The notes under the pieces: generated by a model
The model's database searches: none
The model's input: the letters and a program-made list of their open reading frames with translations, nothing else
What the model was told of the DNA's origin: nothing
Shown here: positions 1-37,618 of the stretch, piece after piece
How the letters are laid out: the number at the start of each line of letters is the position of its first letter
How positions within the stretch are numbered: position 1 is the stretch's first letter
Program-made: the position numbers and the translations under genes
Assembly (NCBI GenBank): GCA_030149525.1
Contig: JASBRJ010000341.1
Coordinates: 1 to 37,618 of the forward strand
Direction: 5' to 3'
Source of the DNA: a bacterium
GTDB lineage: Bacteria > Vulcanimicrobiota > Xenobia > Xenobiales > JADMJV01
DNA length: 37,618 nucleotides

Positions 1-544
1 ATTCATCGCCAACCCTGTCGCCGCCAAGGAATACGAAGTTGACTCCGCCCACAGCAAAATCGGTTTCTCGGTGACTCACCTCCAGCTTTCTGAAGTGGAA
101 GGGCGCTTCAACGACTTCAGCGGTAAGTTCGACTGGAACGCCGACAACCCAGCCTCCTCAAGTCTCACCTTCACAGCTCGGACCGACAGTGTGAACACCG
201 ACAACGCCAAGCGCGACTCTCACCTGAAGACGGACGATTTTTTTGCAGCGGACAAATATCCTGAGCTCAAGTTTGAAAGCACGAAAATTGAAAAGCTCTC
301 CGGCGAGCGATACAACGTGACCGGAAATCTCACCGCTCACGGTGTGACAAAGAAAATCTCTGTTCCCGCCACCATCAAGGGGCCCGTCGATCTCTTCGGG
401 GATGGAAAACAAAGCCTGGGCTTCCGCGCGACCTTCAAGATCAATCGGATCGACTACGGGATCGGCGCCGGCTGGAAAGGTGGAAGCGACAAAGTCGTCG
501 GACACGACGTTTTCATCACCGTGCAAGGGGAAGCCCACGAATAG
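1..544 (+). CDS. YceI family periplasmic protein (5' end missing)
   Basis: The reading frame is open from base 2 and ends with TAG at 542-544, so the gene starts just upstream of the window. About 180 residues are visible, close to the full family length of about 190; only the start of the signal peptide is missing. The first visible residues (FIANPVAAKEYEVD) look like the end of a Sec signal peptide with an AxA-type cleavage site, followed at once by the classic YceI opening 'D-x-x-H-S-K-I-G-F-x-V-x-H'. Other family marks are the 'F..L.G.F' strand, 'FFAADKYPELKFES' and the final 'GHDVFITVQGEA' strand. YceI proteins are lipocalin-like beta barrels in the periplasm that bind isoprenoid-type lipids. 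The function here is inferred from family only. A GTG at 71 is internal and not the start. A strong terminator follows. Confidence 0.93.
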   Translation, partial: FIANPVAAKEYEVDSAHSKIGFSVTHLQLSEVEGRFNDFSGKFDWNADNPASSSLTFTARTDSVNTDNAKRDSHLKTDDFFAADKYPELKFESTKIEKLSGERYNVTGNLTAHGVTKKISVPATIKGPVDLFGDGKQSLGFRATFKINRIDYGIGAGWKGGSDKVVGHDVFITVQGEAHE

Positions 545-567
545 GCCGGAATTGGTAGAAGGTATTG

Positions 568-591
568 AAAAGGCACTCAGGTGCCTTTTTT
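568..591 (+). terminator. Rho-independent terminator after the YceI gene
   Basis: A 6-bp stem (AGGCAC / GTGCCT) with a TCAG loop lies at 571-586 and is followed by a run of T. It sits about 25 bases after the stop codon, in the right place to end the YceI transcript. Confidence 0.85.
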
Positions 592-719
592 CATTTATCT
601 TGCGGCCTTTAGGAATTCTTAAGTATTCGCTGAGGCTTCCATCAGCTACTCAAACTATACTAAGGCCAGACGAGGGAGAAAGGACCGGCCCAACGGAACC
701 GGTCAAGAAAGGTAAATTT

Positions 720-1274
720 ATGAAAACTCAAAGCAAAAAATTCAAAGTCTTGATCGCCGGTCTCGCTGCAACCGTAACAATGCTGCTGGCCGTGCCCGGC
801 GTGGCCGAGAACGGTCAGGGACAAGGTCATCATCAGCGCGGAAAGCATGGCGCGAAGATGATGGAAAAGATGTCGACCGAGCTGAATCTCACCAGTGAGC
901 AACAGACTCAGATCAAACAGATTTTCGAATCCCACAAGGGTAGTTTCCAACAGATCCGAGAGCAGATGAAATCCACCTTCACCGACGAGCAACGCCAGGC
1001 CATGAAAGAAGCCCGTAAAAATCGTCGGGCCGCCAGCGACGGACGTCCTAGTAAGGAAGAGAGGGCTCAAAAGATGGCCGAACTGGGAATCTCAGAAGGC
1101 CAAAGAGCTCAAATGAAGTCGCTCCGCCAGCAAATGAAACAAGAGCGCGAACAGATCAAGACCGAAATTATGGCTATCCTCACCCCCGAGCAACAAGCCA
1201 AATTCGAAGAGATGAAAGCACAACGAAAAAGACACCACAAAGGTCGTCACGGCAATCAACAGCAACAACAATAA
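720..1274 (+). CDS. Spy/CpxP-like LTxxQ periplasmic protein, His- and Gln-rich tail
   Basis: This encodes 184 residues from the ATG at 720, which has a GAAAGG ribosome binding site about 6 bases upstream. The frame stays open back to 402, but that stretch overlaps the YceI gene and its terminator and is not coding. A Sec signal peptide (MKTQSKKFKVLIAGLAATVTMLLAVPGVA) precedes a charged, all-helical protein. Two LTxxQ motifs, 'LTSEQQ' near residue 57 and 'LTPEQQ' near residue 155, are the hallmark of the Spy/CpxP family: periplasmic dimers that chaperone misfolded proteins or tune envelope-stress sensing. The N-terminus of the mature protein (GQGHHQRGKHG) and the C-terminus (HHKGRHGNQQQQQ) are rich in His, which could bind metal; that is inference. 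The gene lies alone between two terminators. Confidence 0.88.
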   Translation: MKTQSKKFKVLIAGLAATVTMLLAVPGVAENGQGQGHHQRGKHGAKMMEKMSTELNLTSEQQTQIKQIFESHKGSFQQIREQMKSTFTDEQRQAMKEARKNRRAASDGRPSKEERAQKMAELGISEGQRAQMKSLRQQMKQEREQIKTEIMAILTPEQQAKFEEMKAQRKRHHKGRHGNQQQQQ

Positions 1275-1303
1275 GCAAGAATTGAGCGACTAAAGCTCGA
1301 CTC

Positions 1304-1330
1304 GGCGAGTGGGATTCCCACTCGCCTTTT
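1304..1330 (+). terminator. Rho-independent terminator after the Spy-like gene
   Basis: A perfect 10-bp stem (GGCGAGTGGG / CCCACTCGCC) with a 3-base loop lies at 1304-1326, followed by TTTTCTGTTTTT. It comes 30 bases after the stop codon. Confidence 0.92.
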
Positions 1331-1355
1331 CTGTTTTTCGGAGGGCTGACGGGGT

Positions 1356-1390
1356 GATCACGGCTGGGCTGATGCGTGATCGGGTTTTTA
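1356..1390 (+). terminator. Possible second (tandem) hairpin terminator
   Basis: A 7-bp inverted repeat (GATCACG at 1356-1362, CGTGATC at 1375-1381) with a 12-base loop is followed by GGGTTTTT. It may be a back-up terminator to the strong one at 1304, or a chance palindrome. It lies in the 150-base gap between two convergent genes. Confidence 0.35.
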
Positions 1391-1424
1391 GGCAGAGGGT
1401 GGGCTCAAGGCCAAGTTCGCTGCC

Positions 1425-1742
1425 TCAAAGCCGGGGCCGGCGCGTCTCCTTGGATCGCTCATCAAGCCTTTGAACGTTATCGTCCAAGACCGACTCTCGC
1501 TCGCCCAGCCCCCCGATTTCTTCGCGGAGCTGCATGAGAAGGGCGCGGAATTCAGTCATCTCGGACTTGGTAACGTAGTTCTGGTGCTCGGCCTCAGCTT
1601 TGTTGAGGATGGCCTCGATTTCGGTGACGAATTCGCCCCGGGTGATGGCGTCTTTGGGCTCCGAGACGGGTTCGGCGGTTGTCGGTCCGAAGCAGCAAGA
1701 GGCCGCGAGCAGGGTGGCTATGGCAATTGATTTCCAGCGCAT
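1425..1742 (-). CDS. Small exported coiled-coil protein resembling an SLH-porin linker
   Basis: This encodes 105 residues. The N-terminus is a signal peptide (MRWKSIAIATLLAASCCFG) with a Cys pair that might serve as an atypical lipobox. The mature part starts with 'AITRGEFVTEIEAIL', like the end of an SLH domain, then 'VTKSEM' and a heptad-like helix 'LLMQLREEIGGLGERESVLDDNVQRLDER'. This order (SLH end, 'vtk' linker, coiled coil with L-R-E-E/G-R-V spacing) recalls the periplasmic arm of SLH-type outer-membrane porins in cyanobacteria and relatives. Here the protein stops where the porin beta barrel would begin. It may be a free-standing peptidoglycan-binding or adaptor protein, or a remnant. 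The resemblance is by eye only, and it has its own transcript. Confidence 0.6.
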   Translation of the reverse strand: MRWKSIAIATLLAASCCFGPTTAEPVSEPKDAITRGEFVTEIEAILNKAEAEHQNYVTKSEMTEFRALLMQLREEIGGLGERESVLDDNVQRLDERSKETRRPRL

Positions 1743-1788
1743 ACTCCACTATAACCCAGGGTGGGACGGTTTGTCTCGGTTCCCAGCC

Positions 1789-1817
1789 TAAAACGACCCG
1801 GCCTTGAGACCGGGTCG
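1789..1817 (-). terminator. Rho-independent terminator for the 1845-2342 gene
   Basis: Read on the minus strand, an 8-bp stem (CGACCCGG / CCGGGTCG) with an 8-base loop is followed by TTTT. It lies 28 bases past the stop of the glycine-zipper gene. Confidence 0.8.
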
Positions 1818-1844
1818 CACCATAAAAGTTCTTTTCGAAACGCT

Positions 1845-2342
1845 TTAGTCGGCTAAGATGTTGGTAGCCATTGAGGTGGCCGCGAGGGCGGAGCCACCGG
1901 TGGCAACCGCCATGATAGCTCCACCGATCCCGCTCTCCACCATGCCACCCACGGCGCCACCGGCAGCCGCTCCGAGAACGCCACCGACTACGGCAGCGGT
2001 CGCGGTGTGATTCGAGTTTCCGAGGAATCCGCCGCCCAGGTCGGCCATAAGCCCCACGGTCCCGCCGATACAGAGTCCCGCCGCGGCACCGCCGACGACA
2101 CCGGCCACGGTAGCGGCCGTTCCAAGGTTGTTGCCCGCAAAATATCCCAGAGCGCCTGCGCCTGCTGTGGCAACGGCGGCAAGGGCATACTTTCCGACCT
2201 TAACGGCCGTTGGAGTTTTCTCTGAGCCTGAGAACGTGAAGCTCTCTGCGGGGCCCTCCGACACTTCGACTTTGGCAGCGGGGTTCGCTTTCGCCCTCGT
2301 CGTAAGGGCGCTCGAGCCCATCAAAGATGTTTTAACCTGCAT
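1845..2342 (-). CDS. Glycine-zipper membrane-active protein, no signal peptide
   Basis: This encodes 165 residues. The start is the ATG at 2342, because GGAGGAA (minus strand, 2345-2351) lies directly upstream; the frame runs on to 2765 but that part is antisense to the DUF3253 gene. A polar N-terminus (MQVKTSLMGSSALTTRAKAN, then acidic) precedes about 110 residues of almost continuous Gly/Ala/Val with GxxxG spacing (GALGYFAGNNLG, VVGGAAAGL, VVGGVLGAAAGGAVGGMV). Such glycine zippers pack tightly in membranes and occur in membrane-inserting or pore-forming proteins and outer-membrane proteins. No Sec signal peptide is visible. The function is unknown. Similar compositions occur in three other genes of this window. 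Confidence 0.8.
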   Translation of the reverse strand: MQVKTSLMGSSALTTRAKANPAAKVEVSEGPAESFTFSGSEKTPTAVKVGKYALAAVATAGAGALGYFAGNNLGTAATVAGVVGGAAAGLCIGGTVGLMADLGGGFLGNSNHTATAAVVGGVLGAAAGGAVGGMVESGIGGAIMAVATGGSALAATSMATNILAD

Positions 2343-2344
2343 AT

Positions 2345-2351
2345 TTTCCTC
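2345..2351 (-). promoter_or_regulatory. Shine-Dalgarno that fixes the start of the 1845-2342 gene
   Basis: GGAGGAA on the minus strand lies two bases before the ATG-proximal AT, at good spacing. It shows that the real start is at 2342 and not at the upstream end of the open frame. Confidence 0.75.
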
Positions 2352-2501
2352 CAAGCAATGAGCCATCCGAGTTGCCGGCGGCAACCGTCTAAATCTCTCT
2401 GTTTGCGAGCTTTTTTCATGAGAATGCCCGCTTTGATTCCGGCTTAGCATAGTCGAGCGGTCTGAAAAGGTCATGAAAGCCGGCGAGCCCAATTCCTTTC
2501 G

Positions 2502-2762
2502 ATGACCGATCCTGAGCTGAAAGAAAAGATACGGCGCGAGATGCTCCACATAGCAGCCAAGCGAGGACCGGAAAAGTCGCTCTGCCCCTCCGAGGTCGCC
2601 AGAGCCGCTGCTGAGGATTGGCGACCGCTTATGCCGTTGGTGAGACAGATCGCTGCCGAAGAACTGGCCGAGGGCCGCATACGCGTGACTCAAAAAGGCA
2701 AAGACGTTCATCCGCTCGAGGCCCGGGGTCCCATCCGTTTGAGCGCCACCTATAATTGTTAA
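2502..2762 (+). CDS. DUF3253 family protein
   Basis: This encodes 86 residues. The sequence follows the DUF3253 pattern along its whole length: an N-terminal helix (EKIRREMLHIAAKRG), the motif 'CPSEVARA', then 'WRPLMPLVRQIAAEELAEG', 'VTQKGKDV' and a closing 'RGPIRLS'. The family is a small winged-helix-like domain of unknown function and is usually a stand-alone protein of this size. The Shine-Dalgarno is weak. The opposite frame is open across the gene, but the family match makes the plus strand the coding one. The gene is divergent from the glycine-zipper gene, so the 159 bases between them hold both promoters. Confidence 0.82.
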   Translation: MTDPELKEKIRREMLHIAAKRGPEKSLCPSEVARAAAEDWRPLMPLVRQIAAEELAEGRIRVTQKGKDVHPLEARGPIRLSATYNC

Positions 2763-2805
2763 CATCTTTCGTCAATCGGCCTCAAAATCTCACCCTTAAA
2801 AAACC

Positions 2806-2840
2806 CTTAAAGCCAGATATTTCAAGGCTTAAGAACCTTT
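2806..2840 (+). terminator. Weak hairpin after the DUF3253 gene
   Basis: CTTAAAGCC and GGCTTAAG form an imperfect stem with one bulge, followed by AACCTTTT. It is a possible weak terminator about 45 bases past the stop. The rest of the gap to 2966 is AT-rich and holds a 10-bp palindrome, CTGTTAACAG at 2848-2857, inside two tandem 11-base near-repeats beginning TCTGTTA. Confidence 0.35.
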
Positions 2841-2965
2841 TGTCCGTCTGTTAACAGTCTGTTAGCTAATCCTCAAGCCTGAGAGTCTAGATTGCAGATG
2901 TAGCTATGCTCTGCAGTTTCAGAGAACAACAGTAGCTGAACGCTCAGAAAGATCGTGAATAACTT

Positions 2966-3862
2966 ATGAATATAAAAAGCAGTGTTACGCCGAACGCAAC
3001 CCGCGTTCAGGCCAAACAAGCTCCTGCTGAACAAAAACAGCAGCAAGAGCCCAAAGAATATGTCATCAAACAAGATATGTATGACGTCGCGGACCGCTAT
3101 TCCGACAGCCGCCAAATGGCTAACGGAATCACCGGATTCGCCATCGGAGCCGTGACAGGAGCCGTAGACGGCGTCCTCAAGGCTGTCCCGGTTGCTTGGG
3201 AAATCGCCGAGAATGTCGTACAAGCCGAGACTATCGGCCCTAACCTGAAAGTTTTAGGCGTTCTGGCCGCCCCTATCGGTGGCGCTCTCTCCGCCGTCGC
3301 ATCCCCCTTCGTAGGAGCCTTCAAAGACGCAAGCTCCATGGTGAAGAATGGCGAGAACTACCCGCAGCCTCTGTCCAAAGACGGTTCCGCAGGTTACGCC
3401 AACGCAAAGTTCGACGCTGGAAACCCTTCCTTCTCGTCTGGAATCATGAAAAACCTGGAAGAGTTCGGCGCGGAAAAGCTCGGAGAAGGTGAAAAGCCCT
3501 ACGATGTGCCGATTCTTAGCCCTTTCTTCTCCGTCATCGGCGGAGTCGTATCCGGCGCCATCAGCGGCGTCGTAGGATTGGTCGGCGGACTGGCAGCCGG
3601 CGCGCTCACCACCACCAAAGAAGCAGCCGGAGCCATCTTCGGCAAGGACCAGAGCATCGGCAAACGTGTCGGTCGCCTGGCCACCTCTCCCCTCTACACT
3701 GTGACCATCCCCTACGGGCTGGTGAAAGAAGGCTTGAAAGAGTCCGTGCCTCGTGGCTTTGTAGACGGCTGGAAACATGGCCCCATCAAACCCACCGTCG
3801 ATACCGCAAAAGCTTCTGCCAAACTGGTAGCAGGCGTGATGAAAGAAGCATGGGAGCGATAA
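2966..3862 (+). CDS. Glycine-zipper protein, first of a tandem pair
   Basis: This encodes 298 residues. A disordered, Gln/Lys-rich head (MNIKSSVTPN ... QQQEPKEYVIKQ, residues 1-35) leads into hydrophobic Gly/Ala blocks: residues about 52-70 (GITGFAIGAVTGAVDGVL), about 95-118 (VLGVLAAPIGGALSAVASPFVGAF) and about 185-225 (FSVIGGVVSGAISGVVGLVGGLAAGAL). A polar loop of about 65 residues separates the second and third blocks. There is no signal peptide. It shares with the next gene the block 'IGPxLKxL...APxGG..AA..P' and a 'GEKPYDVPIL'-like segment before the third block, so the two are paralogues. The next gene starts one base after this stop. I do not recognise a named family. A membrane-inserting or membrane-shaping role is inferred from composition only. 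Confidence 0.85.
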   Translation: MNIKSSVTPNATRVQAKQAPAEQKQQQEPKEYVIKQDMYDVADRYSDSRQMANGITGFAIGAVTGAVDGVLKAVPVAWEIAENVVQAETIGPNLKVLGVLAAPIGGALSAVASPFVGAFKDASSMVKNGENYPQPLSKDGSAGYANAKFDAGNPSFSSGIMKNLEEFGAEKLGEGEKPYDVPILSPFFSVIGGVVSGAISGVVGLVGGLAAGALTTTKEAAGAIFGKDQSIGKRVGRLATSPLYTVTIPYGLVKEGLKESVPRGFVDGWKHGPIKPTVDTAKASAKLVAGVMKEAWER

Positions 3863-3863
3863 A

Positions 3864-4784
3864 ATGAACGTTAGTAGTGCAAGACCCCAAATTAAAACCC
3901 CTATGGCTGCCCAACAGCAGCCTCCTCAAAAGCCTGAGCCTCCCAAGAGCGATGCCGACTCCATGGTGGAAACCATTGTCGACAACACTTACCTGTCGGC
4001 CAACTTCGCAGCGTCCGGACTGACCGGCGCATTCTCCGGCACCGGCGCTTTCGTAACGACCGGACTTCCTGAGGCCGTCAAAACCGGCGCGTCTATTATC
4101 TATAACGTGGCCCGCACGGAGAAAATCGGACCGACCCTGAAGACGCTGGCTCTGGCCGCCGCTCTCCCTGTCACTGCCGTGGGCGCTGCCATCGCTGCCC
4201 CCGTGAGCTTGCTGGCAGGTGTTTGGCAAGGCGCTGGAGAGGTGGACACGAAAGTTCCTCGCCAGTTCACCGTAGGTCAAGCCGCCAAGGAAGCTTACAC
4301 AGAAGTTCGTGGTGGTATCAAAGACTTCGCCGGTGGGATCAAAGAGGAGATGAAAGAACTGGGCGACTACAAACTGAAGCCCGGCGAAAAGGCTATCGAT
4401 ATTCCTCTCATCCAACTGGGCAAAACCCTGATCATGGGTGCCGTTGGAGCTGCTGTGGGCGGAATCGCCGGTGCCGTGAGCGCTATCGCTTCCACCGCCT
4501 CAGAAGCCGGACGCGGTGTGGTTAACGCCTTCACCGATTCGAAACTCAACGTCGGAGAGAAACTGTTCGCAGCTGGAACAAGTGTTGTGAGTGCCCCCAT
4601 TCACGGTACTCTCTACGGAGCCCGAACCGCTCTCGGAACCTTCGGAAACGCTCTGGCCACAACCTGGGACAAGGACTCTATGACCGAAGGCGCTCGTAGC
4701 ATCTTCAACAATTCGGTAGACGGAATGGCGGCGGCCTTCGCCCCCGAAACCGTCCTCACCATGGAACGACCCAAGCAGCAGTAG
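3864..4784 (+). CDS. Glycine-zipper protein, second of a tandem pair
   Basis: This encodes 306 residues and is a paralogue of the preceding gene, from which it is separated by one base, so the two are surely co-transcribed. The layout is the same: a disordered Gln/Pro head (residues 1-30), a Gly/Ala block (LTGAFSGTGAFVTTG), 'KIGPTLKTLALAAALPVTAVGAAIAAPVSLLAGV', a polar middle rich in Lys/Glu (FAGGIKEEMKELGDYK), 'PGEKAIDIPL', then a long zipper (MGAVGAAVGGIAGAVSAIAS). No Sec signal or lipobox is visible. The pair might form a hetero-oligomer in a membrane; this is inferred from the paralogy and the operon. The gene ends at a strong bidirectional terminator. Confidence 0.85.
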   Translation: MNVSSARPQIKTPMAAQQQPPQKPEPPKSDADSMVETIVDNTYLSANFAASGLTGAFSGTGAFVTTGLPEAVKTGASIIYNVARTEKIGPTLKTLALAAALPVTAVGAAIAAPVSLLAGVWQGAGEVDTKVPRQFTVGQAAKEAYTEVRGGIKDFAGGIKEEMKELGDYKLKPGEKAIDIPLIQLGKTLIMGAVGAAVGGIAGAVSAIASTASEAGRGVVNAFTDSKLNVGEKLFAAGTSVVSAPIHGTLYGARTALGTFGNALATTWDKDSMTEGARSIFNNSVDGMAAAFAPETVLTMERPKQQ

Positions 4785-4804
4785 TCGCGCTTTGGTCAAC
4801 ACTG

Positions 4805-4834
4805 AAAACGGCGGGTGTCACACCCGCCGTTTTT
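4805..4834. terminator. Bidirectional terminator between convergent genes
   Basis: A 13-bp perfect stem (AAAACGGCGGGTG / CACCCGCCGTTTT) with a TCA loop carries T runs on both strands. It lies between the stop of the zipper pair (4784) and the stop of the vWA gene (4847), and should end both transcripts. Confidence 0.93.
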
Positions 4835-4846
4835 CGTTGAACTCGA

Positions 4847-6172
4847 TCAACCGGCCGGATTCCAGTCCCGAAGCATTTCTTCCAAGCGTTCTTTCGTGCG
4901 CTCTTCGGGAGGCAACTTACACCAGACGGTAAGCGGTGTTCCGGCCAGAGTAATGCTGCTATAGGAGAGAGAGCTACTGGTGGCAGTGGCTCGCTTGGCC
5001 ACCGATTGATACTGTTGTTGGTCCAGCAGGCTAATCATTTCTCTAATCTGAGCCTCCTGTCTCTGCACCTCCGGTGTTGACGGAGACTCTTTGAGAGTGA
5101 GTAGAGCTTGCTGCATCACCTCCCGAGCCTTTTCTATCTCTCGAAGCGAAATATGCTCTCTCGCGAGATCGAGTGCTCTGGCAGCCAACTGAATGTTTCG
5201 TTTTGCTAGAACCTCGGCGTCAACCGGAAATTCCACTAAAGCCGCGTGAGTCGCCACAGCAAGTGTGAGAACCTGCGAAACCCGGTGAGCTGAGCCTGTT
5301 TGCTTGTCCTTGTAGCGCAGATGAAAACGGCATAGGTTGTTACCGTTCTGCAAGGCGGGCAGCGAAAACTCGAAAAGAATCTCCTTACTATAGCCCAACA
5401 CTAGGTCGGTGAGCCCCAGGCTTCCGTCGGGCCTATTGGCCAACTTATTGTAGACCCTAACAGCCTTCACTCCCTGAGCCAGCTCAAGGGACAGTTCGAC
5501 CTGCTCACCGTAGGTCAACGCCAGGCCCTGGAATTCCGCAGCGAAGAACGGTTCCACCTCCTCAGCTGATTCGGCGTGACTGAAATTACCTCCACCCGCT
5601 GCGGCGATGGAGGAGAGAAGAACCTCGTTGTAGTGAAGGCCAAGACCCACTGCAGACGTGCTGATTCCCTGACGGCGCCAATCCTCGACCTGTCGGCAGA
5701 TGGTTTGAGGGCAACAGATACCCGTGTTGGCGGCACCATCGGAGAGGATAATCACCCGCTTGGACTTCCCGTCCACCGAGGGCAACGTAAGTTGGCGGCA
5801 ACCGGCAAGCCAGCCGGAATGAAGGTCTGTGTTGCCCCCCTCGGTGATACAATCGATCCTTGTCTTCATCTCTTTTGGAGAAGTTTGCCTGGTGAGATCC
5901 AGCACCACATCCACATAGTGGTCAAAGGCTACAAGAGCCATCCTATCTTTGCCCTCCAGCTCGTCCACCAACATTTGGGCGGCCTTCTTGGCTTGGCTCA
6001 GCGGTGCGCCCGACATAGAACCGGAACGGTCGAGAGCGATACTGAGTGCCATTTCCGGACGGGGAAGTGAGTCGAGTAACGGTGGCTTAATACGGACAAG
6101 GAGTTGGATGGTGGTCGGTTGATCGGAACAGATAGCGGCGCGGTGGGGTACAAGTTCAATTTCAGGTTTCAT
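4847..6172 (-). CDS. Cytosolic von Willebrand factor A domain protein
   Basis: This encodes 441 residues. The ATG at 6172 has AAAGGAG 6 bases upstream. A vWA domain spans about residues 40-220 with a full metal-ion-dependent adhesion site: D48-x-S50-x-S52 in 'LDRSGSMSG', T115 in 'GGNTDL' and D145 in 'ILSDGAANTG'. A beta-rich region follows (about 220-320), then a helical region with repeated charged helices (about 325-400) and a Ser-rich segment near 405. This matches YfbK/TerY-like cytosolic vWA proteins rather than secreted adhesins, since there is no signal peptide. Such proteins scaffold complexes through Mg2+-dependent contacts; the partner is unknown. It lies 89 bases downstream of the REC-BTAD regulator on the same strand, behind a large inverted repeat, so it may be the last gene of that operon under separate control. 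Confidence 0.88.
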   Translation of the reverse strand: MKPEIELVPHRAAICSDQPTTIQLLVRIKPPLLDSLPRPEMALSIALDRSGSMSGAPLSQAKKAAQMLVDELEGKDRMALVAFDHYVDVVLDLTRQTSPKEMKTRIDCITEGGNTDLHSGWLAGCRQLTLPSVDGKSKRVIILSDGAANTGICCPQTICRQVEDWRRQGISTSAVGLGLHYNEVLLSSIAAAGGGNFSHAESAEEVEPFFAAEFQGLALTYGEQVELSLELAQGVKAVRVYNKLANRPDGSLGLTDLVLGYSKEILFEFSLPALQNGNNLCRFHLRYKDKQTGSAHRVSQVLTLAVATHAALVEFPVDAEVLAKRNIQLAARALDLAREHISLREIEKAREVMQQALLTLKESPSTPEVQRQEAQIREMISLLDQQQYQSVAKRATATSSSLSYSSITLAGTPLTVWCKLPPEERTKERLEEMLRDWNPAG

Positions 6173-6186
6173 AAAGCACTCCTTTG

Positions 6187-6240
6187 TTTAAACTAGATGA
6201 TGCGTAGGCGACCGAAGAATGGTGCATCATCTAGGTTTAA
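6187..6240 (-). repeat. 17-bp inverted repeat between regulator and vWA gene
   Basis: The arms at 6187-6203 and 6224-6240 are inverted copies with the core CTAGATGATGC / GCATCATCTAG; the TTAAA ends are offset by a base. The loop is 20 bases. On the minus-strand transcript the second arm ends directly before the AAAGGAG of the vWA gene. There is no clear T run, so it is a poor terminator; it may act as an operator, an attenuator or an mRNA-processing hairpin. Confidence 0.6.
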
Positions 6241-6261
6241 GGAAACGCTAAGCTCGCTCGC

Positions 6262-8247
6262 TCAAATCTGACTCAAAAAATCTTCGAAGTCCGGGGGGAC
6301 AGGCACTCCGAGCTCTTCTTCGTAGGCCTCCCGAGCCGACTGGAAAAGCTTGACCCCAGCCGCTCTTTCTCCCAAAGCGCCGTGGGCTTCGAAACAGCTC
6401 CGGTAGGCGTCGTCGTTCAAAGGATCCAGGCGAAGAATTTCTTGCCAACACGACAGCGCTTGTCGCCATTTTTTACGGCTCTGAAAATAATGCCCAAGCT
6501 GACTCAAACAGTCTAACTGAAGTGAAACAGCCTTTTCTCGAAAAAGAAAGGTCCATTCCTGATAGTCCCCTTCGAGAAAATCCCCTCGGAACAGTCTTCT
6601 GGCGTCCTGCAGAAGCTGCAACGCCTGCCTCGGCGTCTGATCGGCTAGAGCCGCTCGCCCCTCTTTGATTTTGCGGGTGACAAGACACAGGTCTGTTTCT
6701 ACCAGAGAGCCGAGGGTATATCCGTCTTTCACTCGACGAACAATGTCACCACCCTCCACCGGTTCCCGCCTCAGACAACGGCGGATTTGAGAGATACTAT
6801 TGTGAAGGGAATGCCGGGCCCGCTCTCCACCCTGAGGCCAAAATTGATCGAGGAGTTCCTCCTCGGTCACCACCCTGGGGAAATTGGCCGAGAGAAAAGA
6901 AAAGAGCAACCTGTCTTTTTTGCTCTTCCAAACGGCGTCCTTCAGAAGCTCCCCCTGAAAGCTCACCTGCAACGGCCCCAGTAGACCTATCCTATAGGGT
7001 TTCTCCAGAACGACGGTAACAGCGCCTGGACGCTCTCCTAAGAGTCTCGACGACTCTTGAGGATAACGTCGCTGGCTCTCCCAAAAGTAGGGGGAGTCTT
7101 TCCAGGCTGAGAGCGCCTCGTCCACGCCTGCTGCAGCCAGAAGAAGATCGCAGCAGGCGATCTCCTCGTGCTCCTCCCACTGGGCAAAGACTCGGCGCGC
7201 CTCCTTGAGCTCTTCTTCCGGGCGCCGGCTCACTCGAGCCAGGAGAAGGCTGAGTCTGGCCCCAAGCAGGCCGAGCTCATGCTCTACGATCAGACTTCGC
7301 AACTTCTCCCCGCGACTCACGACCTCCGCCTCACGACCAAGCTCCAACAGCAGTTGCAACTCCTCCAGCCGAACCTCCGCCTCCAGTTCGGGATAACAGT
7401 CGGGTTGGTCGAGAACCTCCCTGTAAAGAGTTTGAGCCGAGTCAAAGCGGCCCACGAGCCGATGCTTTTGAGCCAATCGAAAGAGATTTTCCACCCCGAC
7501 CCAGGAGTTGATCCAGAACGGAGGGTTTGAATGTCCGTCGTTGCTATGGGAAGAGTCTCGACAGGCTCGCCAAACCAAGCGGGCTTCAGGGGAAAGCTTG
7601 TCGTCCCCTATCTCCTCCGCCCGTTGAGCCTGGTTCACCAGCAGTGCCAACCGACTCAAGCCCGCCGTGTCGGCCAACACCGTCGGCTCCACATCGTAAA
7701 CGAGAGAAGCTAGGTAAACCTGTCTCACCCGAGGCGGTGAGAACCCCACCGAGGACGCCTGAGCAGCAGCAGAAGCCGCCCGATCCTTCACTAAGGAGGG
7801 GCACTTCAAAACAGTGCTCAGGATAGACAAGAGATTGTCTTGCGTAGAAAAGAGGGAGGCGTCCCCAGGCCGCTCCAGCTGCCTCAGGCGCAACGCTCGC
7901 TGAAGACTCGCAAGAAAAGTGGGTCCGTCAAACGGTTTAAGGAGATAATCGTCCACCCGCAGCTTGAGAGCTCGAATTGGAGCATCAGGGCTGGCGTAAC
8001 CCGTTATGACGATGTAACGAGCCGCCGGTTGCAGCTTCTTCAACTCGCTGATCGCTTGAATCCCGTCGATGCCCGGCATCCTTACATCACAGACGACCAG
8101 ATCGAAAGATTGTGATTGAGCCCGGGCGATCGCCTCCTCACCGGACTGGGCGGTGACAGTCCAATAGCCGTTCTCGGAGGCTTCCAGTTGCAGGCTGGAA
8201 AGGACCAACTCGTCGTCGTCGACGATGAGGAGTTTAGGGCGTCTCAT
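6262..8247 (-). CDS. Response regulator with winged-helix and BTAD (SARP-like) output
   Basis: This encodes 661 residues. An N-terminal receiver (1-120) has the acidic pocket 'VDDDE', the phospho-acceptor D54 ('VCDVRMPG'), T82 and K104 ('LLKPFD'). A helical, TPR-like middle (about 150-400) follows. The C-terminus holds an OmpR-type winged helix (about 415-500: 'LLGPLQVSF', 'VVTEEELLDQFWP', 'SLHNSISQIRRCLR', 'DGYTL') and a bacterial transcriptional activator domain of TPR helices (about 505-655). The last two are the arrangement of SARP activators, which are seldom joined to a receiver. It should be a phosphorylation-controlled DNA-binding regulator. Its ATG overlaps the last 14 bases of the histidine kinase gene, so the pair is translationally coupled and the kinase is the likely phosphodonor. 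Confidence 0.88.
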   Translation of the reverse strand: MRRPKLLIVDDDELVLSSLQLEASENGYWTVTAQSGEEAIARAQSQSFDLVVCDVRMPGIDGIQAISELKKLQPAARYIVITGYASPDAPIRALKLRVDDYLLKPFDGPTFLASLQRALRLRQLERPGDASLFSTQDNLLSILSTVLKCPSLVKDRAASAAAQASSVGFSPPRVRQVYLASLVYDVEPTVLADTAGLSRLALLVNQAQRAEEIGDDKLSPEARLVWRACRDSSHSNDGHSNPPFWINSWVGVENLFRLAQKHRLVGRFDSAQTLYREVLDQPDCYPELEAEVRLEELQLLLELGREAEVVSRGEKLRSLIVEHELGLLGARLSLLLARVSRRPEEELKEARRVFAQWEEHEEIACCDLLLAAAGVDEALSAWKDSPYFWESQRRYPQESSRLLGERPGAVTVVLEKPYRIGLLGPLQVSFQGELLKDAVWKSKKDRLLFSFLSANFPRVVTEEELLDQFWPQGGERARHSLHNSISQIRRCLRREPVEGGDIVRRVKDGYTLGSLVETDLCLVTRKIKEGRAALADQTPRQALQLLQDARRLFRGDFLEGDYQEWTFLFREKAVSLQLDCLSQLGHYFQSRKKWRQALSCWQEILRLDPLNDDAYRSCFEAHGALGERAAGVKLFQSAREAYEEELGVPVPPDFEDFLSQI

Positions 8248-9463
8248 GAAACGTCATGGAAAAGGTCGTCCCCTCGCCTGGACTGGTTCTGACCTTCACC
8301 TCAACTTCATGTTGCTGAAGAATCTTGAAACTCACGGAAAGACCGAGCCCCGTTCCCCGGCCCACCGGTTTCGTGGTGTAAAACGGTTCGAAAATACGCT
8401 CTTTAACCTCTTCGGTCATGCCGATACCGTTGTCGGTGATCTCCAAAGTGTGCGCCTGTAAAGACACTTGAATCCGTGGTTTGTCAACACCCTCAATCGC
8501 ATGCAAGGCGTTGGAAAGCAGATTCAAAATGACCTGACTCAGGTTCGCCGCCTCCCCCTCTACCTGCAACGGCTCAAGTTGGGTCACAACTTCAACGTCG
8601 CGGAGTTGGTAGGACATCAATTCCAGAGTCTGCTCCACAACTTCATCCAGTTGCACAACACCTCTTCGCGCCCGACTGGGGTGAGTGAAATTGAGCAGCC
8701 TCTCGATAATACCTCGACAGCGCTGCACCGCTTTCTCCATGAGAACGAGACGCTTCGTCACTTTCTCGTCGGACACTCGTCGGCCCACCGCGTCGAGATT
8801 CAAAGCCAGAGCGCACAAAGGATTGTTCACCTCATGGGCGATACCGGCCGCCAGTTCTCCCACTGCGGCTAACTTTGAAGCGTTGAGAAGCTCTGCTTGA
8901 GTCTGGCTCAGTTCGTCTCTGGCTTGAGCTAAGGCTTTCTCGTACATCTGTTCCCGCTCAGCGTGAAGGGCGGCGTTCTCCAAGGCCCCTGCAGCTTGCC
9001 CGGCCAAAGCCTCTATCAAGACCTGCTGCTTCTCCCGAAAAACCCCGTCTCGGATTCTGTTATCCAGGTAAATCACCCGACGAGCTTTCCCTTGCCAACT
9101 CAAGGGCGTACACAAAATCGAACGGACTCCACTCACCACAACACTTGGTGCGGCGTAGAAACGGTTATCTCTCACCGCATCGAGGGAGAGAACAGTGGTC
9201 CCCGATTTGACTGCCTGCTTCACCACGGTCTGGCTACAAACATGCGAGTGGTTCTGCTCGTTCATCTCCGGATCGGTGATACTGATCTCAGGGACCCATT
9301 CCGAACCTTCCTTTTTCAGAATGTGAGCCGAACTCGCTCCCACAATTTTCGTGGCCTGTTCCAGAAGACGATGAAGAACCTCGTCGAGATCAAGTGTTGA
9401 ATTGAGGAGCCGACTGGCACTTATCAGCAAGTCCAAATGCTCTTTTTCCAGGTTGTCCGACAC
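8234..9463 (-). CDS. GAF-domain sensor histidine kinase
   Basis: This encodes 409 residues with no membrane segment, so it acts in the cytosol. A GAF domain covers about 10-165 ('LLNSTLDLDEVLHRLLEQA', 'ILCTPL', 'VIYLDN', 'ALAGQAAGALENAAL'), then a coiled coil and a HisKA dimerisation helix with H210 in 'AGIAHEVNNPL'. The ATPase domain has the N box (N314, N318), the G1 box 'DNGIGM' (344-349) and the G2 box 'GRGTGLGL' (368-375). All catalytic residues are present. The ligand of the GAF domain cannot be read from sequence. It overlaps the REC-BTAD regulator by 14 bases, its probable partner. It is divergent from the hybrid kinase at 9543, with a palindrome between the two starts. Confidence 0.93.
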   Translation of the reverse strand: MSDNLEKEHLDLLISASRLLNSTLDLDEVLHRLLEQATKIVGASSAHILKKEGSEWVPEISITDPEMNEQNHSHVCSQTVVKQAVKSGTTVLSLDAVRDNRFYAAPSVVVSGVRSILCTPLSWQGKARRVIYLDNRIRDGVFREKQQVLIEALAGQAAGALENAALHAEREQMYEKALAQARDELSQTQAELLNASKLAAVGELAAGIAHEVNNPLCALALNLDAVGRRVSDEKVTKRLVLMEKAVQRCRGIIERLLNFTHPSRARRGVVQLDEVVEQTLELMSYQLRDVEVVTQLEPLQVEGEAANLSQVILNLLSNALHAIEGVDKPRIQVSLQAHTLEITDNGIGMTEEVKERIFEPFYTTKPVGRGTGLGLSVSFKILQQHEVEVKVRTSPGEGTTFSMTFHETP

Positions 9464-9478
9464 TCTTTAGTTCTTTGC

Positions 9479-9521
9479 CCTGCGGGAGAAAGTACCTTGA
9501 GAGAAGGCTCCCTCCCGCAGG
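9479..9521. promoter_or_regulatory. Perfect 10-bp palindrome between divergent kinase genes
   Basis: CCTGCGGGAG at 9479-9488 and CTCCCGCAGG at 9512-9521 are perfect inverted copies separated by 23 bases. The centre lies almost midway between the two divergent start codons (9463 minus, 9543 plus). It has no T run and does not follow a gene end, so a dimeric-regulator operator or a structured 5' leader is more likely than a terminator. Confidence 0.5.
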
Positions 9522-9542
9522 CAGGCGAAAACCTTTAGGATA

Positions 9543-12500
9543 ATGGGTCGCCCTCGGGGAATAGTGTGTTGCCTTCTATGGCTGGCTTTGCTATTCGTCG
9601 GCCTTATTCCGGGAGCCGCCCAGGAGGGAAAGCTCGGCGACGACACCTCCGTCACCCTGACGGAGAAAGAGAGAGCCTGGCTCAAAGCCCACCCGACCAT
9701 TCGCCTCTCCGGTGACCCCCACTGGCTCCCGTTCGAAACCTTCACCCCTGAAGGCGAGTATCACGGCATCGTTCCCGACTATCTTCAGTTGATTGAGAAG
9801 TACTCCGGAATAGAATTTAAGGTGGTTCCCAACCAAAAGTGGGCCGACACCATTCGCATGGCGAAGGCTCGCGAACTCGATGTCATCTCTGCCATGGAGA
9901 GTGAGGAGCGCAAAGAATATCTGTCCTTCACTCACAACTACTTCGAAGTCCCCATCGTCATCGTCACCCGAAAAAGTCACGAAGATATTGAAAGCCCTGC
10001 CGATCTGCAGGGGCAGCGCATCGCCATAGCCAGCGGCTACGGTTTCACCGAAGAATTGAAAGCCCAATATCCGGATCTTGATTATCGAGAGGTCGAAACG
10101 GCCACGGAAGGCCTCCGAGGGGTATCCTTGGGCAAGTACGATGCCATCGTGGAGTCGTTTGCCACCAGTAACTACAAAATGGTTGAGCTTGGACTCAGCA
10201 ATCTCAAAATCAACGGCGACACCAATCTCCTCATGAGACTTGGACTGGCAGTTCGCAAAGACTGGCCGGAACTTGTGAGTATTCTGAATAAGACCATGGA
10301 TGCCATCCCGGCTTCCGAACTCAACGCTATCAAGCAAAAGTGGCTGACCGCGCCTGATACGGAAAGCCGAGACTCCAGCCTCTCCCTTTCCGTCGACGAG
10401 AAAGCGTGGATCGAAAAGCATCCCATCGTCAAGGTGGGCGTGGATCCTGTCTTTGCTCCTCTAGAATTCCAAGATCAGAAGGGTCATCACAAAGGCATCT
10501 CGGCCGATTTTCTGGCCCTCATTTCCAACAGGACGGGCATCAAGTTTCAACCCTCGAAAAATCTCAGCTGGACCCAGATCCAGACCGGGGTACGAGAACG
10601 AAATCTGGATATGTTCAGCGCGGTAACACGCACCGCAGAACGAGAGCAGTACGCTCTCTACACCCAGCCCTACATCAATCTGCCTCTCATGATCTTCGCG
10701 CGCGAGGAGCAGCCTTATCTGACCGATATGAGTGAATTGAACTACGGGAAGACAGCTATCGTAAAAGGTTATGCGGTCATTCCCATGGTGGAGGAAGATT
10801 ACCCGGAAATTGAGATCGTCCAGGTCGACGACGTGCAATCGGCCCTTCAAGCGCTGGCCTCCGGTCAGGTCGATTACTACATAGACTCTTTGCTGACCAC
10901 CTCTCATCACATTCAGGAATTGGGTTACGCCAACGTCAAAGTTGCAGGGGAAACTCCTTATCGTTTTCCCATGTCTATGGCGGTGAGAAGCGACTGGCCG
11001 GAACTTCGAAGCATCCTGGACAAGGCGCTGGAGTCTATCACCGAAGAGGAGCGCCGGGAGATTTTCGCTCGTTGGCGTTCCGTGAAAGTCGAATACGGCT
11101 TCGATTACTCCTTAGTTTGGAAACTGGGAATTCCCACAGGTTTTCTTCTTCTAGCCTTCTTCTACTGGAACCGCCGTCTGGACAGCGCCGTACGATCTCG
11201 AACTTCGGAGCTTAGCAAGATCTCAGAGAGGATGGCACTGGCCACCCAGTCGGCCCACATCGGAATCTGGGATTGGGAGCTAGAAAGCGATAAACTCGAG
11301 TGGGACGATAAGATGTACGAACTCTACGGAGTGAGTCGCGAGGATTACCCCGACGCCCGAAAAGCTTGGAACAAGTGCGTCCACCCCGACGACCGGGCCA
11401 GAGCCGAGCGAGAATTGGAAAGAATCCGCGAGGGTCGAATAGGCCTGGGGTCGGAATATCGAGTCATTCATCCCGACAATACGGTTCACTACTTGGAGGC
11501 CTACGCGGCCTTGCATCGCGACCGCAACGGAAAGCCCGAGCGAATCATCGGAATCAACTGGGACATCAGTGCCAGAAAGCGAGCCGAGCTAGACCTTAGA
11601 AACCACCTGGACGGTCTGGAGGGACTCATCGAGACCCGCACAGAGGAGCTTCAGGTAGCTCTGGAGCGAGCTGAGGCGGGAACCAGAGCCAAGAGTGATT
11701 TCTTGGCCAATATGAGCCATGAAATCCGCACCCCGATGAACGCCATTATCGGCCTCAATCACCTGCTGATGAAGTCGGACGAACTGTCCTCCAAAGATGC
11801 CGACTATGCCAAAAAAATCGGTCGAGCCGCCCACAATCTTCTCCGGATCGTGAACGATATTCTGGACTTCTCAAAGATTGAAGCCGGGAAACTCGACATA
11901 GAATCCACCAATTTTGATCTCTCGGAGGTCTTTATCAACCTTGCAAATGTGGTGGGGCTGAGGGCTCACAATAAAGGCCTCGAACTCATCTTTGCCACGA
12001 ACAGCGACGTTCCCACCCAACTGGTAGGGGACCCCCTGCGGTTGGGACAGGTTCTGCTCAATCTTTGTAGCAACGCCGTCAAATTTAGCGACGAGGGAGA
12101 TATCGTGGTGGAGACCACGGTGCTCGAAAAAACGGCCAAAGGGACGCATCTGAGGTTTGCTGTGAAGGACACCGGTCCGGGCCTTTCCCCCGAGATGCGC
12201 GACGGGCTGTTCCAAGCTTTCACCCAGGCCGATGCCTCCACGACTCGCAAGCACGGAGGGACGGGGCTGGGCCTGACCATCAGCAAGAAACTGGTGGAAA
12301 TGATGGGCGGCACCATCGGGGTGGACAGTGAACTCGGCCAGGGAAGCACTTTTTGGTTCAGCCTGTGGTTCGAGACTGCCGAGTCGGCCACCCCTCGTGA
12401 CTTGAAACCGCCGAAGGAACTTCAGGGCCTCAAGATTCTCGTGGTCAACGACAACGAGATTGCGCGCCGGCTTATGTGTGAGTCCATCAAGCGGTTCGGC

Positions 12501-13928
12501 TTCGAAGTGGGTGAAGCGTCCAGTGCGGCTGAAAGCTTTCACATCCTGCAACAGACTCTGGAGTCGAACAACAGGAACTATGATCTGATCATCCTTGACT
12601 GGCGAATGCCCGAGGTGGACGGCGTCCAAGCCGCCGCCCAATTGAGAGAGCTTCCGGGGCTGGAAAACCTGCCGCGCATTCTAGGCGTTACCGCTTACGG
12701 TCGAGAGCAGGTCGAAACTCAGGCTGCCGGCCTTGGAATCGAAGGTTTCCTGGTTAAACCTTTCAGCCTATCGAGCCTTTTCGACAGTATTATGGATGTG
12801 TTCGGCAAAGCGGCCCCAAAAAGGGAAGACCCCAATCTCTTTTCCCTTCAATCTATCGAAGGATTGGAGGCCATTCGCGGGGCCCACATTTTGCTGGTCG
12901 AAGACAAAGAGGTCAACCAGGAGGTCGCCTGCGGTATTCTCGAGGGTGAGGGGTTTCGAGTGTGGACGGCCAACGACGGCCTCCAGGCCTTGGAGCGGGT
13001 CCGCAAGGATAGTCAAAACTTCGATCTCGTTCTGATGGACCTGCAGATGCCGGAAATGGACGGCTACACAGCCACCAAAGAGATTCGCAACCACCCTGAG
13101 TTCGACTGGCTTCCGATCCTTGCCATGACCGCCGATGCTCTGGAAGGAGTGGAAGAACGAGCCCTCAAGGCGGGGATGGACGGCTATGCCACCAAGCCTA
13201 TCGATCCACCGGCCCTCTTCTCTGAAATGGTCAAACGGATCGACCCCAAAAGAGTGGCCGCTCGAGGAGAGGCTCCCCTTCAACGGGAGGCAAAAGTCGA
13301 TTCGGACGGCATGCCGCAGCTTGCCGGTATCGACACACAACAAGGCTTGGCTCGCCTGCAAGGAAAGGTCTCGCTCTACCGAAGCGTGCTCAAGAAGTTT
13401 GCCACCCAACAAGCCGACATGGGACAACGGATTCTGGCCAGCGTCAATGAGGGCGATATTCAAGAGGCCAAGCGGCTCTCTCACACCCTCAAGGGGTTGG
13501 CCGGTAACATCAGCGCCACCCATCTTTTCGAAGCCACCTCCAAACTCGACGACGCCCTTAAAGCCGGTGATTGCCTTAACTCGGAGCTAGTGGAGAACGT
13601 CAATTTTGAGTTGCACCGTGTTCTGCAAGCTCTCGAGGTCTACTTCGCCTCCCCCGATCCGACTTACCTAAACGAGGTCAATCAGGTCGATGAGGATATC
13701 TTGTTACCGCTTCTTAACAACCTGGAGCAGTTGCTCAAGCAGGATGACACCAAGGCAACCGAGGTCTTGCACGAACTCCGTAGCAAACTCCCTCACGACC
13801 TTGAGACTTCCGAACTTTCCCCATTGGAGCAGGCCATCGAGGAATACGACTTCGACGAAGCTCTACAATGTCTGGAGAGATTTCGAGCGGAGCAAAGCCT
13901 GGTCGCGCTTTCGGAGGCAAAAACGTGA
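9543..13928 (+). CDS. BvgS/EvgS-like hybrid histidine kinase
   Basis: This encodes 1461 residues. In order: a signal peptide (1-27); two tandem periplasmic solute-binding domains of the SBP_bac_3 type (about 45-270 and 285-505, each opening 'HP.(I/V)(R/K)(L/V)..DP'); one transmembrane helix (about 523-541); a PAS domain (about 560-680); HisKA with H726 in 'MSHEIRTPMN'; an ATPase domain with an intact N box and 'GGTGLGL'; receiver 1 with D1019; receiver 2 with D1166; and an Hpt domain with H1314 in 'SHTLKGLAGN'. This is the full phosphorelay layout of BvgS and EvgS, which sense small molecules through Venus-flytrap domains. In receiver 1 the usual acidic pair reads 'VND', with Asn at the first acidic position. 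The stop overlaps the start of the diguanylate cyclase gene, the likely output. Confidence 0.95.
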   Translation: MGRPRGIVCCLLWLALLFVGLIPGAAQEGKLGDDTSVTLTEKERAWLKAHPTIRLSGDPHWLPFETFTPEGEYHGIVPDYLQLIEKYSGIEFKVVPNQKWADTIRMAKARELDVISAMESEERKEYLSFTHNYFEVPIVIVTRKSHEDIESPADLQGQRIAIASGYGFTEELKAQYPDLDYREVETATEGLRGVSLGKYDAIVESFATSNYKMVELGLSNLKINGDTNLLMRLGLAVRKDWPELVSILNKTMDAIPASELNAIKQKWLTAPDTESRDSSLSLSVDEKAWIEKHPIVKVGVDPVFAPLEFQDQKGHHKGISADFLALISNRTGIKFQPSKNLSWTQIQTGVRERNLDMFSAVTRTAEREQYALYTQPYINLPLMIFAREEQPYLTDMSELNYGKTAIVKGYAVIPMVEEDYPEIEIVQVDDVQSALQALASGQVDYYIDSLLTTSHHIQELGYANVKVAGETPYRFPMSMAVRSDWPELRSILDKALESITEEERREIFARWRSVKVEYGFDYSLVWKLGIPTGFLLLAFFYWNRRLDSAVRSRTSELSKISERMALATQSAHIGIWDWELESDKLEWDDKMYELYGVSREDYPDARKAWNKCVHPDDRARAERELERIREGRIGLGSEYRVIHPDNTVHYLEAYAALHRDRNGKPERIIGINWDISARKRAELDLRNHLDGLEGLIETRTEELQVALERAEAGTRAKSDFLANMSHEIRTPMNAIIGLNHLLMKSDELSSKDADYAKKIGRAAHNLLRIVNDILDFSKIEAGKLDIESTNFDLSEVFINLANVVGLRAHNKGLELIFATNSDVPTQLVGDPLRLGQVLLNLCSNAVKFSDEGDIVVETTVLEKTAKGTHLRFAVKDTGPGLSPEMRDGLFQAFTQADASTTRKHGGTGLGLTISKKLVEMMGGTIGVDSELGQGSTFWFSLWFETAESATPRDLKPPKELQGLKILVVNDNEIARRLMCESIKRFGFEVGEASSAAESFHILQQTLESNNRNYDLIILDWRMPEVDGVQAAAQLRELPGLENLPRILGVTAYGREQVETQAAGLGIEGFLVKPFSLSSLFDSIMDVFGKAAPKREDPNLFSLQSIEGLEAIRGAHILLVEDKEVNQEVACGILEGEGFRVWTANDGLQALERVRKDSQNFDLVLMDLQMPEMDGYTATKEIRNHPEFDWLPILAMTADALEGVEERALKAGMDGYATKPIDPPALFSEMVKRIDPKRVAARGEAPLQREAKVDSDGMPQLAGIDTQQGLARLQGKVSLYRSVLKKFATQQADMGQRILASVNEGDIQEAKRLSHTLKGLAGNISATHLFEATSKLDDALKAGDCLNSELVENVNFELHRVLQALEVYFASPDPTYLNEVNQVDEDILLPLLNNLEQLLKQDDTKATEVLHELRSKLPHDLETSELSPLEQAIEEYDFDEALQCLERFRAEQSLVALSEAKT
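13913..13917 (+). promoter_or_regulatory. Shine-Dalgarno deciding the GTG start of the GGDEF gene
   Basis: GGAGG lies 7 bases before the GTG at 13925, which overlaps the kinase stop (GTGA), and 13 bases before the ATG at 13931. The spacing favours the GTG and translational coupling. Confidence 0.65.
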
Positions 13929-14842
13929 ATATGGCTGCAGAACAGAAACAAGTCATATTAGTGGTGGACGACATGCCCGCCAACATTCAAATCTTAGCCA
14001 GCCTCCTCGGTGAGCGATATATCGTGAAAGCGGCTCGCAGCGGGGAGAAAGCGCTGGCTATTGCTCGCTCCGAAAATCCGCCCGACCTTATCCTTCTCGA
14101 TGTCGTTATGCCCGGGATGGACGGATACCAGGTGTGTCGACAACTCAAAAAAGAACCTGATACGGCCAATATTCCTATCATCTTCGTCACCTCATTGAGT
14201 GACGAAGAGGACGAAGAGAAGGGCCTCAAAATGGGGGCCGTCGACTATATCACCAAGCCTTTCCGAACCGCCATCGTTATGGCTCGGGTCGAAAATCATC
14301 TGAACCTCAAACGTTACCAGGATCTTCTGAAGCGGCAGTCGACTCTCGACGGACTCACCGGACTTCCCAACCGCCGCGCCTTCGACGAACTGATCGAGCA
14401 GGAATGGAGACGTGGGGCCCGGCTTAAGACCATGCTCAGTCTCATTATGCTCGACGTAGATCATTTTAAGCAGTTCAACGACCACTACGGCCACCTGGCC
14501 GGTGACGATTGCCTTCGCCAAGTCGGTCAAGAACTGGCGAGCGTCGGCCGTTCCATCGACTTCGTGGGTCGTTACGGAGGGGAAGAATTCGCCTGCATTC
14601 TTCCTCACACGGATCTGGAGGGAGCCGAAAAGGTTGCGGAGAGGCTGAAGAAAGCGATTATCGGCCTCGGAATCACCCACGAATATTCCAGTGCAGCTTC
14701 TCAAGTGACTATCAGCATGGGAGTGGCCACAGCCTTGCCCGTCAACGAAAGAGATCCTGAAGAGCTTATCGATGCCGCCGACAAGATGCTCTACGAAGCC
14801 AAGGGCAGCGGCCGCAACTGTGCTCGTAGCACTCGGCTCTGA
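13925..14842 (+). CDS. REC-GGDEF diguanylate cyclase (PleD/WspR-like)
   Basis: This encodes 305 residues from a GTG that overlaps the hybrid kinase stop by four bases. The receiver domain (about 8-130) has 'VVDDM', the acceptor D59 in 'LLDVVMPG' and K in 'ITKPF'. The GGDEF domain (about 145-300) has the active-site signature GGEEF at 218-222, metal-binding D in 'LDVDHFKQFND' and the inhibitory site R209-S-I-D212 exactly five residues before GGEEF. It should therefore make c-di-GMP from two GTP when phosphorylated and be product-inhibited. Position and overlap with the phosphorelay kinase make that kinase its likely activator. A PilZ receptor gene lies about 5 kb away. ATG 13931 is the alternative start. 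Confidence 0.95.
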   Translation: MNMAAEQKQVILVVDDMPANIQILASLLGERYIVKAARSGEKALAIARSENPPDLILLDVVMPGMDGYQVCRQLKKEPDTANIPIIFVTSLSDEEDEEKGLKMGAVDYITKPFRTAIVMARVENHLNLKRYQDLLKRQSTLDGLTGLPNRRAFDELIEQEWRRGARLKTMLSLIMLDVDHFKQFNDHYGHLAGDDCLRQVGQELASVGRSIDFVGRYGGEEFACILPHTDLEGAEKVAERLKKAIIGLGITHEYSSAASQVTISMGVATALPVNERDPEELIDAADKMLYEAKGSGRNCARSTRL

Positions 14843-15401
14843 GCAGCGAAGCCTTTACAAAAAGTTAACTTCAGCGCACCATTCTCAAAACAATCTTCGA
14901 GCAGCTCTCTTTACGCTTGACGGAAGCTATGTAAAGGTCCTCACTGCTATTTTAAACTCTATCCTACCCAAGAAATCGACTCTTGCCCAAGCCATTGTTG
15001 GTCCCGCCGTTCGGCCCGCAGTTCAAGGTTTTCTCAACCCCACTTGCGATCCCACCGACTCCTTCACTCCTTCCCAGGAGAAAGACCCGGTCATCGGCCT
15101 GGTGGCGAAAGGAGCCGGTGTCGCTGCAGGAACCGTAGCCGGCCTGGCCACGACCGCGGTGTGCGCCACTCAATACCCCATAGCGGCCATCTGCGTGGGA
15201 ACAGCCACCTGCGCTGCGGTGCTCAACAGTGATCAGGCCGATGATTTACCTGTGAGCAAACCCGTGGCGGCCTTGGGGGCCGGTATCTTGGCCGCCGCCT
15301 ATGCTCCGGCCGTGGCGGGTGCCGTGGTCGCCGTAGGCACGGAAGAACTGGTCACCGATCAGGTGGAGAAGTTCCTGAGCGGGAGGAAGAACAGGCCGTG
15401 A
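14820..15401 (+). CDS. Gly/Ala-rich hydrophobic protein of unknown function, start uncertain
   Basis: The frame is open from 14772 and ends with TGA at 15399-15401. Between the cyclase stop (14842) and about 15100 it holds no ATG, GTG or TTG, so the start is either inside the cyclase gene (GTG 14820 or ATG 14772), a rare codon such as ATT, or the internal GTG at 15102. None has a convincing Shine-Dalgarno. I give GTG 14820 (193 residues) as a coupled start. Two hydrophobic Gly/Ala segments are clear: 'VAKGAGVAAGTVAGLATTAV' with 'PIAAICVGTATCAAVL', and 'VAALGAGILAAAYAPAVAGAVVAVG'. The C-terminus is charged (VEKFLSGRKNRP). It resembles the other zipper proteins of the window. It overlaps the next gene by four bases (GTGA). 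Confidence 0.6.
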   Translation: MLVALGSEQRSLYKKLTSAHHSQNNLRAALFTLDGSYVKVLTAILNSILPKKSTLAQAIVGPAVRPAVQGFLNPTCDPTDSFTPSQEKDPVIGLVAKGAGVAAGTVAGLATTAVCATQYPIAAICVGTATCAAVLNSDQADDLPVSKPVAALGAGILAAAYAPAVAGAVVAVGTEELVTDQVEKFLSGRKNRP

Positions 15402-16216
15402 GCACATCAAGAATTCCTCAAATCCCTCGCCGGCCTCAGAAAACACTCTCCTATCAAGAGCTTCAGGCCGAAAACGCTCGTCTCCGTTCGGAATTGAGAG
15501 AGGCCAAGGACTCTCAAGGTGGAGTCAAGCTGAGCAGTGTGGAAAACCGCTTGGATGTCAGCAATATTGAGACGCCCGACATTTCGGTAGACAAACTTTC
15601 CATCGAATCGAAGGCAGTGGACAAGGTCGGTAGAGCCATATCGTCGGCGTCCCTATTTCAATCCAAAGGCAAACTGCCGATGGAATCCCTCAAGGACCTA
15701 ACGCAAGAGCCTATCCGAGTGGAAGCTATGAGAGTCAGGGTTCCAGACGATACGGTCAATCGGATGGCCAATGCCAACGGCAACAAGAATCTCAAGGGCC
15801 TGGAAGTTGAGTTTGGAGATAACGGGCAGTTCAACATAAAGGGCAAAGTGAATCAGCTCATTGATGTCCCCTTTGAACTGAACGGCTTCATAGACAACAC
15901 CGAAGAAGGTCAGATCCGCGTCCGTCTGGGCAAAAGTAAGCTCTTCGGCCTGATCACCGTCCCCAAACTGCTTCAGGATATGGCAAGCTCCATGGCTGGG
16001 AAGAAGCTAGATAAGTTGGGGGTGAAAAGCACCGACGAGGGTCTCGTCCTCGACACCGCAAGCCTTATCCCTAAAAACGTCGACTTCAAAGTCAGTCAGG
16101 TCACCACCAAAAATGGCGAACTGGTTGTGGAAGGCGGTCCCGCCTCTCCTCAAGTGATCACCATGGGCCCCTGGGGCCCTATCCCGCCTAAGAATTCTTC
16201 TTCGGAAATGAAATAG
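15398..16216 (+). CDS. Possible LmeA/DUF2993-like lipid-binding-fold protein
   Basis: This encodes 272 residues from a GTG overlapping the preceding stop. The first 45 residues are polar with a short coiled coil (YQELQAENARLRSELREAK). From about residue 110 it is made of amphipathic strands: 'EAMRVRVPDDTVNRMAN', 'LKGLEVEFGDNGQFNIKGKV', 'VPFELNGFIDNTEEGQIRVRL', then 'VPKLLQDMASSMAGKKLDKLGVKS' and a last strand pair with 'NGELVVEGG'. This rhythm recalls DUF2993/LmeA proteins, which have a BPI/SMP-like lipid-binding fold, but it is a by-eye similarity. Those relatives are exported, while no signal peptide is visible here. As the last gene of the kinase-cyclase operon it may be an envelope effector. 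Confidence 0.65.
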   Translation: MSTSRIPQIPRRPQKTLSYQELQAENARLRSELREAKDSQGGVKLSSVENRLDVSNIETPDISVDKLSIESKAVDKVGRAISSASLFQSKGKLPMESLKDLTQEPIRVEAMRVRVPDDTVNRMANANGNKNLKGLEVEFGDNGQFNIKGKVNQLIDVPFELNGFIDNTEEGQIRVRLGKSKLFGLITVPKLLQDMASSMAGKKLDKLGVKSTDEGLVLDTASLIPKNVDFKVSQVTTKNGELVVEGGPASPQVITMGPWGPIPPKNSSSEMK

Positions 16217-16250
16217 AGCCGAGACTCTTCTGAGTCCCGGCTCTATTCTT
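16214..16250. terminator. Hairpin between convergent genes
   Basis: TAGAGCCGAGACTC and GAGTCCCGGCTCTA form a 14-bp stem with one mismatch and a TTCT loop. It begins on the stop codon of the 15398 gene and ends 13 bases before the caspase-like stop. The tails (TATTCTTT on plus, TATTTCATTT on minus) are moderately T-rich, so it may serve both genes. Confidence 0.7.
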
Positions 16251-16258
16251 TGGCTCGG

Positions 16259-19200
16259 TTACTTCACCAACGGGAAGTCTTGGCCGGAGCTGTATTGAAT
16301 CACCTGTTGGCGAACCCCGTGATATTTCTCACTCAGGTCGGGCACTTTCGTGGAGACCGCACGCAACAAGTCGTTGGCCGTCACTTCACCACGGGCCGCT
16401 TTTCCCTCGGCAAGACCCAAAGAGTCCAGAAGGGCGTAGGTCAGAACACCGTGACCGAGTTGAGAGATTTCGTAGGCGTACTCCTCACCTTTGGTGGCAG
16501 CAATGAGAAATGTGCCCGAGGTGCGTGACAACATCTGTTGGGACCGAATTTCCTCCAATCCCCCTCGGGAGGAGAAATATCGGCTGACAACCCCAACGGC
16601 TTTACCCGACCGGCAAGAGTCTAGAACCAGAAGTTGCTTTGTGGCCGGCACCGAGCTCAGAGCTCCGGCCAAATCGCTCGACGACATAGCCGACTCGGTG
16701 AGAGCCTGATCGGTCTCAATCTTCACATCGTGAGGCAGAAAGTAGTACTCCTCCCCTACCACGGTCCCGTGACCTGCCAGGTAAAAGACGAAGGCATCCT
16801 GGGGTTCGGCTACGGCAGCAATAGCCTTGATGGCTCCGGTAATACCGGCAAGAGTGGCCTCCTCGTTTTTCAAGAACTTCCGCTCTCCGGTCTCATACAA
16901 CTCGGAACGAAACAACTCGGAAACCGACCGGGCATCGTCTTCAGCGAATTTGAGACTGAGTCCGGAGCTGTATTTGTCGACTCCCACGGAAAGGAGATGC
17001 AACCGAGGCGGTCGACCCTCTATGTCGGGAGCAAGAACTCTGACGCGGTCGCGACGGGACTCCACATTGCCGGAACCATCGAAAGCCGAGGCGCGAAGTT
17101 CATTCTTACCCTTCATCGCTTTCACGCTGAAAAGGTAGGTCGAATCATCGACCTGACGACGTCGAGAGTCGGGAAGCTTGTGGCCGTTATGATAAAGGGC
17201 TACTCCCGAAACACCAGCGCCTTGAGGAGTGACCTTAACCTTCACCTCCATCGACTCTTCATCGATAACCGCACCCGAGGCGGGCTCCAAAATTTCCACC
17301 TTCGGCGGTCTTTTGAGAGATTCAGCTGTCAGACTGGTACGAGCATGGATGGGAGGCTTTTCCCCGCTAGCCTCGGGAAGAAGGTGGGCCAGGATGCCGG
17401 GTGAGAGATACTGGTTGATAAACTGATCCACACCAAAAAGCTCACCGTTCAACTCGAAGTTGATGGTCTTTAGCCCCACATCGTTTCCGTCGAAGTTACC
17501 ACTTTGATCCATGGCAACCCAACCCTGGTTGTCTCGAACCGAGACTAAGCGACCCTTCCGTCGACCGGATTTCGGGTCAACGAAGTCGAGGGTACGGTTG
17601 CGTCCGACTAGAATAATCACGTTGTCTTCAAAGCGAGGACTCCAGGAATATTTGTCGCTGAGCTCCATCCGAGATAGCTCTTTCCCGTTCAGGTCCAGGC
17701 GGATGATGGTACCGGGCGAAATCACAACTCGCATTTCCGATCCCAGCAGCTCAAAATTGATGAGTGACCATCGAAGATCGGTGATCAGTTGAGGCTTGTT
17801 CTCCGGGGAACTGCTGTCCCACTTGTAAATACGGCTATCTCGAGTTGCGGCATAAACAGTTTTTCCGTCGGCTCCATAGGCCACGGAACTGACCTGGGCA
17901 CGACCGGGGAGACTTGTTCTCAAGGCATCTCGCTTATTGGTGAGATGCGCTTCCATCAACCCGCCGTAGAAACCGGCTGCCACCCTTTCTCCCTTGACGT
18001 CGGCCGCTGTCGCTCGTCCGGAGTAGTCGTTGAGTTCCTGACCGCTGGAGGCGTCCACCAGTTTCAAACTCGTAGAAGGCGCCGAGAAAAGGTATCGATT
18101 GGAGTCGACCCACTTCACCCATTCTACGCCGTCTCCGAAACGGGCACGGCCCAACTTGTAAGTGGAGATCACGTCACCGTCTTCGACATTCCAACAGATG
18201 ATCGTACCTCGATACAGATCGCAAGCGAGTAACTTCGTTCGATCGGGCGACAGAGCGACATCACTGATGAAGGACTCGAACCCCTTGTATTGCCTCACAA
18301 TACGACCTGTCTTGGCGCTCCAACGGCTCACCTGTCCGTTGCGACAACCTGTGAACAGGTCTTTGCTCTCCGGGTCCAGTGTGTAGGCACTGAAGCCACC
18401 GATATCGGAGGCGAGATAATCACGTTCACCTGTGGAAGGGTCCAGCACAAAAGAATCACCACCGTAGGCCCCGACAAGAAACCGTGAATCGGGCATCGTT
18501 TCCATGCTCAGAGCGATAAGCTCCTCACTTGTCGCGTCTACAATTTTGGTGTCGACAAAATCAACTTTCCAAAGCTTGCCCTGGTATCCCCCGGAAGTCT
18601 GATAGAGATAAAGCTCGGAATTTCGCCATACGGGAACCCGGGAGGTGGAGGCCTGATCTTCTATCAATTTTTGAACTTCGAGATCCTGGGCGCCCAGAAG
18701 CGCAACGGCGGAGTTGGTTGAAACAGCGAGACTGTCGGAAGCAGGAGAAAACGCCAGCCCGTAAGCCACAGAGTTGAGACGCTTGTATGTCTGTTTAGAC
18801 AGATCGCCTGTGAGAAAAGTGGAGATTCCACCTTGAGACTTCACTGCCAGGAGCCGGCCGTCGGGGGAAACCACCAGAAGACTGCTCTTGCGAGCGAAAT
18901 CATCGCCGGGCACCGCAGCAAGTTTTTTTCCCTGAAAGTCAGTCTTGGTGAGACTCTCGCCGCTCAGGTAAAAAAGGTTGGTGCCGTCGGTTGCCAGGGC
19001 GCTGCCGGTTCGACTGGCCTCGGCATCGCTGAAGCCGTCTAGGAGCTTACCCTCAGGCAAAGAATATCGTCGGAAGTTCCCCTTCTCATCGAGAGTCACA
19101 ACCCAGTCGGACTGAGACGAAAAGACGGCCGCCTGGAGATTACCGATATCATCCGGGTTGGGATAGGTTTTTTCATCATAAATCGTCCGGACAACATGGG

Positions 19201-19399
19201 GTTCGTCCAGCGCCCAAACTTTCACCGTTCCATCACTGGAAGCCGTGTAGGCAAAACGCCCGTCGGGCGAGGGAGCCACACTCCTGATTTCCGAGCTGCC
19301 TTCGTGACCTCTTTGGAGTACGAGTTGAGGTCTCTCCTGGGCCAGAGCAAGCTGGCAGAACAGAAGGGTCAGCAGCAGTAAGATTCTATTTGTCTTCAT
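16259..19399 (-). CDS. Exported WD40-caspase-like (C14) protein
   Basis: This encodes 1046 residues. A clear signal peptide (MKTNRILLLLTLLFCQLALA) is followed by WD40-type beta-propeller repeats over about 35-640 (for example 'VAPSPDGRFAYTASSDGTVKVWAL', 'VALSPDRTKLLACD', 'VAYGADGKTVYAATRDSRIYKWD'). An Ig-like domain comes at about 700-790. The C-terminal 230 residues are a caspase-fold peptidase with catalytic H877 ('YLAGHGT') and C929 ('LDSCRSG'). The dyad is intact. Related orthocaspases and metacaspases cut after basic residues. The usual order in bacteria is peptidase first, so the propeller-first order and the signal peptide are notable. Its ATG follows immediately on the stop of the LolA-like gene, so the two are coupled. 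Confidence 0.92.
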   Translation of the reverse strand: MKTNRILLLLTLLFCQLALAQERPQLVLQRGHEGSSEIRSVAPSPDGRFAYTASSDGTVKVWALDEPHVVRTIYDEKTYPNPDDIGNLQAAVFSSQSDWVVTLDEKGNFRRYSLPEGKLLDGFSDAEASRTGSALATDGTNLFYLSGESLTKTDFQGKKLAAVPGDDFARKSSLLVVSPDGRLLAVKSQGGISTFLTGDLSKQTYKRLNSVAYGLAFSPASDSLAVSTNSAVALLGAQDLEVQKLIEDQASTSRVPVWRNSELYLYQTSGGYQGKLWKVDFVDTKIVDATSEELIALSMETMPDSRFLVGAYGGDSFVLDPSTGERDYLASDIGGFSAYTLDPESKDLFTGCRNGQVSRWSAKTGRIVRQYKGFESFISDVALSPDRTKLLACDLYRGTIICWNVEDGDVISTYKLGRARFGDGVEWVKWVDSNRYLFSAPSTSLKLVDASSGQELNDYSGRATAADVKGERVAAGFYGGLMEAHLTNKRDALRTSLPGRAQVSSVAYGADGKTVYAATRDSRIYKWDSSSPENKPQLITDLRWSLINFELLGSEMRVVISPGTIIRLDLNGKELSRMELSDKYSWSPRFEDNVIILVGRNRTLDFVDPKSGRRKGRLVSVRDNQGWVAMDQSGNFDGNDVGLKTINFELNGELFGVDQFINQYLSPGILAHLLPEASGEKPPIHARTSLTAESLKRPPKVEILEPASGAVIDEESMEVKVKVTPQGAGVSGVALYHNGHKLPDSRRRQVDDSTYLFSVKAMKGKNELRASAFDGSGNVESRRDRVRVLAPDIEGRPPRLHLLSVGVDKYSSGLSLKFAEDDARSVSELFRSELYETGERKFLKNEEATLAGITGAIKAIAAVAEPQDAFVFYLAGHGTVVGEEYYFLPHDVKIETDQALTESAMSSSDLAGALSSVPATKQLLVLDSCRSGKAVGVVSRYFSSRGGLEEIRSQQMLSRTSGTFLIAATKGEEYAYEISQLGHGVLTYALLDSLGLAEGKAARGEVTANDLLRAVSTKVPDLSEKYHGVRQQVIQYSSGQDFPLVK

Positions 19400-19993
19400 C
19401 TATAAGACCGACCGTTCGAAGAGGTTCTTCTTGGGTGTGATCTGATGAAGGTCTCGCAGCCAAACTCGACCGAATCCGTTGGTGCTGGAAGTGGCGTAAC
19501 CCAGCAATTTTGGCGTTCCCTGCACATCGACATAAACCCTGAGTCTGGCCACATCTCCCTTTTCCGTGACCGAGTAAAGGTCGGCGACCACAACATTGAG
19601 GGCCTGGCCGTAGTAGTCGATGACTTCATTGTCCACCATTTGAATCTCTACGTTCTTACCCACTTTGCCCCCGAAGAGGTTCCATAAGGATTCGCCCTCT
19701 AGCTTATAGGAGTTCACTTTGTTAGAACCTTGGAAAGCAGTGACGTTGCCGTCGACACAATAGTAATGACGATTGTGGTCGTAATTCAAACGGTACTTTG
19801 CCGGGTACTGGAAGTAGAGATTCCCGAGATAGAAACCTCCCGCGTAGTCTTCCACTCGAGCTTGCCAAACGGAGCCGTCCTGGACCGCGTCGAGGGCCTG
19901 GGTAACTTGCTGTATTTTTTGAGAACGACTGGTGTCGGCCAGCACCCACCCGGATAAAAATAAGATGAGAAAAAGTGTTGTTAGCTTTTTCAT
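19400..19993 (-). CDS. LolA-fold outer-membrane lipoprotein carrier-like protein
   Basis: This encodes 197 residues. A signal peptide (MKKLTTLFLILFLSGWVLA) precedes a domain with LolA traits: an N-terminal helix 'QKIQQVTQALDAVQDGSVWQARV', then 'GGFYLGNLYFQYPAKYRLNYD', 'YYCVDGNVTAF', 'SYKLEGESLWNLFGG' and 'KGDVARLRVYVDVQGTPKLLGY'. In LolA this half barrel binds lipoprotein acyl chains in the periplasm. The stop codon TAG directly touches the ATG of the WD40-caspase gene, so this is the first gene of a two-gene operon. The pairing suggests that both act in the envelope. Whether it carries lipoproteins in general or a special substrate cannot be told. Confidence 0.82.
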   Translation of the reverse strand: MKKLTTLFLILFLSGWVLADTSRSQKIQQVTQALDAVQDGSVWQARVEDYAGGFYLGNLYFQYPAKYRLNYDHNRHYYCVDGNVTAFQGSNKVNSYKLEGESLWNLFGGKVGKNVEIQMVDNEVIDYYGQALNVVVADLYSVTEKGDVARLRVYVDVQGTPKLLGYATSSTNGFGRVWLRDLHQITPKKNLFERSVL

Positions 19994-20151
19994 GAGATCC
20001 CCTTACCAGGTGTCCAAATGCTCTAGACACCTTTAAACTCGTAGGCCGTAGGTTCGCTCAAAAAAGTGAGGAACCTTGACCTATCTGGGTCCATCATGGA
20101 CCGGGGAGGATTCTAAGTCTGTGATTTTTGATCGTTTTGGGCGATGGTGTT

Positions 20152-20550
20152 CTAAATCAAGGCCAAGGCATCACCGGGGGCGCGGTAGCCAACCTCTTCT
20201 GCTCTCAACAGTTGACCGATCTTCGCTCCCTGAGCGGCCAATACGTCGCCCACCCAGCTATCGGTGATCGCTTTGAGGCTGTCGTAGAAACGCAGCCCGG
20301 CTCGATTCACACCCACCCAGCACACGCGAGCGCGCACCGCAGGGAAGCCGTAGATAGTCACCAGGACTTTCTGTCCTGCCGCCAGTCCCACTGTCCCTGG
20401 TTTAAACTTGACCCCGAGACCTGAAAGCGACAGGTTGCTGGCCTCCACCTCGTAGACCGGAGGTGCCTGACCTTCAAGACTGGTCGTTTCAAGATCGACC
20501 AGACACTCAATCCGAGAAAATAGACGTTTCTCTGTTTTTCCTGCTAGCAT
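20152..20550 (-). CDS. PilZ domain c-di-GMP receptor
   Basis: This encodes 132 residues from the ATG at 20550, chosen because GGAG lies 6 bases upstream; an ATG at 20562 would add four residues. The PilZ c-di-GMP-binding motifs are present: R9-L-F-S-R13 (RxxxR) and N39-L-S-L-S-G44 ([D/N]xSxxG), followed by the barrel strands 'KVLVTIYGF', 'VRARVCWVG' and 'AGLRFYD'. The protein is a single domain with a short helical tail, so it is a free adaptor that would bind c-di-GMP and contact a target protein. The nearest c-di-GMP source is the REC-GGDEF gene at 13.9 kb. It is divergent from the single-domain response regulator. Confidence 0.88.
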   Translation of the reverse strand: MLAGKTEKRLFSRIECLVDLETTSLEGQAPPVYEVEASNLSLSGLGVKFKPGTVGLAAGQKVLVTIYGFPAVRARVCWVGVNRAGLRFYDSLKAITDSWVGDVLAAQGAKIGQLLRAEEVGYRAPGDALALI

Positions 20551-20854
20551 GACAAGCTCCATCCGTTTTAGCCGGACCTGAGTCCTGCGATCGACTAAAA
20601 CTTCAACGTTTCTACCATGTTTTCTTAAGAAAATAAAGGTTTACACGGCCATTTTTCGCTCTTGAGCCGCCCGATCATGTTAAAATTTCTCTGCTTTGAA
20701 CAAAGTCGACTGCCGAACTCTTCCGTCCCCTCCGGACCGTTGAAGCGCATCCGACCCCTGATTGCCTCATCAAGCTTGATTTTTGAAGGATAGGCCCGCC
20801 AGTTGGCCAAGCAACCATAAAGTAAGCATCCGGAAGATGTTAGGAGACGCCTGC
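20551..20854. other. Divergent intergenic region between PilZ and response regulator genes
   Basis: These 304 bases hold no convincing gene. They must contain both promoters, but no clear -35/-10 pair stands out. The only structure seen is a 12-bp palindrome TTTCTTAAGAAA at 20621-20632 in an AT-rich stretch. The last bases carry TAGGAG at 20841-20846, the Shine-Dalgarno of the downstream gene. Confidence 0.6.
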
Positions 20855-21223
20855 ATGGGCAAAAATGTACTGGTTGTAGATGATGAGCGCGAATGCTTAG
20901 AGTTGGCGGCTATCAGTCTGCGCCTTTTTGGCAACTGGCAGGTTTATCAAGCGGAAAACGGTGACCTCGCCTTAGAAAAAGCCAGAGAACTGAAGCCCGA
21001 CATCATTCTCCTCGACTACTACCTTACCGACACGACAGGCGGTGAAGTGATCACCCGACTGCGAGCGGAAGAAGATCTCAAAGACATTCCTGTCGTTGTC
21101 TATTCCGGTTCTCCGGAGGCCGCGCGTCAAGACCCGGCTTGCGCAGATAACGTTGAGATTCTGTCCAAGCCGCTGAACCCCGAGAGTCTCTCCAGCGTTT
21201 TAAAGCGGATTCTCGACCGTTAA
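20855..21223 (+). CDS. Single-domain response regulator (CheY-like)
   Basis: This encodes 122 residues from the ATG at 20855, with TAGGAG 8 bases upstream; the frame is open from 20783 but the earlier part does not look like protein. It is a complete receiver domain: 'VLVVDDERE', the acceptor Asp in 'IILLDYYLTD', Ser in 'VVYSGSP' and Lys in 'LSKPLNP'. There is no output domain, so it should act by protein contact, as a phosphate shuttle or allosteric partner. The many kinases in the window are candidate donors. It ends 8 bases from the stop of the convergent lipase gene with no terminator between. Confidence 0.92.
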   Translation: MGKNVLVVDDERECLELAAISLRLFGNWQVYQAENGDLALEKARELKPDIILLDYYLTDTTGGEVITRLRAEEDLKDIPVVVYSGSPEAARQDPACADNVEILSKPLNPESLSSVLKRILDR

Positions 21224-21231
21224 TGCTTTAG

Positions 21232-22266
21232 TTAATTAGCACTGTCCTCCGGCCAACCGAAGAAGTCTCTCATCTGGTCATAGACCTTGGCGTTGTTATT
21301 GAGATGATTGTGGTGTTGTCCTTTGAGCTTGATCGGTTCATCACCCGGCAGGCCCACCGAGTCTGCCGCCACCAGGCCGTCGCCGTCGGTCACAGGATTC
21401 CATCCGGCTTTGGCCGAGGGGGTTCCCAATCCCGCCACCAACCTCACTTCGGTCACGTTAGCCTTCTGCTCATCCCATCGACTGTTAAGGTCTTGAAGCA
21501 ATGGGTTCTCTCGCTCCGGACGGAGCCACTCCAGAGCCTTAACATCGCCGGGCAACAAACCGGCTAGCGAGATCGCCCACTTGATATCTCGGTCCAAAAC
21601 ATGCAGCGACCATTTGGCGAACTCAGAACCCCGATTCGGAGTACCCAGAATAAGGAGCTGGTCGATGTCTTTTCCACCGTTGTCCAAATACTCGCGAGTC
21701 GCCAAGCCCCCCATGCTGTATGCAGAGACATCGAGTTTGTCGGCTCCCGTAATCGATTTCACCGCTTTCAGATTTCGACTCAGTTCCTGAGCCGACCGAT
21801 CCGGCGGCAAACGAACATCACTGAAGACGACTTCAAACACTTTTCCGTCCGTGTCCGCTACCTGCGAGTCGTCGGCCCGCGACGTGCAATCACGATCATG
21901 GAAGAACTGACCGTCCTGAACGAAGTAAAGGGTCCCACCGTTGCGGCCGCCCTCCAAAAGCTTGTCGGCAAGGGGATCGAAAGCGTCGCGAGTCGTCTTC
22001 CATCCCGGAATCATGACAAAAGGCTGATCTATTTTCACCGGCGGGGAATCCGCAAGCGGGGGCTTCTTCTTGTACTTGGTCGCTCGATGGTTGGCCAGCG
22101 CTCGATAGGTCAGACCCAAACTCAAGAGTCTTGCGCTGACGGTAAAATCTTCAACAACGTCTCCAAAGCCTGAAGTCTTTGTCCGGCTTTCCGGCTTTTC
22201 GCTAGACGCCCGGTTGAAGACAGAAACCGACGGAAGGGTTCTTCTGGTAGTGTTGTGGATTTGCAT
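21232..22266 (-). CDS. Alpha/beta-hydrolase, lipase-like
   Basis: This encodes 344 residues. A polar Arg/Ser/Thr-rich N-terminus of about 40 residues precedes an alpha/beta-hydrolase fold: 'QPFVMIPGWKTTRDAFDPLADKL' carries the oxyanion strand, the nucleophile is S184 in 'SAYSMGGLATREYL' (an AxSxG elbow as in Bacillus LipA), then 'LILGTPNRGSEFAKW', a likely acid in 'TDGDGLV' and His in 'QHHNHL'. This is typical of LipA/PGAP1-type lipases. There is no Sec signal peptide although lipases of this kind are mostly exported. GGTGG lies 9 bases before the ATG. It is 49 bases downstream of the giant kinase gene on the same strand and may be in its operon. Confidence 0.85.
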   Translation of the reverse strand: MQIHNTTRRTLPSVSVFNRASSEKPESRTKTSGFGDVVEDFTVSARLLSLGLTYRALANHRATKYKKKPPLADSPPVKIDQPFVMIPGWKTTRDAFDPLADKLLEGGRNGGTLYFVQDGQFFHDRDCTSRADDSQVADTDGKVFEVVFSDVRLPPDRSAQELSRNLKAVKSITGADKLDVSAYSMGGLATREYLDNGGKDIDQLLILGTPNRGSEFAKWSLHVLDRDIKWAISLAGLLPGDVKALEWLRPERENPLLQDLNSRWDEQKANVTEVRLVAGLGTPSAKAGWNPVTDGDGLVAADSVGLPGDEPIKLKGQHHNHLNNNAKVYDQMRDFFGWPEDSAN

Positions 22267-22315
22267 AGCTTATTACCACCATACCATCCTGGTTTTCTTC
22301 TTTTACAACAAAATG

Positions 22316-25300
22316 TTAAATCCGCGTGGTAGTTCGAAAGTAAATCTCGAAAATCGTGCCGGTCGGACCGCTATTCACCGTTAAGTAACCCTCGTTGGTC
22401 TTTACCAATTCCATGACACTTGCCAGCCCAACGCCTGTACCCGAGGTGCCTTTGGTGGTAAAGTGAAGTTCAAAAATGCGGGGAAGATTCTCCGGGCTGA
22501 TCCCGGTGCCGTTATCGGCAACCGAAACTTTTGCGTAGCTTCCAGGAGGAACGGTGTTGGGATAGAGGACCAATCCATCAGGTCCAACCTCCACACCGCT
22601 GGTGGCGACCGAAACTCTTCCCCCCGGCCCTACAGCGTCCCGTGCGTTGACCACAAGATTCAGAAGAATTCGATCACAAGCCATGGGATCGATCTGAACT
22701 GTGGGCGTTTTTTCCAGCTCGAACTGGAGTTCCACAGTCGGCCCACAGAGGCTTCGGAATAGCCCTCCAAGCCCGCTTATCCGTTGAGCCAGGTCCACCG
22801 GCTGCGAGCCCATCACATCACCTCGCGCCAACCCGTTGAGTCGAGTAAGAATTTGATTGGCCTTGCGGCCGGATTCGAGAATGTCGACGATCTCGGCATG
22901 CTTTTCTTGGCCTGGCTCACAGTCTATGAGGAGTACTTCGGCGCTACTTGTCATGGTGAGGGTAAGATTGCGAAGATCATGCAAAAGGCCGGTGGCCAGT
23001 CGACCGGTGACAGCCAGTCTTTCGCTCAGAAGAAGCTGTTCGCGAGCTCGCGACAGACGCGACGCTTCCAAATCCAACCGGCTGCTGGACTCCTCCAAAT
23101 CGCGGGACAAAACATAAGCCGAAGCGGTACGCCGGGCTCGATCCAGCACGGCGCAAGTCACGGAGATCAGAAAGTCCGTTAGCAAGGAACTCTGTTCGGA
23201 AAAGACGTTTCCGGGGTGGTGAATGAGGAGATAGGTCGAGTAATCAAGCCCTGGGATGAGACGCCCTGTCCAATCCTCGTCTTCGAACGGAAAGGGCGGA
23301 GGGTCGACTTGGCAACCCCCGCTTAAGGGGTGCGTTTTCCCTTCCCTGTCGACTTCAACAATGGTGCAACTGCGAGCCACGCGGAGTGTCTGCTCGCTCC
23401 CCAAACAAAGATTATGAAGAGCTGTTTCAACGGACAGGGAGGTGCTGATTCGATTGGCCGAATCGAGGAGCTGTTCCAGATGTTCTCGTGTGCCGAACTC
23501 TCCTGCACTCTCGCCCAAGAGCCAGAGATACTCGACACCCGGCTCCACATCCTGACTCCTGTCGGCACCCAGGAGCCAATGGAAATGATTGACGACGGCC
23601 CTGGTCACCTTCGACTCAAAACCCAGGTCGTTCTCTGCTGCAAAGAGAGCACTGTCGTTGAAAGCCCTGCGGGCGTGCTCAAGCCTTCCCCTCAGAAGAC
23701 TCAGGAGCCCGTCTTCTCGGAGCGCGTGAGGGAGGTTGGTGGGGTATTTTCTCGCTTGCGCCAGGGCTATCTTGCAGGTGGCCGCCGCCTCTGCCAAACG
23801 CTTCTCCCGAAGCTCACCTTGAAACTTCTGGGAAAGGAGCCTCTGTGCGGTGGTCAGCCAGCAAGGAATGGGAGCCGAGTAAAGGTTCTGAACTCCGTTC
23901 TTACGGTAGAGCTCCATGGCTTTTTTGAAAAGCTTTACCGATTTGTGGTAGTGACCGCGCCTGAGATACCAAAGCCCCTCGGCGCTCAACAACTCGCAAG
24001 TTCGCATCAAATCCGGACTGGAATAAGCTTTTTCCTGCTCTACCCGCTCAAGGGGAAAAGAGCCGTGACGAGCGAGAGCCCAAATATTAAGGTTATCTCC
24101 AGCAGCCAGTCGGTCTTGGATCTCCACCCCGATACGGTGAGTTTCTGCGGATATCTCAGTGGCTTTGTCTAGCGCACCAAGACGATAGTAGACCCGGGCG
24201 AGATGGTATCGCACTCCGTTTTCTTCCCACCGGTCGCCGGTCTCTTCCAAGAGTTTCTGTGACCTGAGCAAGACCTTGCGTGCCTCCTGAAGACGACCTG
24301 CTCCCAATAAAGCAGCACCGCAAAAATGGCCCACCTGGCCTTCGGTCCACTTGTCTTTCAGATTTTGTGCCGTGAGGACCGCTCGTCGTCCGTACTCCAG
24401 GGATCTGCTCCACCAGGGAAGTGCACTCATAGCCATAGCGTGATTGGCCTGGGCTTTGGCAAGCTCCGGACTTTCACCGTAGAGTTCGGCCAAGTTCAGC
24501 TCACAAAAATGTGCCCAAACCGAAGCCACGGTTCCTTTCAAGAACCAGTCGATGTAAGCCAGACGATTATAGAGCCTCGCCTTCATGAGATCCCGCTCCC
24601 GGTTCCTCTGTGAACCGACCCGCCGGGTGCATGTTCGAAAAACCAATCGAAGCGCCTCGGCAGCGAAGGCTCCTGTGACCCAAACCGGCGTCCGCTCTCC
24701 CAGGAGCTTGAGCCCGGAAACAATGGCTTCACGAGCTTTTTTCAGCTGGTCTTGCTTGAAGTAGACATCTCCCAGGGCGTGCTTGATTCTTGCTCTGGCA
24801 AGAGAGTCCACCGTGCCGTCTTCAGCCTCTTCGAAGCACTTCTCGCTCTCTTCGTATCGACCGGTGAGACGAAGGCAGTCCCCCAGCTCATAAAGAATCT
24901 TCGGTCGCTGCTCGCTGCTAGGGCCCAGACCGGCTAGAGCCGCTCGAAAATAGAAAGCGGCCGTGGTAAGATCGTCTTTAGCCCGGGCCTGCTCAGCCGC
25001 TTTGAGAGAGTAAGGCAGCCCTTGTTCCGGCTCGCCTCCTACAAAGAATCTGTAGGAAATGACGAACGGGTCGGCATCCTCAGAGCGGGTGAGTTCTCGA
25101 GCCACAGTCAGCTGAAGAGCAGCGGCTTCTCGACGGTCGATAAGAGTAAGACAGGCTTCTCGAATCCGATCATGGGTGAATCGATACTCCTCCCCATCCG
25201 ATTGGAGCAAGCCCTCGGAAACAGCAGGTTCGAAGTCGACCCTTTCGTCCCGACATGTCTCAAGCAGTGCGGGCTGAAAGCGATTGCCGAGGACGGCTGC

Positions 25301-26686
25301 GGCGGCCAAAGCCTTCTGAAGCTTCTTCGGTAGCCCCGAGAGCCGAGCTTGCTGAAAATCTCCCCGAGTGGAGCCGGAGCGCACGAACTGAAGCAGCAGA
25401 AACGGATTCCCTTCGGCACGCCGAAGAGCACTCTCCAAAAGAGTCTGGCTGGCCGAAGGGTGAACAGACCGGAGAACTCTGGTGGCCTGGACCGAAGTGA
25501 GGGGGGACAATCGAATCAGGGGAGATTTGATTCGCAGAATGTCGGGTCCGACTTCCTCACCTCGATAGCTCGCGACCACCAACATCTCTCGTCGCTCGGA
25601 ATTCCAAAACTCCAGAAATTTTTGCGTAAAGTCGTCGGCCCAATGAACATCTTCCAGGACCAGAACGAGAGGTACGTGAAGATGAACCAGAGAGAACAGA
25701 CGAGCTAGCCAGACCGCCGAACTCCTCTGAAGATAATCAGTGCCTCCCATTGAGTCCAGGATGGGGAACCTCAAGTTAAGCTCTCGGCGCAGCCGAAAAG
25801 TGAGCTCCTTGTTTTCGGCCAAAAGTGCTTCCAGACGAAGAAGCGGCTCCCGAAAGGCCAAAAAGGGAGTAGGCACCGCCTCCTTTTCCACCTTGCCCCA
25901 CAAGACTTCCGCACTTTGCGTCCGGCTCCACTCTTCCAAGAGGCGCGTCTTTCCTCCACCGGCCGGCGCCTCCAGACGAACCAATCCGCCCCGAGTCTGG
26001 AGTTGGGTCAAGCGGGCAAGCGGACGATCTCGTCCGATGAACTGTGACTGCAAACGGCCGGGAGTCACCTGAGTAAGGTACTTGCTAAGATGTCTTGAGA
26101 TATCACGCGCGGAAGTTAGACCTGCAAGTTCCGTCTGTTCTTCATCGCTCAGGTAATATCTCAGGAGGTTCAGAGCGTTCCGAAGATCGGTATCTCTGTC
26201 GGGTTGTTCTAGTCGACTCCAACAGAGAGTATTGAGCAGCCGCAATCTCCCGCTGTCGTCTTCAATCAAAAGATTGCTTGGATTCACACCGCCGTGGGCC
26301 AGGTCCATCTCGTGCAACTCGGCCAGTACGTCGCAAAGCTCAACAGTACACTGCAACGCTGTGAGCCTGGAGACAACCGCCCCTGACCAGAGAGTGCCGG
26401 CCACCCATTCCTCGACCAGTAAGAGATGGGACTCGAAACAACCGCAACTATGGAGCGCTGGAAGCGCGCACAAATTCGCTCGACTGAGATCATGATAGGT
26501 GTCGAGGAATCGTTCTCTTTGCTCCCTCTCCAGGCTCCACTCGGCCAGACAATGCACCGCGAAGCGGTCCGCCCCAACCCTCCCCGACCAGAGCGAATAG
26601 CCCACGCTCTCACTCTTGAGTTCCAGATCGGTGTAAGTGTTCGCTAGAAAAGCACCGAGGCTGTTGTGTGTATTACTCGGGCCCAT
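22316..26686 (-). CDS. Pseudokinase-ATPase-TPR-histidine kinase fusion
   Basis: This encodes 1456 residues. In order: a protein-kinase-like domain (about 25-180); a STAND/AAA-type ATPase (about 215-500) with Walker A 'APAGGGKT' (240-247) and Walker B 'LVLVLEDVHWADD' (340-352); long TPR-like helices (about 550-1000); a degenerate GAF-like region (about 1060-1180); HisKA with H1236 in 'GLLHDLRN'; and an ATPase domain with 'ILLNLVVNARDAV', 'VADNGTGIS' and 'GTGVGL'. This layout is that of the multidomain Ser/Thr kinase-ATPase-histidine kinases of cyanobacteria and others. The kinase domain looks dead: the VAxK Lys is His45, the HRD motif reads 'HGGVNPSNLL' with no catalytic Asp, and DFG is missing. 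There is no receiver; the nearby single-domain regulator might accept the phosphate. The Shine-Dalgarno is weak. Confidence 0.92.
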   Translation of the reverse strand: MGPSNTHNSLGAFLANTYTDLELKSESVGYSLWSGRVGADRFAVHCLAEWSLEREQRERFLDTYHDLSRANLCALPALHSCGCFESHLLLVEEWVAGTLWSGAVVSRLTALQCTVELCDVLAELHEMDLAHGGVNPSNLLIEDDSGRLRLLNTLCWSRLEQPDRDTDLRNALNLLRYYLSDEEQTELAGLTSARDISRHLSKYLTQVTPGRLQSQFIGRDRPLARLTQLQTRGGLVRLEAPAGGGKTRLLEEWSRTQSAEVLWGKVEKEAVPTPFLAFREPLLRLEALLAENKELTFRLRRELNLRFPILDSMGGTDYLQRSSAVWLARLFSLVHLHVPLVLVLEDVHWADDFTQKFLEFWNSERREMLVVASYRGEEVGPDILRIKSPLIRLSPLTSVQATRVLRSVHPSASQTLLESALRRAEGNPFLLLQFVRSGSTRGDFQQARLSGLPKKLQKALAAAAVLGNRFQPALLETCRDERVDFEPAVSEGLLQSDGEEYRFTHDRIREACLTLIDRREAAALQLTVARELTRSEDADPFVISYRFFVGGEPEQGLPYSLKAAEQARAKDDLTTAAFYFRAALAGLGPSSEQRPKILYELGDCLRLTGRYEESEKCFEEAEDGTVDSLARARIKHALGDVYFKQDQLKKAREAIVSGLKLLGERTPVWVTGAFAAEALRLVFRTCTRRVGSQRNRERDLMKARLYNRLAYIDWFLKGTVASVWAHFCELNLAELYGESPELAKAQANHAMAMSALPWWSRSLEYGRRAVLTAQNLKDKWTEGQVGHFCGAALLGAGRLQEARKVLLRSQKLLEETGDRWEENGVRYHLARVYYRLGALDKATEISAETHRIGVEIQDRLAAGDNLNIWALARHGSFPLERVEQEKAYSSPDLMRTCELLSAEGLWYLRRGHYHKSVKLFKKAMELYRKNGVQNLYSAPIPCWLTTAQRLLSQKFQGELREKRLAEAAATCKIALAQARKYPTNLPHALREDGLLSLLRGRLEHARRAFNDSALFAAENDLGFESKVTRAVVNHFHWLLGADRSQDVEPGVEYLWLLGESAGEFGTREHLEQLLDSANRISTSLSVETALHNLCLGSEQTLRVARSCTIVEVDREGKTHPLSGGCQVDPPPFPFEDEDWTGRLIPGLDYSTYLLIHHPGNVFSEQSSLLTDFLISVTCAVLDRARRTASAYVLSRDLEESSSRLDLEASRLSRAREQLLLSERLAVTGRLATGLLHDLRNLTLTMTSSAEVLLIDCEPGQEKHAEIVDILESGRKANQILTRLNGLARGDVMGSQPVDLAQRISGLGGLFRSLCGPTVELQFELEKTPTVQIDPMACDRILLNLVVNARDAVGPGGRVSVATSGVEVGPDGLVLYPNTVPPGSYAKVSVADNGTGISPENLPRIFELHFTTKGTSGTGVGLASVMELVKTNEGYLTVNSGPTGTIFEIYFRTTTRI

Positions 26687-26739
26687 ACCGGAAAAAGTAT
26701 ATCAGCCACTTCCAGGACCGCCACCAATAGTGGAAAATG

Positions 26740-28011
26740 TTACAAACGTTTTTCCACTTCTTGCAAAGCTTTGTGGGCGTTAAGCCGCCCTCCGGTGAGC
26801 ACTTTCCCCTCCAAGTCGGATGAAGCTTCTACACTGTTCAGGAGACCCTCACGGATCTCCTCATTGGTTAGATTCGGGTTCATTGTCAGCATCAGTCCTG
26901 CCACGCCGGAAACATGAGGCGTGGCCATCGAGGTTCCTGACTTGTATCCATAGCTGTCGTCGGGAACCGTGGAATAGATGGAAGAGCCCGGCGCGGCCAG
27001 GTCGACTGTCTGACGGCCGAAATTGGAAAAGCTTGACAACCCCCCGCTTCGGTCGATGGAGGCCACGGCGACTCCGTTGGAAACATCGTAGTTGGAAGGG
27101 TAATGAGAGTGTTCATCATTATCCTTGGTATCGTTCCCGGCGGCAAAAACATGAAAAGCCTTGCTTTTTTGGAAGGCTCTCTCGGTCGAACGGCTTCTCC
27201 CGCCGCCTCCCCAGGAATTGGAGGTCACTCGGGCCCCATGACGACCGGCGTAAGAGATCCCCCGCAGCACAGCCGACGTAGAAGTCCTCGGCTTCTCTTT
27301 GTTATTGAAGATCTTGATCGGCATGATGCGGGCCTCCCAGTTGACACCCACCACTCCGATACCGTTGTTACCCACGGCTCCTATGGTTCCCGCACAATGA
27401 GTACCGTGACCGTCTTTGTCGTCAGGGTCGCCGTTCTGATAGTAGGCGTTATAGCCGTGAACATCGTCCACCACACCGTTTCCATCGTCGTCCTTGCCGT
27501 TTCCAGGAATCTCGCCGGGGTTGGTCCACAGGTTGGCGGCCAGATCCGGGTGGTCGGCATCGATCCCGGTGTCTAGAACAGCAATAATGGGCCCGTTGCT
27601 CCGGCTCCCCACAGTCTTCGACCACGCTTGGGGAGCATCGATATCTATCTGTTTCCCCCAGCGGTTGTGAAGACCCCACAGGCTGCCCAGGTCGTCAGGT
27701 GTTCGAGTGTCCGATTGCCGCTCAGCAAGGCTGAGAGAAATCTCCTGATCTTGCTCGGCGTAATCCACTCTCTCGTCTCTCTCCAGTTGCGACAGAGCCG
27801 ACTGGGCCCTTGCTGGGTCGACCGCTTCCACCAGAACCAGATCGCCTCCGAAACCGGGGAAATGCTCCTCAGGGAATTGGAAGGTTTCAAGATGCCGGAA
27901 GCCGTCCTCCTGCAGAAACTCCAGGTCCTGTTGAGAGTGGATCCGATCTTTGAGACTAACGATGTAGCGATTGGATATGGGAGCGTAGGACGCGCCGGTT
28001 TGTGTAAGCAA
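26740..28011 (-). CDS. Subtilisin-like serine protease (S8), no signal peptide
   Basis: This encodes 423 residues. The start is a TTG at 28011, supported by GGAGG 7 bases upstream. An I9-type propeptide (about 14-92, 'RYIVSLKD' to 'DYAEQDQEI') precedes an S8 catalytic domain with D147 ('VLDTGID'), H202 ('GHGTHCAGT'), the oxyanion N293 ('AAGND') and S361 ('GTSMATPH'). An Asp/Asn-rich loop 'GNGKDDDGNGVVDDVHGYNAY' (170-190) is probably a calcium site. The propeptide shows that it matures by self-cleavage, typically outside the cell, yet the 13 residues before it (LLTQTGASYAPIS) are no Sec signal. A paralogue lies at 31.4 kb. The kinase fusion follows 53 bases downstream on the same strand. Confidence 0.93.
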   Translation of the reverse strand: MLTQTGASYAPISNRYIVSLKDRIHSQQDLEFLQEDGFRHLETFQFPEEHFPGFGGDLVLVEAVDPARAQSALSQLERDERVDYAEQDQEISLSLAERQSDTRTPDDLGSLWGLHNRWGKQIDIDAPQAWSKTVGSRSNGPIIAVLDTGIDADHPDLAANLWTNPGEIPGNGKDDDGNGVVDDVHGYNAYYQNGDPDDKDGHGTHCAGTIGAVGNNGIGVVGVNWEARIMPIKIFNNKEKPRTSTSAVLRGISYAGRHGARVTSNSWGGGGRSRSTERAFQKSKAFHVFAAGNDTKDNDEHSHYPSNYDVSNGVAVASIDRSGGLSSFSNFGRQTVDLAAPGSSIYSTVPDDSYGYKSGTSMATPHVSGVAGLMLTMNPNLTNEEIREGLLNSVEASSDLEGKVLTGGRLNAHKALQEVEKRL

Positions 28012-28018
28012 GTGAGTA

Positions 28019-28024
28019 TCCTCC
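28019..28024 (-). promoter_or_regulatory. Shine-Dalgarno supporting the TTG start of the subtilase
   Basis: CGGAGG on the minus strand lies 7 bases before the TTG at 28011. No ATG or GTG is available at a comparable place, so this site decides the start. Confidence 0.7.
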
Positions 28025-28062
28025 GGCGATAGAGTAGATGAACAAACAGGGTGAGGTGTTAC

Positions 28063-28101
28063 AAAAAATAAAAATAAGACCTAAAGCTCACAAGCTTCAG
28101 G
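28063..28101 (-). terminator. Rho-independent terminator after acetyl-CoA synthetase
   Basis: On the minus strand CCTGAAGCT and AGCTTTAGG form a 9-bp stem (one G-U pair, 4-base loop at 28089-28092), followed by TCTTATTTTTATTTTTT. It lies 27 bases past the acs stop and separates acs from the subtilase. Confidence 0.9.
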
Positions 28102-28127
28102 CCCTATCGATCCAATGTCTTTCGAGA

Positions 28128-30080
28128 TCAGGCTAAGGCTTTGAAATCCTGCCGGATGACATCGACCACCTCTGGATTGGCAAGGGTCGAGATATCGCCC
28201 AGTTTATCCCCGTCGCCCTCCACGATCTTTCTTAAGATGCGTCGCATGACTTTGCCGGAACGGGTTTTTGGCAAACCTGGAACAAAATGGATCTGATCGA
28301 GTCCGGCATGAGCTCCGATGGCCTCGCGACAAGCCATCCGCATGTTTTTCTCCACCTCTTCCGACGCTTCGTAACCGGGTTGAAGGACGGCGTAGACGTA
28401 CACTCCCTGGCCCTTGATAGGATGAGGGAATCCCACCACGGCTGCTTCAGCGATCTCATCCACGTTGACGAGCGCACTCTCGAACTCGGCCGTCCCCATG
28501 CGGTGCCCGGAAACGTTCAGAACATCATCCACTCGACCGGTGATCCAGTTGTAACCGTTACCGTCTCTTCGGCAACCGTCTCCGGTGAAGTAGTAGCCGG
28601 GATAGGTGGAGAAATAGGTGGCCACGTATCGCTCGTGGTCTTCCCAAACCGTTCGGGCTTGGCCTGGCCAGGAGTGGGCTAGACAGAGCTTACCCTCACC
28701 CGGGCCACGAATGATGTGGCCGTCGTTATCCAGCAGAAGGGGCACAATTCCAGGGAGGGGGAGAGTGGCTGAGCCTGGGGCCGTTTCGGTGACCGGGGCG
28801 ATGGGTGAAATACATATTCCGCCGGTCTCCGTCTGCCACCAGGTGTCCACGATATTGCAGCGACCTTCGCCGACCACTTGATAATACCAGTTCCAGGCGT
28901 CCGGATTGATAGGCTCACCCACTGTCCCCAAGACGCGCAAGGTAGACCGATCGTATTTCTTGACGAAGTCCTCGTCCTGGGCGGCCAGGGCTCGAAGAGC
29001 CGTGGGGGCCGTGTAGAAGATGGTCACTTTGTGACGGCTGACCATATCCCAATAGCGTCCTGCATCGGGATAAAGCGGGGTGGATTCGAACATCATTGTG
29101 GTGGCCCCGTTGGCCAGAGGGCCGTAGACGATGTAGCTGTGGCCGGTGATCCAGCCCACGTCGGCCGCGCAGCAGTAGACATCGTCGTCTCTGAGGTCGA
29201 AAACGACTTCGTGCGTGTAACTCGTGTAGGTCAGGTATCCGCCTGTGGTATGAACCAGCCCTTTTGGCTTTCCAGTGGAACCAGAGGTATAAAGAATGAA
29301 GAGAGGATCTTCGGCGGCACATTCCACCGGGTCCAAGGACTCAGCGCCCCCCTCTACCATATCGTGCCACCATATGTCTCGGTCTTTATTGAAGTTTATG
29401 GGCGTGCCGGTTCGCTTAAAGACAACGACGTTCTTCACAAGGCGTTCGTCTTCCAGAGCCTGGTCCACCACGGCTTTGAGAGGAACCGCTTTGCCGCCTC
29501 TGCGACCTTCGTCTTGAGTGATCACGTACTTCGCACCACAGTCTCTCACCCTGTCGCGCAGAGCCTCGGCGGAAAATCCTCCGAAAACAACGGAATGGAT
29601 CGCCCCCAGACGGGCACAGGCCAACATAGCAATGGCCGCCTCCGGTACCATCCCCATGTAGATGATCACTCGTTCACCCTTTTGGAGTCCCAGCTCCCTC
29701 AGCGCGCTGGCAGCTTTACACACTTCTTTGTAGAGTTGGCTGTAAGTGAGGCTACGGATCTCGTCGGGTTCATCGCCCTCCCACAGAATCGCAGTCTTGT
29801 CGCCATTCTTTTCTAAATGTTGGTCGAGACAGGTCTCGGTGAGATTCAGAGTACCATCGCTGAACCAAGCTATCGGTTCTTCGGCGATATTGTGATAACT
29901 CCCAACCAGGCCGAGAGTCGGCTCGGTCATCCATCTGACTTTCCGCCGGGTCACCTCAAGCCAATAGTCGCTGGGGTTGAATGAGGCACGCATGTAGTGC
30001 TCCCGATACTGCTCGGGGGTTTGAATGGGGGATTGACTTCCTGTTTTCACCCGATCGGGTACTTTGAAAAGCTGGCTCAT
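28128..30080 (-). CDS. acs: Acetyl-CoA synthetase, AMP-forming
   Basis: This encodes 650 residues, the normal length for Acs (about 650). It activates acetate with ATP and CoA to acetyl-CoA via acetyl-AMP in the cytosol. The ATP-binding loop 'TSGSTGKPKG', the signature 'VDTWWQTETGG', 'YYFTGDGCRRDGNGYNWITGRVDDVLNVSGHRMGT' (adenylation/thioesterification hinge) and the C-terminal 'KTRSGKVMRR' are all present. K610 in that last motif matches Lys609 of the Salmonella enzyme, the site silenced by acetylation, so the same control is possible. AGGAG lies 12 bases before the ATG. A small coiled-coil gene ends 70 bases upstream on the same strand, and a strong terminator follows. Confidence 0.98.
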   Translation of the reverse strand: MSQLFKVPDRVKTGSQSPIQTPEQYREHYMRASFNPSDYWLEVTRRKVRWMTEPTLGLVGSYHNIAEEPIAWFSDGTLNLTETCLDQHLEKNGDKTAILWEGDEPDEIRSLTYSQLYKEVCKAASALRELGLQKGERVIIYMGMVPEAAIAMLACARLGAIHSVVFGGFSAEALRDRVRDCGAKYVITQDEGRRGGKAVPLKAVVDQALEDERLVKNVVVFKRTGTPINFNKDRDIWWHDMVEGGAESLDPVECAAEDPLFILYTSGSTGKPKGLVHTTGGYLTYTSYTHEVVFDLRDDDVYCCAADVGWITGHSYIVYGPLANGATTMMFESTPLYPDAGRYWDMVSRHKVTIFYTAPTALRALAAQDEDFVKKYDRSTLRVLGTVGEPINPDAWNWYYQVVGEGRCNIVDTWWQTETGGICISPIAPVTETAPGSATLPLPGIVPLLLDNDGHIIRGPGEGKLCLAHSWPGQARTVWEDHERYVATYFSTYPGYYFTGDGCRRDGNGYNWITGRVDDVLNVSGHRMGTAEFESALVNVDEIAEAAVVGFPHPIKGQGVYVYAVLQPGYEASEEVEKNMRMACREAIGAHAGLDQIHFVPGLPKTRSGKVMRRILRKIVEGDGDKLGDISTLANPEVVDVIRQDFKALA

Positions 30081-30150
30081 AGGGCTAGAGTTCTCCTAGA
30101 CTGGTGTGTTCTAGCTCCTTATTGATCGCAACCCTCGGGTCCTCGTGAAG

Positions 30151-30426
30151 TTAGCCTTTGAGTTCCTTTATTTCGCTGCGCAGGTCTTGAATCTCCAAAA
30201 GAATCGACTGATTGCTCATCTGAATCTGAGTGAGCAACGCGTAGTAGATCGTGGAAAGCACTCTTACATCTACCGGAACCAGATCTTCGCCGCGCTCTCT
30301 CGCAGAATCCAGAATTCGACCAAGTTCTTGGTGCAACTCAACGAACCCGTCACAGAGAGCAGGGTCGGCTCGAAATCCCTCCATTCTCCAGGGAGTATTA
30401 GGCCACCATTCGTGCTCTTGTTCCAT
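30151..30426 (-). CDS. Hypothetical protein with C-terminal helix
   Basis: This encodes 91 residues, not recognised. The N-terminus is Trp-rich (MEQEHEWWPNTPWRMEGF) and is followed by amphipathic helices ('LCDGFVELHQELGRILDSARERG', 'VDVRVLSTIYYALLTQIQMSNQSILLEIQDLRSEIKELKG'), the last a likely coiled coil. It is soluble, with no signal or membrane segment. It lies 70 bases upstream of acs on the same strand and may be co-transcribed. No clear Shine-Dalgarno is seen, which lowers confidence, but the composition is that of a real protein. Confidence 0.6.
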   Translation of the reverse strand: MEQEHEWWPNTPWRMEGFRADPALCDGFVELHQELGRILDSARERGEDLVPVDVRVLSTIYYALLTQIQMSNQSILLEIQDLRSEIKELKG

Positions 30427-30501
30427 TTGAGAAACTTATTTGAAAGGCGAATATCACCTTCAAGGGTTGGCTCTTGATAGAATTTGCTCTACCATGCTGG
30501 A

Positions 30502-30729
30502 ATGGACGAGCATCAACAACAGGGAGGAGCCAGGACAGGTCTTATCGCTTTCATCCTGCTCCTTCCGGTGTTCTATTTTCTCAGCATCGGCCCGGCCGCA
30601 CTCCTATACACCAACGGACCTTCTGAAATGAAGACGATGATCGAGTATGTTTACAAGCCGGTGGAGATGATGTGCGATTTTCCCTGGTTTGAGAGGCTCG
30701 TGGAGAAATACGTGGGGTTGTGGATTTGA
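30502..30729 (+). CDS. Small single-pass membrane protein
   Basis: This encodes 75 residues from the ATG at 30502; a TTG at 30484 would add six residues. A polar head (MDEHQQQGGART) is followed by one transmembrane helix (residues about 14-32, 'LIAFILLLPVFYFLSIGPAALL') and a tail 'IEYVYKPVEMMCDFPWFERLVEKYVGLWI'. The pattern 'YxLSIGPAxxL ... YxP ... W' recalls unnamed small membrane proteins of planctomycete-like genomes, which I know only as hypothetical. The gene is monocistronic and ends at a bidirectional terminator. Confidence 0.65.
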   Translation: MDEHQQQGGARTGLIAFILLLPVFYFLSIGPAALLYTNGPSEMKTMIEYVYKPVEMMCDFPWFERLVEKYVGLWI

Positions 30730-30768
30730 CTTGCCAACTCTCTGCGGCAAGCCGCTCCTCCAACACAG

Positions 30769-30799
30769 AAAAGGGCTGCTCAATGAGCAGCCCTTTTTG
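30769..30799. terminator. Bidirectional terminator
   Basis: A perfect 10-bp stem AGGGCTGCTC / GAGCAGCCCT with an AAT loop (30772-30794) is flanked by AAAA and TTTTT. It ends both the small membrane protein gene (plus) and the Pro-rich gene (minus). Confidence 0.92.
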
Positions 30800-30816
30800 C
30801 GTTTATCTGTGAAAGA

Positions 30817-31092
30817 TTAACGAGGAAAAATGTGGGGGGGCGGAATCAGAATCGGCCCCGGCTGGGGAGGGAAACTGGGCGTGAAGGTATCCTTGGGATT
30901 GGAGCAAGAGGCTCCGCCGCCGGGAGTGACGTTCAAGTCTTGTCCGGGTTGGCACTGGATATGTGTGCCGTTGGGAAGAGTGGCTGAAGGTCCGCCTGTT
31001 CCCATGCGTCGTTCGTTGGCCATTTGCTGCTGCTGAAGGAAGCGGAACATTTGATCCTGGAAGCCTTGTGAAAGAGATTGCGAGAATGCCAT
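30817..31092 (-). CDS. Hypothetical Gln/Pro-rich small protein
   Basis: This encodes 91 residues, not recognised. The N-terminal half is helical and Gln-rich (MAFSQSLSQGFQDQMFRFLQQQQMANERR); the rest is Gly/Pro-rich and disordered, with two Cys (HIQCQPGQDL, GASCSNPKD) and a C-terminus 'FPPQPGPILIPPPHIFPR'. There is no signal peptide. AAAGGCG lies 10 bases before the ATG and its terminator is strong, so it is probably expressed. The Cys pair and poly-Pro tail suggest an adaptor or a secreted substrate, without further support. Confidence 0.62.
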   Translation of the reverse strand: MAFSQSLSQGFQDQMFRFLQQQQMANERRMGTGGPSATLPNGTHIQCQPGQDLNVTPGGGASCSNPKDTFTPSFPPQPGPILIPPPHIFPR

Positions 31093-31373
31093 AGTTTTTG
31101 TCGCCTTTCGGTCTTATCTCAAACGTTTGTTTTCGTTCGGTAAGGTCACTATAAACGATCTCTGGAACACTCGTGTTACAAAACTATTGCAACCAGATTA
31201 AATTTTGTTAATCCCATGTTTTTATTAACAATGTAGACACAAAAAGATGTCAGCGTATAGTTCTTAGAAAAGAGATGTAAAATCGTTAACCTGACTGTTG
31301 CAACCTTATGTCTGCTGGTCTGTACAGTGTCAACGTCGCCTATCATCTCAACTTGAAGAAATCTGGAACCGAG

Positions 31374-33389
31374 ATGATCAACACACGTCCCACCGCCCCG
31401 AGAACTGTCCCCGGCGAAATCATTGTGAAACTTGCACGGCATCAAGCCGACACCGCGCTTCTGCAGTCGCAAACCGGAGGTCGGGTGGTGGAAGAGTTCC
31501 ACTTTCCTGTAGACCGCTTGTCTATGGAGCAGGGACAAATGGTTCGTGTGAAGCTTGCCGACGGAACCTCCGTTGAAGACACTCTGGAACAGTTGCGCCA
31601 GGACGATGAGATCGTCTTTGCCGAGCCGAACTACGTGTACTCCCTAGATGAGGCGGCCAATCCTCCCAACGATCTCCACGAGAAGTTGTGGGGGTTGGAC
31701 AACCAGGGGCAAACCGGTGGAACCGTCGGTGCTGATGTCAACATTTCGGAAGCCTGGAAAGTGAGCACCGGAAGCAAAGGCCCTTTGATTTCCGTGATCG
31801 ACAGCGGTATCGACTACAATCACCCGGATCTTGCCGCCAATATGTGGATCAATCCCGGCGAGATTGCTGGTGACGGCATCGACAATGACGGCAACGGTGT
31901 GGTGGACGATGTTCACGGCTACAACGCCTACGCCGACAACGGCGATCCCATGGACGGATTCTCCCACGGGACCCACTGTGCGGGAACCATCGCGGCCGTG
32001 GGCAACAACAGCGTGGGCGTCACCGGTGTGATGCAAGAGGCACAATTGATGGCGGTGAAAATCTTCTCCGACAGTGGCTCCACCAGCACCGATGCGATTC
32101 TTCGAGGATTGGCCTACAGCGCCCGAATGGGGGCCCAAATCACTTCCAACAGTTGGGGCGGGCCCAGAGCCTCGGAGGCTATCAAGGAGGCGTTTGAGTC
32201 CCATCCTGGGCTGCATATTATCGCCGCCGGCAACGGCAACTTCGACAACGACCGCAAAGACAATTTCCCCTCCAACTACGACCTCGATAATATCGTAGCC
32301 GTGGCCGCCACCGACCATAACGACAAGCGGGCTCGATTCAGTCAATGGGGAGCCACCAAGGTCGACGTTGCCGCCCCCGGTCACGGCATCTACTCCACCA
32401 TTCCAGGCGACCGTTACGGTCTCAAGAGTGGAACGTCTATGGCCACACCTCATGTCACCGGTGGAGCGGGCTTGATTCTCTCCGCCTACCCTGATGCCAC
32501 GCCCCAGGAGATAAAGCAGAGATTGATCTATGGCTCCGATCGTTCCGACGAGTTGAGCGGTGTTTCGGTCTCCAACGGCCGGGTGAATTTTGGTAAGAGT
32601 CTGCAAGATGACACGGTGGCTCCCGGTGCTCCCAATGATTTTGGAGCCGCCGAGGTGGGGATTCGTGGAGGGAGTATCAGTTGGACAAGTGTGGGAGACG
32701 ACAAATGGGGCAACGGCGCCGCGCCGGTGGTGGAGGTGTGGAAGAGTTCGGATCCGCTGAACGCTCACAACCTGGGGGCGGCTGAGAAATCTATGCTGAA
32801 CGGGGCGAACGAGGTTGGAGACCTGGCCCACTTCTTTTTTGAGACCGAGCCCAAAGAAATTGCAGAGACCGTCCATTTTGCCATGCGTAGTCTAGACAAC
32901 GTTGGAAATTCGTCTGAGTTGCGTTTCGCCACAGTAGAGGCCCCCGCAGCCGAAGTGGCCCTGGGCGACAACTTTGATGGTGAATCGGTGGAATTTCAGG
33001 CCGGCGGAGACTTTCATCGTGTGGAAGAAGAGGGTCGCGGTCTGGTCTTCAGCACGCGACCGGGCGAAGAGGGGTCAAAGCCCGTCTCCGACCTTGTCTC
33101 AAGAGAAATCGATCTTACCGCCAAGAAAGACGCCTATCTCAAGTTCGATTATAAGACCGATATGGGATGGGGGGAAAGAGCCGGTGTCTACGCCTCCACC
33201 GATGGTGAGAATTGGGTGGAGAAAGCTCAGTTTCGACGCCATTCCTCGGGGTGGCGTGAGCAGGCCGTCGACCTGTCGGAATATGACGGGCAGAGGATTC
33301 TGCTAAAGTTCGGGGTTACCGCGCTTGAGGGGAAGCGGCACGGCGGGATGCGGGTTGATGATGTTCGGGTGTTGGTGGGCTCTCGATGA
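31374..33389 (+). CDS. Subtilisin-like serine protease (S8) with C-terminal beta domains
   Basis: This encodes 671 residues from the ATG at 31374. An ATG at 31308 would add 22 residues; neither has a good Shine-Dalgarno, and the later one fits the short polar N-termini of neighbouring proteins. An I9 propeptide (about 12-90, 'GEIIVKL' to 'FAEPNYVYSL') is followed by the S8 domain with D143 ('VIDSGIDY'), H198 ('SHGTHCAGT') and S355 ('GTSMATPH'). An Asp/Asn-rich 'DNDGNGVVDDVHGYNAY' loop is shared with the paralogue at 26.7 kb. After residue about 410 come a fibronectin-like segment (to about 530) and a jelly-roll-like domain (about 540-670) rich in 'AYLKFDYKTDMG' strands. Such C-terminal domains usually aid binding or secretion. 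No Sec signal is visible. Confidence 0.93.
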   Translation: MINTRPTAPRTVPGEIIVKLARHQADTALLQSQTGGRVVEEFHFPVDRLSMEQGQMVRVKLADGTSVEDTLEQLRQDDEIVFAEPNYVYSLDEAANPPNDLHEKLWGLDNQGQTGGTVGADVNISEAWKVSTGSKGPLISVIDSGIDYNHPDLAANMWINPGEIAGDGIDNDGNGVVDDVHGYNAYADNGDPMDGFSHGTHCAGTIAAVGNNSVGVTGVMQEAQLMAVKIFSDSGSTSTDAILRGLAYSARMGAQITSNSWGGPRASEAIKEAFESHPGLHIIAAGNGNFDNDRKDNFPSNYDLDNIVAVAATDHNDKRARFSQWGATKVDVAAPGHGIYSTIPGDRYGLKSGTSMATPHVTGGAGLILSAYPDATPQEIKQRLIYGSDRSDELSGVSVSNGRVNFGKSLQDDTVAPGAPNDFGAAEVGIRGGSISWTSVGDDKWGNGAAPVVEVWKSSDPLNAHNLGAAEKSMLNGANEVGDLAHFFFETEPKEIAETVHFAMRSLDNVGNSSELRFATVEAPAAEVALGDNFDGESVEFQAGGDFHRVEEEGRGLVFSTRPGEEGSKPVSDLVSREIDLTAKKDAYLKFDYKTDMGWGERAGVYASTDGENWVEKAQFRRHSSGWREQAVDLSEYDGQRILLKFGVTALEGKRHGGMRVDDVRVLVGSR

Positions 33390-33443
33390 GGGGCTTGCTG
33401 GATTCGTAGGATGGACCTTGAGAGAGCCTGACTCGGTCAAACG

Positions 33444-33476
33444 AAAAAGGCCCGGCAAGCTTTAGCCGACCGGACC
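33444..33476 (-). terminator. Rho-independent terminator after the 33495 gene
   Basis: On the minus strand GGTCCGGT pairs with GCCGGGCC (two G-U pairs) across a 12-base loop and is followed by TTTTT. It lies 19 bases past the stop of the small acidic protein gene. The 54 bases between it and the subtilase stop hold nothing else. Confidence 0.8.
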
Positions 33477-33494
33477 ATAGGGCTTACCAGGGTC

Positions 33495-33836
33495 CTATTT
33501 GATTCTAAAATCGCTATTCTGAACTTTCTTGGTAAGATCTTGGGCAACGCTTGGGCCCACCTCGATGGGTGCGTTTTCTTCGTTGGTGTTAATCACTTTG
33601 AAGTAGTTGGAAGAGCTTCCATCGGGCTCCACCAAGAGTTCAAAGCCTTCTGATTTAAAGCGCTCGAGGAACTGGTCCCAACCGAGGGGATCGGCGTCGC
33701 TACGCCCACCCACGTTGAAGGTCAGTTCCGTCTCACCACCCGCCAATTCTTTCTCGGCAGGCTCTGCGTTGTGCTCTTGAGCCCAACTCTGGATCTCTTT
33801 GGCGTCTGATAGTCGTTCATATTTAATAATGCTCAT
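33495..33836 (-). CDS. Small acidic protein of an unnamed family
   Basis: This encodes 113 residues, with GGAGG four bases before the ATG. The sequence has the rhythm of a small uncharacterised family seen in many bacteria, sometimes mislabelled as glucan branching enzyme: 'DAKEIQSWAQEHNAEPA' (D-x-x-x-I-x-x-W-A-x-x-x-x-A-x-P-A), 'GETELTFNVGG', 'LGWDQFLERFKSEGFELLV' and 'SSNYFKVI'. That match is from memory and by eye. It is cytosolic and has no catalytic motif. It is a single gene with its own terminator. Confidence 0.7.
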   Translation of the reverse strand: MSIIKYERLSDAKEIQSWAQEHNAEPAEKELAGGETELTFNVGGRSDADPLGWDQFLERFKSEGFELLVEPDGSSSNYFKVINTNEENAPIEVGPSVAQDLTKKVQNSDFRIK

Positions 33837-34027
33837 GTTACCTCCACCCTCATTATGGGTCAGTTTTTGGTGTTCGACCTGATTCGATAGTATAGGTCGG
33901 GCCTACCCGGGCGGCGTTGAGCCGATTTCATAGGAGCTACCACGACACCCGAGAATCTACTTTGGACGAGTCTTAAGAATTGAGACAATTATCCGAGGTT
34001 GATAGATATAGCGTTCAGGGGGCAAAG

Positions 34028-36079
34028 GTGGAGCACACAGAACTCCAATTCGAGATAATGGAAGATATCGCTTGCGGGGTCCCGTTGACGAAAGTGTTGG
34101 AGAAACTCGTTAAGCTGGTGGAAGGGCAGATTCCCGGAGCCGCTTGTTCTGTTCACCTCCTGGACGAAGACGGCCTACACCTCTGCCTTGCCCTCGCCCC
34201 TAACCTTCCCGAGGCATACAATCAGAAGCTAGCCAGGTTCCCCATCGGTCCGCGAGTCGGTTCGTGCGGCACGGCGGCTTTCCGAGGCGAGTGCGTGTTG
34301 GTCGCCGACGCACGAGAGGACGAACTCTGGGCGGACTACCGCGAGTTGGCTTTGAAGTTCGGAGTGAAAGCTTGTTGGTCAACTCCTGTTCTTTCCCGGC
34401 GACTGTCCTCGAAAGATGGCACCCAAAGAGTGTTAGGTACCTTCGCCGTTTACCCGAACGACTACGGACTCCCGGACACGGCGTTCCTTCAACTGATGCA
34501 GCGTGCTCAATATCTTGCCTGCCTGGCTTTTGAAACAGATCGTATCAAAACCACCGAGACTCTTCTCCATCGACAACGAGAGTTGCTTTCGAAAGCTCAA
34601 TCGATGGCCGGGCTAGGATGTTTTGAATGGGACCTCAAGTCTAATGAACTCACCTGGTCGGATACGCTTTGTCATATTTACGGTGTCGACCCTAAGACGT
34701 TTACTCCCAAGGTAGACACATTTCTTTCCATGGTTCATCCTGAAGACCGAGAGAAATTGCAGAGAACTTTTGAAGAAGCCCTGGCAAATCGCTCCAGCTT
34801 CCGAAATCAGGAAAGAATCATCCGTCCCAACGGCAGCGTGAGGCATCTTGAAAGTTTTGCCCAGGTTGAATGCGACGAGAACGGAGTACCCACCCACCTC
34901 ATCGGGGCTTGCCTGGATATCACCGACCGAAAGAGAATGGAACAGCATCTAGCCGAGTCCCAGAAAATGGAAGCCGTTGGACGACTTGCCGGGGGACTAG
35001 CGCACGACTTTAATAATCTGCTGACAGTCATCAACGGGAACGCTTCGCTTCTCGAACATAGCAGACTGGAGTCCGAGGACGATAAGGAAGCGTTGCAAGA
35101 GATATCCGAAGCCGGAAGATGTGCAGCCGACCTCACCTCGCAGCTTCTGGCCTTTAGCCGTGGAGTCCCTGTCGAGCCTTCTGTGATAGATTTCAATGAG
35201 GTCGTTCGCGACTCCCTCAAGTGGATGCAAAGACTGGTGGGTGAAGGGGTGACGATCTGCTTGGAGCTTGAGCCTGTTCAGTTTCGGTTGGAGATCGACT
35301 TACGACAACTGGAGCAGCTCCTCATGAATCTTGTGGTCAATGCTAGAGATGCGATGCCCGACGGTGGTGTGCTGCGAGTACGCACCCGCTCGGTGAGGAG
35401 CGGCAACAAGCTGGTCTCGTCGGAGAACTACGTGGAACTTTCCATCCAAGACACCGGCTCAGGAATACCCGGCGAGGCCATTCCCAACATTTTCGAGCCC
35501 TTCTTTACAACCAAGGACACAGGCCGTGGCACCGGTTTAGGACTGGCTGTCGTCCATAGTGTGGTGACCCGCTGGTCCGGACACATCGAGGTGTCCAGTG
35601 AACCAGGAGCTGGAACAACCTTCACCATTGCTCTTCCTCTCACCCAGAAGTCATTGAGCGGAAAAGCCCATTTCGAAACAACCTTCCAAGAAACAGGCCA
35701 AGAAACCGTTCTGGTAGTTGAGGACGAAGACAGCGTCAGGCGATTTGTAGCCAAAGTACTGAGGGCAAAGGGCTTTCAAGTGCTCGAAGCCGAAAATCCT
35801 GAAGTGGCCATGTCGCTTGCCGACAACCACTTTTTTGACATTCTCCTCACAGACCTTGTCATGCCGAGAATAGGCGGCCGGGAACTGGCTGAGTCTCTCA
35901 GGCGCCTTCGTCCAACTCTACCCGTCCTCTTCATGAGCGGCTACTCCAACGAACTCAACGACCTCGATATTGTTGGTTCTGGACCGGTTCTCTTTTTAAA
36001 TAAGCCGTTCTCGCCTCAGGACCTGTTCGCACGAATCCAAGACTTGGCCACAACGAAGACGCCCGGTGTCCTGAACTAG
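34028..36079 (+). CDS. GAF-PAS hybrid histidine kinase with C-terminal receiver
   Basis: This encodes 683 residues from the GTG at 34028, which has AGGGGG 5 bases upstream; a TTG at 33980 with a poor site would add 16 residues. In order: a GAF domain (about 10-175, 'VHLLDEDGLHLCLALAPNLP', 'IGPRVGSCGTAAFRGE'), a PAS domain (about 195-310, 'GLGCFEWDLKSNELTWSDTL', 'VHPEDREKLQ'), HisKA with H326 in 'GGLAHDFNNLL', an ATPase domain ('LLMNLVVNARDAMPDGG', 'DTGSGIP', 'GTGLGL') and a receiver with D609 ('LLTDLVMPRIGG') and 'LNKPFSPQD'. It is soluble. The 'AHDFNNLL' type H box with a C-terminal receiver is a common stand-alone hybrid class. No Hpt protein lies next to it, so its output partner is elsewhere. 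Confidence 0.93.
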   Translation: MEHTELQFEIMEDIACGVPLTKVLEKLVKLVEGQIPGAACSVHLLDEDGLHLCLALAPNLPEAYNQKLARFPIGPRVGSCGTAAFRGECVLVADAREDELWADYRELALKFGVKACWSTPVLSRRLSSKDGTQRVLGTFAVYPNDYGLPDTAFLQLMQRAQYLACLAFETDRIKTTETLLHRQRELLSKAQSMAGLGCFEWDLKSNELTWSDTLCHIYGVDPKTFTPKVDTFLSMVHPEDREKLQRTFEEALANRSSFRNQERIIRPNGSVRHLESFAQVECDENGVPTHLIGACLDITDRKRMEQHLAESQKMEAVGRLAGGLAHDFNNLLTVINGNASLLEHSRLESEDDKEALQEISEAGRCAADLTSQLLAFSRGVPVEPSVIDFNEVVRDSLKWMQRLVGEGVTICLELEPVQFRLEIDLRQLEQLLMNLVVNARDAMPDGGVLRVRTRSVRSGNKLVSSENYVELSIQDTGSGIPGEAIPNIFEPFFTTKDTGRGTGLGLAVVHSVVTRWSGHIEVSSEPGAGTTFTIALPLTQKSLSGKAHFETTFQETGQETVLVVEDEDSVRRFVAKVLRAKGFQVLEAENPEVAMSLADNHFFDILLTDLVMPRIGGRELAESLRRLRPTLPVLFMSGYSNELNDLDIVGSGPVLFLNKPFSPQDLFARIQDLATTKTPGVLN

Positions 36080-36089
36080 TTGTCTGTCT

Positions 36090-36917
36090 CTACCGTGTCT
36101 TTTCCCGCTCTTTCGCTCTTCGCTTGGCGCGAGCCAAAAGACGAATTCCCGGCTTAAAATGTGGCTCTAAGAGTCTCGCCCAGTTGCGTCTCAGACGCTC
36201 AAACTCCTCCGGACAATCGCCGGCCCGGGTCTTAAACCAATCTTCTGGTACCAGTTGCGCCACCAGGTCCTCACACATCTCCGGGGCCCCACCGTGAACC
36301 CAGCAGATAATGTTATAGTAGCGTTGGGCGTCTAGCGAGTGAGTATCCCAATAGTCTTCCTGATGAAAATCTTCATCGGATTGCTCCAGCGCATCGAGTG
36401 CTACGGCCGCGCCGATAGCGAGTTCCGGTCGTTTGAGAACCGACACTGCGATGACAGTGGCCAACCCGTCAACCGCGTCCTCCTCCTGGCCGACCACGGG
36501 AATGTCCAGCGTTTGTACCAGCGCGTGACCGACTTCATGATAAAGCACAAAATGAGCCTCCCCGAGCAAAATTTCGTTACGAATACGGGGGTCGGTGAAG
36601 TCCTCTTGAAGAGCCTGATCGAGATGAGCCAGAAAGTCGTAACAAATGATGATCCGCCCGTCTTCATAGACGGCTTGCTCGGGGCCTTCGCGAAAGATAA
36701 CCGGTATGGTTGCGGGCAACTTAAAAGCAGCGTTGAGTCCAACGAGAACACGACTCAAGTCGGCCTGCTGAAGCAAGCCCTTTATCGCTCTGTTCTCCGG
36801 GCTTGTGGCTTCCTGAAGCTCTAACTGGAACCCGACCGGTTGGCGATTACAGCCTCCCAGGACTAGAAGTATGAGAATCTGTAGCCAAAATAGCTGCATC
36901 CCTACGAGTTCTCTCAT
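36090..36917 (-). CDS. DUF4344 lipoprotein metallopeptidase
   Basis: This encodes 275 residues. The N-terminus is a lipoprotein signal with lipobox L-G-G-C23, so the protein should be anchored in a membrane. The zinc-peptidase motif HExxH is at 127-131 ('LYHEVGHALV') and an acidic 'GQEEDAVDGLA' follows at 143-152, which supplies the usual third ligand region of the DUF4344 family. Other marks are 'YDFL' and 'WDTHSLDAQRYYNIICWVHG'. The substrate is unknown. A second ATG six codons later is an alternative start, but neither has a good Shine-Dalgarno. It converges on the hybrid kinase with 10 bases between stops, and lies 19 bases downstream of the GNAT gene, so the two are probably one operon. 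Confidence 0.88.
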   Translation of the reverse strand: MRELVGMQLFWLQILILLVLGGCNRQPVGFQLELQEATSPENRAIKGLLQQADLSRVLVGLNAAFKLPATIPVIFREGPEQAVYEDGRIIICYDFLAHLDQALQEDFTDPRIRNEILLGEAHFVLYHEVGHALVQTLDIPVVGQEEDAVDGLATVIAVSVLKRPELAIGAAVALDALEQSDEDFHQEDYWDTHSLDAQRYYNIICWVHGGAPEMCEDLVAQLVPEDWFKTRAGDCPEEFERLRRNWARLLEPHFKPGIRLLARAKRRAKEREKTR

Positions 36918-36936
36918 CGCTCAACGGCGCCTTCCG

Positions 36937-37413
36937 CTAGAGAGGATAGAACATCCCCACCTCGGCTCTCTTGTAACGCTTCCCAAACTTTTGCAAAACC
37001 CCCTGATCATGTACGAAGCCTCGTTTCTCATAAAGCTTGATGGCCACGCCGCAGTCGTTGTTTGTGAGAAGATAAAGGCTTTTCGCACCGAGTACTATGG
37101 CCCGTTCGATCAGCTTATCCAGAATAAGTTGGCCCAGTCCCAGTCCACGAGACTTCTTAAGCACACCCATCTTCGTGAGCTCGTACTCGTCGGGGCCGGT
37201 CTTCTTCAGAGCCCCGGTACCCAACGGAATACCATCGACCAGGGCCAATAAAATAACTCCACCATCGTCGAGGATGTGCTCCTCAGGATGCTCTAAAACC
37301 TCGCGGTCGGCCGCCTCGACCACGAACATCTCTTCTACCCACTCCAGATTAATATCTCGAATAGCTTCCCGATACCCGGGACGATAATCGACGATTTCAA
37401 CTTTCACTACCAA
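36937..37413 (-). CDS. GNAT family N-acetyltransferase
   Basis: This encodes 158 residues. The start is a TTG at 37413 with AAAGG 6 bases upstream; a GTG two codons later is possible. The GNAT fold is clear: 'VDYRPGYREAIRDINLEWV' (first strand and helices), 'GVILLALVDGIPLGTGAL' (strand pair), 'YELTKMGVLKKSRGLGLGQLILDKLIERAI' with the acetyl-CoA loop R-G-L-G-L-G, then 'LYLLTNNDCGVAIKLYEKRGF' (helix 4, strand 6). It transfers an acetyl group from acetyl-CoA to an amine; the substrate is unknown. It is cytosolic. It is followed by the lipoprotein metallopeptidase on the same strand. Confidence 0.9.
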   Translation of the reverse strand: MVVKVEIVDYRPGYREAIRDINLEWVEEMFVVEAADREVLEHPEEHILDDGGVILLALVDGIPLGTGALKKTGPDEYELTKMGVLKKSRGLGLGQLILDKLIERAIVLGAKSLYLLTNNDCGVAIKLYEKRGFVHDQGVLQKFGKRYKRAEVGMFYPL

Positions 37414-37447
37414 GTCTTACCTTTCTAAGTCTCTGACAATGATTGAA

Positions 37448-37615
37448 CTAGTGGTCTGTCACGTAAAGATTTTGGGCCGAGACCGCCCCAGAGGCGGCCG
37501 TAGCCTCACCGATTTTCCCTCACGTGCGGCCAGGCACGCCGCGGAAAAACCGGTGAGCCCACAACCACCTCTGGAACGCCCTCGACTCCAAAATCTTTAT
37601 GTGACAAACCACTAG
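37448..37615. mobile_element. 168-bp fold-back MITE-like element
   Basis: The two 28-base ends (37448-37475 and 37588-37615) are inverted copies differing at two positions. The palindrome goes on inward: CCAGAGG 37488-37494 matches CCTCTGG 37568-37574 and CTCACCG 37505-37511 matches CGGTGAG 37551-37557, all symmetric about 37531. The whole element can fold into one long imperfect hairpin. It has no ORF. Each end carries CTAG, so a TA target duplication as used by IS630/Tc1-mariner elements fits, with ends reading TA-GTGGT. It is thus a likely non-autonomous miniature element mobilised by a transposase encoded elsewhere. Confidence 0.85.
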
Positions 37616-37618
37616 AGG

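Follow-up and report, generated by a model that had tools for sequence, protein, structure and literature searches.

Tandem glycine-zipper paralogues

The best explanation for two adjacent genes, A and B, in the 37,618-nucleotide stretch of DNA that was analyzed (the window) is that they encode exported, membrane-inserting glycine-zipper proteins, which are probably substrates of a flagellar-type export gate. We infer both the route and the function, and we put the probability of this reading at roughly 0.4. Gene A (2966..3862, plus strand; 298 aa) is separated by one base from gene B (3864..4784, plus strand; 306 aa); start codons were assigned by our own scoring. The two products aligned with 29% over 148 aa (E 5e-9) and are paralogues, as the first-pass annotation had stated, and the segments IGPxLK and GEKxxDxP that it had singled out ranked among the most conserved columns of the alignment. 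The adjacent genes are probably co-transcribed. A likely terminator follows B at 4808..4834 (plus strand); this 10-bp G+C-rich perfect stem with a 3-base loop and a run of T was read straight from the sequence and was absent from the list of a consensus terminator scan. No neighboring gene family was common to the window and the A/B loci of relatives, and neither PADLOC nor a plasmid search with A returned a match.

The pair had been described as part of a cluster of three, of which only the tandem pair stood. The third protein (165 aa; 1845..2342, minus strand; hereafter the 1845 protein) has a canonical head and a glycine zipper, but it showed no homology to A (best E 0.08), is encoded on the opposite strand and has a DUF3253 gene (2502-2762) between itself and A; the supposed three are therefore one pair and a non-homologous neighbor. 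Its length was set at 165 aa because the most likely start, 2342, is preceded by GGAGG, and this product replaced a 306-aa open reading frame ending at 2765. Its matches among solved structures, to phosphoribosyltransferases (best E 0.001), a transporter and one small chain, were read as Gly/Ala-rich chance matches. A fourth similar protein had been placed at 14.8 kb (14949..15401, plus strand). Its open reading frame (14772-15401) overlaps the end of a cyclase gene, and its start is uncertain because the frame from 14823 to 15000 contains no ATG, GTG or TTG, only ATT and ATC; the ATT at 14949 is one possibility. The sole alignment between this and the 1845 protein paired PTDSFTPS (15051..15074, plus strand) with PAESFTFS (2229..2252, minus strand), so that the likeness was found in the head motif but not in the zipper.

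Family, internal repeats and membrane character

A profile of the A/B family matched 16 of the 149 genomes of the phylum Eremiobacterota, confirming its presence in relatives, and the A/B pair was present in 10 of 58 genomes. When the N-terminal and C-terminal halves of a 15-row alignment were compared with hhalign, they matched with a probability of 97.3 (E 2e-11) over 101 columns. The repeat units of A delimited in this way comprise residues 45-150 (3098..3415, plus strand) and about residues 180-283 (3503..3814, plus strand). Judged from sequence, A and B are each an internal duplication of a predicted helical unit of about 100 residues. As claimed earlier, they belong to no named family: neither scored above a Pfam or NCBIfam cut-off, Pfam returned 0 families for either protein at E up to 1 (injectisome translocator families included), no enzyme domain was found in Pfam or NCBIfam, and the A/B profile matched no solved structure. 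PHROG matches to phage tape measure proteins (E 3.5e-5 for B and 9.7e-4 for A) are probably compositional, of a kind that Gly/Ala-rich helices can give.

The GxxxG spacing ascribed to these proteins was confirmed in two of them. GxxxG pairs outnumbered those of composition-shuffled bodies in A (11 observed, 4.7 shuffled; p 0.002) and in the 1845 protein (11 and 6.3; p 0.02), whereas no excess was seen for B (5 and 4.0; p 0.38) or for the 14.8-kb protein (2 and 1.0; p 0.25). In each of the four proteins, the 19-residue Kyte-Doolittle mean peaked above 1.6 at least once. AlphaFold models of A and B built from ten-row alignments were all helical, but of low confidence (pLDDT 40.1 and 45.2). The suggested membrane insertion is thus consistent with composition and with the helical models, to the extent that models of this confidence can be read. 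A and B appear to form a new membrane-protein family.

N-terminal heads

The heads consist of M-x-I/V and about 30 polar residues, sometimes followed by P-x-[DE]-S-x-x-[LF]-S. The head of A (residues 1-30; 2966..3055, plus strand) is polar with an MNI start, no D or E in the first 12 residues and no clear second motif, and that of B (residues 1-32; 3864..3959, plus strand) is polar and Pro/Gln-rich with an MNV start and a second motif that is not canonical. The 1845 and 14.8-kb proteins carry the second motif, whereas A and B do not. The reported lack of signal peptides was borne out, in that A, B and the 1845 protein have no hydrophobic N-terminal signal of the Sec or lipoprotein type; the highest 10-residue Kyte-Doolittle means near the N-terminus were -0.15, 0.46 and 0.71, respectively. 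The hydrophobic part of these three heads amounts to one residue, I or V, at position 3. Head disorder was judged from composition.

In Pseudomonas, type III effectors reportedly have Pro or an aliphatic amino acid as residue 3 or 4, lack acidic residues among the first 12 and contain more than 10% Ser in the first 50 (PMC3338616). The A/B family followed the first two rules (20/21 members read vs 169/316 background proteins, and 21/21 vs 87/316), but not the Ser rule (>10% Ser in the first 50 residues; at least 5 Ser), for which it was not enriched (7/21 vs 76/316). Ten heads searched alone in Pfam matched neither FlgM nor another export family. As a separate observation, the front of some FlgM proteins of the phylum looked vaguely like these heads.

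Similar heads were found on subtilases, a C11 peptidase (clostripain), an M36-like peptidase and a weakly matched lipase-like protein, all of which would be expected to carry a Sec signal. In the window, an alpha/beta-hydrolase-like protein (21232..22266, minus strand) begins with an MQI head and lacks a Sec signal; its matches to Lipase_2, DUF915 and DUF7379 were weak and below the cut-off. To sample the subtilases, the best-scoring one per genome was taken, giving 30 loci, of which 27 were read (G007 and G015 were edge-cut, and G026 gave no tblastn hit). No hydrophobic N-terminal run was present in 22 of the 27, representing 16 distinct heads; in 19 of these 22 the third or fourth residue was aliphatic, and 13 had an acidic residue in the first 12. 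Three headed subtilases carry a prodomain and a MAM domain. Fifteen subtilases of genome G000 were inspected by eye, revealing seven such heads, two Sec or lipoprotein signals and six short or unclear starts. The head of A and B resembles, as a variant, the one carried in this phylum by extracellular-type proteases and by a lipase-like protein, and it would act as an export leader. This likeness to extracellular-type enzymes suggests that A and B leave the cell by a non-standard route.

A second flagellar-type gate

The genome of the window contains at least two FlhA, FlhB and FliR-like genes. Flagellin gave no match in any of the 8 genomes of family f3, nor in G001, G005, G006, G033 and others; FHIPEP matches were present in all 8 f3 genomes and in these four, and FliF matches in 7 of the 8 and in the same four. 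A tree of FlhA comprised 31 sequences from 30 genomes. Twelve of them formed a clade of their own (support 100/100, stem 1.66), with sequences from 10 flagellin-negative genomes and one of the two full-length copies in each of G000 and G002. The FlhA of this second gate scored 788.5 with the flagellar FlhA model, above the cut-off of 772.1, and 585.6 with the SctV model TIGR01399, below the cut-off of 692.25, which sets this gate apart from the standard injectisome type. The FlhA docking domain was also listed as stand-alone copies, in 30 of the 32 genomes that lie outside families f12, f15 and f16 and in 0 of 26 within them.

We propose that the leader most likely routes A and B through this flagellar-type type III gate, kept in lineages that lack flagellin; we infer the link between gate and leader. 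A and B would insert into membranes through their glycine-zipper helices. By analogy, they would probably oligomerize outside the cell in the membrane of prey, of competitors or of their own surface, and the oligomers may permeabilize or remodel the target membrane. A wider reading is possible, though tentative: Eremiobacterota outside f12, f15 and f16 may possess a general secretion system in the form of a non-flagellar type III machine that derives from the flagellum and serves predation or attack on surfaces. Many proteins per genome, including subtilases, other proteases, lipases and glycine-zipper proteins such as A and B, would carry its two-part leader (M-x-I ... [DE]S-x-x-[LF]-S), and the stand-alone FlhA docking domains would be adaptors or regulators.

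Alternative explanations

The head may instead be a leader for another, unrecognized route, for example type I export, an extracellular contractile system or a new machine, which we consider doubtful. The heads on exo-enzymes would speak for it equally, and gate and leader are linked only through their joint occurrence in lineages that are related. Four genus-g2 loci (G001-G004) had sufficient flanking sequence, and in these a pair of adjacent homologous ABC-exporter-like genes, recognized by eye without a profile search, lay within about 0.5-5 kb of A and B; however, this gene family was not found in the window or in the f3 and f4 loci. Against another route there is also the separate gate lineage, together with the fit of the head layout to early flagellar subunits, whose export signals reportedly combine a hydrophobic stretch, residues 2-5, with a second motif in residues 36-40 (PMC8983047). 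The two-part layout is alike, but the second motif, where present, is [DE]S-x-x-[LF]-S rather than the FlgD motif published there, hydrophobicity is confined to one I or V, and the cargo comprises exo-enzymes and glycine-zipper proteins.

It is unlikely that A and B are intracellular or inner-membrane scaffolds, with the head as a flexible tether or an in-cell targeting tag. A and B are under purifying selection, with Ka/Ks among four relatives of 0.075-0.135 for A and 0.087-0.170 for B; this selection on hydrophobic helices would suit a scaffold, as would the 4-10 family matches in each f1 genome. In contrast, similar heads occur on proteases with prodomains and MAM domains. The internal membrane scaffold envisaged in the first-pass annotation is less favored because similar heads occur on enzymes whose normal action is extracellular.

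The heads could also carry no signal and be look-alikes arising from low-complexity spacers and A-rich start codons that favor translation initiation; we regard this as quite improbable. The heads are very variable, and the strict motif was rare: it occurred in 10 of 353 proteins of G000 (9 with a disordered head), a sample partly picked by glycine-zipper matches, and in 1 of the 341 proteins of G001, which has no disordered head. It was also found in a control window at residues 113-160 (5 proteins in G000 and 2 in G001). An earlier, slightly different expression alone was not above shuffles (7 in G000, mean 4.3; 5 in G001, mean 2.5), and combined with M-x-[IV] it was above them in G000 only (6, mean 0.6, maximum 4; 1 in G001, mean 0.4). 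Some of the statistics concern patterns picked after looking; the strict expression, fixed beforehand, matched 2 of the 22 subtilase heads (shuffled mean 0.12), and looser forms, partly fitted after seeing the data, matched 11. A first test of head and zipper co-occurrence (11/23 headed proteins with a zipper in G000 and 10/17 in G001) was set aside because many stretches had been picked by glycine-zipper matches. In samples not chosen in this way, however, heads were enriched with particular cargo: glycine-zipper bodies were found in 3/7 head-bearing vs 14/199 other proteins in G000 (p 0.013) and in 3/8 vs 8/285 in G001 (p 0.002), where the stretches belong to three contigs that appeared among the FHIPEP matches and the count includes one doubtful TTG-start ORF (L157:538-1080). 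A similar motif was also present in subtilases from several families of the phylum, and the strict motif was found in 0 of 244 proteins of two f12 genomes.

In injectisomes, the translocators are paired hydrophobic proteins. That A and B, which are tandem, hydrophobic, non-Sec and paired in those 10 of 58 genomes, form the translocon of a type III system is highly improbable and ranks low given their distribution relative to the second FlhA clade, since some genomes with that clade have no A/B member (G013, G018, G021, G024, G028 and G031) or a single one (G033), and neither protein gave a Pfam match at E up to 1.

Comparison with known systems

The Caulobacter Cdz bacteriocin is reported to consist of two glycine-zipper proteins, CdzC and CdzD (86 and 84 aa), exported by a type I system, with transporter and immunity genes within the same cluster (PMC5380434). 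A and B are likewise two glycine-zipper proteins with predicted export independent of Sec and possible membrane damage by the pair; unlike Cdz, they are about 300 aa long, internally duplicated and without a neighboring gene family common across loci. GxxxG helices are also shared with Tde1, in whose N-terminal GxxxG run the helices are proposed to permeabilize target membranes (PMC10240207), but Tde1 is a type VI effector and a DNase, whereas no enzyme domain was found in A and B.

Non-flagellar type III systems are described as derived from the flagellum (PMC3459982). The genomes studied here resemble them in keeping a flagellar-type gate without flagellin and differ in that the second-gate FlhA lies above the flagellar and below the SctV cut-off. 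The needleless T3SS* of Myxococcus, described as a type III-like basal body in a predator (PMC12075869), would be comparable in that basal body.

Significance

In the titles and abstract starts of open-access articles, the scope of our search, no such leader or non-flagellar gate was described in Eremiobacterota. If the leader reading is true, the secretome of this widespread and almost uncultured phylum could be listed by means of the leader, and it would mean that a flagellar-type gate has been turned to exo-enzymes and membrane-active proteins. A and B would be a new membrane-protein family with directly testable pore or scaffold activity.

Sequence and architecture of the A and B proteins

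Genes A (2966-3862) and B (3864-4784) were found on the forward strand with a single base between them, and a G+C-rich hairpin with a T run, read from the sequence and absent from the scan's list, lies directly 3' of B (4808-4834). Comparison of the two proteins revealed a match of 29% over 148 residues (E 5e-9), consistent with the first-pass annotation, which had described them as tandem paralogues one base apart. It had also grouped a third glycine-zipper protein with the pair; however, this protein, at 1845, is encoded on the opposite strand (start most likely at 2342), with a DUF3253 gene lying between it and A, and showed no homology to A (best E 0.08), so that only the A/B part of the cluster stands. 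The four glycine-rich proteins of the window, namely A, B, the 1845 protein and one at 14.8 kb, had been placed in no named family, and this held: none matched Pfam (E up to 1) or PADLOC (E up to 0.1), and the sole NCBIfam match, that of the 14.8-kb open reading frame (E 0.48), was judged meaningless. PHROG tape-measure entries were weakly matched by A and B. In the 14.8-kb gene (14772-15401), the reading frame carries no usual start codon from 14823 to 15000; ATT at 14949 may serve as the start, or the sequence may contain an error.

An alignment of 15 members revealed that the A/B proteins consist of two similar halves, which matched each other in a profile comparison with a probability of 97.3 and an E of 2e-11 over 101 columns. 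Each repeat unit contains a glycine-rich helix, a second helix that closes with the IGPxLK segment or an equivalent of it, and a third hydrophobic stretch. In some relatives from the genus g2, longer open frames of 361-636 aa carried additional matches to the C-terminal unit. Long A/B relatives with added repeat units form a second tandem pair in this genus (L091:7103-8164 and 8167-9699; L092, L093). The 19-residue hydrophobic peaks reached 2.01 in A, 1.95 in B, 1.75 in the 1845 protein and 1.98 in the 14.8-kb protein. The GxxxG spacing that had been ascribed to these proteins exceeded the shuffled level in A and the 1845 protein, but not in B and the 14.8-kb protein. AlphaFold models of A and B were entirely helical, although of low confidence.

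Distribution and constraint of the A/B family

From the named relatives recovered by sequence, the window's genome was judged to belong to the phylum Eremiobacterota. In single-sequence searches of 58 genomes (E 0.01), A matched 14 and B matched 17, and tandem pairs of A-type and B-type genes were present in 10 (G000, which is the window's own genome, G001-G005, G010, G011, G015 and G016); in G012, A sits at a contig end. Across the phylum, a profile built from 13 rows picked up family members in 16 of 149 genomes, distributed over families f1, f2, f3, f4, f6, f9 and f14, which supports a family shared by related genomes. An all-against-all comparison found zero neighbour gene families common to the window's pair locus and the pair loci of relatives. 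Among four relatives, Ka/Ks ranged from 0.075 to 0.135 for A and from 0.087 to 0.170 for B; between relatives and the window's genes it was 0.24-0.46, where synonymous sites were near saturation. A and B are real genes under constraint.

N-terminal heads on A/B and other proteins

Among the neighbours in relatives and in samples of G000 and one relative, similar heads (polar, disordered stretches of about 30 residues with an M-x-I/V start) preceded very different proteins: glycine-zipper proteins, subtilases (four matching S8 strongly and one in part), an M36-like peptidase, a clostripain and a lipase-like protein supported by weak matches. Three of these subtilases have a fervidolysin-type prodomain plus a MAM domain. 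Subtilases are strongly expanded: G000 gave 34 matches and G006 gave 31, and one subtilase is encoded in the window (26740-28011). An RNB-domain ribonuclease (L134:3325-5094) also has a disordered, Pro/Gln-rich head and would be odd as export cargo.

Judged by eye, 7 of 15 G000 subtilases had such a head and 2 began with a signal of the Sec or lipoprotein type; the starts of the remaining 6 were short or unclear. When the best subtilase was taken from each of 30 genomes, 27 were readable, and an N-terminal hydrophobic run was absent in 22 (16 distinct) and present in 5. An aliphatic residue stood at position 3 or 4 in 19 of these 22, and only 9 lacked acidic residues in the first 12. In the A/B family, D/E was missing from the first 12 residues in 21/21 members read (background 87/316), an aliphatic residue or Pro occupied position 3 or 4 in 20/21 (169/316), and at least five Ser in 50 residues were found in only 7/21; p-values are overstated here, as these members are mutually related.

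With heads defined irrespective of the second motif, and on DNA stretches not picked by glycine-zipper hits, a glycine-zipper body was present in 3/7 headed proteins versus 14/199 others in G000 (p 0.013) and in 3/8 versus 8/285 in G001 (p 0.002). The start M-x-I-x-[STPA]-[STRN], with N, Q, D, K, E or M allowed at its first x and the pattern picked after this count, occurred in 5/206 (0.67 expected) and 2/293 (0.42 expected). The first motif expression alone did not exceed shuffles (7 versus 4.3 in G000; 5 versus 2.5 in G001); combined with M-x-[IV], it did so in G000 only (6 versus 0.6).

The second motif, P-x-[DE]-S-x-x-[LF]-S, was found in its pre-fixed strict form in 2/22 subtilase heads versus 0.12 in shuffles (p 0.0085), and in a looser form, adapted after the heads were seen, in 11/22 versus 1.28. 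The strict form was present in 10/353 G000 proteins, nine of them with a disordered head, and 2/67 G033 proteins, both samples being partly picked through glycine-zipper hits; in 1/341 G001 proteins, that one without a disordered head; and in 0/244 proteins of two f12 genomes. The control window (residues 113-160) gave 5 proteins in G000, 2 in G001 and 0 in the other genomes.

A second flagellar-type export gate

In G000, FlhA-, FlhB- and FliR-like genes are each present at least twice, and FliF was matched three times. The first gate set, on contig C177, is accompanied by FliF, FlgM and flagellin matches. The second, on contig C27, comprises FliM-, FliN-, FliO-, FliP-, FliQ-, FliR-, FlhB- and FlhA-like genes, of which FliN, FliP, one FliQ, FlhB and FlhA exceeded flagellar cut-offs; No FliF turned up on the part of C27 that was read. 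Between flhB and flhA of this gate is a gene whose product, scoring over the cut-off, is a bifunctional homocysteine methyltransferase/methylenetetrahydrofolate reductase (L131:6969-8795). The third FliF-like protein (L276:5267-6805) is on a 9.9-kb contig without another recognisable flagellar gene.

FHIPEP, the FlhA family, was matched in 56/58 genomes, FliF in 53/58 and flagellin in 21/58. No flagellin match was found in any of the 8 f3 genomes or in G001, G005, G006, G018, G020-G024, G028, G031, G033 and others, several of which are incomplete drafts. For the first species of the phylum brought into culture, neither flagella nor a flagellin gene were reported (PMC9758169). A tree was built from 31 FlhA proteins, the best-scoring one in each of 30 genomes together with the flagellar FlhA of G000; the program flagged long branches among the flagellar sequences. 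Twelve of the proteins formed a clade (support 100/100, stem 1.66). Flagellin is missing from ten of the genomes in this clade, and the remaining two, G000 and G002, each carry another full-length FlhA at a different place, that of G000 lying outside the clade. A separate FlhA clade is retained without flagellin. All 12 genomes have at least one subtilase read without a hydrophobic N-terminus, which is a co-occurrence among related lineages and not proof.

Proteins matching only the cytosolic docking domain of FlhA/SctV (FHIPEP positions from about 280; L133:5381-6844, L134:6426-7559), one of them with an XRE-type helix-turn-helix, were listed in 30/32 genomes outside f12, f15 and f16 and in 0/26 inside.

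Proposed working of the A/B pair

A and B are a constrained tandem pair representing a new, internally duplicated, non-Sec family, and similar heads are found on exo-enzymes. We propose that the head acts as an export leader and would be read by the second gate; the head layout resembles the experimentally known two-part export signal of an early flagellar subunit (PMC8983047). An SctV-type identity of this gate was rejected, its score being under the SctV cut-off. A and B matched no translocator family in Pfam (E up to 1), and the pair is missing from many genomes with the second gate, which favours A and B as cargo over a core part of the machine.

If exported, A and B may insert into a membrane. 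The glycine-zipper Cdz proteins (PMC5380434), whose size A and B do not share, and the GxxxG runs of Tde1 (PMC10240207) have been tied to killing or to membrane permeability, and predation has been suggested, on other grounds, for a different lineage of the phylum (PMC9259500). By likeness, exported A and B may act in killing or in membrane permeability.
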